Source of the DNA: a virus | Reading direction: 5' to 3' (one strand) | Length of the DNA: 54,230 bases | IMG/VR virus record: IMGVR_UViG_3300006793_000042 | Coordinates: 1-54,230 of that record | Part shown: positions 1-54,230 of the stretch, in pieces | Layout of the letters: each line of letters begins with the position of its first letter | Numbering within the stretch: position 1 is the first letter of the stretch | Made by a program: the position numbers and the translations under genes | The notes under the pieces: model-generated | Databases searched by the model: none | Told to the model about the DNA's origin: nothing | Seen by the model: only the letters and a program-made list of their open reading frames with translations

Positions 1-117
1 CACTACCAATGTTGAATGATGACGGATTGAAATAGAACCTTTCATGCCGTACTTAGAAAGCACCTTCTTAATCTCTGGTGCTAGTTTTTTCTTATCTTCT
101 TGTGATACATATGCCAT
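1..117 (-). CDS. Conserved phage hypothetical protein (3' end outside window)
   Basis: The ATG at 117 opens a frame that runs off the window edge, giving 39 residues (MAYVSQEDKKKLAPEIKK...). The start is rich in Lys and Glu, followed by GSISIRHHSTLVV. I recall similar short proteins in T4-like marine phages but know no function. It lies downstream of the early promoter at 166-194, so it is probably an early gene. Confidence 0.7.
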   Translation of the reverse strand, partial: MAYVSQEDKKKLAPEIKKVLSKYGMKGSISIRHHSTLVV

Positions 118-165
118 TTATTTTGCCTCTCTGTTTAATTGCCTAATTGCCTAACTGTTATATAC

Positions 166-194
166 AGTATAAGGTCAAAGGGTCAGAAAGTCAA
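166..194 (-). promoter_or_regulatory. Sigma70-type early promoter
   Basis: On the minus strand TTGACT (189-194) and TATACT (166-171) are 17 bp apart. The same unit recurs at 1953, 2804, 3809 and 5506 with matching flanks (AAAGGTTGACTTT before, GTATA after). It drives the gene at 117..1. Confidence 0.85.
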
Positions 195-339
195 CCTTTT
201 TCTTGCCGAAATATACCTTAGGGGAGCAGGCGCAAACGCCACCTACTCCTTGCTATTGAGCAACCTGACTCATTCCGTCCTTCACCTTCCTGTCGGTGTG
301 GTTGCCGGTCAGCTATGCCGATAAAATACGGTAATGATA

Positions 340-429
340 TGGCGGAAGTGGTAGGATTCGAACCCACGGTAGAGTCACCCCTACGACGGTTTAGTAAACC
401 GCTCCTTTAAACCACTCAGGCACACTTCC
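340..429 (-). tRNA. tRNA-Ser, anticodon ACT as read
   Basis: A full type II cloverleaf: acceptor GGAAGTG/CACTTCC, discriminator G, encoded CCA, a long variable arm (GTAG/CTAC stem) and a standard T-loop TTCGAAT. The anticodon stem GCGGT/ACCGT encloses the loop TTACTAA, so the anticodon reads ACT. Bacterial tRNAs for AGY serine codons normally carry GCT, so A34 is unusual. It starts 9 nt after the stop of the 56-aa gene at 438-608. Confidence 0.9.
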
Positions 430-437
430 TTATCATA

Positions 438-608
438 TCAGTGAATGGTATCACTCACTGTTGGACAAGAGTATTCCATTACGGATACAATGTCCTTAAC
501 CTTTATTGAAGGATCCTGTTCTTCTAGTGTAAGACAAGCGTCTCTGAAATCCATAGCATTGACTTCAATTGATTCGGTTTCTGTTTCAAAGACAAATAGT
601 TTAACCAT
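438..608 (-). CDS. Small hypothetical protein, 56 aa
   Basis: An acidic 56-residue protein (MVKLFVFETETESIEV...SDTIH). The ATG at 608 is preceded by GGAAAG, and the stop lies 9 nt before tRNA-Ser, so the two may share a transcript from the promoter at 852. No recognised domain. Confidence 0.65.
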   Translation of the reverse strand: MVKLFVFETETESIEVNAMDFRDACLTLEEQDPSIKVKDIVSVMEYSCPTVSDTIH

Positions 609-619
609 GTATTCTTTCC

Positions 620-817
620 TTATCTTACCTTGTGAGGTCTCTTCTTATTCTTGTTCTTGTTGAGCTTGATACCTTTTTCTTCTCGGTACATTTCACCGGT
701 CATGCCTTCAGGTATTTTTTCGATCTTTCCGCCCTTGTCTAAGAACTCTTTCATTTTCATGTTTAGGTATTCTTGTTTTTCTAGTTGTTCCTGTGTTGGA
801 CTTGGTCCTAATGACAT
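620..817 (-). CDS. Small basic hypothetical protein, 65 aa
   Basis: Very Lys/Glu-rich (MSLGPSPTQEQLEKQEYLN...), ending in a KNKNKKRPHKVR tail; probably helical and possibly nucleic-acid binding, but that is inference. First gene after the promoter at 852-878, followed by the 56-aa gene. Confidence 0.7.
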   Translation of the reverse strand: MSLGPSPTQEQLEKQEYLNMKMKEFLDKGGKIEKIPEGMTGEMYREEKGIKLNKNKNKKRPHKVR

Positions 818-851
818 ATATGCCTTTCTGTTTGTTTAATTTAGTCTATAC

Positions 852-878
852 AGTATAGCCTAAACATCAGAAAGTCAA
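852..878 (-). promoter_or_regulatory. Variant early promoter (15-bp spacer)
   Basis: TTGACT (873-878) and TATACT (852-857) as in the other early promoters, but only 15 bp apart, so it may be weaker. It sits just past the stop of the gene at 880. Confidence 0.6.
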
Positions 879-879
879 G

Positions 880-1146
880 TTATTCTTTTACCAATTCAGC
901 AAGGTCAATATCTCGACATTGATCCCAAGGAACAATCATTTTCCTATTCGATTCTTGATCGATTATTTCGAACAGTTTCTTTTCACTATCTCTAGTTTGG
1001 ATAAGGCCAAATCCTTCGTACCAACCTGGACCCTTTAATGGTGTATCCGATAACCCTGGTGGGCGACCGTGAATGTCTAACATCATCTCTGCCCTAAAAT
1101 AACAGGCATATGATTGACCTGCTTTGATATCTTCTGGCTTAATCAT
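880..1146 (-). CDS. Hypothetical protein, 88 aa
   Basis: A soluble 88-residue protein (MIKPEDIKAGQSYACYF...) with IKAGQ and PGWYEGFG segments and an acidic C-terminus. Its start overlaps the stop of the upstream gene (1139) by 8 nt, so the two are translationally coupled. No family recognised. Confidence 0.75.
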   Translation of the reverse strand: MIKPEDIKAGQSYACYFRAEMMLDIHGRPPGLSDTPLKGPGWYEGFGLIQTRDSEKKLFEIIDQESNRKMIVPWDQCRDIDLAELVKE

Positions 1147-1324
1147 TTTTCATATCTCCTAAAATTTTATTTATGATCCTCTCAGCATCAGGATAGGTAG
1201 ACATGGACTCAACAATTCTATCAATAGCATCTAACTCTAGTGAATCATAAATCTCACGACAGTTCATGCCCTGATACGGTTGAGTCCATGAATAGCTCAT
1301 AGACCATTCGGCTTTCTTACTCAT
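1139..1324 (-). CDS. Hypothetical protein, 61 aa
   Basis: A small acidic helical protein (MSKKAEWSMSYSWTQ...KILGDMKND). It starts immediately after the stop of the HAD phosphatase gene and overlaps the next gene by 8 nt, in an operon running 1916 to 880. No function recognised. Confidence 0.75.
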   Translation of the reverse strand: MSKKAEWSMSYSWTQPYQGMNCREIYDSLELDAIDRIVESMSTYPDAERIINKILGDMKND

Positions 1325-1759
1325 TTAGAAATCTCCTGGTGCGACTTGGACTGCTCTCAAGCCTCTACTTCTCCACATGTCAACGACACTTGTTCTGTCG
1401 TCAAACACCAACGTGGGGTTGTAGCCTGCTTCAAGCATTTGATCAAGCATTCCACTCTTAAGCTCGTAGTCAGGCCTGTAGTCGTTGTCGCTTCTAAGAT
1501 AAATCTCTTGAAAGACTAAACCTTGGCCCATTAATTGTTTAAGAGTGATTGGTCTTTGTGATTTGTTTCTGCCTGAAGCAATCAAAATTCTGTTGCCGGC
1601 TTTCTGCAAGGCAATGGCCACCGCAAAGACATCCAAGTTCGGAGTGTCTTCAGAAGTCATTTCACGGAACGAATTCCAATCCTTTGGCTTCTGCTCAACG
1701 AACTTCTTTCTATGTTCGATGTCCATTAAAGTACCATCAATGTCGAAGATGATATCCAT
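1325..1759 (-). CDS. HAD-superfamily phosphatase, like the PseT/PNKP 3'-phosphatase domain
   Basis: 144 residues. The HAD nucleophile motif is DIDGT at residues 6-10 (DxDGT), motif II is the S/T-G-R region IASGRN (about 60-65), and the C-terminal acidic motif is LVFDDR (about 117-122). Length and layout match the phosphatase half of phage polynucleotide kinases such as T4 PseT, which removes 2',3'-cyclic or 3'-phosphates from RNA ends; the kinase half is absent. It could instead be a nucleotidase of the same fold. It is the second gene after the promoter at 1953-1981. Confidence 0.8.
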   Translation of the reverse strand: MDIIFDIDGTLMDIEHRKKFVEQKPKDWNSFREMTSEDTPNLDVFAVAIALQKAGNRILIASGRNKSQRPITLKQLMGQGLVFQEIYLRSDNDYRPDYELKSGMLDQMLEAGYNPTLVFDDRTSVVDMWRSRGLRAVQVAPGDF

Positions 1760-1769
1760 ACTCTTGCCT

Positions 1770-1916
1770 CTACTTTTCGGTTAGTTCTTGCACCACGGTT
1801 GCACCTTTGTTGACGCTTTCTTTAAGCATCTCAGTTGCACCATCTATGTCACCTGGGTTCATATAAAGATATGCACCTACGGCTCCAATTGCTATAAACA
1901 TGATAGCCTTGATCAT
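1770..1916 (-). CDS. Small membrane-anchored protein, 48 aa
   Basis: The ATG at 1916 follows a strong ribosome site (AGGAGG, 5 nt before the start). Residues 3-19 (KAIMFIAIGAVGAYLY) form one hydrophobic segment and the rest is a charged amphipathic tail. First gene of the operon from the promoter at 1953-1981, ahead of the HAD phosphatase. Unknown function. Confidence 0.75.
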   Translation of the reverse strand: MIKAIMFIAIGAVGAYLYMNPGDIDGATEMLKESVNKGATVVQELTEK

Positions 1917-1952
1917 AATTGCCTCCTAGTTAGTTTGCCTCATTACTCTTAC

Positions 1953-1981
1953 AGTATAAGGCCAGACGCATCAAAAGTCAA
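1953..1981 (-). promoter_or_regulatory. Sigma70-type early promoter
   Basis: TTGACT (1976-1981), 17 bp, TATACT (1953-1958) on the minus strand, in the repeated early-promoter context. It drives the genes at 1916, 1759, 1324 and 1146. Confidence 0.85.
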
Positions 1982-1982
1982 C

Positions 1983-2162
1983 CTATTTTGGTGAAGTTTT
2001 CTTAGCAGGGACCTTCTTCTTTTTTGGTCTGCGTCCCCATGTATAGAAATTGATTTCATCTGGGTCTGTTCTTTGGCAGGGTGGACAGACGGTGACCTCG
2101 TTCTTTTTAAGCCATTCGTCCATTAGTTGTCGATCGCTATCGGTTGTGCTATCTCTACTCAA
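1983..2162 (-). CDS. Small protein with CPPC pair and basic tail, TTG start, 59 aa
   Basis: Start chosen at TTG 2162 because AAAGGAG lies 7 nt before it and it overlaps the stop of the upstream 63-aa gene by 8 nt. The protein has CPPC at about 31-34 and a KKKKVPAKK tail. The same frame stays open back to an ATG at 2306 (107 aa); that longer reading has a weaker ribosome site and is the alternative. Function unknown. Confidence 0.55.
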   Translation of the reverse strand: MSRDSTTDSDRQLMDEWLKKNEVTVCPPCQRTDPDEINFYTWGRRPKKKKVPAKKTSPK

Positions 2163-2346
2163 ACTTGTTTCTCCTTTCGAGTATTTTAAGTCTACAGCCT
2201 TTGCGATCCCATGTGACCCAAGTGGTGGGTAGGAATCTATATAAGATTGGCCATGGACGGCTGATTCCGTCACTCCATACCGTAGATCGGTGTTTTCCGT
2301 TTCCAATCCATGAAAGACCTACGCAACCAGGATAAGCCCAATTCAT
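2155..2346 (-). CDS. Small Trp-rich basic protein, 63 aa
   Basis: The ATG at 2346 follows GGAG at 7-nt spacing. The product (MNWAYPGCVGLSWIGNG...) is rich in Trp and basic residues and ends NKFE. It overlaps the 107-aa reading of the next gene in another frame, so only one of the two models may be right. A TTG at 2391 would extend it to 78 aa. No known domain. Confidence 0.45.
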   Translation of the reverse strand: MNWAYPGCVGLSWIGNGKHRSTVWSDGISRPWPILYRFLPTTWVTWDRKGCRLKILERRNKFE

Positions 2347-2397
2347 TTGAGTCTCCGTGCTAGGTGATTTATGGATTCTTCCATCGGTCAATGATAT

Positions 2398-2499
2398 TTA
2401 CTTCTTTCTCTTTGGTGGGGTTTCCTTGTCCCACATCAGCATCATTCCAATAGGCAATAACAATATGCCAATGACTATAAGAATACTACCGAGCATCAT
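2398..2499 (-). CDS. Single-pass membrane micro-protein, 33 aa
   Basis: A short ORF overlapping the end of the upstream gene by 14 nt, with AGGG before the ATG. Residues 3-23 are almost wholly hydrophobic (GSILIVIGILLLPIGMMLM), followed by a WDKETPPKRKK tail: an N-in/C-in anchor or a small regulatory membrane peptide. Confidence 0.6.
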   Translation of the reverse strand: MMLGSILIVIGILLLPIGMMLMWDKETPPKRKK

Positions 2500-2773
2500 A
2501 CACCCTATGGTTTTTAATGAACCATTTTTCTAAGACAGGTAAACCAAATTCATCTTCGTCTACCACAATCGTTGCGACTGTCTTAACCACATTAGCAAAT
2601 CGCCAACCTGTCATACCACAGATGTCTTTACCACCTACCCATACCTTGTGTGGAAAGTCTTCGCCTAGGTGATTGTTCCACGGTTCATCGTTGAGTGAAT
2701 ATTCAAAGACGTTTCCGACTTCCTTTTCAACGAACGCTCCTATTGGATCTTTGGTATAGGTATAGTATGCCAT
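2486..2773 (-). CDS. Hypothetical protein, 95 aa
   Basis: A soluble mixed alpha/beta protein (MAYYTYTKDPIGAFVEKEV...), Trp-rich and acidic. First gene after the promoter at 2804-2832. The start is preceded by GGAGAGGCAA. No family recognised. Confidence 0.75.
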   Translation of the reverse strand: MAYYTYTKDPIGAFVEKEVGNVFEYSLNDEPWNNHLGEDFPHKVWVGGKDICGMTGWRFANVVKTVATIVVDEDEFGLPVLEKWFIKNHRVYDAR

Positions 2774-2803
2774 TTGCCTCTCCTTGTGCCTTATTGTTCT
2801 TTT

Positions 2804-2832
2804 AGTATAAGGTCAGACCTATAGTAAGTCAA
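2804..2832 (-). promoter_or_regulatory. Sigma70-type early promoter
   Basis: TTGACT (2827-2832), 17 bp, TATACT (2804-2809), minus strand; drives the genes from 2773 to 1983. Confidence 0.85.
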
Positions 2833-2849
2833 CCTTTAATTTTTATTTC

Positions 2850-3281
2850 TTACGCCGCGAACGCTTCGCTGAGCTCTTTGACGTGTCGGCAATTGCCACG
2901 AAATTGATGGCCTGGACAAGTGCAGGATGATCTCCCACTCCTTCCGACTTCAACTTCATATAGTGTTCCTGTCGAACCTCTAACAGTTCTTTTAAGGACT
3001 TCACCGTCACCTCCGGCTTGAAGCGATTGTTCTGACGATTCGGATCTTTCCACCCCATTTATCTCTACAATCCTTTCCATGCGAACAACCCGCATCGGAA
3101 AATGGGGTTGATCAGTTGTTAAGCCCACCTCATTAGGTTTGAACCACTTCTCAAAACGGACTTCACCTTCATAGAAGTTGAACTCATCGCTCACAGAACT
3201 GACTCCGGGGGCATACCTATCACGGTAAGGATACATACCATTCTTAACTTTGATCCTTACCCATTGTCCATGTTTTAACAT
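2850..3281 (-). CDS. SWIM-type zinc-finger protein, 143 aa
   Basis: The C-terminal third carries the spaced metal motif CTCPGHQF...CRHV (about residues 119-133), i.e. CxC...CxH, typical of SWIM zinc fingers that bind DNA or protein. The N-terminal part (residues 1-60) looks like a small beta domain (KHGQWVRIKVKNG). It overlaps the 70-aa upstream gene by 7 nt and belongs to the operon from the promoter at 3809. An open frame at 2843-3058 overlaps its 3' half. Confidence 0.8.
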   Translation of the reverse strand: MLKHGQWVRIKVKNGMYPYRDRYAPGVSSVSDEFNFYEGEVRFEKWFKPNEVGLTTDQPHFPMRVVRMERIVEINGVERSESSEQSLQAGGDGEVLKRTVRGSTGTLYEVEVGRSGRSSCTCPGHQFRGNCRHVKELSEAFAA

Positions 3282-3487
3282 AGAAAATTCACCGTGTATG
3301 GTTGTCTTTTAATATTGGAAAAAATTGCTTTGACTCTAGCATTGTACCTTTCTTCGGTCATTGCCAAATTTTGTGCCTTCTGTTGCCACATTGCTCGAGT
3401 AAGCTCGTCGAGTTGTGGATTAGTATCGAGCAACCTCTTAATGGAGGCCGCTCTTTGATACTGTTTCTCTTCGGAGTAAGGTCCCAT
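3275..3487 (-). CDS. Hypothetical helical protein, 70 aa
   Basis: The ATG at 3487 overlaps the upstream stop (TAATG), so the start is set by coupling. The protein is basic and helical (MGPYSEEKQYQRAASIKRLL...). Middle gene of a three-gene early operon. No domain recognised. Confidence 0.75.
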   Translation of the reverse strand: MGPYSEEKQYQRAASIKRLLDTNPQLDELTRAMWQQKAQNLAMTEERYNARVKAIFSNIKRQPYTVNFLC

Positions 3488-3777
3488 TAAGCACCTATTC
3501 CTAATTTTGTAAGATGGTTTCCTGGTACTCGCCATTGCCCTTGAGCACCACAATCAACTGTGACATATTTCTGAGCAATTTTCTTTACCTTGCCCGAAAC
3601 ATCAACACCACGTTTACCTGTGAAAGAAACAATGTCGCCAATCATAAATGATCGTACCGCTTGTTTGGTAAGGTGTGTTCTTTTGAGTTTGATTGCTTCG
3701 ATAACTTCATTCAATTGATCGTTATCCATTTGGTAGATTAATTCACTTGCCTTGGTTACTAGATTTGCCATTTTCAT
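3487..3777 (-). CDS. Hypothetical protein with SH3/KOW-like beta segment, 96 aa
   Basis: The N-terminal 35 residues are helical (ASELIYQMDNDQLNEVIEAI); the C-terminal half (IGDIVSFTGKRG...GKVKKIAQKYVTV) looks like a small beta-barrel. The start at 3777 follows AGAGGG; ATG 3771 is an alternative. Longer readings would run through the promoter at 3809-3837 and are rejected. Confidence 0.75.
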   Translation of the reverse strand: MKMANLVTKASELIYQMDNDQLNEVIEAIKLKRTHLTKQAVRSFMIGDIVSFTGKRGVDVSGKVKKIAQKYVTVDCGAQGQWRVPGNHLTKLGIGA

Positions 3778-3808
3778 ATATCCCTCTGTTTGCCTAATTA
3801 TTATATAC

Positions 3809-3837
3809 AGTATAAGGTCAAAAGACCTTAAAGTCAA
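3809..3837 (-). promoter_or_regulatory. Sigma70-type early promoter
   Basis: TTGACT (3832-3837), 17 bp, TATACT (3809-3814), minus strand; drives the genes at 3777, 3487 and 3281. Confidence 0.85.
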
Positions 3838-3840
3838 CCT

Positions 3841-4065
3841 TTATTTTGTAATTTCTACTGATCTATTCTCCATTTCAATCTTTTGGAGACTTTCGAACAT
3901 TTTGAAGAAGTTCAGCACCATTGTTTCTTGCTGAGTTTCACCTGCCGGTATACATAAGGCGGTGTCATCTTGCTTCTTTACTTCGACCAATGCCAAATTA
4001 CATATTGCTTCGTTGTCATAGGTAATTGGACTATTCAACATCAGTGTGATTAAAATATATTTCAT
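3841..4065 (-). CDS. Small possibly exported protein, 74 aa
   Basis: The N-terminus MKYILITLMLNSPITYDN is hydrophobic and could be a short signal peptide; the rest is soluble with two Cys (about 22 and 38). It starts at the stop of the upstream 62-aa gene. Last gene of the operon from 4656. Unknown function. Confidence 0.65.
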   Translation of the reverse strand: MKYILITLMLNSPITYDNEAICNLALVEVKKQDDTALCIPAGETQQETMVLNFFKMFESLQKIEMENRSVEITK

Positions 4066-4253
4066 TATTCCTCCCCGTGTTTTAGAATTTCCTCATCTCC
4101 ATTTGGTAAACGCCTTGAACGAAGATATCCATTCTTGATTAAATTATCAATAGTTCTTGCAACGACCTTCTTATTGGCCATTTCAAAACCAAAGTAGATA
4201 CCTACTATCGTTCCCAGACAGTAGGTTCCAAATATCCAAACTTCTATCATCAT
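4065..4253 (-). CDS. Small membrane protein, 62 aa
   Basis: Residues 5-25 (VWIFGTYCLGTIVGIYFGFEM) make one membrane segment, followed by a charged helical tail. Its start overlaps the stop of the 122-aa gene (4250) by 4 nt. Unknown function. Confidence 0.7.
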   Translation of the reverse strand: MMIEVWIFGTYCLGTIVGIYFGFEMANKKVVARTIDNLIKNGYLRSRRLPNGDEEILKHGEE

Positions 4254-4618
4254 GAACCTGTCTGCAATCTAAGTTCGCCTGCAGGTCCTTGTCTGAACCC
4301 TTCAATATAAATGTGATGTTGGTCGCCTGAACGAACGATTGCTTTATTGGCCGCAACCCAAACATCGCCCCATGTCTTACCTTTGATCTCTACGAGCTCA
4401 TTGTAAGGTCCAAAGATATCGCATTTATGTCTAATGACAGCATTGTCGCCGAATGGGTGTGGATTGCCAAACTTGATCTCACCATACTCACCATCGTTAT
4501 AGATTGACCATACTGTTTCTTTAATGCCAATTGATTTACCATATGTTGAATGGTAATCCATCTCAGCGAAAAACTTTTGGTCTTCTGCACTCATTTGAAC
4601 TGTTTCTTGATTTGACAT
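4250..4618 (-). CDS. Hypothetical protein, 122 aa
   Basis: A soluble protein (MSNQETVQMSAEDQKFF...) with Gly/His/Trp-rich segments; GGAGGG sits before the ATG at 4618. First gene after a fully consensus promoter (4656-4684). No family recognised. Confidence 0.75.
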   Translation of the reverse strand: MSNQETVQMSAEDQKFFAEMDYHSTYGKSIGIKETVWSIYNDGEYGEIKFGNPHPFGDNAVIRHKCDIFGPYNELVEIKGKTWGDVWVAANKAIVRSGDQHHIYIEGFRQGPAGELRLQTGS

Positions 4619-4655
4619 ATATTAGCCCTCCAGCTTTTTAATTGTTATAATGTAT

Positions 4656-4684
4656 ATTATAGAGTCTTTTTAACCGTTTGTCAA
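4656..4684 (-). promoter_or_regulatory. Consensus sigma70 promoter
   Basis: TTGACA (4679-4684), 17 bp, TATAAT (4656-4661) on the minus strand: both boxes match the consensus exactly. It drives the genes at 4618, 4253 and 4065. Confidence 0.9.
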
Positions 4685-4687
4685 CCA

Positions 4688-4888
4688 TTAAATTACCGAA
4701 ACTTGATATCCATATGACCAATGACCGTTGTCCATATCAAAGACACATCTGTCTTTGTCTTCTATAAAGATCTTATCCATTTCGATACCATATTTGCTAC
4801 CGTCTTTGGTTAGTTCAATCCCTGTCACTTTGGCCTCACCGTGTCTTGTTGATACTTTGGTTCCAATTTTAATAAATGTTCTTTCCAT
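4688..4888 (-). CDS. Small beta-rich protein, 66 aa
   Basis: The ATG at 4888 has GGAG 9 nt upstream; a TTG at 4903 in frame is less likely. The sequence (MERTFIKIGTKVSTRHG...) suggests a small SH3-like barrel. It sits 2 nt beyond the stop of the 119-aa gene in the operon from 5506. Confidence 0.7.
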   Translation of the reverse strand: MERTFIKIGTKVSTRHGEAKVTGIELTKDGSKYGIEMDKIFIEDKDRCVFDMDNGHWSYGYQVSVI

Positions 4889-4890
4889 AA

Positions 4891-5250
4891 TTACATACTC
4901 CAATAAGTTTCTGAACGTGGGCTCATATGCATCGGCGTGTTGATTGGTTCAACAAACCATTCCTTGCTCATCAAGTTCTTTGCCTTGCGAGTCGCTTCAA
5001 TGTTCTTGTGGAAGTGTTCTACTTCTGCAATACCAAAACGGAATTGTGGATCATTGTCCTCTGGTTCCTGTTGAGCATAATCTGGTATGCCTCTACGAAA
5101 CATATCAAACCATTTCTTTGACATCTTAGTTTGAGCCGCCTGTGCCGCCGCCATTGATTTGTAGTATTTTCTAAAGTCTGGACGGACTATTCCTTCTTTG
5201 TCCATCTTGCCCATTATATATGTAGAACTTTTTTCGTAAATATAAAACAT
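4891..5250 (-). CDS. Hypothetical protein, 119 aa
   Basis: A soluble basic/helical protein with two repeated segments, KMSKKWFDMF (about 43-52) and NLMSKEWFVEP (about 92-102), suggesting an internal duplication. Its start overlaps the stop of the upstream gene by one base. Function unknown. Confidence 0.75.
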   Translation of the reverse strand: MFYIYEKSSTYIMGKMDKEGIVRPDFRKYYKSMAAAQAAQTKMSKKWFDMFRRGIPDYAQQEPEDNDPQFRFGIAEVEHFHKNIEATRKAKNLMSKEWFVEPINTPMHMSPRSETYWSM

Positions 5251-5471
5251 TATTGTACCTCCACATTCTGGTTGATGTTATTTGCTGAGCAATATGCATC
5301 AGCCAACTTGTTAAAGTGAATATAAAATAGTGGATCATCTGTAGGTTGGACATCCATATAAGTGTCCGCATCTACAAAGTTCCAATTGATAGAACCATCT
5401 TGGTTGATGTTCTCTGAATTTGAAACCGCTTTATTAAAAGCTCTTGCCGTTGCCTTTGGTATTACATTCAT
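5250..5471 (-). CDS. Hypothetical protein, 73 aa
   Basis: An acidic protein (MNVIPKATARAFNKAV...), first gene after the promoter at 5506-5534, preceded by a purine-rich AGGAGATAGGC ribosome site. Unknown function. Confidence 0.75.
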   Translation of the reverse strand: MNVIPKATARAFNKAVSNSENINQDGSINWNFVDADTYMDVQPTDDPLFYIHFNKLADAYCSANNINQNVEVQ

Positions 5472-5505
5472 ATTGCCTATCTCCTTTTGCCTAATTGTTA
5501 TATAC

Positions 5506-5534
5506 AGTATAAGGTCAGAAGGCTAGAAAGTCAA
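5506..5534 (-). promoter_or_regulatory. Sigma70-type early promoter
   Basis: TTGACT (5529-5534), 17 bp, TATACT (5506-5511); drives the genes at 5471, 5250 and 4888. Confidence 0.85.
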
Positions 5535-5561
5535 CCGGTTTTGGTAAATTAAATTGAAAGA

Positions 5562-5828
5562 TTAATAATGAAGCACGACTCTGTCAGGTGACGTATCGTT
5601 CCAATCAAATCCTTCTCTTTTGGCTTGAGCTTGAGCTCCTAAAACTTCATTCGGAATAAAAGTGAAATTCTCACCACATGATATGCAGACATCGCCATGA
5701 GTGTCGCCGTAGTGAGGACTCTCTGTAGTGAGCCATTCTAATCGTTTTGACTCCATTGTAGAGTGTAGTGACGAACAGCCTGTAGTGACGAGGCCTATTA
5801 GTAAAATTAAACTTGCTTTTTTAATCAT
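5562..5828 (-). CDS. Predicted lipoprotein, 88 aa
   Basis: MIKKASLILLIGLVTTGCSS is a lipoprotein signal with lipobox VTTGC and the lipidated Cys at about residue 18. The mature part holds CISCGENFTF, a CxxC pair that could bind metal or form a disulfide. Probably envelope-located; phage lipoproteins often block superinfection, which is only a possibility here. Confidence 0.75.
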   Translation of the reverse strand: MIKKASLILLIGLVTTGCSSLHSTMESKRLEWLTTESPHYGDTHGDVCISCGENFTFIPNEVLGAQAQAKREGFDWNDTSPDRVVLHY

Positions 5829-5857
5829 ATGTCTTAGGCCTCCTCATGCCTATTTAA

Positions 5858-6085
5858 TTACTGAGCCTTGTTATTGAATAAAGATTTAATTGAATTCCAA
5901 GTTCTACCTAGTTGTTCTTTACTGTCAGCCCAACTTTCTTTTTGGTATGCAATCGTTTTCTCTTTTTCATTAGTTGCCCAAGTGTTTACTTTGTCAGCGA
6001 TAGTATCGTGTGCCATAGCCTTAGTCGTTATCACAACCAAAAATACTATACAAGCGATCCATATCATTGTAGTTTTTGTTATCAT
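5858..6085 (-). CDS. Small exported or membrane protein, 75 aa
   Basis: The start at 6085 was chosen because the promoter at 6093-6121 lies inside the longer reading. Hydrophobic residues about 7-22 (MIWIACIVFLVVITT) end in AMAHD, a plausible signal-peptidase site; the mature part is a charged helix. The predicted transcription start is at the ATG itself, so the mRNA would have almost no leader. ATG 6067 is an alternative. Confidence 0.6.
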   Translation of the reverse strand: MITKTTMIWIACIVFLVVITTKAMAHDTIADKVNTWATNEKEKTIAYQKESWADSKEQLGRTWNSIKSLFNNKAQ

Positions 6086-6092
6086 ACTATAT

Positions 6093-6121
6093 AATATATA
6101 CTCACTTGCCGTCATTGTCAA
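6093..6121 (-). promoter_or_regulatory. Sigma70 promoter with start codon at predicted +1
   Basis: TTGACA (6116-6121), 17 bp, TATATT (6093-6098), minus strand. Transcription would begin near 6086, next to the ATG at 6085. Confidence 0.75.
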
Positions 6122-6217
6122 CTGTTTTGGTTAAATTAAATCGGCAGGCAGAAAAAGACTTCAAGAATACAACCTAAGATAGTTTTGGTAGTTGTGATAC
6201 GGAAATTGGGCTAGATG

Positions 6218-6814
6218 CTACAGCGGGGCCTTGGGTAATTCTTTGCCTGGATAGAACTCTGTAGTGGTCTTCCATTTCTCAATAGTAGGTTCTGCTGATG
6301 CCACATGGTGTAAATTGATATTGGCCATGTCGTGCTTCTCAAGTTCTTCTAAGACTAGTGAGCTGTAGACAAAAAGGTTAGTGATGTCGTTTGCTGTAGT
6401 GATGACTTTATATAGTGAGGTGTTATTAACACTCGTAGTGAACGTTTGTATAGCAGTGACACCATTGAACTTACTAAAGTCTTTAGTGTATCTATTACCA
6501 TGTAACCAAGTAATGTTATCAGGTATACTGTTACTGTTCATCTTAATATCCTCTGCAACAAGGCCATGCATATGAACGTCTTTAAAGCCTGCTTCTATTA
6601 GTCTATCATATGTTATAGAGCCAATACAATGCACCGTTTGATCTAACAAAGATTTTATATCGTGTTGGTAATGCCTAACGCAATCAATATGCGTTACAAG
6701 TAATGGTTGGTCTGGTGCTACTATTTGATCTGCTGTAGGTTCTGTTATTAAACATGGAAACCATTTACTATTGGCATCTAAACTAGGTTTGTTTAGCTGT
6801 GTGTAAACATTCAT
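6218..6814 (-). CDS. Possible uroporphyrinogen-III synthase-like (HemD-like) protein, 198 aa
   Basis: Tentative call from the order of HemD-like segments: LLVTHIDCVRHY (about 38-49, like the ITSxxAV segment), VHCIGSITYDRLIEAGFKDV (61-80, like VGxxTAxALxxAGF), ITWLHGNRYTKDF (about 101-113, like the LxGxxxxxxL strand) and FVYSSLVLEELE followed by HHVASAEPTIEKW. HemD closes hydroxymethylbilane to uroporphyrinogen III; it is poorly conserved, so motif reading alone is weak. The presence of hemA elsewhere in the window supports a tetrapyrrole role. A late-type promoter GTAAATA ends 5 nt before the ATG, and a 13-bp direct repeat flanks the gene. Confidence 0.4.
   Translation of the reverse strand: MNVYTQLNKPSLDANSKWFPCLITEPTADQIVAPDQPLLVTHIDCVRHYQHDIKSLLDQTVHCIGSITYDRLIEAGFKDVHMHGLVAEDIKMNSNSIPDNITWLHGNRYTKDFSKFNGVTAIQTFTTSVNNTSLYKVITTANDITNLFVYSSLVLEELEKHDMANINLHHVASAEPTIEKWKTTTEFYPGKELPKAPL
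6219..6238. repeat. Direct repeat, copy 1
   Basis: TACAGCGGGGCCT plus GGTAA, with two differences between the blocks, repeated at 6896-6915 in the same orientation. The pair brackets the HemD-like gene. Confidence 0.6.
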
Positions 6815-6819
6815 ATAGA

Positions 6820-6826
6820 TATTTAC
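6820..6826 (-). promoter_or_regulatory. Late-type promoter, 5 nt before ATG
   Basis: Minus strand GTAAATA ends 5 nt before the ATG at 6814, so the predicted start of transcription is the A of ATG. No ribosome site lies between. Confidence 0.5.
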
Positions 6827-6895
6827 CTCAGATTTGTAATATTATTAGTCATTATGATTGATACAGAACAATCAAAATAGGCTCTTTTCAAACCG

Positions 6896-6915
6896 TACAG
6901 CGGGGCCTGTGGTAA
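6896..6915. repeat. Direct repeat, copy 2
   Basis: Second copy of the block at 6219-6238. Here it runs into GGTAAATA, a possible late promoter for the 6961 gene. Confidence 0.6.
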
Positions 6916-6960
6916 ATATTATTACAAGCTGTTGTTCTACAGCACAAGGAGGAGAATTCC

Positions 6961-7185
6961 ATGTCAAACTTAAGAAACTTAAACATCAACCTAGAGGTTG
7001 GTCAACAGATCCTAGTGGGTCAAAATAACGAACATGCCAAGATAACAAAGATTGAATACTTCGATAAAACAGGCGAAGTAAGCATCAATACAACTCGTGG
7101 TCCTCGCAAAGCTCTTACGTTTAGATTATGTGACGACTCTGACAGACTACCTCTTTCAAGGAACCCTGCAGACAAATATAGATAA
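6961..7185 (+). CDS. Small hypothetical protein, 74 aa
   Basis: A strong ribosome site (AAGGAGGAGA) precedes the ATG. The protein (MSNLRNLNINLEVGQQILV...) has a beta-rich pattern (GQQILVGQNNEHAKITKIEYF) like a small SH3/Tudor-type barrel and a basic tail. First of a rightward run 6961-8391. Function unknown. Confidence 0.8.
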   Translation: MSNLRNLNINLEVGQQILVGQNNEHAKITKIEYFDKTGEVSINTTRGPRKALTFRLCDDSDRLPLSRNPADKYR

Positions 7186-7188
7186 ATA
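7182..7188 (+). promoter_or_regulatory. T4-type late promoter, 5 nt before ATG
   Basis: ATAAATA overlaps the stop codon of the 6961 gene and ends 5 nt before the ATG at 7194, so the mRNA would be leaderless. Confidence 0.65.
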
Positions 7189-7193
7189 TTTGT

Positions 7194-7433
7194 ATGAAGA
7201 TATACGAAATAGACATAGAAGCTCTTGAAGAAGCGGCGGCAAGTGCAAAACTTTGTAAAAGTAATCGTTCAAACGATTCTTTAGGAGCAAGTGCTTTGGC
7301 CTCATGCAAGAGTCAAGGATACCGAAGACGTGAAGGCGCCAAATCACATAAGATTGGTGACAATCGCAAGAAGGTCGGAGGCAAACGTATTAAAGGGAAA
7401 AAATATGGCGGACCATTACCAGACTGGAGTTAA
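7194..7433 (+). CDS. Small basic phage protein, 79 aa
   Basis: An acidic first 15 residues, then a Lys/Arg/Gly-rich tail with LGASALASCKSQG, KVGGKRIKGKKYGG and terminal PLPDWS. I recall this C-terminal pattern from small basic proteins of T4-like marine phages, function unknown. No ribosome site; the start is 5 nt after a late-promoter box. Confidence 0.75.
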   Translation: MKIYEIDIEALEEAAASAKLCKSNRSNDSLGASALASCKSQGYRRREGAKSHKIGDNRKKVGGKRIKGKKYGGPLPDWS

Positions 7434-7434
7434 G

Positions 7435-7977
7435 ATGGAAGATCTAAAAGGAAAACTTTTAGTTGCAACCCCTGCGTTGGACCAAGACGTTGTGTTTCAT
7501 CATAGTGTTGTATACGTGTACGAGCATAGGAAAGATGGAGAGCATGTAGGTGTTATTCTAAACAAGCCTAGCGAGTTTCGTTGTACAAGTCTTGGTGCCC
7601 TTAAAGGAGTTCAGTTTGCACCTGCGTTAGAAGATCAAGTTATACACAAGGGTGGACCTGTTTCGGATACTTCAATATTATTACTACACACAAGTGAGTG
7701 GACCAGTACAAACACTATGACTGCAACAGATGAAGTATGCATGACTAGTGATGCTCTAATGCTAGAGAAGTTAGCAATGGGCAACGAGCCTAACGGCTGG
7801 CGAATGTTTGCTGGTATGAGTGTATGGCAACGTGGGCAACTAGAAGATGAAATCGCTAAAGGCGGTTGGTTAGTAGCAGAACCTAGCAATCATAGTATAT
7901 TTGATTATGCAACAGAGGAACAATATGTTAAAGCTATTGACCTCGCGGCAAGTAAGACGTTCGCTAATTATCTATAG
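7435..7977 (+). CDS. YqgE/AlgH family protein (DUF179), 180 aa
   Basis: The start at 7435 follows TGGAG inside the end of the previous gene. MEDLKGKLLVATPAL, HSVVYVYEH, GVILNKPS and VHKGGPV-type segments (here VIHKGGPVSDTSILLLHTSEW, about 67-87) and AGMSVWQRGQLEDEI are the landmarks of the YqgE family, at the usual length of about 185. The biochemical role is not established. Phage copies are known to me from marine phages; the benefit here is unknown. Confidence 0.85.
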   Translation: MEDLKGKLLVATPALDQDVVFHHSVVYVYEHRKDGEHVGVILNKPSEFRCTSLGALKGVQFAPALEDQVIHKGGPVSDTSILLLHTSEWTSTNTMTATDEVCMTSDALMLEKLAMGNEPNGWRMFAGMSVWQRGQLEDEIAKGGWLVAEPSNHSIFDYATEEQYVKAIDLAASKTFANYL

Positions 7978-7989
7978 GAAGGACTAGCT

Positions 7990-8391
7990 ATGAAGAAGTT
8001 ACTAAAAATATTTTCAATACTCGGAATTGCTTGTCTACTGTCCGGTGCAATGCTCACCCAATTAACTGCCCAGGAACAAGACCAGCAACCAACAGACCCA
8101 AATGCTTATAAGATGCCAGGTATGATGAAGCTACCTACTTATATAGACTGTGGTCCATACAATGAAATCTTAGCAATAGTGCAAGGTCAAAATGGTGAAA
8201 TGCCGTTTGCTCTGTTTGAATCGTTTATTCAAATACCTAACGGACAACTCCTTAAAGGGCCAGCGGCACTATATGTTAATAGAGAAACTGGTAGTTGGTC
8301 TGTTGTAGTTGAAATAGAATCCGCAGGACTATGCATCACACAATTTGGCGGCCGCTTTGGTCCTGCTAAAGCACCCGGCGTATCATTATAA
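7990..8391 (+). CDS. Exported hypothetical protein, 133 aa
   Basis: The N-terminus MKKLLKIFSILGIACLLSGAMLTQLTAQ is a signal peptide (the Cys at 15 is not in a good lipobox). The mature domain (YIDCGPYNEILAIVQ...AGLCITQFGG) has two Cys that may pair. I recall similar periplasmic proteins in marine T4-like phages. AGGAAGGA precedes the start. Confidence 0.75.
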   Translation: MKKLLKIFSILGIACLLSGAMLTQLTAQEQDQQPTDPNAYKMPGMMKLPTYIDCGPYNEILAIVQGQNGEMPFALFESFIQIPNGQLLKGPAALYVNRETGSWSVVVEIESAGLCITQFGGRFGPAKAPGVSL

Positions 8392-8400
8392 GCTAATATA

Positions 8401-8407
8401 ATAAATA
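8401..8407 (+). promoter_or_regulatory. T4-type late promoter
   Basis: ATAAATA after TATA, 58 bp before the 47-aa gene at 8465. Confidence 0.6.
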
Positions 8408-8464
8408 CTCTTGTAGTAGAAATGTTGTTTAAATGCAACAATGCTACACATGGAAGGGTCTCTT

Positions 8465-8608
8465 ATGAGATTGCACAAGAGTTACGTGGAACATGAAACT
8501 CAGCCAAAGAAAACAAGTATAGGAAATAACCATTCAAGAACAAAGTTTTCTTCGATGAATAAAAGTAAGAAGCGTAGTTATAAAAAATATAGAGGACAAG
8601 GAAAATAA
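8465..8608 (+). CDS. Small basic protein, 47 aa
   Basis: The ATG at 8465 follows GGAAGGG. The protein (MRLHKSYVEHETQPKK...) contains PKKTSIGN and ends KKYRGQGK. I recall proteins with PKKTSIG and KYRGQG blocks in many T4-like cyanophages, function unknown. It lies 4 nt before the thermonuclease gene. Confidence 0.75.
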   Translation: MRLHKSYVEHETQPKKTSIGNNHSRTKFSSMNKSKKRSYKKYRGQGK

Positions 8609-8612
8609 GAAC

Positions 8613-9053
8613 ATGTACACTTATAGAGCAGAGATAGTAAGAGTAGTAGACGGTGATACAGTTGATATTAATATTGACTTAGGGTTTGGCGTTTGGTTGA
8701 ACGATGAACGTGTTAGACTTGCAGGCGTTGATACTCCAGAGTCTCGTACAAGTGATAAGGTTGAAAAGTTATTTGGTAAAGCCGCAGGTAGGTATGTTGA
8801 AGAACGTTTACCTGTTGGAAGTATGCAAGTACTTGTTACTAAGAAGTATGATAGTAAAGGCAAGTTTGGACGTATACTAGGTGACTTTGCACTAGGAGAA
8901 TCAAGTATCTGTAAACAGTTAATTGAGTCTGGTAATGCAGTTCCTTACAATGCACAAAACAAAGCTATGGTGCAAGAACAGCACATGGCTAATAGACAAC
9001 GTCTTATCAATGAGGGTGTTGTTACACAAGATCAAATCAACGAAGTTAGTTGA
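8613..9053 (+). CDS. Thermonuclease (staphylococcal nuclease family), 146 aa
   Basis: SNase fold with VVDGDTVDI (about 10-18), RLAGVDTPES (about 34-43, catalytic Arg and Glu) and GRILGDFAL (about 84-92). This calcium-dependent nuclease cuts DNA and RNA. No signal peptide is seen, so it would act in the cytoplasm, perhaps on host nucleic acid to feed the ribonucleotide reductase pathway. Length is typical. Cotranscribed with the 47-aa gene and ended by the terminator at 9064. Confidence 0.9.
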   Translation: MYTYRAEIVRVVDGDTVDINIDLGFGVWLNDERVRLAGVDTPESRTSDKVEKLFGKAAGRYVEERLPVGSMQVLVTKKYDSKGKFGRILGDFALGESSICKQLIESGNAVPYNAQNKAMVQEQHMANRQRLINEGVVTQDQINEVS

Positions 9054-9063
9054 AAAGAAATGT

Positions 9064-9104
9064 ATAACTCCAGCCGTTATAGTTAAGCTGGAGTTATATT
9101 ATTT
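9064..9104. terminator. Bidirectional Rho-independent terminator
   Basis: An 11-bp stem (ATAACTCCAGC / GCTGGAGTTAT) with an AT-rich flank on both sides, between the converging thermonuclease and coiled-coil genes. Confidence 0.8.
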
Positions 9105-9574
9105 TATTTAGATGTAGCCATATTACTCAAAGGATTTTCTAAAGCAAGTTTAATTTGCTTTTCAATCTTTTCCTCTAAGGCTCTCATATCTTCTTTGATA
9201 GATTTAACAGCATCATTAATATCTCTATTAAGTTCACGACTGTCTTCTTTAACTTTAGACTCTGTATCTTCTACAATAGTTTCAATGCGTCTAACATCTC
9301 CACGTAAGTCATTCTTTAGTTCTTTAGCTACTCCTGATACAAGTTCTACTTCTGCTAGTACCATGTCTAATTCACTTTGAATAACTTCTAGTCTTTTATC
9401 AAATCCACTAAGATCAGGTGCCACGTAAGCATCTATCTTCTTTTCCATCATAAGGTATCTGTTGTAGAGTTCAAAGCCTCCCCAAAGTCCACCTATAATA
9501 GTACCAACTAAAGGCAAAACAAGTAACAATTTACTTCCGCCTATTTTGATACCTTTGTATTCTACTTCTGCCAT
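9104..9574 (-). CDS. Membrane-anchored coiled-coil protein, 156 aa
   Basis: MAEVEYKGIKIGGSK is followed by one membrane segment (about 16-36, LLLVLPLVGTIIGGLWGGFEL) and a long coiled coil (about 55-145). I recall a very similar N-terminus in T4-like cyanophage structural-region proteins. It is third in a minus-strand run with the 689-aa and 186-aa proteins. Possibly virion or lysis linked; not established. Confidence 0.8.
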   Translation of the reverse strand: MAEVEYKGIKIGGSKLLLVLPLVGTIIGGLWGGFELYNRYLMMEKKIDAYVAPDLSGFDKRLEVIQSELDMVLAEVELVSGVAKELKNDLRGDVRRIETIVEDTESKVKEDSRELNRDINDAVKSIKEDMRALEEKIEKQIKLALENPLSNMATSK

Positions 9575-9584
9575 TTAGTATCTC

Positions 9585-11654
9585 CTATTGTTGTGTTTCG
9601 TATTGTTGCATGATCATCTCGTCCATGATTTTATCTTGCGCCATATCATACAGTATGCCTGCTGGGTCTAGTAGCTGTGGCATGTCCGCATAAATCTGTT
9701 CGCTTGTATACCAATCTAATGGTAAAGCGTTTTGTTTGTCTAAGTATGCCTTAAAGTTTTCTTGATCTGTTAAACTAGACATCAGTGCTATTTTAGTAGC
9801 TTCGTTTATAGCACTATAAGTATCTGCCATTGCGGCAAGTATTCTAGTTGCAATCTTTTGTTTAGCCTTGTCTACTGCCTCTTTGATACGTTTTGCTTTT
9901 TGTTGTTTAGACTCAGTTCGTTTGGAAGCATTTCCTTTTTTAGCATCTCCAGATTTTCCTTTATCGTCGGCTTTGGATTCGGTTTTTGATTCTTTGGTAT
10001 CTCCTCCAGCATCAGACTCTCCACTATCTGACCCTTCACTTTCCTCTCCACTTTTATCCACTGACTGTTCCACATCACTACTGGACTCTTGGTCGGTCTC
10101 AGTTGTGTTCTCATCCGTCTCGGTTTGGGTTGATTCGCTTCCCTCACTTGCTTCCTCAGTTGATGTTTCCGTTTCTGCTGTAGTAGATTCTTGGCTACTT
10201 GCTTCACTTGTATTTACTTCTACTTCAGCAGTGGGTTCAGTTGTTTCTGTTGTAGTTGTTTCTACTTCTACCTCTACTTCTACAGCTGGTACTTCTATTT
10301 CAGCTATAGCATCTGCAACAGCAACGTCAACTTGAGCACCAACGTCTGCTTCAATTGATTCTACACTAGGCATATCAACAGTTGTACTTCCAGAGTCAAA
10401 GCTATCAAGACTTGCTACTAGTGTTACTTCTGCTATTTGTTCTACTTGTACAACACCTGTTTCTAAGTTTGTTGAACTCATTTCTACAGTTGCTACATTG
10501 GCTGTTTCGTCTACTTCAACTGTAAATTCTAATTCAACGCCACCGCCATCACTGTCTACTATTTCTATTTCAAATGACTCTACTTCTGCGTAGTTAATAG
10601 GTTCAATAACAGTATCAGCTACAGGATCGCCTATGTAAACACTTGTGAGTATTGACTCTTCTGAATTAAAAACTGTTTCTTGATTGCTTAAAATTATGTT
10701 TGTAATTGTTTCAGTGACTGACGTAATAGCATCATACGTTAATTTTATATAAGGATCAGAGAATATTGGTCCAAACATCTGTTGATGGTATCCTGCGTCA
10801 ACTCCCCATAGATTCATCTTAGCCCAAACTGATTCGTATTCGTTCTGTGGTATTGTATAGTTATAAGCGTAGGTTTGTGTTCCTGAATAAGTTAAAGTTT
10901 CGCGGTGGGTTAATGAAGCAACTCGAGTTCCGCCTTGTCCTGCAGGTGCTCCTGCGTACATGTAAATAGATACTTTAATTAGATCTTTACAGTCACCATT
11001 CGTTGCTGAACACACCCCTACAGTTGCGTTTGATTTGTGTGACTCAACAGTAACACCATAATTTACATCAAAGCCTGCTTGTATCTCAGCTTCTGTCAAC
11101 AGTTGGGTTATCTCAACATACTCAGAGCCAACTTGTCCACCACCTAGTGAATTAGATCCATTAGGTTGCCAATTGATATCAGAGCTGGCATTTGAATTTG
11201 GAACATTTGCTTGTGGACCCACGCAGGCTTCACCTGTTTGTAATGTTCCACTATAGCTACAAGTACCACTGCCAACACTAACAGTACCTTGTGTACTCCA
11301 ACCATTACTTGTGTCGATGGCTCCTAATTGATTAGCTGTGGTTGTTTCTACAGCAGTTGTAGTTGTAACTGTTTGTTGTTCTGATGTTGATATTTGTTCT
11401 ATTACAGTTTCAGTGAATAGTGTAGTTGTAGTTGTTTCTTCGAAGCCACCATTTAGACCAACTTCAGTGCCTGTAACAACAGATGTTACATCAACAGATG
11501 TTACAGTACCACCATTAGGTCCTGTGTCACCTACATTATACTGTTGGTCGTATGCTAAACTAGAGTAAGAATAAGAACATAGCAAGACTACCAAGGCCCA
11601 CGCCCCAAGTCGTTGCTTTATTCTTCCACTCTTTTTCGTATGCTTCAAGATCAT
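9585..11654 (-). CDS. Large exported virion-type protein with acidic low-complexity region, 689 aa
   Basis: A signal-like N-terminus (about 18-35, WALVVLLCSYSYSSLA) followed by YNVGDTGPNGG. Residues about 200-330 form a beta-rich lectin-like region, about 440-560 are Val/Glu/Thr/Ser repeats, about 560-620 are Lys-rich, and the C-terminus is helical. Its first 95 nt overlap the end of the 186-aa gene in another frame. I recall a homologous pair in T4-like cyanophages. Antisense ORFs here are composition artefacts. Confidence 0.75.
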   Translation of the reverse strand: MILKHTKKSGRIKQRLGAWALVVLLCSYSYSSLAYDQQYNVGDTGPNGGTVTSVDVTSVVTGTEVGLNGGFEETTTTTLFTETVIEQISTSEQQTVTTTTAVETTTANQLGAIDTSNGWSTQGTVSVGSGTCSYSGTLQTGEACVGPQANVPNSNASSDINWQPNGSNSLGGGQVGSEYVEITQLLTEAEIQAGFDVNYGVTVESHKSNATVGVCSATNGDCKDLIKVSIYMYAGAPAGQGGTRVASLTHRETLTYSGTQTYAYNYTIPQNEYESVWAKMNLWGVDAGYHQQMFGPIFSDPYIKLTYDAITSVTETITNIILSNQETVFNSEESILTSVYIGDPVADTVIEPINYAEVESFEIEIVDSDGGGVELEFTVEVDETANVATVEMSSTNLETGVVQVEQIAEVTLVASLDSFDSGSTTVDMPSVESIEADVGAQVDVAVADAIAEIEVPAVEVEVEVETTTTETTEPTAEVEVNTSEASSQESTTAETETSTEEASEGSESTQTETDENTTETDQESSSDVEQSVDKSGEESEGSDSGESDAGGDTKESKTESKADDKGKSGDAKKGNASKRTESKQQKAKRIKEAVDKAKQKIATRILAAMADTYSAINEATKIALMSSLTDQENFKAYLDKQNALPLDWYTSEQIYADMPQLLDPAGILYDMAQDKIMDEMIMQQYETQQ

Positions 11655-12120
11655 TTTCCTTTAACCATTTCTCGTAATCGGGACGTGCTTCTGGATTCTC
11701 AGCCCATGCTTTCGCGGCTTCAATACCAATCTTCCCTTTGTACGGGCAAGGTGTTCCTGCCATCTCCATAGCGTTAAAGACTCTTGCATCTTGACATAGT
11801 AAACTTACTGCCGCAACCTTCATACCCATACCATAAAGTGATCTAGATAGTTTTAGTCTTTCGCAGTTTAAATCTCTGATTGTAGTACCACCGGCAATAC
11901 CAAACACCTGTGTTTGTACTGCGGCACTAGTTCCTGTAGAACATACGTCTTGATTATTAATCATCACGTTAGGAGCACTTGCTGTAGGCGGTGTTTTATC
12001 AACTGTAGTTGTACCAGTAACTGTTGATGTTACTGTATTAGTCTCAGCACTAACTGTCGTAGCTAGTGAAACAAACAAGCCAATTATCATGGCAGTTGTC
12101 AGTGTTACAATCTTATTCAT
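11560..12120 (-). CDS. Conserved exported phage protein, 186 aa
   Basis: A signal peptide (MNKIVTLTTAMIIGLFVSLATTVSA) is followed by VDKTPPTASAP, VFGIAGGTTIRD and CERLKLSRSLYGMGMKVAA; CQDARVF and PCPYKG contribute Cys residues. A C-terminal hydrophobic segment (GLGSLAMFLFLL) may anchor it. I recall this pattern from a conserved T4-like cyanophage protein detected in virions. Coupled by overlap to the 689-aa gene. Confidence 0.8.
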   Translation of the reverse strand: MNKIVTLTTAMIIGLFVSLATTVSAETNTVTSTVTGTTTVDKTPPTASAPNVMINNQDVCSTGTSAAVQTQVFGIAGGTTIRDLNCERLKLSRSLYGMGMKVAAVSLLCQDARVFNAMEMAGTPCPYKGKIGIEAAKAWAENPEARPDYEKWLKENDLEAYEKEWKNKATTWGVGLGSLAMFLFLL

Positions 12121-12153
12121 AAATTTAAAAACCCTATATTAGTAGCCCATATA

Positions 12154-12160
12154 TATTTAT
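12154..12160 (-). promoter_or_regulatory. T4-type late promoter
   Basis: Minus strand ATAAATA, 33 bp before the ATG at 12120; drives the three minus-strand genes 12120 to 9104. Confidence 0.6.
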
Positions 12161-12166
12161 CTTTTG

Positions 12167-12184
12167 GTGTAAACATTTTTACAC
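12167..12184. promoter_or_regulatory. Operator-like palindrome, copy 1
   Basis: GTGTAAA-CATT-TTTACAC, a 7-4-7 inverted repeat between the divergent 12120 and 12252 genes. A second copy with the same arms is at 20647-20664. Confidence 0.5.
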
Positions 12185-12219
12185 CTAGGTCACTTTCTTG
12201 GTGTTTATTTTAGTGCAAA

Positions 12220-12226
12220 ATAAATA
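12220..12226 (+). promoter_or_regulatory. T4-type late promoter
   Basis: ATAAATA, 25 bp before the Fis-like gene. Confidence 0.6.
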
Positions 12227-12251
12227 CATTATAGCAAAGAAGGAGATTCTT

Positions 12252-12515
12252 ATGCAAGATACATACAGAACTACTCATAAATTTACCCCAGAGCAAGAAC
12301 AAGACTACTTATGGGCTCAGTTTGATCAGATATGGCCGCAACATGAGCCAGAGATGGAACAGCGTACTCTAGCTTTTGAATTAGCTGAAGTTGAGCGTAA
12401 GGCTATACAACTTGCAATCGAACATGCACTAGGTAACCAAAGCAAAGCGGCTAGAGAACTAGGTATGGGTAGAACATTATTAATACACAAGCTCAAAAAA
12501 TACGATCTAATTTGA
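12252..12515 (+). CDS. Fis-like DNA-binding protein, 87 aa
   Basis: The start at 12252 follows AAGGAGA. The C-terminal 45 residues form a Fis/NtrC-type helix-turn-helix: VERKAIQLAIEHALGNQSKAARELGMGRTLLIHKLKKY, with the recognition pattern NQSKAARELGMGRTLL. Length is close to bacterial Fis (about 98). Fis bends DNA and regulates transcription; a phage copy could control phage or host promoters. The palindrome at 12167 sits just upstream. Confidence 0.85.
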   Translation: MQDTYRTTHKFTPEQEQDYLWAQFDQIWPQHEPEMEQRTLAFELAEVERKAIQLAIEHALGNQSKAARELGMGRTLLIHKLKKYDLI

Positions 12516-12536
12516 CAATATAGGTAGTTGCATAAA

Positions 12537-12543
12537 CTAAATA
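12537..12543 (+). promoter_or_regulatory. Late-type promoter (CTAAATA)
   Basis: CTAAATA before the 12592 gene; a small GTTAC/GTAAC hairpin follows in the leader. Confidence 0.45.
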
Positions 12544-12591
12544 CCTATGTTACATTAGTAACACTACACACATACACACAAGGAGAATATA

Positions 12592-12903
12592 ATGAGCGTA
12601 GATACAAAGTACGGAGAAGCCATCTTTAAACAGACCCAAGAGGTTGCAGAAATGTTTAAGGCGGCAATGCCAAAAATCACAACAAACAAAAACGGATACG
12701 AAATCAGAACCAAAGTGTTAGAAATGGCACAAGGTAATATCTGGAACGATTACCATGCCAAGTTTAACGGATGGGAACAAAGTGTAAAACGTGATCCTAA
12801 AACTAATGAGATTGTAAGTTCTGTTACAATGCCAGAGGTACCAGGAACTGAAGCTGTACTAGAAGCGGCTGAAAAGTTTTACGAGTTCATAAATCAAAAG
12901 TGA
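12592..12903 (+). CDS. Conserved phage hypothetical protein, 103 aa
   Basis: AAGGAGAAT precedes the ATG. The protein (MSVDTKYGEAIFKQTQ...) has EIRTKVLEMAQGNIW, FNGWEQSVKRD and a C-terminal VLEAAEKFYEFI helix. I recall homologues in T4-like marine phages, with no known role. Confidence 0.75.
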   Translation: MSVDTKYGEAIFKQTQEVAEMFKAAMPKITTNKNGYEIRTKVLEMAQGNIWNDYHAKFNGWEQSVKRDPKTNEIVSSVTMPEVPGTEAVLEAAEKFYEFINQK

Positions 12904-12982
12904 AAGTAGTATAAGCCGAATTATAAGTAGGATATACAAATGGTAGTGCATAGCACGGTACAAAACATATAGAGAGTAGCGA

Positions 12983-13046
12983 GGTCCTGTTAACACAAAC
13001 GCACAGAGATTCATTGTTTACATGTCAACATGCAGTTAACAGGACC
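12983..13046 (+). promoter_or_regulatory. Leader hairpin covering the methyltransferase ribosome site
   Basis: A perfect 12-bp inverted repeat GGTCCTGTTAAC (12983-12994) / GTTAACAGGACC (13035-13046). The AGGA that would serve the ATG at 13057 lies in its 3' arm, so folding would hide it. A smaller GTGC-ATA-GCAC hairpin precedes it. Confidence 0.5.
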
Positions 13047-13056
13047 AACCCCTATT

Positions 13057-13857
13057 ATGAATGAACTAACACAAAAAGAATTAGACGAAGTATTCGCAAG
13101 GCTTGGCGCACAAGCTGACGATACTATACGAGAATCTAAAGTTAAGCCAATGAACCCTGTGCTTAACTTATCACACCCAGACTTCTTTGAACAGTATGTA
13201 AAGAACATAGACTGGAAGCCCTTACAGAATCACGGCCTAGAACAATTACATAATAAATTTAATTTAGAAACTATTGATCAAGACTGGCCAGGACAAATCA
13301 ATGCGTACTTGGATTTGTTGACAGACATTAATTTAGATGGAGCCAAGATACTTGATGTTGGTTGTGGTTGGGGTCGCGGAGTTGATGTCCTTAGAAGATA
13401 TTATAACATAAATGTTCACGGCATAGACAATAACAAAGACTTTATAGAGTATGCTAGAACTAATTACCCTAACAACCATTACTTTACTAGCGGTAATACA
13501 GAGTTGAAAGACTATAACGTGCTATTGTTTTTAGATAGTATGCATGTGATGTTTGAGCAAAAACTGTTTCATAGTGTTGCTCCAGATACACTATTAGTTG
13601 TATCAGACTTCTTTACAACTGACACATACGAGCAATTTAAGAACATGATTGAGATTGAGAAGTTTACTTGTTTGCTCGAAAAAGACCAAACAGAAGCAGT
13701 AATGAAAGCTATGACTAGAGACATAGACACACTTAAAACAAGGTTTAATAGCATAGAGCCGCATATCGTTAATACATTTAAGCATTTACAACTGAACCAA
13801 TTACACCAGTTTGAGATAGGTCACACCAAACAATACAAGTTCGTTATCCAGACTTAG
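13057..13857 (+). CDS. Class I SAM-dependent methyltransferase, 266 aa
   Basis: Motif I is ILDVGCGWGRGVDVL (about 97-111) and the acidic motif II follows (VHGIDNN, about 119-125), so the Rossmann SAM fold is clear. The substrate is unknown; no DNA target domain is visible. The N-terminal 80 residues are a helical cap. ATG 13030 is an alternative start but has no ribosome site. It precedes hemA by 29 nt, so heme-pathway or small-molecule methylation is possible but unsupported. Confidence 0.8.
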   Translation: MNELTQKELDEVFARLGAQADDTIRESKVKPMNPVLNLSHPDFFEQYVKNIDWKPLQNHGLEQLHNKFNLETIDQDWPGQINAYLDLLTDINLDGAKILDVGCGWGRGVDVLRRYYNINVHGIDNNKDFIEYARTNYPNNHYFTSGNTELKDYNVLLFLDSMHVMFEQKLFHSVAPDTLLVVSDFFTTDTYEQFKNMIEIEKFTCLLEKDQTEAVMKAMTRDIDTLKTRFNSIEPHIVNTFKHLQLNQLHQFEIGHTKQYKFVIQT

Positions 13858-13871
13858 TATAAAATACGCAC

Positions 13872-13878
13872 ATAAATA
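13872..13878 (+). promoter_or_regulatory. T4-type late promoter just before hemA
   Basis: ATAAATA ends 8 nt before the hemA ATG, predicting a leader of about 3 nt. Confidence 0.5.
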
Positions 13879-13886
13879 GCTGTGCA

Positions 13887-15065
13887 ATGATTGACAAAAC
13901 TCCATTTGAAAACACAGTTGATGATTTGAAAAAATCAGGTAACTATCGAGTCTTTAACGATATCTTACGTGAAAGAGGAGAGTTTCCTAATGCCATCTGG
14001 TATGGGAAGTATGCTATAAAAAATATAGTAAACTGGTGTTCAAATGATTACCTAGGAATGGGTCAGCATAAGGTGGTTCTAGACGCAATGCATACTGCAC
14101 TTGATCAAACAGGAGCAGGATCAGGCGGGACTAGAAATATTGCGGGTACAAGTCATTATCACGTTGCCCTAGAGAACGAACTCGCCCAACTGCATAGCAA
14201 AGGAGCGGCTTTACTCTATACATCAGCATATGTAGCAAATGAATGGACTCTAATTGCGTTAAAACGTATCATTCCCGACATTGTTTTTATTAGTGATAGC
14301 AAGAATCACGCTTCCCTCATTCAAGGAATACGAAACAGTGGTGCAGAAAAGAAAATATTCAGGCACAATGATCTTGAGCATTTAGAAGAACTACTGCGAG
14401 ACGTCGAAGGCACACCTTGTATTGTTTTCGAGTCCGTGTATAGCATGGATGGATACGTCAGTGACATACCAGGCATTGTTGCTCTTGCTGAGAAGTACGG
14501 TGCTATTACATATCTCGATGAAGTCCACGCCGTTGGCCTGTATGGTGAAACAGGTGCAGGATATTCTGCAAAGCAAGGATCACAGGATAAAATCGATATA
14601 CTGAATGGCACCTTAGGGAAAGCCTACGGAGTGCAGGGAGGATACATTGTAAGTGATAATATTATCATTGATGCTATTCGCTCTGTTGCTTCGGGGTTTA
14701 TTTTTACTACTTCAATGAGTCCTGTTATTTGTGCAGGAGCATTAGCTAGTGTAAAATATTTAAAAGACCATAACGAACTACGAGAACAACACCAGGAACG
14801 AGCCAAAAGACTTAAAAAACTTCTTACCAACAGGGACATCCCTATCTTCGAAAACGTAACACACATCGTTCCTATTAAGATCGGAGATGCTAAGAAGTGT
14901 AAAGCTATAAGTGACGAACTTATAAATGAGTATGGAATTTACTGTCAAGCAATCAACCATCCAACGGTTGAAGTAGGTACAGAGCGCCTACGCCTTGCTC
15001 CGACACCTTTCCATTCGAATGCAATGATGCATCAATTAATTGAGGCTCTACAGAAAGTACTATAA
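13887..15065 (+). CDS. hemA: 5-aminolevulinate synthase (Shemin pathway), 392 aa
   Basis: Condenses glycine and succinyl-CoA to 5-aminolevulinate, the first step of tetrapyrrole synthesis in alphaproteobacteria. Landmarks: NYRVF near residue 20, WCSNDYLGMGQH (about 50-61), TGAGSGGTRNIAGTSHYH (about 74-91), NHASLIQGIRNSGAEK (about 139-154), the PLP Asp in YLDEVHAVG (about 211-219), the Schiff-base Lys in LNGTLGKAYG (about 239-248) and GTERLRLAPTPFH near the end. Length matches alphaproteobacterial HemA, so it looks intact. The DUF454 gene starts 2 nt after its stop. Viral ALA synthases have, to my recollection, been reported from aquatic phage sequences. Confidence 0.95.
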   Translation: MIDKTPFENTVDDLKKSGNYRVFNDILRERGEFPNAIWYGKYAIKNIVNWCSNDYLGMGQHKVVLDAMHTALDQTGAGSGGTRNIAGTSHYHVALENELAQLHSKGAALLYTSAYVANEWTLIALKRIIPDIVFISDSKNHASLIQGIRNSGAEKKIFRHNDLEHLEELLRDVEGTPCIVFESVYSMDGYVSDIPGIVALAEKYGAITYLDEVHAVGLYGETGAGYSAKQGSQDKIDILNGTLGKAYGVQGGYIVSDNIIIDAIRSVASGFIFTTSMSPVICAGALASVKYLKDHNELREQHQERAKRLKKLLTNRDIPIFENVTHIVPIKIGDAKKCKAISDELINEYGIYCQAINHPTVEVGTERLRLAPTPFHSNAMMHQLIEALQKVL

Positions 15066-15067
15066 CA

Positions 15068-15496
15068 ATGATGAAAAACTTTAATATAAAAAAGGCGTTT
15101 TGGTTTACGCTAGGATGTCTACTATTAGGTGTAGCGTTTGTAGGAATTTACCTACCAGGCTTACCTTGGAGTACACCGGCAGTTGGTGCCGCATATTGCT
15201 TTGCGAAGTCAAGTGATAGAATGCACAACTGGATTATGAACCATAAACTATTTGGTCCGTTTCTACGTGGCTGGAGCGAGAAAAGAGTATTTCCAACTAA
15301 AGGAAAATATTTAATGATCGTAACAATGTGTTCAAGTTTAGTTATTATGTGGTTTACTACAGGTAACTTAAAAGCAATAGCATGGACTGGCGGCTTCATG
15401 GTCCTTGTTGCTATATGGGCTTGGAGATATCCAGGATCACATAAAGAACATGCTTTTAGAAAAGCAGAAGGCCGACGAATTGCATGGCTGAAGTAG
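15068..15496 (+). CDS. DUF454 (YbaN-like) inner-membrane protein, 142 aa
   Basis: Pattern KAFWFTLGCLLLGVAFVGIYLPGLPWSTP...AAYCFAKSS, then a helix with MNHKLFGPFLRGW and two further membrane segments (about 80-96 and 101-117). GxxLPGLPxTP is the DUF454 signature. Function unknown in bacteria. It begins 2 nt after hemA, so the two are cotranscribed, which suggests a linked role. Confidence 0.85.
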   Translation: MMKNFNIKKAFWFTLGCLLLGVAFVGIYLPGLPWSTPAVGAAYCFAKSSDRMHNWIMNHKLFGPFLRGWSEKRVFPTKGKYLMIVTMCSSLVIMWFTTGNLKAIAWTGGFMVLVAIWAWRYPGSHKEHAFRKAEGRRIAWLK

Positions 15497-15672
15497 ACTT
15501 TAACCAAATGAATGGCATGGAGGTACTAGGTTATCTCCTTATGAATGAACCGGCACTATGGGGATTATTAGGACTTGGTGTCGTTGCATTCATTGGTAGT
15601 ATCATTTTTGACAAGTGGCAAGACAAAGAAATAAACTGTACACATAACGACAATTATCCACCCCTACCCTAA
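15484..15672 (+). CDS. Small membrane protein, 62 aa
   Basis: Overlaps the end of the DUF454 gene by 13 nt. One membrane segment (about 23-42, PALWGLLGLGVVAFIGSIIF) is followed by a charged tail with one Cys. Unknown. Confidence 0.65.
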   Translation: MAEVDFNQMNGMEVLGYLLMNEPALWGLLGLGVVAFIGSIIFDKWQDKEINCTHNDNYPPLP

Positions 15673-15756
15673 AATACCTAAGGCGTTGCCTAGCTTTAAG
15701 ACGCCTTAGACCATTTATGCTAGTATTACTTCCATAACTCACTATCTAAATAATTG

Positions 15757-15783
15757 ACTGAGTCGACGTTGACTTAGTTTTTT
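15757..15783 (+). terminator. Rho-independent terminator
   Basis: Stem ACTGAGTC / GACTTAGT, loop GACGTT, then a run of T. It closes the hemA transcript 16 bp before the next gene. Confidence 0.7.
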
Positions 15784-15798
15784 AGAAAGGAGATCTAT

Positions 15799-16032
15799 AT
15801 GGATATCTTAAATAAAATAAAAACTTGGGCTAGTGCCATTACTGAGGTAGGTGTATCACTTATCGCTTTAGGTATTGTGCTTGAAGTTTTGTTCAACGGT
15901 CAAAACATTCCGTTCTGGCCAAACATCAGCGTAGTAAGTAACATCACTGGAATGATAAGTTCATTATCTGCACAGGGACTTGTTGGCTTAGTAGCTGTAT
16001 GGGTGTTATATCACATTTACAATCGCAAGTAA
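15799..16032 (+). CDS. Two-segment membrane protein, 77 aa
   Basis: Starts after AAAGGAGATC. Membrane segments at about 17-32 (GVSLIALGIVLEVLF) and 57-74 (AQGLVGLVAVWVLYHIY). I recall near-identical patterns in T4-like cyanophages; function unknown, holin-like size but not shown. Confidence 0.75.
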   Translation: MDILNKIKTWASAITEVGVSLIALGIVLEVLFNGQNIPFWPNISVVSNITGMISSLSAQGLVGLVAVWVLYHIYNRK

Positions 16033-16055
16033 GAAAACATAACACTTTTAAGTTA

Positions 16056-16095
16056 TGGCAGAGCCGTCTTGGCGGAAGGCTCTGTCATTTCTAAT
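16056..16095 (+). terminator. Hairpin terminator
   Basis: Stem TGGCAGAGCC / GGCTCTGTCA, then ATTTCTAATT. It separates the converging 15799 gene and the minus-strand micro-ORFs. Confidence 0.65.
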
Positions 16096-16194
16096 TTATA
16101 ATCCCAAACTCCACATCCAAATAGGTATTACTATAAAGTGTAACAATATTATTATTGTCCACATTAGTATTACTGTTCTCAGTTGAGGATTCAT
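16096..16194 (-). CDS. Membrane micro-protein, 32 aa
   Basis: The ATG at 16194 directly follows the stop of the 61-aa gene. Almost entirely hydrophobic (VILMWTIIILLHFIVIPIW). Single membrane helix, function unknown. Confidence 0.55.
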   Translation of the reverse strand: MNPQLRTVILMWTIIILLHFIVIPIWMWSLGL

Positions 16195-16380
16195 CTAACC
16201 ACTAACAAAGTTTTCTTTTGGCCTGTACCATACTTTCTGATGATACAACTTTGCCAATAGATTAACTATTTCTTTTTTCGATACATCGTCTTGTAAAGAT
16301 GTTTGAAGTAGACGTAGAGCACATTCAATATGCTCTACATCTTTAGTGTTTAGTTTGAAATTATCGTTGGGTTTTGCCAT
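16195..16380 (-). CDS. Conserved phage protein, 61 aa
   Basis: MAKPNDNFKLNTKDVEHIE then a helical CALRLLQTSLQD segment, KKEIVNLLAKLYHQK and WYRP. I recall the DVEHIE...LLxxLYHQ pattern from T4-like phages. In a chain of tightly linked minus-strand genes. Confidence 0.75.
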   Translation of the reverse strand: MAKPNDNFKLNTKDVEHIECALRLLQTSLQDDVSKKEIVNLLAKLYHQKVWYRPKENFVSG

Positions 16381-16417
16381 TTAAGTAATCATTCTCTTCG
16401 TCAGTATAAGGCCACAT
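16361..16417 (-). CDS. Micro-ORF, 18 aa (MWPYTDEEN type)
   Basis: Its ATG overlaps the stop of the 20-aa ORF (TAATG) and its 3' end overlaps the 61-aa gene. The peptide begins MWPYTDEENDYLNGK; I recall short WPYTxEE peptides in T4-like phages. Only coupling and recall support it. Confidence 0.45.
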   Translation of the reverse strand: MWPYTDEENDYLNGKTQR

Positions 16418-16479
16418 TATTTGCCACCTTTCTTCTTTTCACCTTTAGGCTTGTTATATGTATGGTCTGGATCTAGCAT
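16417..16479 (-). CDS. Micro-ORF, 20 aa
   Basis: MLDPDHTYNKPK followed by a Lys/Gly tail, coupled at both ends through TAATG overlaps. Similar short LxPDxTYNKPK peptides are familiar to me from cyanophages. Confidence 0.45.
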   Translation of the reverse strand: MLDPDHTYNKPKGEKKKGGK

Positions 16480-16583
16480 TAGTGAAAGTACCCTCCCCAG
16501 AACAATCCGTTAACAAGCATTACGCCTACTAAGATTGACATCATGATACTAAATGGAATTAGTGCAGATATAACATTACGCAT
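16479..16583 (-). CDS. Membrane micro-protein, 34 aa
   Basis: MRNVISALIPFSIMMSILVG and a further hydrophobic stretch form one membrane helix; overlaps the end of the DUF1127 gene (16576) by 8 nt and couples to the next micro-ORF. Confidence 0.55.
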   Translation of the reverse strand: MRNVISALIPFSIMMSILVGVMLVNGLFWGGYFH

Positions 16584-16818
16584 GAGCTTTACCTTTCCAA
16601 GTTGCTACAGGTTTCCCTCGCATATAATGGTCGCCAGCTTCATACTTGTCTTTGGCTTCCATATCTCGGATTGGTTCATCAGCAATGTAATCTATATCAC
16701 CACGTTTGATTCCAATGTCTCTCAAGTCATGATCGCTTAGGCTATGCAATACTGCTCTAGTATTTCTAGCACGACTATGAGCTTTTGATATTTTAAATAT
16801 TCTAGCGAAGAATGACAT
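16576..16818 (-). CDS. DUF1127 (YjiS-like) protein, 80 aa
   Basis: Contains the DUF1127 core LHSLSDHDLRDIGIKRGDID (about 24-43) after a basic N-terminal segment. DUF1127 proteins are small, Arg-rich and common in alphaproteobacteria; some have been tied to RNA handling and stress. The second copy is 17024-17287. Overlaps its upstream gene by one base. Confidence 0.85.
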   Translation of the reverse strand: MSFFARIFKISKAHSRARNTRAVLHSLSDHDLRDIGIKRGDIDYIADEPIRDMEAKDKYEAGDHYMRGKPVATWKGKAHA

Positions 16819-17024
16819 TACTTAATTCTCCCTTGATCTAACATTAAGTTACGTGCTTGTTCGTGATAGCCTTGACGTGATAGTTCAGCGGCCGCTCTAG
16901 CTCGTCCTGCACTTTCACCAAACGCAATCATTGCAATCCACATACCTAATAGTACGTTTCTAATTACTACACACGTTTTGCATGTGAAGTCCCAAGTTGT
17001 TGATCTTAATTCTATAGCAGTCAT
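16818..17024 (-). CDS. Membrane protein between two DUF1127 genes, 68 aa
   Basis: The start at 17024 overlaps the upstream stop (TAATG) and has AAGAGG 9 nt before it. Residues about 15-36 are hydrophobic (TCKTCVVIRNVLLGMWIAMIAF); the tail SAGRARAAAELSRQG is helical. Function unknown. Confidence 0.65.
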   Translation of the reverse strand: MTAIELRSTTWDFTCKTCVVIRNVLLGMWIAMIAFGESAGRARAAAELSRQGYHEQARNLMLDQGRIK

Positions 17025-17287
17025 TATACCCATCCTCTTAAATTTTTGTTAGTTGTAGCGTTGCTCATTCTTTTATCATGAAAATTGCCTAAAGCAATTG
17101 ATGTAATATCAGAACGTCCAATGCCTAAATCACGTAGTTCGTGATCTGTTAGTTGGGATAATTCCTTGTGTGTTCTACGAATCGCGGCTTTGTTAGCTCT
17201 GTTTCGTTTCCACTCTTTTGTTAAATCAATCAACCCTTCAATAGCGTCTTGAATTACAGTAGATACTGTTAAAATTGCTGATGTCAT
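17024..17287 (-). CDS. DUF1127 (YjiS-like) protein, 87 aa
   Basis: DUF1127 core ELSQLTDHELRDLGIGRSDI (about 43-62) preceded by a basic helix KEWKRNRANKAAIRR. Paralogue of 16576-16818. Starts at the overlapping stop of the 59-aa gene. Confidence 0.85.
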   Translation of the reverse strand: MTSAILTVSTVIQDAIEGLIDLTKEWKRNRANKAAIRRTHKELSQLTDHELRDLGIGRSDITSIALGNFHDKRMSNATTNKNLRGWV

Positions 17288-17466
17288 TATAATGTTACTC
17301 CCATTTTAGGACCTTTGCCCTTGTGGGTTAACATGTAGTGATAGGCGTACTGCCAATCTCTTCCGTACTCTGTTTTGGCGTATGTGAGCATCTCTTTTTC
17401 GAAAGCCTTGGACGGGCTTGGGTTTCCAAGTAAACTCACAAGGCCGTTGAATAGCATAGTTGCCAT
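17287..17466 (-). CDS. Small hypothetical protein, 59 aa
   Basis: The ATG at 17466 follows AAGGAGAAG. MATMLFNGLVSLLGNPSPSK, then a helix with YGRDWQYAYHYMLTHKGKG. First gene of the DUF1127 operon, behind a 176-nt structured leader. Confidence 0.7.
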   Translation of the reverse strand: MATMLFNGLVSLLGNPSPSKAFEKEMLTYAKTEYGRDWQYAYHYMLTHKGKGPKMGVTL

Positions 17467-17642
17467 TTTACTTCTCCTTATTAGTTTTTAGGATGCTTGA
17501 GGAAAGCAATACCCCGGAACTTCCCCGGCGGTGCGTGAACCTTTGGTCCCCGTCAATCACTTGTAACGGATGGATTATCCGCATTGTCTATCCAATGTGT
17601 CTGTGTGTGGAAGCTTCAAAATCATTGCAACTTTTCTACTTC
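17467..17642 (-). other. Long GC-rich structured 5' leader
   Basis: No ORF. Read on the minus strand from the late promoter at 17648, it holds several hairpins in a row: CGGAT/ATCCG, GGACC-AAA-GGTTC, a CCGG...CCGG pair, and TGCTT/AAGCA just before the ribosome site. It is far richer in GC than its surroundings. No known riboswitch recognised. Confidence 0.5.
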
Positions 17643-17647
17643 ACCTA

Positions 17648-17655
17648 TATTTATT
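17648..17655 (-). promoter_or_regulatory. T4-type late promoter
   Basis: Minus strand AATAAATA upstream of the structured leader. Confidence 0.55.
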
Positions 17656-17761
17656 AAATACGCACAAAAGTAGGCTCTTAAAAGAGTGTGATTTCAGTGT
17701 TTTTTTGGTAAAGGCTGTCATGCTCTTAGTGCATGGGTAAAAAATATACTAAATAATAATA

Positions 17762-17815
17762 CAACGTTCAGGCGACTATAGCCCGGAAGTAAGCAACTAT
17801 GCTGAAGGAACGCAC
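17762..17815 (+). ncRNA. Glutamine-riboswitch-type element (glnA / Downstream-peptide motif)
   Basis: Conserved blocks in the right order: CGTTCA (17765-17770), GCCCGGAAGTAAGC (about 17781-17794) and CTGAAGGAACGC (about 17802-17813). CGTTC pairs with GAACG as stem P1. It lies 24 nt before a 63-codon gene, the arrangement that gave the Downstream-peptide motif its name. In that class glutamine binding controls the short peptide gene. Confidence 0.75.
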
Positions 17816-17838
17816 TTAACTGTAAAAAGGAGAGTGTA

Positions 17839-18030
17839 ATGAACAGATACGATTACCTACTTAAATCATACCGTGAGCAAAAAATGAGAGAACGCAAGGA
17901 AAAAATCCTTATGAAATCTCGTAGTGAAGTAAACGTGTATGGAAATGGTACGACTGGATATACTGTTACTGCTGGACCAAATACTGGCAAAGTACTTAAA
18001 CATATATCTATCGATCACGACAACAAATAA
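17839..18030 (+). CDS. Downstream peptide, 63 aa
   Basis: The ATG at 17839 follows AAAAGGAG. A Lys/Arg/Glu-rich N-terminal helix (YREQKMRERKEKILMKSRS), then a Gly/Thr-rich segment. Short peptides behind this RNA motif are linked with nitrogen control in marine cyanobacteria and their phages; the role here is inferred only from position. Confidence 0.75.
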   Translation: MNRYDYLLKSYREQKMRERKEKILMKSRSEVNVYGNGTTGYTVTAGPNTGKVLKHISIDHDNK

Positions 18031-18035
18031 AATGG

Positions 18036-18065
18036 ATAGGCGGGTTGACTCAGCTCGCCTATTTT
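18036..18065 (+). terminator. Rho-independent terminator
   Basis: Stem ATAGGCG / CGCCTAT, 13-nt loop, TTTT. Ends the riboswitch-peptide unit. Confidence 0.75.
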
Positions 18066-18068
18066 ATC

Positions 18069-18097
18069 TTGACATAATAGATAATTAAGTATATACT
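18069..18097 (+). promoter_or_regulatory. Sigma70-type promoter
   Basis: TTGACA, 17 bp, TATACT; drives the dehydrogenase and PRPP synthetase genes. Confidence 0.85.
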
Positions 18098-18122
18098 AGT
18101 AGCACATTACGAGGATTGCTTA

Positions 18123-18878
18123 ATGAAATTAATCATTGCAGGGTATGGGTATGTTGGTAAGGCATACCATGCTATACTTAAAGAGTCTTGGGACGTTGAA
18201 ATTCACGACCCGTCACTTGGGTATGTCGCTGACTTTGATAAAGTTTGTCAAGGAATTATTTGTTGTGTGTCAACACCGTCTAACACAGACGGATCATGTG
18301 ATGGCAGTAATGTCATTGACGTTGTTAATCAAGCAAGACAGTTAGATAATATTCCTGTGCTTGTTAAAAGTACTATTGATCTTAAAGTCTGGGATCAAAT
18401 CAAAGAGTCAAACACAACCTTTAGTCCAGAGTTCCTACGTGCTGAAACAGCCGTAGAGGATCTGTGCAATACAGAAACACACTTTCTTGCTAAAGGCGAT
18501 ACAAACTTTTGGGCAACTATACTAATAGATGCTCTTGGTAAGATTAACGTGAATACTAAAAACTCCCCTGAAGAACTTATTTTAATAAAGTATCTAAGAA
18601 ATAGTTTCTTAGCAACTAAAGTAAGTTTCTTTAATCAAGTATATGACTTATGTGAAGCAAGTGGTGTCGACTATACATCAGTTGCTAATGGTGTAAGTGT
18701 AGACAAACGTATTGGTGAAAGCCATACAAGTATAACGACAGAGCGTGGCTTTGGAGGACATTGTTTTCCTAAAGACACACTAGCTCTAACAAAGTTGGCA
18801 GAACAACATGGTGTTGATCTGTCGTTAATTGAATGTGCTATCAAGTACAATTACCAAGTAAGGAAGGACAACGTTTGA
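18123..18878 (+). CDS. UDP-glucose/GDP-mannose dehydrogenase-like protein, short form, 251 aa
   Basis: N-terminal NAD fold with GYGYVGKAY (about 6-14); [15 protein letters not shown] (about 47-61); [10 protein letters not shown] (about 100-109); the central helical domain [17 protein letters not shown]; and the catalytic Cys in FGGHCFPKD (about 216-224). It stops where the C-terminal sugar-nucleotide domain would begin (family length about 430), so substrate binding may differ. Likely acts on nucleotide sugars, for example host surface polysaccharide. Confidence 0.85.
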
Positions 18879-18880
18879 AA

Positions 18881-19834
18881 ATGAAAATTATCACAGGAAA
18901 TGCTAATCCAGATTTAGCACAACAGATTGCAGAACATTGTTTTGCAACACTAGTACCGGCTAACGTATCGACGTTTGCTGATGGAGAAAGTAGCGTAGAG
19001 TTTTTAGAAAATGTACGTGGCGAAGATGTGTTTATTATACAGAGTACATGTACACCTGTTAATGATAGTGTTATGGAACTTATGATTATGATTGATGCGG
19101 CACGTAGATCAAGTGCAAGTAGAATTACCGCAGTCATTCCTTACTTTGGTTACGCAAGACAAGATCGTAAGAGTGCTTCACGTACTCCTATCACAGCAAA
19201 ACTTGTTAGTAACTTATTAACAACAGCAGGTGCAGATAGAATCTTAACAATGGATTTACATGCAGGACAGATACAAGGCTTCTTTGATATTCCTGTAGAC
19301 GATTTAACAAGCCGTGTAGTATTTGCAAAAGATATCAAACGTTCAATTGGTTGGAGAGATGATCCAGAAGTACATCAACAAGGTACAGTATTTGTAAGTC
19401 CTGATGCAGGCGGTGTTGTTCGTGCTAGAAAGTTTGCTGACATGTTTGGAGGCGACATTGCTATTGTAGACAAACGTAGACCAGAAGCAGGCAAGAGCGA
19501 AGTAATGAATCTAATAGGAGATGTAAAAGACAAACATGCTATTCTAGTAGATGATATTGTAGACTCAGGCGGAACATTATGCAATGCGGCCAAGGCGATT
19601 ATGGATGCAGGTGCATTAAGTGTTAGAGCATATATCACACACGGTGTACTGTCAGGTGAAGCATGTCAAAAAGTTGAGAAGTCAGTACTTGAAGAATTAG
19701 TAGTTACAGATACTATTCCTAATCGTTGTCCTAAGAACTGTAAGAAAACAAGACAAGTAAGTGTTAGTAATCTATTTGGTGAAGCAATACGCAGAGTTAC
19801 CAATGAAGAATCAGTAAGTAGTTTGTTTGTATAA
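18881..19834 (+). CDS. prs: Ribose-phosphate pyrophosphokinase (PRPP synthetase), 317 aa
   Basis: Transfers pyrophosphate from ATP to ribose 5-phosphate, giving PRPP for nucleotide synthesis. Motifs: [16 protein letters not shown] (the Mg/ribose region, about 126-141), [16 protein letters not shown] (about 170-185), the PRPP-binding loop [17 protein letters not shown] (about 223-239). Full family length. TTG 18875 overlapping the upstream stop is an alternative start with better ribosome-site spacing. Works with NrdA/NrdB and GuaC of this window. Confidence 0.93.
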
Positions 19835-20061
19835 TGGATAGATGGGAAGTACAAGACTTTAGACCAAAGAAACCAATACCAAGTTGGACTGAATGGATCT
19901 GGCCAGCAGACCAGGCTATGTTTATACTATGGCGAATATTCTTTTGGACCGTAGTAATTCCGTTTATTCTATTTGGTGCAGTACTAACTCCTATAGGATT
20001 ATTAATACAAGTTCTCATAGTAGACTACTTTACATATCTTCAGTGGAAGAACCAACAGTAA
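19834..20061 (+). CDS. Membrane protein, 75 aa
   Basis: The ATG overlaps the prs stop. A Trp-rich N-terminus and two hydrophobic stretches (about 29-46 and 47-65, WTVVIPFILFGAVLTPIG and LLIQVLIVDYFTYL). Unknown. Confidence 0.7.
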   Translation: MDRWEVQDFRPKKPIPSWTEWIWPADQAMFILWRIFFWTVVIPFILFGAVLTPIGLLIQVLIVDYFTYLQWKNQQ

Positions 20062-20067
20062 TAAATA
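20061..20067 (+). promoter_or_regulatory. T4-type late promoter
   Basis: ATAAATA, 28 bp before the HNH nuclease start. Confidence 0.6.
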
Positions 20068-20095
20068 CATATAGCATAGCAAAGGAGACAATGAA

Positions 20096-20605
20096 TTGTC
20101 TGATGTACTTGTACTCAATGCAGACGCACAACCATTATCATATCTACCACTGTCAGCAATTCAATGGAAAGAAGCAATAACTTATCTATGGATGGATAAA
20201 GTTACAGTATTAGATTGGTATGATGATTGGATTGTAAGTTCCCCTACTTGGGAAACTCGTGTGCCGGCTGTGATTATGCTAAAGCAACATCAACGCAAAC
20301 GGCGGAAGCCTCGCTTCTCTAAAGTAAACTTATACATTCGTGACTTATACACTTGCCAATACTGCGACATACAATTAATTAAAAAAGAACTTACCCTTGA
20401 TCATGTTATACCTTTGAGTAAAGGTGGACGGACGTCTTGGGAAAACATTGTTGCGGCTTGTATGCCCTGTAACACTCGTAAGGGTAACAAAACTGTAATG
20501 AAACCTAAACGTGAACCATATGCTCCAGACTATTATGATCTAGTTAGCAAACGTAAACAAATGGAACTAAAGATCAAACACCCCTCCTGGACCAACTACA
20601 TATAA
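20096..20605 (+). CDS. HNH endonuclease, 169 aa, TTG start
   Basis: The HNH core has Zn pairs CQYC (about 89-92) and CMPC (about 123-126), LTLDHVIPLSKGG (about 100-112) with the catalytic His, and WENIVAAC. The TTG start is set by AAAGGAG 8 nt upstream; an ATG at 20091 is in the wrong frame. It could be a homing or free-standing nuclease, or act on host DNA. Confidence 0.88.
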   Translation: MSDVLVLNADAQPLSYLPLSAIQWKEAITYLWMDKVTVLDWYDDWIVSSPTWETRVPAVIMLKQHQRKRRKPRFSKVNLYIRDLYTCQYCDIQLIKKELTLDHVIPLSKGGRTSWENIVAACMPCNTRKGNKTVMKPKREPYAPDYYDLVSKRKQMELKIKHPSWTNYI

Positions 20606-20646
20606 TAGCAGTAGTTAATTACACAACTCCAAGCCATTAAATAAGA

Positions 20647-20664
20647 GTGTAAATATATTTACAC
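20647..20664. promoter_or_regulatory. Operator-like palindrome, copy 2
   Basis: GTGTAAA-TATA-TTTACAC, same arms and spacing as 12167-12184, 16 bp before a membrane-protein start. Confidence 0.5.
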
Positions 20665-20679
20665 CTAACAGGGAGGGCT

Positions 20680-20826
20680 ATGGATTTTCGTTTTACATTG
20701 TTACTACTATTTGCTCTTGCCATGTTAGCCTTATTCGTTAAGCCAGGACATGTTCCACAAGATAAAAAAATTTACGATGCAGACGAAAAGGCTTGGAACG
20801 AAGTCGACGAATTAATGAACAAATAA
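20680..20826 (+). CDS. Small membrane-anchored protein, 48 aa
   Basis: GGGAGGG precedes the ATG. One N-terminal membrane helix (about 5-20, FTLLLLFALAMLALFV) and an acidic tail ending in AWNEVDELMNK. Unknown function. Confidence 0.7.
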   Translation: MDFRFTLLLLFALAMLALFVKPGHVPQDKKIYDADEKAWNEVDELMNK

Positions 20827-20836
20827 GAATGCCCCC

Positions 20837-20890
20837 GAACACTTCCGAGTGTTCAGAAAGCCCTCTACAATGATGTAGGGGGTTTTCTTT
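20837..20890. terminator. Double-hairpin terminator
   Basis: Hairpin GAACACT/AGTGTTC, then CCCTCTAC/GTAGGGGG followed by TTTTCTTTT; lies between the converging 20680 and speD genes. Confidence 0.8.
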
Positions 20891-20892
20891 TA

Positions 20893-21264
20893 TTAAAGTT
20901 TAATTTCTGTTAGACCATTTTCCCTATCAAGGTATTTAAAATCTATCTTAGTAGGGTTATATTTTTGTAACCAATCAAATACTACATTAGGATCAAACAC
21001 TCCGCAAGTATACACATCAAGTTGTATCATAGCAGGATCTGTTTCGTCCCATGTGTGTATTATAACATGACTAGTTTCTATAATAGTAGCAACAGTCAAC
21101 CCTCTATTACCTTTCATATTACAATATTTGGCATATGGTCCCATTAGGATCTTCATACCTATTGCCTCTATCAAGGCTTTCACATCATTACTTGTAAGGG
21201 TTTCATCTGTTGGCGGATTAGTAACTTCCGCTCGAATTATCACATGTTTGTGAACTAACTGCAT
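20893..21264 (-). CDS. speD: S-adenosylmethionine decarboxylase-like protein (SpeD), 123 aa
   Basis: The core IIETSHVIIHTWDE (about 61-74) carries the Ser-His pair at the self-cleavage/pyruvoyl site, followed by LDVYTCGVFDP (about 81-91). This matches the prokaryotic SpeD family (about 120 aa), which makes decarboxylated SAM for spermidine synthesis. speD is common in T4-like marine phages. Confidence 0.88.
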   Translation of the reverse strand: MQLVHKHVIIRAEVTNPPTDETLTSNDVKALIEAIGMKILMGPYAKYCNMKGNRGLTVATIIETSHVIIHTWDETDPAMIQLDVYTCGVFDPNVVFDWLQKYNPTKIDFKYLDRENGLTEIKL

Positions 21265-21276
21265 TTATGTCAGAGT

Positions 21277-21284
21277 TATTTATA
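21277..21284 (-). promoter_or_regulatory. T4-type late promoter (TATAAATA)
   Basis: A full consensus match on the minus strand, 12 nt before the speD ATG. Confidence 0.65.
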
Positions 21285-21295
21285 ACAAAGTTCTA

Positions 21296-21302
21296 ATAAA
21301 TA
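21296..21302 (+). promoter_or_regulatory. T4-type late promoter
   Basis: ATAAATA, 24 bp before the lipase gene, back to back with the speD promoter. Confidence 0.6.
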
Positions 21303-21326
21303 CTCATATTACTGAGAGGGAAAACG

Positions 21327-22121
21327 ATGATACCAGAACAAGGGATTATGACTATGAACTTCAAGCAAAGAAGTTTATTGTTTGCGAAAATAAGCCAAAT
21401 TGCTTACTTAAATAAAGCCAGTGCTACAAAGCAGGCTAAAAAATTAGGTTTTACAACTGTAGAGTACTACGATGTAAAAGGAGCTCAATCTTACCGTTTT
21501 ATGAACAAACGTGATTTAGTTGTAGCTTGTCGAGGAACAGAACCAACACAATACGCAGACATCAAAGCTGATGCTAATGCGTTACCAGTTATAGCAGAAA
21601 CAGTTAGTAGAGTACACAAAGGATTCAAAGGGCAAGTAGATGAGCTATGGCCAGCTATTAGAGAAGACTTAACTCGTACACAAAATAAAAATAAAGACGT
21701 GTGGTTTACAGGACACAGTTTAGGAGCGGCAATGGCAACTATTATGGCTAGTCGTTGTTTGTACTTTGAACTAGTGCCTAACCCAGAAGAACTTTACACA
21801 TATGGATCACCAAGAGTAGGTTGGACAGGGTATGTTAATAGTTTAGGTATCACCCATCATCGTTGGAAGAACAATAACGATATAGTAACAACTGTTCCTC
21901 TTGCCATTATGGGTTTCAAACACCACGGAACTATGCACTACCTAAACAGTTATGGTAATGTACGTAAACCTACTGGGTGGCAAATGGTTAAAGATAGATT
22001 ACGTGGCATGTGGTCAGGTATTAAAAAAGGTCAAATAGATAATTTTTCAGATCATTTGATACACAACTATATTGATCATTTAGAAAACTTTGCTAAAGGT
22101 AAAGAGAACCCACAAAAATAA
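21327..22121 (+). CDS. Class 3 lipase-like alpha/beta hydrolase, 264 aa
   Basis: The nucleophile elbow is GHSLGAAMA (about 129-137) with Ser in GxSxG; LYTYGSPRVGW (about 155-165) carries the usual Pro-Arg-Val stretch, and the late His lies in the HHGTMHYL region. No signal peptide, so it would act inside the cell, for example on membrane lipid at lysis. GAGAGGG precedes the ATG. Confidence 0.88.
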   Translation: MIPEQGIMTMNFKQRSLLFAKISQIAYLNKASATKQAKKLGFTTVEYYDVKGAQSYRFMNKRDLVVACRGTEPTQYADIKADANALPVIAETVSRVHKGFKGQVDELWPAIREDLTRTQNKNKDVWFTGHSLGAAMATIMASRCLYFELVPNPEELYTYGSPRVGWTGYVNSLGITHHRWKNNNDIVTTVPLAIMGFKHHGTMHYLNSYGNVRKPTGWQMVKDRLRGMWSGIKKGQIDNFSDHLIHNYIDHLENFAKGKENPQK

Positions 22122-22124
22122 AAT

Positions 22125-22313
22125 ATGACTCGTAAAACAAATACCATGCTGATAGGTCTACTTGGTACTATCCTGCTAGGCTTAGCTTCATGGACATTGA
22201 TTACATTGATGGAGTTACAGATACTAGTTAGTATGATTGAACAAGACCTAATAAGTATTGACAAACAGTTTGGTCGTGTGTACAACTTTATAGATAGTAT
22301 TAGACAACGTTAA
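22125..22313 (+). CDS. Small membrane protein, 62 aa
   Basis: One membrane helix (about 8-29, MLIGLLGTILLGLASWTLITLM) with a helical tail. It starts 3 nt after the lipase stop, so a lysis-accessory role is possible. Confidence 0.65.
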   Translation: MTRKTNTMLIGLLGTILLGLASWTLITLMELQILVSMIEQDLISIDKQFGRVYNFIDSIRQR

Positions 22314-22315
22314 GT

Positions 22316-22389
22316 TGGCATAGGTGGAGGGAATCGAACCCCCATTAACTGGTTTGGAATCAGTTGTGTTACCATTACACCACACCCAT
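22316..22389 (-). tRNA. tRNA-Trp (CCA)
   Basis: Acceptor ATGGGTG/CACCTAT, discriminator G, CCA encoded, T-loop TTCGATT, anticodon loop TTCCAAA giving CCA. One A-C mismatch closes the anticodon stem. It lies just past a terminator. Confidence 0.9.
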
Positions 22390-22432
22390 AAAAAAAGCCC
22401 CTAATAAAATTAATTACTAGGGGCTTCGCAAT
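22390..22432 (-). terminator. Rho-independent terminator (minus strand)
   Basis: Stem AGCCCCTA/TAGGGGCT followed on the minus strand by seven or more T. Ends the short unit from the promoter at 22545-22573. Confidence 0.8.
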
Positions 22433-22538
22433 ATAACTTTTTTTAGAAAGTCACATCAAGACATACCCCTCAAGGGCCAACATAATTGTGTTCTGATAGT
22501 CTTTGACATGTTTGAAATGTTCCTGTGTTCTAAGTTAT
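22395..22538 (-). ncRNA. Candidate small RNA (about 145 nt)
   Basis: A minus-strand unit bounded by a sigma70 promoter (22545-22573) and a strong terminator (22390-22432) with no normal gene inside. It contains one 17-codon ORF (MSKTIRTQLC...) with AGGA 11 nt upstream, so a leader peptide is the alternative. Confidence 0.5.
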
Positions 22539-22544
22539 ACATAT

Positions 22545-22573
22545 AATATAACATCTGTATTTAGTGTTGTCAA
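22545..22573 (-). promoter_or_regulatory. Sigma70-type promoter
   Basis: TTGACA (22568-22573), 17 bp, TATATT (22545-22550), minus strand, directly after the GTT tRNA. Confidence 0.8.
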
Positions 22574-22582
22574 CCTTTTATT

Positions 22583-22681
22583 TGGCTCTGGGGGAAGGAT
22601 TCGAACCTCCACGATAAATAATTTGCTGTCATTCATCACACGAGAAACAATCGTGCGTGTCTACCATTTCACCACCCCAGA
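22583..22681 (-). tRNA. Unusual long-arm tRNA with anticodon GTT (Asn-like)
   Basis: Acceptor TCTGGGG/CCCCAGA, discriminator G, encoded CCA, T8, a D-arm with GG and A21, T-loop TTCGAAT, and a perfect anticodon stem CACGA/TCGTG with loop TTGTTTC, so the anticodon reads GTT (Asn). Bases 37-38 are T and C, where a purine at 37 is normal. The variable region is 28 nt with a 7-bp stem (GATGAAT/ATTTATC), as in Leu/Ser tRNAs, not Asn. U1-A72 and G73 match bacterial tRNA-Asn. It begins 6 nt after the stop of the AsnRS-like gene. Confidence 0.8.
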
Positions 22682-22687
22682 TTATTC

Positions 22688-23518
22688 TTATACTTTGTTG
22701 ATCTTTTCTAGTGCAGGGATCATACGTGTTACACCTATGCCTCCGCCTACTCGTTGAAAGAAGTCAAACTCTAAAAACTTTTCTAGTTCTGCTTGAACTC
22801 TTTCCTTACCAAACAGTTTGAATAGTAACTCTGCATACTCTCCGTCTACAATACTGTGGAATGTATCACGCATCATATCAACATCACATGAACGTTCTGC
22901 TGATCCTATTGTTTCCATACCACCTAAGATAACGTCCATCTTCTTTGCAGTTTCGCCGTCATCGTTTCTAGCCATGTTCCAGAAAGGTGATGTTAGTTCA
23001 GGGAAGTTTGTAATAAGTGTTTGACCAAACTCTTTTTCCATTGCAAGTTCGTGTTGTGCTTCCATCTCTGTATCAGCACTTAGTCCAAAGTGTTGTTGCC
23101 ATTCAGCATAGGTCTTTTCTGTAATGTTACCAAAGCCTAAGTATTCACATAGTTCATACTCCATTGCTTTTAGATCATCTACATTACCTGGCATCTCAAA
23201 TTCAAACATTGGAAATATTATATCATGTCTGCCTGGTATTGCATTAGGCTCTTGTCTATAGGAAGTGGAGACACAAAAAAACCCCTTACTATCGGGGCTA
23301 CTTAATAATTCATGTTCTAACCACATCTGGCCTGTTTGCGGCAATGGCCAAGTGTTGCCTGCGTATTGGTATGTTGCTACATTGAATGGATCTTCACATG
23401 CGGCAAGTATGCTTAGTCTGTTTTGGGTATGGACTTCTAAGAATCCTTTGTCCAAAAAAAATGACCTTAAAAGGCCAATTGTGTTTGTAAATTTTTGTGG
23501 GGATATTAACTGCGTCAT
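22688..23518 (-). CDS. Class II aminoacyl-tRNA synthetase core, AsnRS-like, no anticodon domain, 276 aa
   Basis: All three class II motifs are visible: motif 1 FLDKGFLEVHT (about 22-32), motif 2 with STSYRQEPN...GRHDIIFPMFEFEM (about 85-108), motif 3 GGGIGVTRM (about 259-267, Arg kept). DDGETAKKMD and GMETIGSAERS resemble the AsnRS segments DDGKTVxxMD and GEIIGGSQRE. The N-terminal OB-fold anticodon domain is missing (AsnRS about 430-470 aa). The length recalls archaeal AsnRS-related asparagine synthetase, which makes free asparagine. It could charge the tRNA that follows it, make asparagine, or modify something else. Start at ATG 23518 after AAAAGGA; 23560 would add 14 residues. Confidence 0.8.
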   Translation of the reverse strand: MTQLISPQKFTNTIGLLRSFFLDKGFLEVHTQNRLSILAACEDPFNVATYQYAGNTWPLPQTGQMWLEHELLSSPDSKGFFCVSTSYRQEPNAIPGRHDIIFPMFEFEMPGNVDDLKAMEYELCEYLGFGNITEKTYAEWQQHFGLSADTEMEAQHELAMEKEFGQTLITNFPELTSPFWNMARNDDGETAKKMDVILGGMETIGSAERSCDVDMMRDTFHSIVDGEYAELLFKLFGKERVQAELEKFLEFDFFQRVGGGIGVTRMIPALEKINKV

Positions 23519-23572
23519 TTTCTTTTTTTCCTTTTCATTAGTCAAAAAAAATTTGCTCAACTAGTGCCGAGC

Positions 23573-23743
23573 TTAATCTTCCTTCTCGTTATTTATCCTT
23601 GCGGATGCTTTTACACCACAATGCGGACAATGGAAGGAGTAACGCTCAATACGTAACTTTTCTTCCATTGTCGCATATGTGAACCAGTTGTTGCAACTAG
23701 TACAAGTCAAATGCCAAATTATTTCTTTGACTGCATTAAACAT
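23573..23743 (-). CDS. Zinc-ribbon protein, 56 aa
   Basis: Two CxxC pairs, CTSC (about 14-17) and CPHC (about 39-42), spaced like a zinc ribbon. I recall similar MFKEIxWxLTC proteins from T4-like phages. The ATG at 23743 sits 6 nt after a late box AATAAATA, with no ribosome site. Confidence 0.75.
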   Translation of the reverse strand: MFNAVKEIIWHLTCTSCNNWFTYATMEEKLRIERYSFHCPHCGVKASARINNEKED

Positions 23744-23749
23744 TGTGTA

Positions 23750-23757
23750 TATTTATT
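23750..23757 (-). promoter_or_regulatory. T4-type late promoter, 6 nt before ATG
   Basis: Minus strand AATAAATA; the predicted mRNA starts at or one base before the ATG of the zinc-ribbon gene. Confidence 0.55.
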
Positions 23758-23908
23758 CGCCTAGTCCTAAGCAAGGAATAAGGATAGATTGTTTACAGTT
23801 ATCTGGATAAGCAATCGCTGACCCAAGTATAGGCATACCAACCATACCAATAATGATAATCAAGAACGCCCAGCCTAAGCCTTTAGTTGTGCAATAGTTT
23901 TCACTCAT
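23753..23908 (-). CDS. Membrane protein, 51 aa
   Basis: The start at 23908 overlaps the end of the upstream gene by 8 nt. One membrane segment (about 12-33, GWAFLIIIIGMVGMPILGSAIA) and two Cys near the end. Confidence 0.65.
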   Translation of the reverse strand: MSENYCTTKGLGWAFLIIIIGMVGMPILGSAIAYPDNCKQSILIPCLGLGE

Positions 23909-24341
23909 GCTCGCCACCGTAACCACGTGAGTTGATTCCGTTGTCTCTACGGAATGCTGTCGGATTGCGTTTGGCTGTTTCAAATGTTGCTACTGTAATT
24001 GCAACTGCGGCAAGTAATAATGCATGTAACACCATGCTCATAATTCCTACCCACATGCTACCTACTATAATAGCAAATACAATACACCACATCCATGCAA
24101 GGACTTGCATAATCATATGTCGTGTGCTAAAGTCTGGAATTGCACTTAGTGGATTACGTTCGTGATCCATTACTACATTCCAACAGTTATATACCCATTC
24201 TCTCATTGATACTACCTTTCTAAATATTATCTTTGTAGGATAGTGAGCGTCTACATCATCACGATATTCAATTGCATCGTGTAGGTCATGAAACTGTTGT
24301 GATACTTTACGGTTTTTAAACCATGCTGTGACCTTATACAT
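23901..24341 (-). CDS. Membrane protein, probably a two-part fusion, 146 aa
   Basis: The start at 24341 lies after the promoter at 24378. Residues 1-44 form a small basic domain; from 46 on the sequence (MREWVYNCWNVVMDHERNP...) matches in my memory a separate T4-like cyanophage membrane protein ending RGVGGEHE-like, here RGYGGEHE. Two or three membrane segments at about 80-120. AAAGGTAG before the internal ATG hints at a second start. Confidence 0.7.
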   Translation of the reverse strand: MYKVTAWFKNRKVSQQFHDLHDAIEYRDDVDAHYPTKIIFRKVVSMREWVYNCWNVVMDHERNPLSAIPDFSTRHMIMQVLAWMWCIVFAIIVGSMWVGIMSMVLHALLLAAVAITVATFETAKRNPTAFRRDNGINSRGYGGEHE

Positions 24342-24377
24342 TGACGTTTTGCTCTCTATTGTTTGACTTACTCTACT

Positions 24378-24406
24378 AATATAGCACAGGGCTATTAGGT
24401 TGTCAA
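24378..24406 (-). promoter_or_regulatory. Sigma70-type promoter
   Basis: TTGACA (24401-24406), 17 bp, TATATT (24378-24383), minus strand, between tRNA-Glu and the 146-aa gene. Confidence 0.8.
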
Positions 24407-24416
24407 CCTTTTTTAT

Positions 24417-24491
24417 TGGTAGTCCCAAGGGGAGTCGAACCCCTCTTTTCGGGATGAAAACCCGATGTCCTAACCGATAGACGATGGGACC
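24417..24491 (-). tRNA. tRNA-Glu (TTC)
   Basis: Acceptor GGTCCCA/TGGGACT (G1-U72), discriminator A, CCA encoded, anticodon loop TTTTCAT, T-loop TTCGACT. Third of three tRNAs in one transcript. Confidence 0.93.
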
Positions 24492-24493
24492 AA

Positions 24494-24569
24494 TGGTGCC
24501 GGCACACGGACTCGAACCGCGGACCTACTGATTACAAATCAGTTGCTCTACCAACTGAGCTATGCCGGC
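24494..24569 (-). tRNA. tRNA-Thr (TGT)
   Basis: Acceptor GCCGGCA/TGCCGGC, discriminator A, CCA encoded, anticodon stem ACTGA/TCAGT, loop TTTGTAA. Confidence 0.94.
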
Positions 24570-24571
24570 CT

Positions 24572-24645
24572 TGGAGCGGGTGAGGGGAATCGAACCCCTA
24601 TCATTAGCTTGGAAGGCTAAGGTCTTACCATTACACAACACCCGC
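24572..24645 (-). tRNA. tRNA-Gly (TCC)
   Basis: Acceptor GCGGGTG/CACCCGC, discriminator T, CCA encoded, anticodon stem TTAGC/GCTAA, loop CTTCCAA. Confidence 0.94.
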
Positions 24646-24664
24646 TTCAGTGTTTAATATACAT

Positions 24665-24693
24665 ACTATATAGCAGGTGTTCGGCTTAGTCAA
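24665..24693 (-). promoter_or_regulatory. Sigma70-type promoter for the tRNA cluster
   Basis: TTGACT (24688-24693), 17 bp, TATAGT (24665-24670), minus strand; drives tRNA-Gly, tRNA-Thr and tRNA-Glu. Confidence 0.8.
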
Positions 24694-24725
24694 TCTCTTT
24701 ATGAACAAGTTTGTTAATTTCTTTA

Positions 24726-24732
24726 CTAAATA
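24726..24732 (+). promoter_or_regulatory. Late-type promoter (CTAAATA)
   Basis: CTAAATA, 20 bp before the 24753 gene; divergent from the tRNA promoter. Confidence 0.45.
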
Positions 24733-24752
24733 CAACATAGGAACTGGATAAT

Positions 24753-25028
24753 ATGAGAAAACGTACAAGATCAATACTAGAAGAACTTAGTAGCTTTAGA
24801 CAAACTACGGATAACGATGCACTCGTACAAACTACGGGCAATAATCTTATTGAAAGTTCTATTAACTTACTCAATCGCATTGCAGAACAATACGATGCTG
24901 AAACTGCTTCGGACTTAGAAAGACGATTCATTAACAGTATACGTAGCGGAGACCCTCGCAAGTTCAAACGTGGTGTAGATAAAATTGTTGAAACACGCAA
25001 CAAAAAGGATACAAGCAATGATTCTTAA
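24753..25028 (+). CDS. Conserved phage protein, 91 aa
   Basis: A helical protein (MRKRTRSILEELSSF...) with SSINLLNRIAEQYD and RRFINSIRSGDPRKFKRGVDKI. I recall homologues in T4-like marine phages. First gene of a run to 28127 whose members overlap by a few bases. Confidence 0.75.
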   Translation: MRKRTRSILEELSSFRQTTDNDALVQTTGNNLIESSINLLNRIAEQYDAETASDLERRFINSIRSGDPRKFKRGVDKIVETRNKKDTSNDS

Positions 25029-25722
25029 TGAAGGTGGAAACATATTCAAAGATCCAGAAACTAAAGAACCTGTAACACAGCGTATCAATCAAGCTGATGT
25101 TGATCCTACACTTGCATGGTTAGAAAAGATTACAGGACTACCACACAAAGATTTTAAATTAGGTAGTACAGGAATTAGAAGTACAAGTGGCGATATGGAT
25201 ATTGCTGTTAACCAAGACGAAGTTACCAAAGACGAAATGGTTGCTAAACTTGCGGCGTGGGTACAAAAGAATCATCCAGGAGATGATCTTAAAAAGTGGA
25301 TTAGAAAGAGTGGCATCAACGTACACTTCCTAACTCCAATCAATGGCAACCCTGAAGAAGGCTATGTACAAACAGACTTGATGTTTGGCGAGCCTGAGTT
25401 CATGAAGTTCGCACTCAAAGGCAGTGGCGACAACACTCCATACAAAGGACAACATAGAATGATCCTTATTAGCAGTATTGCTAAAGCACAAGGATACAAG
25501 TTTAGTAGTGGTGCAGGATTAGTAGATAGAATTACAAATCAAACTATATCAAAGAACCCAGATGAGATTGCAAAAACATTAATGGGTGATACTGCTACTG
25601 CAAAAGATATGGATAGTGTTGAAACAATTATTGCAAAGATTAAAACAGATCCTAACTACGAAAACTTAATTAAAGACGCTAGAGATAATTTCGAAAAGAA
25701 CGGACTAGAGTTACCCAAATGA
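25018..25722 (+). CDS. Nucleotidyltransferase-fold protein, 234 aa
   Basis: LGSTGIRSTSGDMDIAV (about 48-64) is the GS...DxD signature of the polymerase-beta type nucleotidyltransferase fold, and a third acidic position fits VQTDLMF (about 119-125). Substrate unknown. The start at 25018 overlaps the previous gene by 11 nt, and the ligase-like gene begins 4 nt before its stop, so the two are coupled and may act together. Confidence 0.75.
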   Translation: MILNEGGNIFKDPETKEPVTQRINQADVDPTLAWLEKITGLPHKDFKLGSTGIRSTSGDMDIAVNQDEVTKDEMVAKLAAWVQKNHPGDDLKKWIRKSGINVHFLTPINGNPEEGYVQTDLMFGEPEFMKFALKGSGDNTPYKGQHRMILISSIAKAQGYKFSSGAGLVDRITNQTISKNPDEIAKTLMGDTATAKDMDSVETIIAKIKTDPNYENLIKDARDNFEKNGLELPK

Positions 25723-26861
25723 GATTTAACGAAATAATAAACGAAGCAGAAGCTCGAATACAACATGCTGAAGACTTAATCTTCTTCCATGGTAGTGCAG
25801 GTGCTAAACGTGCATTGGATTCAATTGCCAGCATGGGTACAGGAGGACACACCAGTGCAACAATTAAATGGGACGGATCTCCCGCAGTCATTTTTGGCCG
25901 CGATGAAAATGGAGAGTTCATACTTACAGACAAGTCAGGCTTTGGTGCAAAAGGATACGACGGCAAATCAAAAAGTGCTGATGACCTTGAACAAATGTTC
26001 CTCAACCGTAGTGGTGGAAAGAACAGAGATAAACCAGGCTATGTAGCATTCGCAGGTAGAATGAAAGCTCTGTTTCCTATTGCAGAAAAAGCTGTTCCAA
26101 TTGAACACAGAGGATTCTTTAAAGGCGACATGCTTTACTTTGATACACCAACTAACAACAAAGGCGTATTACAGTTTACTCCTAACACAGTAACTTACAC
26201 AGTACAAGCAGACAGCGATGTAGGTAAGAAGATACTAGCAAGTCAGGCTGGTGTAGTTATTCACAGAGTAGTAGATGCAGAAGGTGCTGAAAGTCCTTTA
26301 AAAGATTACGACATGTTTCAAGGATCAAAGCTATTAGTGTTACCTCCAGTGGTTGCACAAACAGCTCCAGAAGTTGATCTAACTAAACTAAAAAGTTTAC
26401 AAGGTATTGTTGCTAAGAATGGTCCTGCTATTGATAGTCTACTAGACACAGCTACATTACAGCAGATGCAAGTTAGTGACTTTGCACAAATACTTTATGC
26501 TTATACAAATAGTAAAGTAGATTCAGGACTAGCTAACTTAGGTAAAGACTTTGTACAATGGTTAACATCTAGTAAAGTATCTAAAAAGAAACAAGCAAAG
26601 ATTATTGATTATATTAAAACGCATATGCAGGCGTTTCAGGCAATGTGGCAAACTGTTTCAGGGATAATGGAAGTCAAGGACGACATTATTACACAAATGG
26701 AAAGCAAACAAACAGACATTAAGGCATCTATCGCAGGTAAGCCAGGAGGCGAGGGCTATGTTTTAGCTAACCCAGGTGGCGATATTAAACTAGTAAACCG
26801 CTCTGAATTTAGTAAAGCTAACAGAGCAATTAAACGGGAGAGCAAAAATGAAAGCATCTGA
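25719..26861 (+). CDS. ATP-dependent ligase-like (KxDG) protein, 380 aa
   Basis: ATIKWDGSPAVIFG (about 47-60) is the ligase motif I KxDG with the putative adenylated Lys; HRGFFKGDMLYF (about 130-141) fits motif III; GGEGYVLANPGG (about 344-355) fits motif IV (EGxV) and IKLVNR motif V. This order is that of nucleotidyltransferase ligases and capping enzymes. I recall related proteins in T4-like marine phages of unknown function. RNA or DNA end sealing is inference. Confidence 0.7.
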   Translation: MRFNEIINEAEARIQHAEDLIFFHGSAGAKRALDSIASMGTGGHTSATIKWDGSPAVIFGRDENGEFILTDKSGFGAKGYDGKSKSADDLEQMFLNRSGGKNRDKPGYVAFAGRMKALFPIAEKAVPIEHRGFFKGDMLYFDTPTNNKGVLQFTPNTVTYTVQADSDVGKKILASQAGVVIHRVVDAEGAESPLKDYDMFQGSKLLVLPPVVAQTAPEVDLTKLKSLQGIVAKNGPAIDSLLDTATLQQMQVSDFAQILYAYTNSKVDSGLANLGKDFVQWLTSSKVSKKKQAKIIDYIKTHMQAFQAMWQTVSGIMEVKDDIITQMESKQTDIKASIAGKPGGEGYVLANPGGDIKLVNRSEFSKANRAIKRESKNESI

Positions 26862-27255
26862 TTTTGATAGCGACTTCGCTGATATGAAAAAGGGTTTTGA
26901 CCCAGCGGACGACGATAATGCAGATATGGATAAAGAATTTAAGCAAATGCCAATGATTACACAGATTGGTAAGATTTTAGATTCAAGAGGTAACCCTAAT
27001 CCAGTTACACATTTAACAAGTGAAACTGGCAAGAAATACAAAGCTAGTGTTACACATGCACAAACACTTAAAATGATGTTAACAACTGATGCAGTTAAAC
27101 CTGCAATCAAACGTGAGTTTACATTAGACATTGCACAAGACGAACTGTTAGGTAAAATGTTAAGTGCTAAGAGTCAAGAAGAAATGGTCAACATCTTTAA
27201 AGACAAGTACATGAAAGATGGTGGCAACACAGAACGCAGAAGTAATTACGCATAA
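26848..27255 (+). CDS. Conserved phage protein, 135 aa
   Basis: Acidic N-terminus (MKASDFDSDFADMKKGF), basic middle, helical end (EEMVNIFKDKYMKDGG). GGGAG before the ATG inside the previous gene. Coupled to both neighbours; function unknown. Confidence 0.7.
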   Translation: MKASDFDSDFADMKKGFDPADDDNADMDKEFKQMPMITQIGKILDSRGNPNPVTHLTSETGKKYKASVTHAQTLKMMLTTDAVKPAIKREFTLDIAQDELLGKMLSAKSQEEMVNIFKDKYMKDGGNTERRSNYA

Positions 27256-28127
27256 TGGAACTTAACTTTTTAACAGAACTACACGAAGCGAGGATGACTC
27301 GCAACACGTCTGATAACTCTAAATTAAGTTATACAGATTGTTGTGAGCGTCTTTACTTGATGACATTAGTATTAGAACTGTTAAGAAAGTTTTCAGAGTT
27401 CAATGGCACCGTAGCAGGATACGCAACAAAGACTACACAGAATCAAAACTATAGACAGTTTAGGATGCATGGCACTGATCTCTATAACTTAATATATTTT
27501 GTTAGTGGAGACGATGATGCGTTAATGAAACTTAAAGACTTTGAAAGTGCAAAGAAAGTTAGAGCTAGTACATTTTTACCTGTAATGGGATTAAACAGAT
27601 GGCTAATAACTTTAAAAGGTACAAGCAAACTATCAGGTAGTGACATGCTTATGTCAATTGAACGTGCTTGTAAAATTACTAATACTGATTACAAAACAAT
27701 TAGACGAGCAGTAACTAATTGGGATAGGCTTAGTGGCGCAGATAAAAAGAAGTGGGTAACTAAACTATTACTTGCTTCAAGAGCTAAACTTCGTAACAGT
27801 GATATTATTATGTACATTGAGGAACTAGCAAGAAAAGCTAACCTTGAAGATACTAAAGTAAAAGACAACGAGCCTACAGTAAGTATGCCAGACATGGTAC
27901 CAACTACTGCACAAGACCTAGCACTATACAGATACATTGTTGGTGCAAAGAACGTAATGGGAACTAAGAAGTTTTTAGATGCGGCAAAGAAAGGTCAAAG
28001 TATGTCACCTGCATTTGTTAAAGCATATCTACCAGCAGTAGAATTGCTAGACGATATTGTTAAAGCAGGCCCAGGATACATACAAATGCTACGAGCATTG
28101 CAAAAAAGAGCTAAAAACAGCCGATAA
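27255..28127 (+). CDS. Conserved phage protein, 290 aa
   Basis: An all-alpha soluble protein (MELNFLTELHEARMTRN...) beginning at the stop of the previous gene, with a Lys-rich C-terminus. N-terminal FLTELHEARMTR resembles the head-region proteins of T4-like marine phages in my memory. No domain recognised. Confidence 0.7.
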   Translation: MELNFLTELHEARMTRNTSDNSKLSYTDCCERLYLMTLVLELLRKFSEFNGTVAGYATKTTQNQNYRQFRMHGTDLYNLIYFVSGDDDALMKLKDFESAKKVRASTFLPVMGLNRWLITLKGTSKLSGSDMLMSIERACKITNTDYKTIRRAVTNWDRLSGADKKKWVTKLLLASRAKLRNSDIIMYIEELARKANLEDTKVKDNEPTVSMPDMVPTTAQDLALYRYIVGAKNVMGTKKFLDAAKKGQSMSPAFVKAYLPAVELLDDIVKAGPGYIQMLRALQKRAKNSR

Positions 28128-28149
28128 TCCACCCATTTTCCTAAAACGG

Positions 28150-28156
28150 ATAAATA
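28150..28156 (+). promoter_or_regulatory. T4-type late promoter
   Basis: ATAAATA, followed by an 80-nt leader with AGGAGAAAT before the 28237 gene. Confidence 0.65.
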
Positions 28157-28236
28157 AAAGTAACCACAATACACGAGAAAAAGTGTGTGGCCATTAGAGC
28201 CGAGGGAAACCTCATTTATAACATAGGAGAAATAAA

Positions 28237-28575
28237 ATGGCTGGAGTAGCAAGAACAACTGGACTAGGACATGCACACGCAACGTTATATAGTACAGCAA
28301 ATTTAGGATTTTACGTAGTAGACGCAGGAGCTTCATTAGCAGGCGAAGGCGGAATTGGTAAAGCATTAGAACTAATTGCACAAGCAATTAACCCAATCGC
28401 AATGAACAGTGAAGGTACTGCTGGATTGTTAAACATCGTAGTTGACGACACACAGTGGGACGCGGCTTCTTTACAAGCGGCAATCAGACACTTAGGTGCG
28501 GCGGCTGGATCAGGCGACTATGACGCGACTGGTGCAACTGTAACTGCAGGTGGACAATTCATCGTAAGTGCATAA
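28237..28575 (+). CDS. Probable virion structural protein, 112 aa
   Basis: Ala/Gly-rich, low charge (MAGVARTTGLGHAHATLYS, then GFYVVDAG). Its own late promoter, strong ribosome site and terminator suggest high expression. I recall MAGVARTTG proteins from marine T4-like phages, probably capsid-associated. Confidence 0.8.
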   Translation: MAGVARTTGLGHAHATLYSTANLGFYVVDAGASLAGEGGIGKALELIAQAINPIAMNSEGTAGLLNIVVDDTQWDAASLQAAIRHLGAAAGSGDYDATGATVTAGGQFIVSA

Positions 28576-28604
28576 TAGTACTAACGTAAATTAAAACTTA
28601 GAAA

Positions 28605-28633
28605 GGGCTCAGTTTTTACTGGGCCCTTTTTTT
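28605..28633 (+). terminator. Rho-independent terminator
   Basis: Stem GGGCTCAGT/ACTGGGCCC, loop TTTT, then seven T; ends the 28237 gene. Confidence 0.9.
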
Positions 28634-28639
28634 ATGGCC

Positions 28640-28646
28640 ATAAATA
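28640..28646 (+). promoter_or_regulatory. T4-type late promoter, 5 nt before ATG
   Basis: ATAAATA just past the terminator; the A of ATG 28652 is the predicted +1. Confidence 0.65.
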
Positions 28647-28651
28647 GATGC

Positions 28652-29056
28652 ATGGACACATTCATCATTGAAACACTTGTAGACATAACCAATACTGGAT
28701 TGAACAAGTTCAAAACTGAAGATCGTCATTTGATTAATCAACAGTCTAACTGGAATACAGCACAGCAAGTTATGAGTATGAGAGCAAACATATACTTTGA
28801 TACAAAGCCCACAGTTGAAAAAAGAGATATTAAAGACTTTGGTACAGCGTTTAAGGGCAAACATAATGTATGGTCGTTTCGTTTTGATGTTGAACAAGAA
28901 GGTGCCCTAAGTGTTGATGCACTAATAGATGACTTTGATCTAATACCAGTTATACCAGGGTTAGATAGCACAATTACGATAAATAATAGTGCGTTTAGAA
29001 CTAAAGATTCAGAGCGTATTAATATTATTTTTAAAGTAGTAGATAAAGACATATAG
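28652..29056 (+). CDS. Hypothetical protein, 134 aa
   Basis: Start chosen at 28652 because the late promoter lies inside the longer frame (28634). No ribosome site; predicted leaderless. Beta-rich (DTFIIETLVDITNTG, VWSFRFDVEQEGA, STITINNSAF), compatible with a virion or neck component but not recognised. Confidence 0.7.
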   Translation: MDTFIIETLVDITNTGLNKFKTEDRHLINQQSNWNTAQQVMSMRANIYFDTKPTVEKRDIKDFGTAFKGKHNVWSFRFDVEQEGALSVDALIDDFDLIPVIPGLDSTITINNSAFRTKDSERINIIFKVVDKDI

Positions 29057-29063
29057 ACTACCA

Positions 29064-29070
29064 ATAAATA
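29064..29070 (+). promoter_or_regulatory. T4-type late promoter
   Basis: ATAAATA, 103 bp before the 29174 gene. Confidence 0.6.
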
Positions 29071-29173
29071 CTATAGTAAAAAGGCACATATAACATCTCG
29101 CATATAAACACATTAGGCTAACAGAAAAGTTTACTAATCACCATTTGAGCAATGGGTTTAAAGGATAGAACAT

Positions 29174-29407
29174 ATGGCAACGCCGTTAGAAAAAAAGAAC
29201 TTAGAAGCACACGTTGATTTGTGCGAACAAAGGTATATACGTTTAGAAGCACGTCTAGCCAGCGTTGAAGATAAGCTAGAACATGTTCATAGCGATATTA
29301 CACATGGCAACAAAGCTATGTTTAAAGTTTTAATTGGTGCAACAGGAACTATTGTTGCAGGACTACTTAGTACTATTGTAGTCATACTAATGAACTTTAC
29401 CAACTAA
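29174..29407 (+). CDS. Coiled coil plus membrane anchor protein, 77 aa
   Basis: MATPLEKKNLEAHVDLCEQR and a coiled coil (about 6-45), then one membrane helix (about 50-74, FKVLIGATGTIVAGLLSTIVV). The layout recalls XhlA/holin-accessory proteins and T4-like phage homologues; function not shown. AAAGGAT precedes the ATG. Confidence 0.75.
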   Translation: MATPLEKKNLEAHVDLCEQRYIRLEARLASVEDKLEHVHSDITHGNKAMFKVLIGATGTIVAGLLSTIVVILMNFTN

Positions 29408-29429
29408 TTACACTTCCCTACTTACATAG

Positions 29430-29436
29430 ATAAATA
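29430..29436 (+). promoter_or_regulatory. T4-type late promoter, 5 nt before ATG
   Basis: ATAAATA ends 5 nt before the ATG at 29442; predicted leaderless mRNA. Confidence 0.65.
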
Positions 29437-29441
29437 CACGT

Positions 29442-29726
29442 ATGCTGATACGTGAAGTCACATCAATAGACGAAAAACAAATTTGGGCACGTTCTGGAAA
29501 GAAAGTAGTCCGCAAGTACCGTTGTACCCAAGGTCCTCGTAAAGGACGTATAGTGAAAAAGATGTCGCAATGTTTTGCGGCACCTAATATTAAAGCAAGA
29601 ATTAACATGAAACGCTTACGAGCTAAGATAGGCGGCAAGATGATGCGTAAGGCTCGCAGAACTAAACGTGTTAATCCTGTTTCACGCAGAGTCCAGGCGT
29701 TAAATAAAGCAGGACGCAGAAGATGA
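29442..29726 (+). CDS. Highly basic protein, paralogue 1, 94 aa
   Basis: Lys/Arg-rich, with WARSGKKVVRKYRCTQGPRK (about 14-33) and GRIV following. The next gene has the matching KTKGKLVRKYRCTSGTRKGR block, so the two are tandem paralogues. Probably binds DNA or RNA, perhaps packaged in the head. No ribosome site. Confidence 0.75.
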   Translation: MLIREVTSIDEKQIWARSGKKVVRKYRCTQGPRKGRIVKKMSQCFAAPNIKARINMKRLRAKIGGKMMRKARRTKRVNPVSRRVQALNKAGRRR

Positions 29727-30052
29727 AGGTAGCAGAGATTAAAGAAGGTGTTATCGGCATATGGGGCAAAACAAAAGGTAAGTTAGTACGTAAATACAGA
29801 TGTACAAGCGGAACACGTAAAGGACGTATTGTTGCTAAGCCGGCAACTTGTAACGCAACTAAAAGAGTTTCAAGTGCGTTAAATATTAAACGTGCTAAGG
29901 CTAAGAAGGCTAGTGTAATGCAAGTCAGATCCTCTCGTACTAAACGTGCAAGTGGATTAAGTAAGAGAGTTGCTGGGGCAAATAAGCCACAGTCACAAGC
30001 AAGGTATAAAAAGCCTACAAGAAAAAAGAGTTTTAAAAAGAGATCTAAATAA
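29723..30052 (+). CDS. Highly basic protein, paralogue 2, 109 aa
   Basis: Overlaps paralogue 1 by 4 nt. Shares VRKYRCTxGxRKGRIV and the following Cys, then extends into a Lys/Arg/Ala tail ending RKKSFKKRSK. Nucleic-acid binding is likely from composition. Confidence 0.75.
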   Translation: MKVAEIKEGVIGIWGKTKGKLVRKYRCTSGTRKGRIVAKPATCNATKRVSSALNIKRAKAKKASVMQVRSSRTKRASGLSKRVAGANKPQSQARYKKPTRKKSFKKRSK

Positions 30053-30510
30053 TGAGAGCAGACGAGTTTACAAAACCAAAACAAGAACAACAGGTTGTTG
30101 AAGTAGTTCCGGCTATTGCGGCGGCAGTTGGTAGAGTCGGTGCTTCAATGGGTACAGCGGCCGCGAAGGCTGGAATGAGAGTTGCTACTGCTGGAATGAA
30201 AGCAGGTGCTAAAGCTGGAGCCAATCTAGCTAAAGGTGCAGGTAAAGCGGCAATGAAATCAATTGGCAAGGCACAAGCTAACATATCAAAGAGCATACTT
30301 AAAAAAGGTGCCAAGTTAGCAATGCCAACACAAGGGCCAGGTGGCAAAGAACAAGAATTTGATATAGATGACGTACAAGGCGATCAAGTCATCTTAAAGA
30401 ATCCAAAACCAAAAGCAGGTGAACCACAGTCGTTTGTCTATAACAAAAAAGACTTAGACGATGTAGTAAAGCAAAAAGCTGATGCAATAGCACAAATGGG
30501 TAAAAGTTAA
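30052..30510 (+). CDS. Ala/Gly/Lys-rich amphipathic protein, 152 aa
   Basis: Residues 20-95 are low-complexity Ala/Gly/Lys (MGTAAAKAGMRVATAGMKAG...) that would form cationic amphipathic helices; residues 100-150 are an acidic/polar domain (EFDIDDVQGDQVILKNP). Starts at the stop of the basic paralogue 2. Could be membrane-active or DNA-compacting; unknown. Confidence 0.7.
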   Translation: MRADEFTKPKQEQQVVEVVPAIAAAVGRVGASMGTAAAKAGMRVATAGMKAGAKAGANLAKGAGKAAMKSIGKAQANISKSILKKGAKLAMPTQGPGGKEQEFDIDDVQGDQVILKNPKPKAGEPQSFVYNKKDLDDVVKQKADAIAQMGKS

Positions 30511-30725
30511 TGAAACTAAAACAAGTGCTAGAGGGATTTACAATACAAGTAAGCAATGAAGAGCAAGAGATTCTAAATAGAATGACTCATATTACTCCTC
30601 TCAATGCTTTTCCTCAGAGGGAACAATTTATTATTGAGAATTTGATTAGAAAAGCGTTGGTGACAAAAGTTGCTAACAATGGTATGACAATGGTGATCGC
30701 AAATGAACTCGAAACGTATAATTGA
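30510..30725 (+). CDS. Small hypothetical protein, 71 aa
   Basis: MKLKQVLEGFTIQVSNEEQE then NRMTHITPLNAFPQRE and a helix. Starts at the stop of the previous gene and overlaps the next by 23 nt. Looks like a small helix-turn-helix or assembly protein; not recognised. Confidence 0.7.
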   Translation: MKLKQVLEGFTIQVSNEEQEILNRMTHITPLNAFPQREQFIIENLIRKALVTKVANNGMTMVIANELETYN

Positions 30726-31131
30726 AGATTTAGATAGTATCATGGAAGAAGGGCTTAACAGAGTCCATGTTCCATATGCAAAGGGTAAGAGTGTTCGTAT
30801 AAAGAACACAGTGATTAGACAGACGAAACAAGGATTTTTAGTGTTTGACGTAAAGACACATACAAGAGTAGCAGAAACATTTAGTAAGCGTGGAGCCATT
30901 GCCTTTGCAAAAGCTCGTGCTAAAGGATATGATGCGAAGTGTAGTGAAATACTAAATTTAGATGCAGGATTAAGCAAACATTACATGGATAGCTTGTTCC
31001 ATAAGCATAGCATTGAACAAACAGACGACGAAATGCGTAAAATGGCGTTAGAAACTAGGTTTGAGATAGCAAAAGACCGTACTTTTCAATATATGGACCA
31101 AATCGACAGGTTCATCTTTAACGAAGAATGA
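30703..31131 (+). CDS. Hypothetical protein, 142 aa
   Basis: Basic alpha/beta protein (MNSKRIIEDLDSIMEEGLN...) with FLVFDVKTHTRVAETFSKRGAIAFAKARA, then a helical tail. I recall 'HxVAxxFSKxGAIAxAK' patterns in T4-like marine phage proteins near scaffold genes. Confidence 0.75.
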   Translation: MNSKRIIEDLDSIMEEGLNRVHVPYAKGKSVRIKNTVIRQTKQGFLVFDVKTHTRVAETFSKRGAIAFAKARAKGYDAKCSEILNLDAGLSKHYMDSLFHKHSIEQTDDEMRKMALETRFEIAKDRTFQYMDQIDRFIFNEE

Positions 31132-31137
31132 TAAATA
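31131..31137 (+). promoter_or_regulatory. T4-type late promoter
   Basis: ATAAATA overlapping the stop of the previous gene, 24 bp before the 31162 gene. Confidence 0.6.
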
Positions 31138-31161
31138 ATATTAATGTAAGGAACAACTGAT

Positions 31162-32274
31162 ATGAAACTTAACGATTTGAAAAAACCTTTGACAGCTAAT
31201 GCTTTAAATGAAAGCCTAGCTAAAACTTTTGGAACAAGAATTGCTCTTGATAAATTTACTGTGGAGCAACTAGAAGATGCACGTAATAAATTACGTACAC
31301 AACTAAGCCAAGTTGAAACAAGCGAACAGTTTGAAAGCGTACATTCAAGTGACACATATCAGAAAGCTAAAATGTTCCTAGACGTTATCAACCAAGAGAT
31401 GCTTGAAAGAGAAGAAACTGCTAACGAAGCAAAACCAGACTTTTTAGATTTAGACAAAGACGGCGACAAGAAAGAGCCAATGAAGAAAGCCGCAAAAGAA
31501 AAAGGCGATTCAAAAGATTCAGACTCAAAAGGCTTATCAGCAAAACAAAAGAAACTTCCAGCAGGCTTACAAAAAGCTATTGCTAAGAAAACTAACGAAG
31601 ATGCAGAAGAAGGCAAAATGCCATCAAAAGCACACATTATGAAAATGTGTAAAGATGGTAAGAGTGCAGAAGAAATTTGTAAAATGCATCCAGACTGTGA
31701 TCCAGTAAAAATAAAAGCAATGATCAAAGACTGTAAATCAGAAATGAACGAAGCTCTTGATAAATTAATTGAAGGTGCAGAAGAAGCGGCAACTTTAGTT
31801 ATGGCGGCCAAAGACATGGTAGACAGAGTTACAGGTTGGATGGAAGACACAGCAGAAATGCAAACAGAAAGTATGCTAGAACTAGGCGACAAAATTAGAG
31901 ACGAGATGGGTTCAGAAGCATCTGAAACATTTATTGGAACTGTAAAACCAGCACTAGAAAATCTTTACACAGTATTTGAAACAACCAGAGAAGCATTAAC
32001 AGGTGGCGTAGCTATCGTAACAGGCGAAGGCGCACCAGAGACTATGGGAACAGACATTGAGGCTCCTGCAGAGGACCCAGCTATGGAACCAACAGTTGAC
32101 CAAGACGCCGATGCTGAAGCACCAGTAGATGATGAATTTGGAGCAAGTGAACCTGCAACAGGCGGAGAAGAAATTGCGGACAGAGGTAAACGAGAAAGTG
32201 TTTTACGCTCACGCAGATTAGCTCAGTTATTAACTGATTCAAAAAAAAAGGTAGTACCTCAAGCAAAAAAGTAG
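31162..32274 (+). CDS. Acidic helical scaffold-like protein, 370 aa (frame 0 product)
   Basis: Helical N-terminus; PDFLDLDKDGDKKEPM (about 91-106) is an EF-hand-like acidic loop; KMPSKAHIMKMCKDGKS region has Cys/His; residues 195-275 are helical; 285-345 are acidic. It looks like a prohead core or structural protein of T4-like phages. Near the 3' end, A AAA AAG (in a run of nine A, 32241-32249) and a hairpin 6 nt later suggest -1 frameshifting into the next reading frame. Confidence 0.75.
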   Translation: MKLNDLKKPLTANALNESLAKTFGTRIALDKFTVEQLEDARNKLRTQLSQVETSEQFESVHSSDTYQKAKMFLDVINQEMLEREETANEAKPDFLDLDKDGDKKEPMKKAAKEKGDSKDSDSKGLSAKQKKLPAGLQKAIAKKTNEDAEEGKMPSKAHIMKMCKDGKSAEEICKMHPDCDPVKIKAMIKDCKSEMNEALDKLIEGAEEAATLVMAAKDMVDRVTGWMEDTAEMQTESMLELGDKIRDEMGSEASETFIGTVKPALENLYTVFETTREALTGGVAIVTGEGAPETMGTDIEAPAEDPAMEPTVDQDADAEAPVDDEFGASEPATGGEEIADRGKRESVLRSRRLAQLLTDSKKKVVPQAKK

Positions 32275-32280
32275 CTGAGG
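32241..32280 (+). promoter_or_regulatory. Candidate -1 programmed frameshift site
   Basis: Slippery A AAA AAG at the end of an A9 run (32241-32250), 6-nt spacer GTAGTA, then stem CCTC(A)AGC/GCTGAGG (32257-32264 with 32274-32280, one bulged A) and a 9-nt loop. This is the usual layout of a -1 site. A missed A in the run would give the same picture. Confidence 0.5.
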
Positions 32281-32609
32281 CTTCCAATTCAGACACCAAG
32301 TCTTCCTTAATAAACGTATTTAGAAATGTGATAGGTAGTGCCGATACACAAGATCAGCCTGCCTATCTTTCATTTGATGCAATGAACACTATCATGAAGA
32401 ACTTAAAAAAGCCACAGTTTGATTACGATGGCTTTAAAAGAATTTATGATGAGAATCCAGAGATACAACCATTAATTAAAAACTTTGACGCTAAAGGTAT
32501 TACACTTTACACAAAGAAACAAGCACCTAGCGATGCACCTAAAGGTCAAAAGACTGATGGCAAAGTAGATAAAATGGCTCAACGTGCAACATCAAAAGCA
32601 ACTGCATAA
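32250..32609 (+). CDS. -1 frame extension of the scaffold-like protein, about 119 aa
   Basis: The -1 frame is open from the A9 run to 32609: GSTSSKKVAEASNSDTKS, then a folded-looking part (DQPAYLSFDAMNTIMKNLKK) and a Lys-rich tail. An independent start would be GTG 32328, with no ribosome site, so I favour expression by frameshift or a single continuous gene. Confidence 0.6.
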   Translation, partial: GSTSSKKVAEASNSDTKSSLINVFRNVIGSADTQDQPAYLSFDAMNTIMKNLKKPQFDYDGFKRIYDENPEIQPLIKNFDAKGITLYTKKQAPSDAPKGQKTDGKVDKMAQRATSKATA

Positions 32610-32619
32610 CAAAAACCAC

Positions 32620-32648
32620 TTGACATCGTAGAACACTTCCTGTATACT
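32620..32648 (+). promoter_or_regulatory. Sigma70-type promoter
   Basis: TTGACA, 17 bp, TATACT, leading the dioxygenase-fold gene cluster. Confidence 0.88.
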
Positions 32649-32670
32649 ATATAATGTATAGGAGGAAAGT

Positions 32671-33264
32671 ATGAGTGAAGTATCTATTGTACCTAATTTA
32701 GTTTGGAAATATAATTATACCCCGGGCTTTGATGTACAAGCATTTAAAGACTACCAATCTACAGAAGCACAGCTAAACCCAACAGAAGCTGATGGTGGCC
32801 TGAGTACAGCAGGACATTTAAACCCTCCCCACGAATGGGAAAGTAACAGAGATTTTATGATGTGGTTACGCCCAAAGATTGATATAGCACTAGCTGAATG
32901 GGACGTAGACTACACAGACGTTATTGCTACAGGTAGTTGGACTAATCTACATCAAAAGAACGCACACACATTACCACATGATCATGGCAATGCAAATGTA
33001 GTAGTGTCTGCATATGTAAAAGTACCACCTAAAAGTGGTAACATACAGTTTGAACAGTTACTAAGAACTAACTGGACAGCATATTCACGTAAGCCAACTA
33101 ATACAATACACGATTATTGGAAAGAAGTAAGTGTACAAACTAATGACGTTGTAATATTTCCAGGTTGGCTAACACACAAAACACAAGCAAGTAACAGTGA
33201 TGAAGATAGGATCACATTTACTATTAATGTTAACGGCAGAGATAGGAGAAACATACAACTATGA
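32671..33264 (+). CDS. 2OG-Fe(II) oxygenase-fold protein, 197 aa
   Basis: The jelly-roll core has HTLPHDHGNANVVVSAYV (about 98-115, first metal His and acidic partner) and VVIFPGWLTHKT (about 161-172, second His), with Arg about 10 residues on (DRITFTINVNG). AGGAGG precedes the start. Such enzymes hydroxylate protein, nucleic acid or small molecules; the substrate is unknown. First of three similar adjacent genes. Confidence 0.82.
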   Translation: MSEVSIVPNLVWKYNYTPGFDVQAFKDYQSTEAQLNPTEADGGLSTAGHLNPPHEWESNRDFMMWLRPKIDIALAEWDVDYTDVIATGSWTNLHQKNAHTLPHDHGNANVVVSAYVKVPPKSGNIQFEQLLRTNWTAYSRKPTNTIHDYWKEVSVQTNDVVIFPGWLTHKTQASNSDEDRITFTINVNGRDRRNIQL

Positions 33265-34022
33265 CCCAACGTATGGACTTAGGCACACTAATGAGTGCAA
33301 GTAATCAATGGATAATAGATATTAAATGTCCTTTCCACGAACAGTTTTTACAGCTATTTGAAAATAGCAAGTTTAGAGGTGAAGACCAAAGTAACGTTAA
33401 AACAACATTCAATGGTTACCAATATGATATTACTCCTCCTAGCTTACCTGCATGGGGCGGCAAAGTTGTAAGGTCAGATAAGATGAATGCTGATACACCT
33501 GAACAACAAGGCTTTCCAAGTAGTAAACTTCTTAAAGAAACAAGATTCGAACCATCAGTACAATCAAACTTTCCACCTATAGACAAAGAAAAGTTTGATA
33601 ACATTGATTGGAAACACCTAATGGAATGGGTAATGAAAGTTGTTAGACGCAACGGCGTTCCTGTTAAAACTATTAAAGTAAGTAAGACTTGGTGTGTTGA
33701 TTACAATGATGGAGGCTACCAAGCAATACACAATCACGGAAGTGCATGTATTAGTATGGTAATGGCTATGGACGACACTCCTGTTAACGATAGTGACCAT
33801 AAGACTATGTCACCTGACAACGGTATGCTTTACACACTAATGCCTAATCCAGATGGCACACAAGAATACAATCAATTTGCACCTTACCCAGGCAGAACAA
33901 TTCTTATGGACGGCAGAGTGTGGCACGGAGTTTATCCTTGCAAAGCACCAAGACGCACTTGGGTAGTTGACTTTGACTTTGAATACTTTGCACCAGACGA
34001 GGAGTTTGATCCTAATGAGTGA
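33261..34022 (+). CDS. Dioxygenase-fold (jelly-roll) protein, 253 aa
   Basis: Residues about 150-245 form the core: GYQAIHNHGSACISMVMAMD, then GRTILMDGRVWHGVYPCKAP with the second His, and RTWVVDFDF. The N-terminal 140 residues are an added domain. Paralogue of 34182-34724 by the HNH...LMxGxVxHGxYP pattern. Substrate unknown. Confidence 0.75.
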   Translation: MTQRMDLGTLMSASNQWIIDIKCPFHEQFLQLFENSKFRGEDQSNVKTTFNGYQYDITPPSLPAWGGKVVRSDKMNADTPEQQGFPSSKLLKETRFEPSVQSNFPPIDKEKFDNIDWKHLMEWVMKVVRRNGVPVKTIKVSKTWCVDYNDGGYQAIHNHGSACISMVMAMDDTPVNDSDHKTMSPDNGMLYTLMPNPDGTQEYNQFAPYPGRTILMDGRVWHGVYPCKAPRRTWVVDFDFEYFAPDEEFDPNE

Positions 34023-34182
34023 AACATGTGAAACATGTCGTATTGCAGTAGGCAAGGACGGCATTGAAATAGATGCAAGCCAAGGTGACTTAGCCGTAGA
34101 AGCACTAGTACTAACTGTGATAGTGTTTGTGATAGCTATATTATATGTAGGCAAGAAAGCCGTAGATAAGAAATTTAAGTAA
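34015..34182 (+). CDS. Small membrane protein with Cys pair, 55 aa
   Basis: The start at 34015 overlaps the previous stop (ATGAGTGA). CETC at about 5-8, then one membrane segment (about 29-45, ALVLTVIVFVIAILYVG). Lies between two dioxygenase-fold genes. Confidence 0.7.
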   Translation: MSETCETCRIAVGKDGIEIDASQGDLAVEALVLTVIVFVIAILYVGKKAVDKKFK

Positions 34183-34724
34183 TGGATACAGTATACACAG
34201 GATACAACCAAGCAATAATTGAAACTCACTATGACGGATGGAAAGTTGTACACCAACAGGCAAATAAAAATGTTATAGAAGTTAAAGAATATCCTAGACG
34301 AATACAAAGCACGATTGACCCTATGTGTTTTGTAGGTATGGAAAACTGGGTTAGAGACAAAATGAATGAACATGACATACCCGTAAAGAAAGTAACAGTA
34401 GACGAAAGCTGGTTGCACAATTATAAACCATACGAGTATCAAAGTGTACACAATCATACAGGCAAACCTAATCTAGTTAGTTTAGTAATGTATGCACAAG
34501 ATTTAGAATTAGATCTACCAAACGATAATTCAGGTTCGTTATACACGATTATCGCAGAACGAGATCTTACCCTTAGTATTAATGAAATAGTACCTACACC
34601 AGGTAAGACAGTACTAATGACAGGCAACGTTAATCATGGAACATATCCTTATCACAACATAAGGAGTGCATTGGTTATCAATTTTGTAACAGAATGGCTA
34701 GAGCCAGAGGAAGAAACTAAATGA
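34182..34724 (+). CDS. Dioxygenase-fold (jelly-roll) protein, 180 aa
   Basis: Core with EYQSVHNHTGKPNLVSLVMY (about 85-104) and GKTVLMTGNVNHGTYPYH (about 141-158), then RSALVINF. Shorter paralogue of 33261-34022. Starts at the stop of the 55-aa gene. Confidence 0.75.
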   Translation: MDTVYTGYNQAIIETHYDGWKVVHQQANKNVIEVKEYPRRIQSTIDPMCFVGMENWVRDKMNEHDIPVKKVTVDESWLHNYKPYEYQSVHNHTGKPNLVSLVMYAQDLELDLPNDNSGSLYTIIAERDLTLSINEIVPTPGKTVLMTGNVNHGTYPYHNIRSALVINFVTEWLEPEEETK

Positions 34725-35401
34725 GTTTAATAACTGAACAATACCCTTATAAAGAATTAAAAAGAGAAAGCGTAAACGGTAAACGTTTGTACGCTTGTCC
34801 AGATGGCAACCATGTAGCAAGTGTTACAACAATCCTTAGTAAAACGAAGGATATGACGCATTTAAACGCATGGCGTAAACGTGTTGGAGAAAAGAAAGCA
34901 CAGGAGATTGTAACTGAGGCCGCTAGTGTTGGTACACGTATGCACAAGTTTTTAGAAGATTATATCTTAGATGGTGAATGGCCACAACCAGGCAGTAACC
35001 CTTACAGTCAACAAGCAAACAAGATGGGTGAACAAATCCGTGATAATGCTATGGTTGATGTAGATGCTATATGGGGTACAGAAGTGATGCTTTATCACCC
35101 TCAAATCTACGCAGGAACGACTGATCTCGTAGGAACATACAAAGGCCAGCCCTGTATTATGGACTTTAAGCAATCTAACAAGCCTAAGAAGAAAGAATGG
35201 ATTGAAGATTACTATTTGCAGTTAACAGCCTATGCCCTAGCACATAACGAAATATACGGCACAGACATCAAAGAAGGGCATGTATTTGTATGCTGTCGCG
35301 ACTTAACGTATCAGCAGTTTGATCTATGGCCAGACGAATTTAAAGAGTGGGAATCTAAGTGGTGGGACCGTGTGTATCAATATTATGACTCCATGAAGTG
35401 A
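34721..35401 (+). CDS. PD-(D/E)XK nuclease (RecB/exonuclease-like), 226 aa
   Basis: Gene order in the fold: helical N-terminus with VTTILSKTKD, TRMHKFLEDYI (about 64-74), GTTDLVGTYKGQPCIMDFKQ (about 117-136; catalytic Asp and DFK) and YYLQLTAYALAHNE (about 148-161, the motif QxxxY). RecB-like nuclease of the kind T4-like marine phages encode, acting in replication or recombination. Confidence 0.85.
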   Translation: MSLITEQYPYKELKRESVNGKRLYACPDGNHVASVTTILSKTKDMTHLNAWRKRVGEKKAQEIVTEAASVGTRMHKFLEDYILDGEWPQPGSNPYSQQANKMGEQIRDNAMVDVDAIWGTEVMLYHPQIYAGTTDLVGTYKGQPCIMDFKQSNKPKKKEWIEDYYLQLTAYALAHNEIYGTDIKEGHVFVCCRDLTYQQFDLWPDEFKEWESKWWDRVYQYYDSMK

Positions 35402-35407
35402 TAAATA
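35401..35407 (+). promoter_or_regulatory. T4-type late promoter
   Basis: ATAAATA at the stop of the nuclease gene, 25 bp before the tail protein start; AGGAGAAAT sits in the leader. Confidence 0.65.
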
Positions 35408-35432
35408 CTTGTAGCAAATTAGGAGAAATATA

Positions 35433-37061
35433 GTGGCGATTGTACAAATTTCACGTATACAGGTTAGACGCGGACAGAAGAATGCAGGTACTGGCATACC
35501 GCAATTAGCTGGCGGTGAGTTTGGTTGGGCTGTAGATGCTAGAGAACTTTACATTGGTAACGGTTCTGTATCAGAAGGTGCACCAGCAGTAGGTAATACA
35601 AAGATTATTACTCAACATGATAACTTGTTTACTTTCGCGGACACATACAAATATAAAGCAACTGATGATACATTACAAACAGGTGCTACTGCTACGACTC
35701 CAGTTACTAGAACACTACAAGACAGACTAGACGAAACAGTAAATGTATTGTCGTTTGGTGCATTAGGTGATGGATCAGATCAAACAGTAATTCTACAAAG
35801 AGCTATTGATCAGTTATATCTAAACAACGCATCAAAAGGAAGTGTTGCAAGTAGAGTAACATTATACTTTCCAGCAGGTAATTACACATTATCAAATAGT
35901 TTAAAAATTCCACCACATGCTACACTAGTTGGTGAAGGCAGTGAAAGAACAATTATTACACAGACTGGTGCATATCCAATTATGGAAACTGTTAATAGCA
36001 CAAGTACTCCAGGTACATATGCCAGTGATGCAACTAGCTCATTTAATAATCAAGCACAAGACATTAAGATGTCAGGCTTTACATTAGTACAACAAACTGT
36101 TAACACAGGACTATCGTTAACTAGTTGTAGAAACAGTATGTTTGAAGACATTGCTATCAAAGGAACTTGGACGTCAGGTACAGTAGCAACAGCAACACAA
36201 GTTGGTATACTTTTAAACAGTTTATCAACAGCAGTAAGTTCAAACAATAATACGTTTACTAACTGTAGTATGCAAGGACATACATACGGTGTGTTTAGTG
36301 ACTTTGATATTAAAGAAAATACATTTAGTAACACAACATTCCAAACTTTAGACAGAGGTGTAGTGTTTGGACAAGGAACTACTATTGGTGCTCAAGGACA
36401 ATTAACAGGTCCACAGAACAATACAGTTACTAACAGCACATTTACAGACATTGACGAATACGGTATATTTGTTAACAAGGGCAACTACAATAGAAGCTCA
36501 CATAACTCATTTACTAGTGTTGGTAACAATGGTGGAGCAAATTCAAATGCTTCATTTGCTATCATTAAGTTTACAGACGGTACTGCATTAACTAATAGCA
36601 GTGACGGTGACTTCTTTGATAGAACAGCAGATTTGACATACAATCAAACATTAATTTCAGGCTACAAATATGTACCAGAAGTTGAAGGACCAGGATTATT
36701 TAAAAATGACTTTTCATATAGAATTCCTGTAGCACAACAAAACACATTTGTAAGAGTATTAAAGTGTAGTGGCGAAGTTAGTAAGAATGTACAAATTGCT
36801 TATGTATACAAGTCAACAGCCGTTAACGCAATTAGAGAAGGTGTACTTAACATTTTTGTTAACCTTGCAGACGGTACTACACAAACAACAGACGAGTTTA
36901 CATTTTTAGGAACTGATGCTTACAGACCTAATTTAGAATTTCAGACAGCGTTAGCTGATGAGGATGGAGATGCAACTAACGAAACAATAGTTGTGCAGAT
37001 GAAGAATACAACAACTAGTGATACAGGATCAATATCCTTTAACGTTACGTATAAGACTTAA
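35433..37061 (+). CDS. Beta-helix tail fibre or spike protein (pectate-lyase-like), 542 aa, GTG start
   Basis: Residues 1-60 (IQVRRGQKNAGTGIPQLAGG...) are a fibre-attachment type start; about 100-400 is a right-handed beta-helix beginning LSFGALGDGSDQTVILQRA with repeated NxxFxNxxF rungs; the C-terminal 130 residues form a beta domain. Likely a receptor-binding or baseplate fibre. Confidence 0.85.
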   Translation: MAIVQISRIQVRRGQKNAGTGIPQLAGGEFGWAVDARELYIGNGSVSEGAPAVGNTKIITQHDNLFTFADTYKYKATDDTLQTGATATTPVTRTLQDRLDETVNVLSFGALGDGSDQTVILQRAIDQLYLNNASKGSVASRVTLYFPAGNYTLSNSLKIPPHATLVGEGSERTIITQTGAYPIMETVNSTSTPGTYASDATSSFNNQAQDIKMSGFTLVQQTVNTGLSLTSCRNSMFEDIAIKGTWTSGTVATATQVGILLNSLSTAVSSNNNTFTNCSMQGHTYGVFSDFDIKENTFSNTTFQTLDRGVVFGQGTTIGAQGQLTGPQNNTVTNSTFTDIDEYGIFVNKGNYNRSSHNSFTSVGNNGGANSNASFAIIKFTDGTALTNSSDGDFFDRTADLTYNQTLISGYKYVPEVEGPGLFKNDFSYRIPVAQQNTFVRVLKCSGEVSKNVQIAYVYKSTAVNAIREGVLNIFVNLADGTTQTTDEFTFLGTDAYRPNLEFQTALADEDGDATNETIVVQMKNTTTSDTGSISFNVTYKT

Positions 37062-37486
37062 TGCAAGAATTAAATTTTGAGAGCAGGCTCTTTGACTGGT
37101 CTAGATTTAGAAAGAAACTAGAAACAAGTAATAAGCCCTTCCAGGATGCAATCTCCTACTACGATCGACACGAACGCTGTAAATTAAGCATTGATCCTTG
37201 GGATCGTACAACATGGCCTGGACCATGGGAGATATTACTCCAAAATAAAATTTGTGACTTGACACATAGCTTGGCTGTGTGTTATACTTTACAATTAACT
37301 GATAGGTTTTCCCAGAGTGATTTTGAGATACATATCAGTACAGATAGAACAAGTGAGGTATTTTTTTATCCTGTATTCGTAGATAACCATGTATTGTGTT
37401 ATGAGTTTGATGAGGTTTGCCAAAGAGCAGATTTACCAACAGAATTTATATCACAACGCATATATCGAATGCCCCGGCTACAATAA
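37061..37486 (+). CDS. Conserved phage protein, 141 aa
   Basis: Starts at the stop of the tail protein. Contains FRKKLETSNKPFQDAISYYD and PWDRTTWPGPWEILLQNKIC; I recall the WPTPWELL-like pattern from T4-like cyanophages. Function unknown. Confidence 0.72.
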   Translation: MQELNFESRLFDWSRFRKKLETSNKPFQDAISYYDRHERCKLSIDPWDRTTWPGPWEILLQNKICDLTHSLAVCYTLQLTDRFSQSDFEIHISTDRTSEVFFYPVFVDNHVLCYEFDEVCQRADLPTEFISQRIYRMPRLQ

Positions 37487-37489
37487 ATA
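37483..37489 (+). promoter_or_regulatory. T4-type late promoter
   Basis: ATAAATA, 44 bp before nrdA with AGGAGATAG in the leader. Confidence 0.55.
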
Positions 37490-37533
37490 CACTTACATTA
37501 AAATATTAAAGATTAAAGATTAGGAGATAGAGA

Positions 37534-39882
37534 ATGACAAACGGCTTGGGAATCCAAATCCAAAAAAGAGATGGGTCAAGTGTACCACTAGACATCGATA
37601 AAATACACTTTGTGGTAGAAGAAGCATGTGAAGGACTAGCAGGAGTTAGTTCTAGTCAAATTGAAATGAGTGCAAACATTCAGTTTTATGACAACATGAG
37701 TACAGCAGAAATTCAAGAAATCTTAGTTAAGAGTGCGAACGATTTAATTACATTAGAAAATCCAAACTATCAGTTTGTTGCGGCACGTTTACTATTATAC
37801 CCAATCTACAAAGAGTCATTTGGTCAATACAATCCTATTCCTTTAATCGATGTAATCAAACGTAATATTGACCGTGGTGTGTATGATAGTGCTATACTAG
37901 AAAAATACACAGAAGACGAACTTTCAACCTTAAACAAATACATTAAGCATAAACGTGATGAGAACTTTACGTATGCAGGACTTCGTCAAGTAGTTGACAA
38001 GTACCTTGTACAAGATAGAAGTAGTGGCGACATTTATGAATCTCCACAAATGATGTACATGATGATTGCGGCAACTCTATTTGCAGAATATCCTGCACAG
38101 TCACGTATGCAATATGTAAGGAGATATTACGATGCGACCTCCCTTTTTAAAATCAATATCCCGACGCCCGTTATGGCCGGCGTCCGCACACCTCTTAGAC
38201 AATTTGCTTCTTGCGTACTTGTTGATAGCGATGATACCCTTAATTCCATTTTTAGTTCTGATATGGCTATTGGGCGTTATACCGCACAAAGAGCAGGAAT
38301 AGGAATTAACGCAGGACGTATTAGAGCAGTAAACAGTAAAATTAGAGGTGGAGAAGTAGCACACACAGGTGTTGTCCCGTTCTTAAAAAAGTTTGAAGCA
38401 ACAGTACGTTGTTGTACACAGAATGGTGTACGTGGTGGTAGTGCAACTACACACTTCCCAATATGGCATTACGAAATTGAAGACATCCTTGTGCTAAAGA
38501 ATAACAAAGGTACAGAGGATAACAGAGTACGTAAGTTAGATTATTCAATTCAACTTAATAAATTAATGTATGAAAGATTATTATCCGGCGGCGACATAAC
38601 TTTATTCTCGCCACACGAAGTGCCAGACTTATACGAAGCATTTTATTCAGACCAAGATAAGTTTGCAGAGTTGTATACAAAATATGAACGTAATAAATCA
38701 TTACGTACTAAAACTATTTCGGCAATGGATTTATTTTCTGCGTTGATCAAAGAACGTGCAGAAACAGGACGTATCTATATTATGAACGTTGACCATGCTA
38801 ACACTCACAGTTCATTTAAAGATACAGTATACATGAGTAACTTGTGTCAAGAGATTACATTACCAACTAAGCCACTACAACACATTGATGATCCAGAAGG
38901 TGAAATTGCATTGTGTATTCTTAGTGCTATTAACGTAGGTAAACTTAATAACTTAGACGAACTAGAAGACTTATGTGATATGGCAGTAAGAGCATTAGAT
39001 GAAATTATTGAATATCAACACTATCCAATTTTAGCCGCAGAGAAAAGTACTAAAGCAAGACGTAGCTTAGGTGTAGGTTACATTGGACTAGCACATTACC
39101 TAGCTAAGAATCAAGTTAAGTATAGCGACAAGAAAGCATTAACAAAAGTACACGAACTATCAGAAGCATTTCAATACTATTTGCTAAAAGCATCAAACAA
39201 CTTAGCTGTAGAAAAAGGCAAGTGTGAGTATTTTGACCGTACTAAATATAGCGATGGAGTACTACCCATTGACACGTATAAGAAGGAGTTAGATGACGTA
39301 TGTTCAATAACATTAAAATATGATTGGGAAACTCTTAGAACAGCCATTGTTAAAGACGGGTTACGGCACTCAACGTTGTCCGCACAAATGCCTTCAGAGA
39401 GCAGTTCCATTGTGTCGAACGCTACCAACGGAGTCGAACCACCTAGAGGGTTCTTGTCCATTAAGAAGTCGAAGAAAGGGCCTCTTAAACAGATTGTTCC
39501 GCAATATACTACACTAAAGAATCACTATACTTTATTATGGGATATGCCAAGCAACGAAGGGTATATCAACATAGTAGCAGTAATGCAAAAGTTTTTTGAT
39601 CAGGGTATTTCAGGTAACTGGAGTTACAACCCTACACACTTTGAAAACAACGAAGTGCCAATGAGTGTGATGTTACAAGACATGTTAACAACATACAAAT
39701 TAGGTTGGAAAACAGCATACTATCAAAACACTTATGACTTCAAGTCTGATCCTAGCGAGGAAGAAGTTGAAGAAGCTAAGTTAGAAAGCCCACTTAACGG
39801 CTTTGAACCACAGATTGGACGTGCGGAATTTAACGGCACAGACGATGAGTATGAAGAATATTGCGATAGTTGTGCAATATAA
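37534..39882 (+). CDS. nrdA: Ribonucleotide reductase class Ia, alpha subunit, 782 aa
   Basis: Reduces ribonucleotides to deoxyribonucleotides. N-terminal ATP cone (about 6-95, QKRDGSSVPLDIDKI); active-site Cys residues in RQFASCVLVDSDD (about 223-235), LCQEITLPT (about 433-441) and EIALCILSAINVG (about 452-464); the C-terminal redox pair in CDSCAI at the very end. Full length. Upstream of nrdB and glutaredoxin, its electron partner set. Confidence 0.97.
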   Translation: MTNGLGIQIQKRDGSSVPLDIDKIHFVVEEACEGLAGVSSSQIEMSANIQFYDNMSTAEIQEILVKSANDLITLENPNYQFVAARLLLYPIYKESFGQYNPIPLIDVIKRNIDRGVYDSAILEKYTEDELSTLNKYIKHKRDENFTYAGLRQVVDKYLVQDRSSGDIYESPQMMYMMIAATLFAEYPAQSRMQYVRRYYDATSLFKINIPTPVMAGVRTPLRQFASCVLVDSDDTLNSIFSSDMAIGRYTAQRAGIGINAGRIRAVNSKIRGGEVAHTGVVPFLKKFEATVRCCTQNGVRGGSATTHFPIWHYEIEDILVLKNNKGTEDNRVRKLDYSIQLNKLMYERLLSGGDITLFSPHEVPDLYEAFYSDQDKFAELYTKYERNKSLRTKTISAMDLFSALIKERAETGRIYIMNVDHANTHSSFKDTVYMSNLCQEITLPTKPLQHIDDPEGEIALCILSAINVGKLNNLDELEDLCDMAVRALDEIIEYQHYPILAAEKSTKARRSLGVGYIGLAHYLAKNQVKYSDKKALTKVHELSEAFQYYLLKASNNLAVEKGKCEYFDRTKYSDGVLPIDTYKKELDDVCSITLKYDWETLRTAIVKDGLRHSTLSAQMPSESSSIVSNATNGVEPPRGFLSIKKSKKGPLKQIVPQYTTLKNHYTLLWDMPSNEGYINIVAVMQKFFDQGISGNWSYNPTHFENNEVPMSVMLQDMLTTYKLGWKTAYYQNTYDFKSDPSEEEVEEAKLESPLNGFEPQIGRAEFNGTDDEYEEYCDSCAI

Positions 39883-39891
39883 ATAAAGTAC

Positions 39892-39927
39892 TTGACAAAT
39901 AGACAAGACTAGTGTATATTATAAATA
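39892..39927 (+). promoter_or_regulatory. Overlapping sigma70 and late promoter before nrdB
   Basis: TTGACA (39892-39897), 17 bp, TATATT (39915-39920), directly joined to TATAAATA (39920-39927). This would allow nrdB transcription both early and late. Confidence 0.8.
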
Positions 39928-39951
39928 CGCTATTAGAGGATAAAGAGAAAC

Positions 39952-41055
39952 ATGGCAAAGACAGTATTTAATCGTGAACAAATAGACTTCACAAAACAAC
40001 ATATGTTCTTCGGAGCAGACCAAAACACACAGAGATACGATACATTTCGCTTCCCTGTATTTGATAAACTTAACCAAACAATGCTTGGTTACTTTTGGCG
40101 TCCTGAGGAAGTGTCGTTACAAAAAGATAGAGCTGACTTCCAGAACTTTCGTCCAGAAGAAAAACATATTTTTACAAGTAACCTAAAGTACCAAACACTA
40201 TTAGATAGTGTACAAGGAAGAGGACCATGTCTTGCTTTCTTGCCTCATGTGTCTTTACCAGAACTAGAAGGTTGTATTGTTACTTGGGACTTCTTTGAAA
40301 CTATTCACTCACGTAGTTATACACACATTATGAAGAATGTATATCCTAACCCAAGTGAAGTATTAGATCATATTTTAAATGACGATGAAATTATTAAACG
40401 TGCAATTAGTGTAACTAAAAACTATGATGCGTTTACAGGTGCGGCAGACGCATTCATTCATCGCAAAGAAGGAACCATGCGTGACGTTAAGAAAAAAATG
40501 TTCCTTGCTATGATGAACGTAAACATCTTAGAAGGCTTACGTTTTTATGTTTCGTTTGCATGTACATTTGCATTTGGTGAGCTAAAGAAAATGGAAGGCT
40601 CAGCAAAGATTATTAGTCTTATTGCTCGTGATGAAAGTCAACACCTTGCACTAAGTTCACACGTTCTTAAGAATTGGATGCGTGGCGATGACGATCCAGA
40701 GATGGCTAAGATTGCAAAAGAGTGTGAAGCAGAAGTTTATGAAATGTGGAAAGCATGTGTTAACGAAGAAAAAGCATGGGCTAAACATTTAATGAAAGAC
40801 GGATCAATTATTGGTCTGAACGAAAGACTGTTAGGCGATTACGTAGAGTACATTGCTAACCGTAGGCTAAAAGCATTAGGATACTCAACTATCTTTGATG
40901 CATCATCAACCCAAAACCCGCTACCGTGGACACAACATTGGCTATCTAGCTCAGGCTTGCAAGTTGCACCTCAAGAGACAGAAGTTGAAAGTTATATCAT
41001 CGGTGGGATTAAACAAGACGTGTCAACAGACAGTCTAAAAGGATTTAAACTATAA
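39952..41055 (+). CDS. nrdB: Ribonucleotide reductase class Ia, beta subunit, 367 aa
   Basis: Diiron/tyrosyl-radical subunit. ETIHSRSYTHIM (about 113-124) holds the iron-ligand Glu/His and radical Tyr; EGLRFYVSFACTFAFGE (about 195-211) and ARDESQHLALS (about 225-235) complete the iron site. The length matches class Ia NrdB. It ends one base into the glutaredoxin gene. Confidence 0.97.
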   Translation: MAKTVFNREQIDFTKQHMFFGADQNTQRYDTFRFPVFDKLNQTMLGYFWRPEEVSLQKDRADFQNFRPEEKHIFTSNLKYQTLLDSVQGRGPCLAFLPHVSLPELEGCIVTWDFFETIHSRSYTHIMKNVYPNPSEVLDHILNDDEIIKRAISVTKNYDAFTGAADAFIHRKEGTMRDVKKKMFLAMMNVNILEGLRFYVSFACTFAFGELKKMEGSAKIISLIARDESQHLALSSHVLKNWMRGDDDPEMAKIAKECEAEVYEMWKACVNEEKAWAKHLMKDGSIIGLNERLLGDYVEYIANRRLKALGYSTIFDASSTQNPLPWTQHWLSSSGLQVAPQETEVESYIIGGIKQDVSTDSLKGFKL

Positions 41056-41321
41056 TGCAAAAGGCAGACAACAACACAACAGTAGTATATTCAAAACCGA
41101 ATTGTAGCTATTGTGTAAAAGCAAAACATCTATTAAAAAACAAAGGCGTAGAATTTATTGAAATGATTATTGGTTCAGATATTTCTCCACAACAGTTGAT
41201 GGAAGAATTTGAAGTAAACAAACTTCCGATGCCACGAACTGCTCCACAGATTATATTCAAGGGTAAGTATATGGGTGGGTATCACGAATTAGAAAAACAC
41301 TTTAATGAATCTGGAGAATAA
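41055..41321 (+). CDS. Glutaredoxin, 88 aa
   Basis: YSKPNCSYCVKAKHLL with active site CSYC at about 17-20, cis-Pro in the MPRTAPQI region, then GGYHEL. The probable electron donor for NrdA (NrdC-like role) from its place directly after nrdB. Confidence 0.92.
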   Translation: MQKADNNTTVVYSKPNCSYCVKAKHLLKNKGVEFIEMIIGSDISPQQLMEEFEVNKLPMPRTAPQIIFKGKYMGGYHELEKHFNESGE

Positions 41322-41324
41322 TAT

Positions 41325-41642
41325 ATGTTAATCGAAGCACCTTATAAAAAAGACGACATTGTCACTATTAAACTTATGTCAGGCGAAGAGCTTGTAGGTA
41401 AGTTTGAAAAAGAAGATGATAAACAAATTCAACTTCATCACCCGTTGACACTAGTTGCTAGTGAGAAAGGCATTGGGTTACAACAGTTCTTGTTTACAGC
41501 AGAAGTAAATAGAAGCTATACTGTTAAGCATACTGCTATTTCTTTATGTGTACCTACTGCAAAACAGTTTGCTGACGCATATCAAAAGCAAACATCACCA
41601 ATCATTAAAGCACCTGCAGGATTAGCCGACATCATTAAATAG
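41325..41642 (+). CDS. Sm/Hfq-like fold protein, 105 aa
   Basis: The first 65 residues look like an Sm-like barrel (VTIKLMSGEELVGKFEKEDDKQIQLHHP, about 12-40), followed by a helix. Could bind RNA or act as an assembly factor. Follows glutaredoxin in the same unit. I recall homologues in cyanophages. Confidence 0.7.
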   Translation: MLIEAPYKKDDIVTIKLMSGEELVGKFEKEDDKQIQLHHPLTLVASEKGIGLQQFLFTAEVNRSYTVKHTAISLCVPTAKQFADAYQKQTSPIIKAPAGLADIIK

Positions 41643-41645
41643 CAG

Positions 41646-41652
41646 ATAAATA
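41646..41652 (+). promoter_or_regulatory. T4-type late promoter
   Basis: ATAAATA, 21 bp before the 41674 gene; AGAGGAG in the leader. Confidence 0.65.
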
Positions 41653-41673
41653 CTTTGTAAGAGGAGTATTAAT

Positions 41674-42639
41674 ATGCCAGAAATGATTTATAGACGTATT
41701 CAAGACAATGGTAGCGTTGTTAACTTCAATGTTGACAAAGAAGGTACACCATTTATTATTGTTACATATCTAGGAAAAGAAACAAGAGTTCACGGTCCAC
41801 AAGCCGCACTTGATAAAAAGTTTGCGGGTGGAACACCTAAGTATGTTGATGACACAGTTGATGCCAAAGCAGTAAAACTTGAAACAGCCTGTGATGCTAC
41901 AATGGCAACTGCAACAGATGCCTGTGCAGTTATGGGTAGTATTGGATCGTTAGCATCTGATGTTGAAACAGCTATATCAGCCGCTGAAACAGAAGAAAAA
42001 ATTAACGAGTTACTAACTGAGTCTATGGATGTGGCAGGCGAAGCAACTGAAAAGATATCTGAAATCAATACTAACATTACAGATGCAACAGCTAAGACAG
42101 AAGAAGTTAATGCTCTCATCGAACGTTTAGAAGCAATAGAACTTGACGACGATACTCCAGACCCGCAACTTTACACAGTAGCAAGAGAAGAATTAGAAAC
42201 TGCCTTAGACAACTATATTAATGGAGTGTCTGAGACAATGAACGATCTAAATGAAGTACTAGGCGATGAAGCAACAGACGTTGGTCAAGAGATTAACGAT
42301 GCGTGTGCAGTAGTATCAGAAAACATTGGAGCATGTCAAGGCGAGCTAAGTGCAATGGTTGCCGCAGTATCAACAGGTAACTGTAAAGGAATAACAAAAG
42401 CACTACAGAATACAAAGTTTACACCTAGTGGACAAGCAGGTGAGATTAAAGAGAAAATGAAAAGCGATGTTCCAGCACAAACAAGAACTATACAATCAAA
42501 TGGTACTATTGTTAACTGGAATATTGATAAGAAGAAACCATTCAGAGATGTTATGCACCAAGGTAAGCTAACAAGAGTTTATGCTACAACAGAACAACTA
42601 GACAAAGCATTTCCTGAATCAATATTGGTAGCAGTATAA
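41674..42639 (+). CDS. Baseplate/spike-region protein with terminal repeats, 321 aa
   Basis: The N-terminal repeat (about 6-52: NGSVVNFNVDKEG...ALDKKF) and C-terminal repeat (about 270-316: NGTIVNWNIDKKK...QLDKAFP) are copies of one motif. The middle is helical and Ala/Glu-rich (coiled coil) with several Cys. The next gene has the same ends. Context (PAAR protein downstream) suggests a virion part, perhaps baseplate. Confidence 0.75.
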   Translation: MPEMIYRRIQDNGSVVNFNVDKEGTPFIIVTYLGKETRVHGPQAALDKKFAGGTPKYVDDTVDAKAVKLETACDATMATATDACAVMGSIGSLASDVETAISAAETEEKINELLTESMDVAGEATEKISEINTNITDATAKTEEVNALIERLEAIELDDDTPDPQLYTVAREELETALDNYINGVSETMNDLNEVLGDEATDVGQEINDACAVVSENIGACQGELSAMVAAVSTGNCKGITKALQNTKFTPSGQAGEIKEKMKSDVPAQTRTIQSNGTIVNWNIDKKKPFRDVMHQGKLTRVYATTEQLDKAFPESILVAV

Positions 42640-43286
42640 TGCCTGAAATACCTAAAGTACAGTTAAAAGCTAATAGTCAACTTGTTAACTTTAATGTTAA
42701 TACTAAGTTGAATAGTACTATTAAAAATATAAATGGCGTAGACACAGAAGTGTTTGGTGACCCTTCAATGATTGCTGAACGCTTTCCTGATATACCAGAA
42801 GCGGCTGTGGAAGGCTTTGAGATACCTGATCCAACAGCAGACTTACCTGTAATACCATCTTCGCCAGGAGCCCTTATACCAGATTCAATTAAAGACGCTA
42901 CTGCTAACAAATTAGAACTAGCTAAACAATCAACAGCAAGTGCAAGTGCTAAGATAGGTAGTTTGTTTACTAGCTTTGCTGGTTTAGATACAAGAAAGAT
43001 ATCTGAACTTGCATCATTAGGAGAACTAGAAGCAAAGATTCATAACGCTAAAGTATTACTTGGTGATGTTGATGCAACATCAGAACCTAAGTCAGCTAAG
43101 CCAAGCGACAAGCCTGCTAAGTCATTACAGGTACAAGAGGGTGGCGGCATTGTTAACTTTAATGTTAATAAGAAACTTCCGTACAAAGATGTTATGTATG
43201 ATTACATGAGCGAAGGTTTAAAACTGTACAGAATATACGGTACACAAGCACAACTAGATTCACAATTTCCAACAGGGTCAGCATAG
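42639..43286 (+). CDS. Baseplate/spike-region protein with terminal repeats, 215 aa
   Basis: Starts at the stop of 41674-42639. Repeats at about 5-52 (SQLVNFNVNTKL...IAERFP) and 162-213 (GGIVNFNVNKKL...QLDSQFP), a helical middle of about 80 residues, and PDPTADLPVIPSSPG linker. Paralogue of its neighbour in the repeat units; function unknown. Confidence 0.75.
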   Translation: MPEIPKVQLKANSQLVNFNVNTKLNSTIKNINGVDTEVFGDPSMIAERFPDIPEAAVEGFEIPDPTADLPVIPSSPGALIPDSIKDATANKLELAKQSTASASAKIGSLFTSFAGLDTRKISELASLGELEAKIHNAKVLLGDVDATSEPKSAKPSDKPAKSLQVQEGGGIVNFNVNKKLPYKDVMYDYMSEGLKLYRIYGTQAQLDSQFPTGSA

Positions 43287-44348
43287 ATGGGACAACCAAT
43301 AGCAAGAATTGGCGACAGGACACAAGGTACTTGTTATCATCCTAGTCATCCACCTTTAGACATTGGTGGTACTATTATAACAGGTAGTCCAAACGTGTTC
43401 ACTAACAACATTCCTACAGCAAGACTAGGAGACCTAGTTGAAACTGACTGTGGACACATAGGTAAAATTATAACAGGATCAACAGTTGACATTACTAATG
43501 AATTGCTTACAGCAAGGATTGGAGATGTAATTGATACAGATGCTCCTTACAAAGCAGTTATTGTTACAGGTAGTACAGATGTATCAGGCGATCCACAAGC
43601 AACAGCAGAAGAACAAGCGAACGCAATAGGCAACGTAGTTGCACAAGCAATGGGCTTTGAAAAGGTTACACTTGATCCAGTAGAAGCCGCAGACATTATT
43701 ATTGGTCGTAAGATTGAAAGAGATAACGGAGTTGATCCGGATACAACAGAAGCAGTAGAATATGGCGATGGTGGTATTCCAACTGCTAGACGTGGTAATG
43801 AAAGTCCTGTACTTACAGGTGGATCATCTGGAGTAACAAACACAGCAGGACCACAACCAGCTCCAGCAAGTGCGGCAGTAGTAAATGCTCCGGCTGATGC
43901 GGCAGTAGAAGAAGTTCCAAGTAAACAACCATCAAACGCAGACGGACAATTTGTTAAATGGTTGCCACACGTTGACAGTAGAGTGAAACCACAAGTTGTA
44001 ACAGGATTAGAAAGAGTATCTAGAGAGATGGGTTTCCAATTAGTTTGTACTAGTGGATACAGAAGTCCAGCATACAATTCAAAAGTAGGTGGATCTAAAA
44101 AGAGTCAACACATGTTAGGCAACGCTGTCGACATTGTTCAAACAGGACTAACAACAGCACAACGTCAACAGTTCATTCAAGCGGCTATTGACGCAGGGTT
44201 TACTGCAATTGGCATATACAATACATTCACGCACATTGACATTAGAGGTGCAAAAGTGGCTTGGGGTGCTAATGGAAGTAGAACAGGCCTACCAAAATAT
44301 CCATGGGCACAACAGATACTAGGTGCCAACGGATACGCCACTCGTTAA
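43287..44348 (+). CDS. PAAR-repeat spike tip fused to M15-type peptidase, 353 aa
   Basis: Residues 1-95 are PAAR-like (PIARIGDRTQGTCYHPSHPP, TARLGDLVETDCGH, TARIGDVIDT), the sharp tip of contractile-tail spikes. An Ala/Pro/Gly linker (about 165-215) joins a D-Ala-D-Ala peptidase domain: CTSGYRSPAYNSKVGG (about 252-267), SQHMLGNAVDIV (about 271-282, Zn His and Asp) and HIDIRG (third Zn ligand, about 318). A spike that pierces and then digests peptidoglycan at entry. Confidence 0.88.
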   Translation: MGQPIARIGDRTQGTCYHPSHPPLDIGGTIITGSPNVFTNNIPTARLGDLVETDCGHIGKIITGSTVDITNELLTARIGDVIDTDAPYKAVIVTGSTDVSGDPQATAEEQANAIGNVVAQAMGFEKVTLDPVEAADIIIGRKIERDNGVDPDTTEAVEYGDGGIPTARRGNESPVLTGGSSGVTNTAGPQPAPASAAVVNAPADAAVEEVPSKQPSNADGQFVKWLPHVDSRVKPQVVTGLERVSREMGFQLVCTSGYRSPAYNSKVGGSKKSQHMLGNAVDIVQTGLTTAQRQQFIQAAIDAGFTAIGIYNTFTHIDIRGAKVAWGANGSRTGLPKYPWAQQILGANGYATR

Positions 44349-44381
44349 CTCACTTTTACTAATAATGCACTCAAAGATAGC

Positions 44382-44388
44382 ATAAATA
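44382..44388 (+). promoter_or_regulatory. T4-type late promoter
   Basis: ATAAATA directly before a stem-loop and the porin gene. Confidence 0.6.
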
Positions 44389-44395
44389 AGTGCTG

Positions 44396-44420
44396 AAGAC
44401 TCTCCCGGAGTCTTTTTATT
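44396..44420 (+). terminator. Stem-loop at the start of the porin mRNA (terminator or 5' cap)
   Basis: Stem AAGACTC/GAGTCTT, loop TCCCG, then TTTATTTG. It ends the M15 transcript, but because the late promoter sits just before it, it would also form the 5' end of the porin mRNA. Confidence 0.65.
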
Positions 44421-44451
44421 TGTAATATAGATAAGGATATAATAAAATAAG

Positions 44452-45525
44452 ATGAAAAAAGTAACGATGGTGTTAGCCGTCTTGTTCGCAACTCTTGCGA
44501 CAGGAACCTTGGCTGACGATGCAGGTCTCGAAAATAGAGTAAAGGCCCTTGAAAGTAGTATGCCAAATCTACCCGCTGGACTTTATGTCAACGGTGAGAT
44601 TGAAGGTATATATGACGATAAAACTTATGACTCTGGTTGGGACTCACGTGCTGAATTGCAAGTTGGTATTAGCCAAGACTTAGATATTGACAAGAACATG
44701 CTTAACCTTAACTGGGTTGGTGCAACTATGACGTATGATAGTGATTATGCGTTAGATAGTACTCTTGACAATACTATTGTTGAAAAGCAATTAGGTTTTG
44801 GTAATAACTTTGCAACAATCTATGTTGGTGAAACTGATGCACAACGCATTGGCTTTGCAAAAACATCAAAGATTGGAGCACCAATTATCATTACTGAATC
44901 AAGTAGTAGGTTGGATCATAACGAAAAGACTGTTTTAGTGTTAGGCGGATTTGAAAAAGAAACTGAATTCGAATTTGACGCATACAGACTTAAAAGAGAA
45001 AAGCCATGGGGTGTTGTAGTTGGTTACGATAACAACGAAGACTCATTGTATGCAAGTGCAACAGTTAGCTTATTAGGTTTAGCTGATGTATCATACATGA
45101 TCATTGACACAACTGCGGCAGGTTCAGCAAGTTACACAACAGACACTCGTCAAGAAGGATACGCTATTGGCGGAACACTTCGTAGATGGGATATCCCAAT
45201 GCAATGGGGTGTTGAGTTGTGGGACGACAAAGACACAGGTCTTGCAAGTGATGACAGAATCGATATGGGTGTAATGTATAATGTTACTCCAGCAACTTAT
45301 GTCACTGCTCATAGAACTATGAATGATGACTTAGGTTACGATGGTAACTATTACGGTGTTGTTCATAACGTGTATGCTAACTATGATGCTGGCAAACGTT
45401 CTGATAAGCAAGATGGATTAGAGATTGGTTTATATCTACACGATAAGAGTGGAACATCAACTATCACTGGTGCAGATTATGCTGATACAACATCAATCCT
45501 GGGATCTGTGAAATATAAATTCTAA
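44452..45525 (+). CDS. Porin-like outer-membrane protein, 357 aa
   Basis: A signal peptide (MKKVTMVLAVLFATLATGTLADD), a short coiled coil (about 24-36), then repeated amphipathic beta strands ending in SVKYKF, a C-terminal Phe motif used for outer-membrane insertion. Looks like a full beta-barrel rather than a fibre. Could replace host porin on the surface, block superinfection or change uptake. Confidence 0.8.
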   Translation: MKKVTMVLAVLFATLATGTLADDAGLENRVKALESSMPNLPAGLYVNGEIEGIYDDKTYDSGWDSRAELQVGISQDLDIDKNMLNLNWVGATMTYDSDYALDSTLDNTIVEKQLGFGNNFATIYVGETDAQRIGFAKTSKIGAPIIITESSSRLDHNEKTVLVLGGFEKETEFEFDAYRLKREKPWGVVVGYDNNEDSLYASATVSLLGLADVSYMIIDTTAAGSASYTTDTRQEGYAIGGTLRRWDIPMQWGVELWDDKDTGLASDDRIDMGVMYNVTPATYVTAHRTMNDDLGYDGNYYGVVHNVYANYDAGKRSDKQDGLEIGLYLHDKSGTSTITGADYADTTSILGSVKYKF

Positions 45526-45557
45526 ACCACATTTAACACGCCTTAAATGCTATGATA

Positions 45558-45564
45558 GTAAATA
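45558..45564 (+). promoter_or_regulatory. Late-type promoter (GTAAATA) inside a 10-bp inverted repeat
   Basis: GTAAATA lies between TTTAACACGC (from about 45531) and GCGTGTTAAA (about 45568-45577), so the box sits in the loop of a possible cruciform or operator. Confidence 0.45.
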
Positions 45565-45594
45565 AAAGCGTGTTAAACACAATAGGAGATAATT

Positions 45595-45774
45595 ATGTCA
45601 CAACATCACGAAGCGATTAAAGCGGCAATGGAATCATACTTAGCTGAAAGCGAGTCTTTCGAAACTAAGGGTGTTAAAGCGTCCGCGGCGAGAGCAAGAA
45701 AAGCACTAGGCGAACTTGGTAAACTTACTAAGGCAAGACGTGCTGAAATTCAGGAAAAAAAGAACTCAATGTAG
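45595..45774 (+). CDS. Small Ala/Lys-rich protein, histone-like, 59 aa
   Basis: AGGAGATAA precedes the ATG. MSQHHEAIKAAMESYLAESES then a Lys/Arg/Ala helix (VKASAARARKALGELGKLTK). Resembles small DNA-binding H1-like proteins; I recall such proteins in marine phages and SAR11. Own promoter and terminator. Confidence 0.7.
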   Translation: MSQHHEAIKAAMESYLAESESFETKGVKASAARARKALGELGKLTKARRAEIQEKKNSM

Positions 45775-45782
45775 TTTATAAT

Positions 45783-45818
45783 ATAGCACGGCCTATGAAA
45801 GGGTCGTGCTATTTTTTT
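45783..45818 (+). terminator. Rho-independent terminator
   Basis: Stem ATAGCACG/CGTGCTAT with a T7 tail, after the 59-aa gene. Confidence 0.9.
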
Positions 45819-45839
45819 GGCTTAATTTTGACGTAAAGC

Positions 45840-45847
45840 TATAAATA
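45840..45847 (+). promoter_or_regulatory. T4-type late promoter (TATAAATA)
   Basis: Perfect consensus, 55 bp before the cold-shock gene; a hairpin AACAAT/ATTGTT lies in the leader. Confidence 0.7.
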
Positions 45848-45902
45848 CACTATACAACAATAGCAATACTTAACATTGTTATATTAAGGAAATAATAAAC
45901 TT

Positions 45903-46130
45903 ATGAGCGATAGAATACATGGCATTCTAAAGTGGTTTGATGCGAAAAAAGGTTACGGATTTATTACTCCGGAATCAGGTGGGCAAGATGTGTTTGTACA
46001 TGTCAGTGCTTTTAATGCCGCATCGATTACTAATATCCAAAACAAAATGATGCTTGAATTTGAAATGGTTGATAACCGTGGACGAATGATAGCTGGCAAC
46101 TTAGCAATACCCGACAGTTTCAATAGATAA
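45903..46130 (+). CDS. Cold-shock domain protein (CspA-like), 75 aa
   Basis: RNP1 KGYGFI (about 16-21) and RNP2 VFVHVSA (about 30-36) on a full five-strand CSD. Single-stranded RNA/DNA chaperone. AAGGAAAT precedes the ATG. Confidence 0.92.
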   Translation: MSDRIHGILKWFDAKKGYGFITPESGGQDVFVHVSAFNAASITNIQNKMMLEFEMVDNRGRMIAGNLAIPDSFNR

Positions 46131-46385
46131 TTAACGTGAGGCTTGTTTAGCCTTTAACGCCGCTCTCTTCTTCTCAGCTTCAATTGCTTGTCTAACTTTT
46201 CTTCCCCAAGGTAGTTTAATTGTTTCTATAATTGCTTTACCTTTTTTACTGATATACTCAACACCAATAAACATATCTTTGAAATCGCTTTGTACTGATT
46301 TCACTGCTCTTGTTAGACTTAATTGTTCTGTATCTTTCTCATCACCTGCTTCATTCCAAAAATGGAACTTTCTCATTTTAGCCAT
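46131..46385 (-). CDS. Hypothetical basic protein, 84 aa
   Basis: MAKMRKFHFWNEAGDEKD then a beta/helix core and a Lys/Ala tail (AEKKRAALKAKQ). Convergent with the cold-shock gene with one base between the stops. Familiar from T4-like phages; unknown function. Confidence 0.7.
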   Translation of the reverse strand: MAKMRKFHFWNEAGDEKDTEQLSLTRAVKSVQSDFKDMFIGVEYISKKGKAIIETIKLPWGRKVRQAIEAEKKRAALKAKQASR

Positions 46386-46412
46386 AAAGACCTTTCTTTT
46401 AGTTTCTACTTA

Positions 46413-46419
46413 TTAAATA
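46413..46419 (+). promoter_or_regulatory. Late-type promoter, 5 nt before ATG
   Basis: TTAAATA ends 5 nt before the ATG at 46425; leaderless as predicted. Confidence 0.55.
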
Positions 46420-46424
46420 TAAAC

Positions 46425-46730
46425 ATGAAGTGTACTAAAGGCGACTTAGCCCAAATCATATATTCAGTACGTCCTGAGAATATTGGACGAATTGTCAAAT
46501 GCGTAGAGTATATTGGTAAATTCAAACAAGGAGAACAGTTTGAGTTTAGAGGTATGCCTTGCCAATGTCCTGTTACAGACCACTATTGGTGGATTGAAGC
46601 AGAAGACCTATCAAGTTTATTTGGACCTAGCCCAAGAGCATATATTGCCGACAGTTGGTTAGAACCTTTAAAGAATCCAAATCAAAAATCTAAAGAAAAA
46701 GAAAAAATACCGGTTGACATAGCCGCATAA
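46425..46730 (+). CDS. Hypothetical protein, 101 aa
   Basis: MKCTKGDLAQIIYSVRPENI with GRIVKCVEYIG (small barrel-like), MPCQCP and YWWIEAEDL. No ribosome site; the upstream part of the open frame is antisense to the 46131 gene and is rejected. I recall similar phage proteins of about 100 aa. Confidence 0.75.
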   Translation: MKCTKGDLAQIIYSVRPENIGRIVKCVEYIGKFKQGEQFEFRGMPCQCPVTDHYWWIEAEDLSSLFGPSPRAYIADSWLEPLKNPNQKSKEKEKIPVDIAA

Positions 46731-46744
46731 TGAGTGTATAAATA
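46714..46744 (+). promoter_or_regulatory. tmRNA promoter, sigma70 with embedded late box
   Basis: TTGACA (46714-46719), 17 bp, TATAAA (46737-46742), extended to TATAAATA (46737-46744). It lies over the end of the 101-aa gene and feeds the tmRNA from about 46749. Confidence 0.85.
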
Positions 46745-46748
46745 TAGC

Positions 46749-47066
46749 TGTAACGTTGAAGCAATTCAAACGCTATACAGGACTCGGGGGCAGTACCCGA
46801 CGCCTCCACCATAAACACATGAGAGTAGATACACCTGCTTTTCTGTGTATAGGACAAGACCTCGAAAGGGTGCAAGTCGTGTGTTTATGATGGGGGCGAA
46901 CTAGGATCGACTGGTAGTTAATAGAGTTAGTGGAGTTTCCCGGATCTAAGCACGGTTATCGCGAAGAAAACTATAGACGCAAACGAAAACTTTGCTCTTG
47001 CGGCCTAGTAATTAACTAGGTTACGGGGTTGGCAACTTACCTGGCAACAGAAAAGTTGCGTTTTTT
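46749..47066 (+). ncRNA. ssrA: Circularly permuted two-piece tmRNA (alphaproteobacterial type)
   Basis: Order is acceptor piece then coding piece. The acceptor piece ends CGCCTCC-A-CCA at 46811, with a T-arm-like TCGGG/CCCGA. The coding piece starts GGGGGCG at 46892, which pairs with CGCCTCC and keeps the G3-U70 alanine signal. The 80-nt segment between is bounded by TAAACAC/GTGTTTA, which would bring the ends together for cutting. The resume frame GCA at 46979 encodes ANENFALAA then TAG at 47006. A CCTAGT/ACTAGG hairpin and a terminator follow. It would free stalled ribosomes. Confidence 0.92.
47032..47066 (+). terminator. tmRNA terminator
   Basis: Stem GCAACTT/AAGTTGC then G and six T. Confidence 0.85.
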
Positions 47067-47081
47067 ACTATTGGGGGCAAT

Positions 47082-47270
47082 GTGAAAGAACCAGGGCAAA
47101 CAACACAAGATGCTATTAAAGATCTAAGGATGGTTATAATATCTTTAGGAATAACATTCTCAGTACTAACATTCCTTGAACCTAAAGATCCAGAGACAGT
47201 AGCTTTTTTAGTTGGCCCTCCTAGCTACATAATACTCCGTTGGTTACAGTTACAAAATATTATCTCATAG
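47082..47270 (+). CDS. Small membrane protein, 62 aa, GTG start
   Basis: The GTG at 47082 follows GGGGG. One hydrophobic segment (about 17-31) and a second (about 41-57). Alone between the tmRNA and oxygenase genes. Modest confidence in both start and reality. Confidence 0.55.
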   Translation: MKEPGQTTQDAIKDLRMVIISLGITFSVLTFLEPKDPETVAFLVGPPSYIILRWLQLQNIIS

Positions 47271-47281
47271 ACACAGCCTAT

Positions 47282-47310
47282 TAGACTTTGTGTTTTTTCT
47301 GTGCTATAAT
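47282..47310 (+). promoter_or_regulatory. Sigma70-type promoter
   Basis: TAGACT, 17 bp, TATAAT, 28 bp before the oxygenase gene; AAGGAGAT in the leader. Confidence 0.65.
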
Positions 47311-47337
47311 AATTTAAATATAGCATAAGGAGATATC

Positions 47338-48393
47338 ATGCCACCACGTAATCATAAGAGTTGGTTAGCACAACCAAACGTAGAATCAATCAGCAGTTCA
47401 GCATATAACGATCCAGAAGTATTTGCACAAGAGCAAGAACGTATCTTTTCAAAGGTATGGGTGCCAATGTGTCATATCTCAGAGATGTATAACAAACTAG
47501 ACTACCGAACAACACAGATAGCAGGTGTTAATGTTATTGCATACAACACAGGCGATGGTGTTCGAGCATATCGTAACTATGGCAGTTGGGCACCTAGTGG
47601 TACGCTAGGAGCACCTATTGTAACTGTTGAACCACAGTTGCATTGTGAAGTAAAGCACGGAGGTATGGTATGGGTAACACTAGATCCTAATCCAACGCAA
47701 AGTGTAGAACAATGGACAGCAGGTGCATTTGATTGTATCGCTGATGCTATTGACACAGAAGAAATGGAAGTGTTTCATTATCATAAGGCAGTAATAAATA
47801 CCAACTACAAGTTATGGCATGATACTAACAGTGAATTCTATCACGACTTCATGCACTACTTTAATAGAGTAAGTGGATTCAACGATGAGTACTTCGCACG
47901 TAAAAATTTACCTTTTGATAATGGGCATGTTAACGTGTCTAGTTTTACTGTCAACTATGAGGAGTACGAGGGCTTTGAAGATAGAGGAGAGTTATCATTT
48001 CCAAACTTGCCGCCCAATCAATGGTACATGGTCGATTTGTTCCCCGGCTTCAACTTTAACCTTCGAGGCTCCGCCTACCGTAGTGATTCAGTTACTCCCC
48101 TAAGTTGTAACAAAGTTCTTATTGAGTTTAGAGGTTACGGACTACGCAAAGATACACCCAAAGAAAGACTAACACGTATCAAACATCACAACAGTATATG
48201 GGGACCGTTCGGACGTAACCTACACGAAGACCTAATTGGTGTAGCAGGACAAGGAACAACAATGCGTGAAGGCACAGAAGCACGTAACATACTTCATGGT
48301 AGACATGAAAATGGAACTATACATGATGAAGTAGGTATGCGTCATTACTATTCAGAATGGGGCAAGTATTTGGATGTTGACCCGTATCAGTAA
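47338..48393 (+). CDS. Ring-hydroxylating-oxygenase-like protein lacking the Rieske centre, 351 aa
   Basis: The N-terminus (FSKVWVPMCHISEM, then a DGVRAYRNYG strand) follows the Rieske oxygenase alpha-subunit layout, but the CxH...CxxH cluster ligands are missing where they should be (between about 75 and 105). The catalytic domain is kept: TNYKLWHDTNSEFYHDFMHYF (about 154-174) has the Asn/His/His pattern of the mononuclear iron site. About 80-100 residues shorter than usual. Either an oxygenase fed by another donor or a repurposed fold. Confidence 0.75.
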   Translation: MPPRNHKSWLAQPNVESISSSAYNDPEVFAQEQERIFSKVWVPMCHISEMYNKLDYRTTQIAGVNVIAYNTGDGVRAYRNYGSWAPSGTLGAPIVTVEPQLHCEVKHGGMVWVTLDPNPTQSVEQWTAGAFDCIADAIDTEEMEVFHYHKAVINTNYKLWHDTNSEFYHDFMHYFNRVSGFNDEYFARKNLPFDNGHVNVSSFTVNYEEYEGFEDRGELSFPNLPPNQWYMVDLFPGFNFNLRGSAYRSDSVTPLSCNKVLIEFRGYGLRKDTPKERLTRIKHHNSIWGPFGRNLHEDLIGVAGQGTTMREGTEARNILHGRHENGTIHDEVGMRHYYSEWGKYLDVDPYQ

Positions 48394-48409
48394 ATTGGCA
48401 AACTAACTC

Positions 48410-48438
48410 TTGACATAATGTTAACTCTGCGTTACAAT
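48410..48438 (+). promoter_or_regulatory. Sigma70-type promoter
   Basis: TTGACA, 17 bp, TACAAT, before the 48473 gene. Confidence 0.82.
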
Positions 48439-48472
48439 AGTAGTATTAAAGTAAAGTAGAGGTAACATTATT

Positions 48473-48925
48473 ATGACTATGAGTTTGGTACGTGGAATGA
48501 CTTCCCTTAATACTAAGAAACGTAAAGCTACCAAGATGACTAAAGGCAGGCTCGAACGTCTTGTCAAAGAGCATCGTGAACATAATAAGTCCATGAAACG
48601 TATTCATGCACACAGTAATATAATGACATTTGATGAATATGTTGAATACGTAAGTGGTAACTTTAAACCCAAAACAAAAACATCTACTAAGGCATGGACT
48701 TGGGAAGGTCCAAAAGTACGTGAAACAGAACACATTCCTAGTCGTGTTACTAAGGATAGTTTCGCTCCAGCAACCAAAAAAGAATCTATGCAATACACAG
48801 GTGAACGTAAACTTGTAGGTATTGCTATGATGCATAAAAGTAACTTGGTTCCTGTGTTTGCAGATGACGATGACAAAACAGGATCAAAACAAGCAACTGA
48901 AATCGCACAGATGAGGAGAAATTAA
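48473..48925 (+). CDS. Conserved phage protein, 150 aa
   Basis: Basic N-terminus (SLVRGMTSLNTKKRKATKM), middle linker with KPKTKTSTKAW, and a C-terminal block GIAMMHKSNLVPVF ending EIAQMRRN. I recall this block with MHKSNxVPVF...MRRN in many T4-like cyanophages; function unknown. Confidence 0.8.
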   Translation: MTMSLVRGMTSLNTKKRKATKMTKGRLERLVKEHREHNKSMKRIHAHSNIMTFDEYVEYVSGNFKPKTKTSTKAWTWEGPKVRETEHIPSRVTKDSFAPATKKESMQYTGERKLVGIAMMHKSNLVPVFADDDDKTGSKQATEIAQMRRN

Positions 48926-48926
48926 C

Positions 48927-49013
48927 ATGCTCGAAATAATTGGTTTTGCATTTGTAATTCGATTATTGAACGCACAAGATTTGTTAATGATTTGTGTGTC
49001 AGGCTGTAGCTAA
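48927..49013 (+). CDS. Micro-ORF, 28 aa, hydrophobic
   Basis: GAGGAGAAA precedes the ATG at 48927, next to the stop of the 150-aa gene. MLEIIGFAFVIRLLNAQD and a Cys-rich end. May be a small membrane peptide. Confidence 0.45.
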   Translation: MLEIIGFAFVIRLLNAQDLLMICVSGCS

Positions 49014-49033
49014 ACATTTTGGTAAACAAAAGG

Positions 49034-49062
49034 TTGACCATTTGAATTAATGGTGCTATAGT
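49034..49062 (+). promoter_or_regulatory. Sigma70-type promoter
   Basis: TTGACC, 17 bp, TATAGT, with the AAAGGTTGACC flank of the minus-strand early promoters; drives the lipoprotein genes. Confidence 0.8.
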
Positions 49063-49102
49063 ATAAACATAATTAACAAATAGGCAAAATAGGAGGCTTA
49101 TA

Positions 49103-49582
49103 ATGAAGGCGATAATGAAACTAGCAATGGCAGGTACTATTGTATCCATGTTGGGTGCTTGTTCAAGTATGACAACCATTGCAGAAAGAGACACGTATGC
49201 ACAACCTAAGTGGTATGCATCATGTGCCCAAGCAGGAACCGAAGGTTGGTTCTGGTGGAAAGAAGAGTATGCATATGCATGTGGGGCAGGAGAAAGTATT
49301 TTCCAACAAGCCGCAGAAGAGCAGATGTATGCTATTGCAATGAATAACTTTGCAAAACGTATTAATGGTAGAGTGAATAGTGAAACAACTATGAATTTTA
49401 CAAATGATACTAAAGATACAAACACATTTATTTCGTACAAGGTAAATGATACGGCAATTACACAACACCTTGAAGAAGAAAGATCAACGTTTGTATATGC
49501 AGGTAAACAGTACACCTTTGTAAAACTAAGAATGCCAAAGGCAGTATTTGATTCACTCGTAGCACAATCAAAGAGTCAGTAA
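49103..49582 (+). CDS. Predicted lipoprotein, 159 aa
   Basis: Signal ending LGAC-SS (Cys at about 20). Mature part with paired Cys (about 41 and 60), Trp-rich GWFWWKEEYAYACGAG and an Ala-rich helix like LPP20-type lipoproteins. AGGAGGC precedes the ATG. First of three consecutive lipoproteins. Confidence 0.82.
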   Translation: MKAIMKLAMAGTIVSMLGACSSMTTIAERDTYAQPKWYASCAQAGTEGWFWWKEEYAYACGAGESIFQQAAEEQMYAIAMNNFAKRINGRVNSETTMNFTNDTKDTNTFISYKVNDTAITQHLEEERSTFVYAGKQYTFVKLRMPKAVFDSLVAQSKSQ

Positions 49583-49583
49583 C

Positions 49584-49919
49584 ATGAGAATACTCCTGTT
49601 GCTTGGCCTAATCCTCGGAGTGTCGGCTTGTAGCACGACACCTCCTATAGGTAAAACTCAGATGCAGTATTGTGAAACAGATCAAGTCATTAAAAAATCT
49701 AATGATAAAACTGTTAGTAGTGAAACAACATTGACATGTTCAGACAGCCCAGTGAAGAAGTTAATTCCTCCCAAGATGGGGTTAGGAACAAACTGTAGAG
49801 AACACTGGTATTCCGTTAATATTAATGGCAAGATGGTTGAAAGAAAAGGCTATGCTTGTTTATTCAAAGGAAAAGATTATGAGAGCTCTCGTTGGTATAT
49901 TGTTGATAGCCCTTACTAG
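49584..49919 (+). CDS. Predicted lipoprotein, 111 aa
   Basis: Signal MRILLLLGLILGVSACSTT with lipobox VSAC (Cys about 16). The mature part has four further Cys (about 30, 52, 70 and 91). Starts 1 nt after the previous stop; overlaps the third lipoprotein by 41 nt. Confidence 0.8.
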   Translation: MRILLLLGLILGVSACSTTPPIGKTQMQYCETDQVIKKSNDKTVSSETTLTCSDSPVKKLIPPKMGLGTNCREHWYSVNINGKMVERKGYACLFKGKDYESSRWYIVDSPY

Positions 49920-50307
49920 TGCATGTAGCACAACTGGCTCTGACGTAACAACATCACAAACATCTAATGCAAGTGTACAGTCAACATATCAGCCTAATAA
50001 CGGATATGTTAATATATTAGTAAACGTTACTAAATGGCATTGGTATAGACTTCCAACTGAAGACCGTATGAAACAAGAACGAGCATTGTTCTTTGCACTA
50101 GATAACTCTGAAAACGGACAAACAACTAGTTGGTATAACAATACTACAGGAACAAATGGTGTAGTACAAATATTATCTACATTCCCACAAGGGTCAGGTT
50201 ATTGTAGAACTGTAGTAACACGTTTACACTACAAAAGTAAAGAACGAATCTTCAAAGAAATTGCTTGTAAAGAATCAGGACACCCAGGTTGGCGGTTTCA
50301 AACTTAA
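49879..50307 (+). CDS. Predicted lipoprotein, 17-kDa surface-antigen-like, 142 aa
   Basis: The start at 49879 follows AAAGGA. Lipobox TSAC (Cys about 16). The C-terminal domain (HWYRLPTEDRMKQERALFFAL, TSWYNNTTGTNGVVQ, GYCRTVVTRLH, IACKESGHPGWRF) follows the DR...AL...G...W.N..TG..G...CR pattern of Rickettsia-type 17-kDa surface antigens. Probably outer-membrane exposed. Confidence 0.75.
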   Translation: MRALVGILLIALTSACSTTGSDVTTSQTSNASVQSTYQPNNGYVNILVNVTKWHWYRLPTEDRMKQERALFFALDNSENGQTTSWYNNTTGTNGVVQILSTFPQGSGYCRTVVTRLHYKSKERIFKEIACKESGHPGWRFQT

Positions 50308-50365
50308 ATAGTAACTTAATTAACAATAAAAAGGCAGGTAAATAGTGTATACAAAAGGAAACCAT

Positions 50366-52336
50366 ATGTTAATAGGAATACTAACTTTTTTATCTGCTAT
50401 ATCTATATCAGCAGTTGCAATATATTACTCCATAGCAGGACTAGTGGCTATCTTTGCCGCGGCCGCTATACCCATTATGATTATGGGCGGTGTACTTGAA
50501 GTTGGTAAACTTGTTACCGCAGTATGGTTACACAGGTATTGGCAACAGGCAACATGGTGGCTTAAAACTTACCTAAGTGTGGCTGTGGTTGTACTCATGT
50601 TTATTACAAGTATGGGTATTTTTGGTTTCTTAAGTAAAGCTCACATCGAACAAACAAGTGCAGGCGAAGAAAGCATTGCAAAAGTTGAACAAATTGAAAA
50701 TGAGATTGTAAGACTTAATGCAGTTATTGATAGAGCTGATGGCAAAATTAAAGCATTAGAAACTAGTGGTTCAGGTAGTGATGCTAATATACAAGCACAG
50801 ATTGATAAAGAACAGGATCGTATCGACAAAGCATTTGATCGTATCAAACCTGCTATCGAGCAACAGAACAAAATTATTGACGATGCTAGAGGTACTGACT
50901 CAGCACGTACTAAACCTTATGAAGAACAACTTGCAACTATTAGTGCAGAAGTCCTTCGTTTAGAAGCTAGTGCAAGAGAGTACGAAGATAAGATTGCATC
51001 ACTAGAACAAGACACAAGTGCAGTACAACCATTATTAGATAGTATTGATACTATTGAATCAGAAATTATTCGTGTTACTAATCAACTACAGTCAACAGAA
51101 CAAAGCGAAGTAAGAGCAGGCCAGGCTATCATTGGCGTAAGTAGTGATGGACTATTTGGTGGCAACACTCGTTCAGCTCTTGCTAAATGGGTCAAAGCTC
51201 AACGTGACAGAATTACACAAATACAAAATGATGTATCTCAACTACGTACTGATGCTAAGAAAACTGTTGACATGGAACGTTTCCGTTTAGGTAAAGTAAT
51301 CACAGATATTCGCACAGTACAGATACCAGCATTGAAAGAACGTGAACTTGTAATGCTAGGTAAGATTGACGAAGTACGTCAAACTGAATCACCTGCTATT
51401 GCAGTAGCAAGAGATGAAATACAAAGACTACGTGAGAGTGCAGAGGCACAGGTAGTTAACAGCCAAGCATTAATTGAACGCCTACGTGGCCAACTAGCTG
51501 ACACAAGTAATGCAGACGACATAGATACGGCTGTAGACGAACAACTACTAAAAATTAAAAATGCTGAAAAAGAATTAGATATTATTATTGAAGAAAAGTA
51601 TGCACTAGAAGGCGAGTACCGTCAACTAGAAGCTGAAGTAGGACCTATCAAATACATTGCTGAATTTGTTTATGGCGAAACAGCCGATAACAATATGCTT
51701 GAAGAAGCAGTACGTTGGGTTATTATAATTATTATATTTGTATTTGATCCGTTAGCAGTATTAATGCTTATTGCATCACAGTATACATTCCATTGGGTAA
51801 ATGGTGGAAGTACAGGTGGAGGCGGCCGCCCAAAGTCAGACGAGGACGAGCCACAAGACGATCCTGAGTTTGAAGATGTTAGCCCAGAAGAACTAGCAGA
51901 AGAAGAACGTAGAGATTACGAACAAGCAAGAGCCCAAGCTATTGCTGACAATGTTCCACCAGACTTTGAAAAAGAAGAAGAACCAACTAAGAGTGAACAT
52001 AGTGATCAATTATTGTTATTCCCAGACATTGACCCAGAACCTGTAGTACCTACAAAGATTGAAACTCCTGAAGTAGTTGCTGACCCTAATCAATTAGAGT
52101 TTGACTTTACTACAAAGCCTAGTCAAGAAGAACTTAATAACGAAATGATTGAAACAGACGATCTAGATAAATGGAATGACTGGGTTGAAAAAGCAAATGA
52201 AGAAGCAGAAGCTAATCCAGAAATTACAACACTAGGTGAAGGCGAACAAGGCACTAGACAAATCATAGGTCAAAAAAAAACTTCGTACATAACCAAAGTA
52301 GAAAACAAGCAAGTCAGACTGAAGACACAAGAATAA
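50366..52336 (+). CDS. Large membrane/coiled-coil protein, 656 aa (frame 0 product)
   Basis: The start at 50366 follows AAAGGAAA; GTG 50345 is less likely. Three membrane segments at about 2-22, 30-48 and 70-90 with EVGKLVTAVWLHRYWQ; a long coiled coil (about 95-440); another membrane segment (about 455-480, IIIIIFVFDPLAVLMLI); then an acidic cytoplasmic tail. I recall cyanophage relatives. A run of nine A at 52272-52280 near its end leads into an open -1 frame. Confidence 0.8.
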   Translation: MLIGILTFLSAISISAVAIYYSIAGLVAIFAAAAIPIMIMGGVLEVGKLVTAVWLHRYWQQATWWLKTYLSVAVVVLMFITSMGIFGFLSKAHIEQTSAGEESIAKVEQIENEIVRLNAVIDRADGKIKALETSGSGSDANIQAQIDKEQDRIDKAFDRIKPAIEQQNKIIDDARGTDSARTKPYEEQLATISAEVLRLEASAREYEDKIASLEQDTSAVQPLLDSIDTIESEIIRVTNQLQSTEQSEVRAGQAIIGVSSDGLFGGNTRSALAKWVKAQRDRITQIQNDVSQLRTDAKKTVDMERFRLGKVITDIRTVQIPALKERELVMLGKIDEVRQTESPAIAVARDEIQRLRESAEAQVVNSQALIERLRGQLADTSNADDIDTAVDEQLLKIKNAEKELDIIIEEKYALEGEYRQLEAEVGPIKYIAEFVYGETADNNMLEEAVRWVIIIIIFVFDPLAVLMLIASQYTFHWVNGGSTGGGGRPKSDEDEPQDDPEFEDVSPEELAEEERRDYEQARAQAIADNVPPDFEKEEEPTKSEHSDQLLLFPDIDPEPVVPTKIETPEVVADPNQLEFDFTTKPSQEELNNEMIETDDLDKWNDWVEKANEEAEANPEITTLGEGEQGTRQIIGQKKTSYITKVENKQVRLKTQE

Positions 52337-52431
52337 GACCTGACTTTACTGAAGTAATAGAACCAAACTATAAACAAAATTCAGAACAGAGCCAGAATAG
52401 TGTTTGGCAAACAATCCACAAGAATAAGTAA
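52279..52431 (+). CDS. -1 frame extension of the 656-aa protein, about 50 aa
   Basis: After CAA AAA AAA, a -1 slip gives NFVHNQSRKQ...RIRPDFTEVIEPNY and ends KNK at 52431, 7 nt before the next gene. The frame 0 product instead ends in a 24-residue tail at 52336, leaving a 102-nt gap in tightly packed DNA. Programmed slip or a missed A are both possible. Confidence 0.5.
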   Translation, partial: NFVHNQSRKQASQTEDTRIRPDFTEVIEPNYKQNSEQSQNSVWQTIHKNK

Positions 52432-52438
52432 TATTACT

Positions 52439-52870
52439 ATGTCCGAGCCAACAGTAAACCTAATTACCTCACCCGACAAGTTATTGAACGGTAACCTTAG
52501 CTTCTTATTGCTTAATCCGTCTGTTACAGTTAAAGAACAATTTAACGATATGTTAAAAGAACTTTCAGACGAACCTATCAATTTGTATCTTTCGGAGAAC
52601 GACAATGACATTGCATGGGTATTAGATGTTGCTCAAAGTGTTAACTATATTATTATTGATATTGATAATACTAAAGAGTCGCAATGGGTAATAGGACATT
52701 TGTTAAGTTTTGATAAAACATACTACTTGACAAACCAGGCAGAGATGCAGTATAATATACTTAATATCAATAGAGTTTATGATATTAGACAGATAGCAGA
52801 AGGAGAAAACTATTTTGTCAAAGTACAGCAACGACAGACCAAAGACGGGTCTAAGAGTAGAAGTGCGTAA
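52439..52870 (+). CDS. Hypothetical protein, 143 aa
   Basis: The ATG at 52439 (an in-frame GTG at 52400 is less likely). Rossmann-like alternation of strands and helices (DIAWVLDVAQSVNYII and IDIDNTKESQWVIGHLL). Its 3' end overlaps the bS21 start by 56 nt. Confidence 0.7.
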   Translation: MSEPTVNLITSPDKLLNGNLSFLLLNPSVTVKEQFNDMLKELSDEPINLYLSENDNDIAWVLDVAQSVNYIIIDIDNTKESQWVIGHLLSFDKTYYLTNQAEMQYNILNINRVYDIRQIAEGENYFVKVQQRQTKDGSKSRSA

Positions 52871-53054
52871 TGGAGACTTTGCAGGGGCTTTAAGAAAGTT
52901 CAAAAAGAAGATTGCATTAGAAGGCGTGTTGATTGAATACAAAGAAAAACAACACTATGAGAAGCCAAGTTTAAAGCGAAAGAAAGCCAAAGCGGCTGGA
53001 CGGGCTAGACACTTGAAAGCGATGAGAGAACGTAATAAAGAACTAGGATTTTAA
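52815..53054 (+). CDS. rpsU: Ribosomal protein bS21, 79 aa, TTG start
   Basis: LRVEVRNGDFAGALRKFKKK (about 13-32), the EGVLIEYKEKQHYEKPS block (about 36-52) and a Lys/Arg-rich RKKAKAAGRARHLK tail are the bS21 signature. TTG start with AAGGAG 9 nt before. bS21 sits near the anti-Shine-Dalgarno in the 30S subunit; phage copies may replace host bS21 and change mRNA selection. Marine phages such as HTVC008M are known to carry it. Confidence 0.93.
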   Translation: MSKYSNDRPKTGLRVEVRNGDFAGALRKFKKKIALEGVLIEYKEKQHYEKPSLKRKKAKAAGRARHLKAMRERNKELGF

Positions 53055-53055
53055 A

Positions 53056-53658
53056 ATGAGTTTAAAAGCTGACCTTTGGTTTCCATCGATTGTATTTGCA
53101 GGTTATGTAGAATCAATTGATAGACAATCACTAAAAAATATTGCCCTTGCATGGCAAACAAAAGAACCTAACCTTGGTGGCAATAGCAATATGAATGGTT
53201 GGCATAGTCGCAGTATTGAGAATGTAAACTTAGTTGACCCTAACTATGTGTTTGCTCTTAATACGTTTGTAAAAGAACTAGATGCACAAATAGATTACTG
53301 TCGCAAAACTATGGGACTACCTGAATTAGAATTCCAAAACTTCTGGATTAACATTAATGGTCCAGGAGCATATCATACATTACACAATCACCAAGACGCT
53401 ATGTTGAGTGGTGTATTTTATATAGACGTTCCTACAGAGAATATGGGCGACTTACAATTTTTTAGAGGCGATGATGCACAGTATTACATTCCAGATAACT
53501 TTGATGCATATAATACAATAACAAGTACAATGGCAACGTATCCTCCAAAAGACGGAATGATAGTAATCTTTCCTAGCTGGGTCAAACATCAAGTTAAATC
53601 AAACCAAAGTGACTTGCAACGGATTGCAGTCTCTTTTAATTACGGAGTTAAGAAGTGA
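53056..53658 (+). CDS. 2OG-Fe(II) oxygenase, 200 aa
   Basis: Jelly-roll core with AYHTLHNHQDAMLSGVFYI (about 105-123, first metal His), GDLQFFRGD (about 131-139), MIVIFPSWVKHQVKSNQS (about 168-185, second His) and RIAVSFNYGV (Arg for 2-oxoglutarate). The phage family with HxH...FPSxLxHxV. It starts one base after the bS21 stop, so a ribosomal or other protein substrate is conceivable. Confidence 0.88.
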   Translation: MSLKADLWFPSIVFAGYVESIDRQSLKNIALAWQTKEPNLGGNSNMNGWHSRSIENVNLVDPNYVFALNTFVKELDAQIDYCRKTMGLPELEFQNFWININGPGAYHTLHNHQDAMLSGVFYIDVPTENMGDLQFFRGDDAQYYIPDNFDAYNTITSTMATYPPKDGMIVIFPSWVKHQVKSNQSDLQRIAVSFNYGVKK

Positions 53659-54230
53659 GAATTGAACAAGATATTAAGTTAGACTATAAAGACGTACTGT
53701 TTAAGCCTAAGAGATCAAAATTAGAAAGCAGACGTGACGTTGACTTGACTCGAACGTTCAAGTTTCATCATGGTAATGAATGGAACGGTATACCGATCAT
53801 GACAAGTAACATGGACGGCGTGGGTACATTCGAAATGGCAAAAGTAATGCAAGAACACAAAATGCTTACTATTATGAGAAAGCATTACTCTGTTGATGAC
53901 TGGAAAGAACAGAGCCAAGGTGTTAAGATGAAGTACCTAAGTGTTTGTACAGGTACAGGAGTTATTTGGGATAAAGATGCAAAAGACTATGCTACTATGA
54001 AAGCAGTCTTAGAAATGTTTCCAGACATTAAATTTATTACAGTTGATGTTGCAAATGCTTATCATGAAAACTATGCAGACTTTATTGCACGTTTACGTGA
54101 TGCATATCCAGACAAAACTATTATTGCTGGTAATGTTATTTCAGCAGAGATGACAGAAGAACTTATTATCAAAGGTGCTGACATTGTCAAGTGTGGTATT
54201 GGTCCAGGATCAGTATGTACTACACGACTA
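53655..54230 (+). CDS. guaC: GMP reductase / IMPDH family, 5' part (cut by window end), 192 aa
   Basis: GTG start overlapping the previous stop, GGAG 7 nt before. LDYKDVLFKPKRSKL (about 9-23), PIMTSNMDGVGTFEMA (about 47-62), AGNV (about 156-159) and KCGIGPGSVCTTR (about 179-191) with the catalytic Cys, in the GMP reductase form. Converts GMP to IMP with NADPH, moving host guanine nucleotides into the purine pool. Confidence 0.9.
   Translation, partial: MRIEQDIKLDYKDVLFKPKRSKLESRRDVDLTRTFKFHHGNEWNGIPIMTSNMDGVGTFEMAKVMQEHKMLTIMRKHYSVDDWKEQSQGVKMKYLSVCTGTGVIWDKDAKDYATMKAVLEMFPDIKFITVDVANAYHENYADFIARLRDAYPDKTIIAGNVISAEMTEELIIKGADIVKCGIGPGSVCTTRL

Follow-up and report, generated by a model that had tools for sequence, protein, structure and literature searches.

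The locus described here carries a gene for 5-aminolevulinate synthase (ALAS, hemA/alaS) followed by a gene of the DUF454/YbaN family, with a candidate late-promoter box in front of the former and a SAM-dependent methyltransferase gene upstream of it (Table 1). The window, i.e., the whole stretch of DNA analysed, comprises one entire IMG/VR virus record, which is linear, 54,230 bp long and possibly a fragment. Six tRNA genes were found in it, together with genes for a phage exonuclease, a PAAR-endolysin fusion, class I ribonucleotide reductase (RNR) and 2OG-Fe(II) oxygenases. One protein of unknown kind has its homologues chiefly in T4-like cyanophages, and also in Methylophilales and Pelagibacter phages. 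The virus is most likely a T4-like marine myovirus. Two DUF1127 genes stand near the cassette; they belong to a family of Alphaproteobacteria and presumably point to a host of that class. Further metabolic genes are located at 47338-48393(+), 21327-22121(+), 20893-21264(-) and 18123-19834(+), and the kinds named for these four spans are a ring-hydroxylating oxygenase alpha subunit, class 3 lipase, SAM decarboxylase, UDP-sugar dehydrogenase fragment and PRPP synthetase.

Table 1. Features of the ALAS-DUF454 locus and related genes of the window.
Feature	Position	Strand	Remarks
Divergent HemD-like gene (putative uroporphyrinogen-III synthase fold), 198 aa	6218..6814	-	hhalign; TAAATA 5 nt before ATG
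Conserved gene without assigned family, near the cassette in relatives	12592..12903	+	homologues a few kb from ALAS in L224, L240-L243
SAM-dependent methyltransferase	13030..13857	+	PF13649, E 3e-8; directly upstream of ALAS
T4-type late-promoter box CATAAATA, candidate	13871..13878	+	ends 8 nt before ALAS ATG
Viral 5-aminolevulinate synthase (ALAS, hemA/alaS), 392 aa	13887..15065	+	TIGR01821
ALAS residues identical to R. capsulatus (R. capsulatus number)			R21(21), N53(54), T82(83), N84(85), I85(86), S136(137), H141(142), K155(156)
The same, continued			S186(189), D211(214), V213(216), H214(217), T242(245), K245(248), T360(365), R369(374)
DUF454/YbaN-family protein, 142 aa, putative membrane protein	15068..15496	+	PF04304
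Small hydrophobic protein, conserved near the cassette	15799..16032	+	homologues in L224, L241-L243
DUF1127 genes, two	16576-16818, 17024-17287	-	near the cassette

The identity of the first gene was established by comparison with family models and solved structures. The ORF matches TIGR01821 with an E value of 5e-171 and 569 bits against a curated cut-off of 338.55, residues 6-391 being aligned to positions 6-393 of the 402 in the model, while the models of the sister families BioF, KBL and SPT give far lower scores, each under its own cut-off (311 bits against 426 for BioF and 242 against 493 for KBL). The nearest solved structures are the ALAS entries 7x98 and 2bwn. An alignment with the R. 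capsulatus enzyme (2bwn) showed no difference at any of the PLP, glycine and succinyl-CoA residues checked; among these is the PLP lysine, K245 here and K248 in R. capsulatus. All of them are invariant in 34 diverse viral homologues. The intact, full-length phage ALAS of the original prediction was thereby borne out. The likeness to alphaproteobacterial HemA/ALAS (2bwn, 7x98) extends to full length and all catalytic residues, but the viral clade is separate from the two cellular outgroups used and the viral enzyme is without the feedback residues: the position of the heme-feedback His342 is occupied by K337, and the C-terminus stops short of Cys400. The gene is under purifying selection, since dN lies far below dS (0.09/0.79 and 0.10/1.5). 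Thus, the sequence describes a full-length ALAS gene with intact catalytic residues, which is apparently working and whose product is most likely feedback-insensitive. It is highly improbable that the gene encodes another alpha-oxoamine synthase (BioF, KBL or SPT) or an inactive relic of ALAS; these enzymes share a fold superfamily and the BioF and KBL models match too, but only the ALAS model is matched above its cut-off, none of the checked residues is lost, the dN/dS values speak against a relic, and a phage homologue is active according to the main text of Wegner et al. 2024 (PMC11480375).

According to the original prediction, viral ALA synthases had been reported before, and this is correct. 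In the main text of Wegner et al. 2024 (Nat Commun 15:8783; PMC11480375), valaS is described as an auxiliary metabolic gene of aquatic T4-like phages, the ALAS of phage CB_2 produces ALA and rescues an E. coli strain auxotrophic for it, and activities are known for the ALAS, HemO and PcyA homologues of that phage. The present gene likewise stands on a phage genome, as indicated by the IMG/VR record, the phage genes and the homologues in cyanophages and Pelagibacter phages. It resembles valaS, as the main text presents it, in being a phage Shemin-pathway ALAS without the His342/Cys400 feedback residues, and some contigs of the described genomes, pelagiphage-like myoviruses, carry hemO and pcyA/X as well. 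A difference lies in the partner: the three-gene cassette of that text is hemO-pcyA/X-valaS, whereas the ALAS of the window is paired with DUF454. Viral ALAS itself is therefore already known, and the enzyme belongs with the described viral alaS genes. DUF454, a HemD-like gene and the late-promoter placement are not mentioned in the main text of PMC11480375. Among the open-access papers searched, we found no report of the DUF454 linkage, of a late box before the ALAS ATG or of the HemD-like gene, and no paper in the DUF454 literature searched ties this family to phage ALAS. No cultured phage with the cassette was found in the INPHARED set, where the ALAS matches are BioF/KBL/bacterial-like with <36% identity and the DUF454 matches are YbaN-like with <32% identity.

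The DUF454 gene begins, as had been noted from the sequence, 2 nt past ALAS (stop codon 15063-15065, ATG at 15068). Its product matches PF04304 with an E value of 2.9e-28 and 98.6 bits against a gathering score of 35.1, covering model positions 1-114 of 115. The AlphaFold model is all-helical with a pLDDT of 89.5; three of its helices span 19-22 residues and the others are shorter. A fold search of this model against the PDB gave no usable structural neighbour. Purifying selection is again indicated by dN << dS (0.13/1.6 and 0.06/0.9). With Pfam PF04304 and E. coli YbaN the protein shares the core P30, P33, S49, W55, H59, F62 and G63 and the character of a small helical, putative membrane protein, although the conservation of W55, H59, F62 and G63 in cellular sequences is selection-biased as the search patterns used there included W..[NS]H..FG. 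In contrast to these relatives, the viral DUF454 clade has its own invariant M83, W117, R131, F65 and F75, and it is linked to ALAS, whereas E. coli, which has the family, lacks the Shemin pathway. We found no function assigned to the widespread DUF454/YbaN family.

Viral ALAS loci were sampled as the best 80 of 583 and the best 80 of 164 hits, a sample biased to relatives of the query. Among the best 80 of 583, DUF454 is present in 63: downstream on the same strand in 58, directly upstream in 4, where a bilin reductase then follows ALAS, and on the opposite strand in convergent orientation in 1. In a stricter set of non-redundant contigs, for which a second, more distant seed was added, duplicates were removed and 1.5 kb of flank was required on both sides, DUF454 occurs in 47/80 (36 downstream, 8 upstream and 3 on the opposite strand) and 33/80 ALAS loci are without a nearby DUF454. 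Conversely, ALAS lies within 4 kb of 52/80 viral DUF454 loci; 5/27 of the remaining ones have ALAS elsewhere in the record. At many viral DUF454 loci ALAS is missing from the fragment, and some of these records are as long as 99-330 kb. The linkage is real and recurrent. The relatives had also been looked at for DUF454 unlinked from hemA, the outcome named in the original prediction as contrary to it, and this did not occur.

The history of the pair is informative. At least 5 changes of the DUF454 state are needed on the ALAS tree, where two of three large clades are positive throughout (40/40), which means that the linkage survives rearrangement; the third clade largely has a bilin reductase (FDBR) in the downstream slot. 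The two genes are exchanged independently of each other (Mantel r 0.31) and yet remain adjacent; between the window and one related locus (L018), ALAS is 78% and DUF454 92% identical. An adjacency kept despite reordering and separate exchange is best explained by selection for the linkage. The triplet DUF454-ALAS-FDBR also occurs (L048-L050, L076, L105-L107, L110), and in L153 a heme oxygenase (HO)-FDBR pair adjoins DUF454. One viral ALAS is flanked by two different DUF454 genes in the order DUF454-ALAS-DUF454 (L136).

Two contigs binned into MAGs deserve separate mention. A 335-kb contig of a Neomarinimicrobiota MAG (PBPT01000016.1; L171/L224) contains a phage-like stretch which is syntenic with the window and carries ALAS-DUF454; near its cassette are an alternative oxidase (PF01786, E 2e-76, L171:7439-8029-) and PstS/PstC-like genes. 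This could be read as a phage metabolism in which heme supply goes together with a terminal oxidase that needs no heme; alternatively, the contig may be chimeric. The other (PAND01000020.1; L170), binned to Flavobacteriales, is a near copy of the window phage and probably misbinned. Both were considered as cellular relatives and rejected, being phage-like contigs in MAGs.

The methyltransferase that had been predicted to precede ALAS is indeed there, but does not belong to the conserved unit: of the best 80 of 583 ALAS loci it is present in 14, which are confined to the closest relatives, and it is better regarded as a clade-specific neighbour.

In a broad sample of cellular DUF454 genes, none of the 25 commonest neighbouring families is related to heme. 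DUF454 can thus not be taken for a heme gene wherever it occurs, and a general heme neighbourhood for cellular DUF454 was rejected. Of 144 alphaproteobacterial genomes drawn evenly across the class, DUF454 is present in 48 and ALAS over the cut-off in 119; the two are adjacent in 1/48 of the DUF454-bearing genomes (G218), where DUF454 directly precedes ALAS and is read in the same direction. A second genome of the same family (G242) has the same order, and each of the two has another ALAS elsewhere. In both, DUF454 lies 72-74 nt before one of the two ALAS genes (G218:C63:40417-42029, L222; G242:C370:7158-8767). From the literature, DUF454 co-occurs with hemophilin-type T11SS (type 11 secretion) clusters in 118/1,111 cases, a frequency similar to that of heme oxygenase (137/1,111; PMC12282271), and iron restriction induces DUF454 in Avibacterium (PMC7970244).

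The late-type box that was originally noticed 8 nt before the ALAS ATG is real, with ATAAATA at 13872-13878, and it is conserved. By itself the box is mildly enriched in the window (28 found vs 19.9 expected). Its placement is more telling, as TAAATA ending 5-9 nt before the ALAS ATG was found in 28/45 distinct viral upstream regions vs 19/434 other ORFs of the same loci (Fisher p 2e-21, an optimistic value as related sequences are not fully independent). Judged from these upstream regions, the placement before ALAS is not chance. Loci in which DUF454 comes first (L048-L050, L076) have no box in front of ALAS. In the T4 scheme, a late transcript begins a few nt past its box. With the box of the window so close to the ATG, little or no leader would remain on the ALAS message if the putative late promoter is used. 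For comparison, several other genes of the window have a box further upstream, at 20-25 nt, and most of these also have a GGAG-type ribosome site; the late consensus of cyanophages is NATAAATA (PMC2984593). A small second class of ORFs has TAAATA exactly 5 nt before the ATG, namely 6218-6814(-), 7194-7433(+) and 29442-29726(+), and the class is seen in relatives (L002-L081) as well. These ORFs are distinct from the 20-25 nt/GGAG genes and are candidates for leaderless late genes of T4-like marine phages.

A HemD-like gene had been proposed without coordinates, and only one ORF of the window fits it, 6218-6814(-). Its profile, built from four homologues, was compared by hhalign with that of ten alphaproteobacterial HemD sequences and gave a Prob of 85.7 and an E value of 5.5e-6 (for a single comparison) over about 126 columns. 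The best of 100 column shuffles reached a Prob of 3.5, the reversed profile 0.2% and the other ORFs of the window at most 4.7%, so that the proposal holds in the profile-profile test. The match includes the IG..T..L...GF region of HemD (uroporphyrinogen-III synthase, PF02602), but the protein is shorter (198 aa), its N-terminal part is unmatched and it lies below Pfam detection. No Pfam match, to PF02602 (HEM4) or any other family, was obtained for this ORF at E<=1, and it is therefore called HemD-like rather than HemD. PF02602 was found in none of the virus records searched, phmmer of the protein against the PDB gave no match, and its AlphaFold model is unusable (pLDDT 40.6). The gene is under purifying selection, and homologues, down to 59% identity over the aligned part, occur in phage contigs which also carry ALAS-DUF454.

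The product end of the pathway is encoded in some relatives. Among 50 viral ALAS records, heme oxygenase was found in 12 and bilin reductase in 19, while hemO and pcyA/X are absent from the 54-kb window. In the nearest long relative (G020), the ALAS of which is 98% identical, HO and FDBR are located at 62-65 kb, just past the 60-61 kb region to which the end of the window corresponds; the window thus probably stops a few kb before HO/FDBR. In another locus (L162, from G027), a phage heme oxygenase adjoins a gene of the tryptophan-halogenase family (PF04820, E 4e-92).

Taken as a whole, these observations find their best explanation in a T4-like marine myophage with a tetrapyrrole module under late phage control, to which we assign a probability of about 0.6. 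A late promoter situated almost on the ALAS start codon would give a short or leaderless mRNA, and late in infection the feedback-insensitive enzyme would keep or raise the supply of ALA. The HemD-like protein may act at the uroporphyrinogen-III branch point, favouring uroporphyrinogen III, and DUF454 in the inner membrane may handle the product end by trafficking or buffering of heme or porphyrin; alternatively, within the same explanation, it may hold ALAS at the membrane. In close relatives, HemO and bilin reductase (FDBR) would convert surplus heme to bilins with release of iron. A raised tetrapyrrole flux in infection we infer from the activity of the homologue and the absent feedback residues, and we likewise infer the late timing, the role of DUF454 and the HemD-like activity. 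The linkage in most related viruses suggests that DUF454 helps to handle heme or its precursors.

DUF454 could also be a membrane partner or regulator of ALAS itself rather than a handler of heme or porphyrin, and could bring ALAS to the membrane or into contact with succinyl-CoA synthetase or enzymes further down the pathway. The coupling is specific to ALAS, the two genes being adjacent or overlapping in most loci, it is held with DUF454 either before or after ALAS, and the same pair recurs at the second ALAS of two bacterial genomes, all of which would fit such a partnership. We nevertheless consider it rather unlikely, because there are phage and bacterial genomes with DUF454 but without ALAS, E. 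coli has DUF454, ALAS scores over the cut-off in 1/14 control genomes, and DUF454 adjoins HO-FDBR in L153 as well.

The phage records with DUF454 but no ALAS, along with the absence of heme enrichment in the broad cellular sample, would also suit a general envelope protein concerned with membrane stress, lysis timing or superinfection, whose place next to ALAS would be a frozen accident that travelled with the cassette. A single frozen event, however, is not expected to leave at least 5 trait changes, three orders or orientations and separate exchange of the two genes, nor an FDBR that fills the same slot in another clade, and we regard this explanation as quite improbable.

Returning to the tetrapyrrole module under late phage control, what is known is the system of viral ALAS as a metabolic gene, and what is new is the ALAS-DUF454 pairing together with a HemD-like gene. 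A more far-reaching version, in which DUF454 is a dedicated tetrapyrrole membrane protein and the phage family runs its own extended pathway from near-leaderless late transcripts, is offered tentatively and seems somewhat unlikely at present; its parts would be a feedback-free ALAS, an own uroporphyrinogen-III synthase and the DUF454 membrane handler, followed by HemO and bilin reductase. ALAS catalyses a single, easily assayed step, and its recurrent link with DUF454, along with the two bacterial pairings, offers a direct test of the role of DUF454. With a phage HemD-like gene, viral tetrapyrrole metabolism would reach into the middle of the pathway, beyond its two ends, ALA and the conversion of heme to bilin. 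The near-leaderless late promoter would tie the module to late infection, and this bears on why phages boost heme or bilin synthesis.
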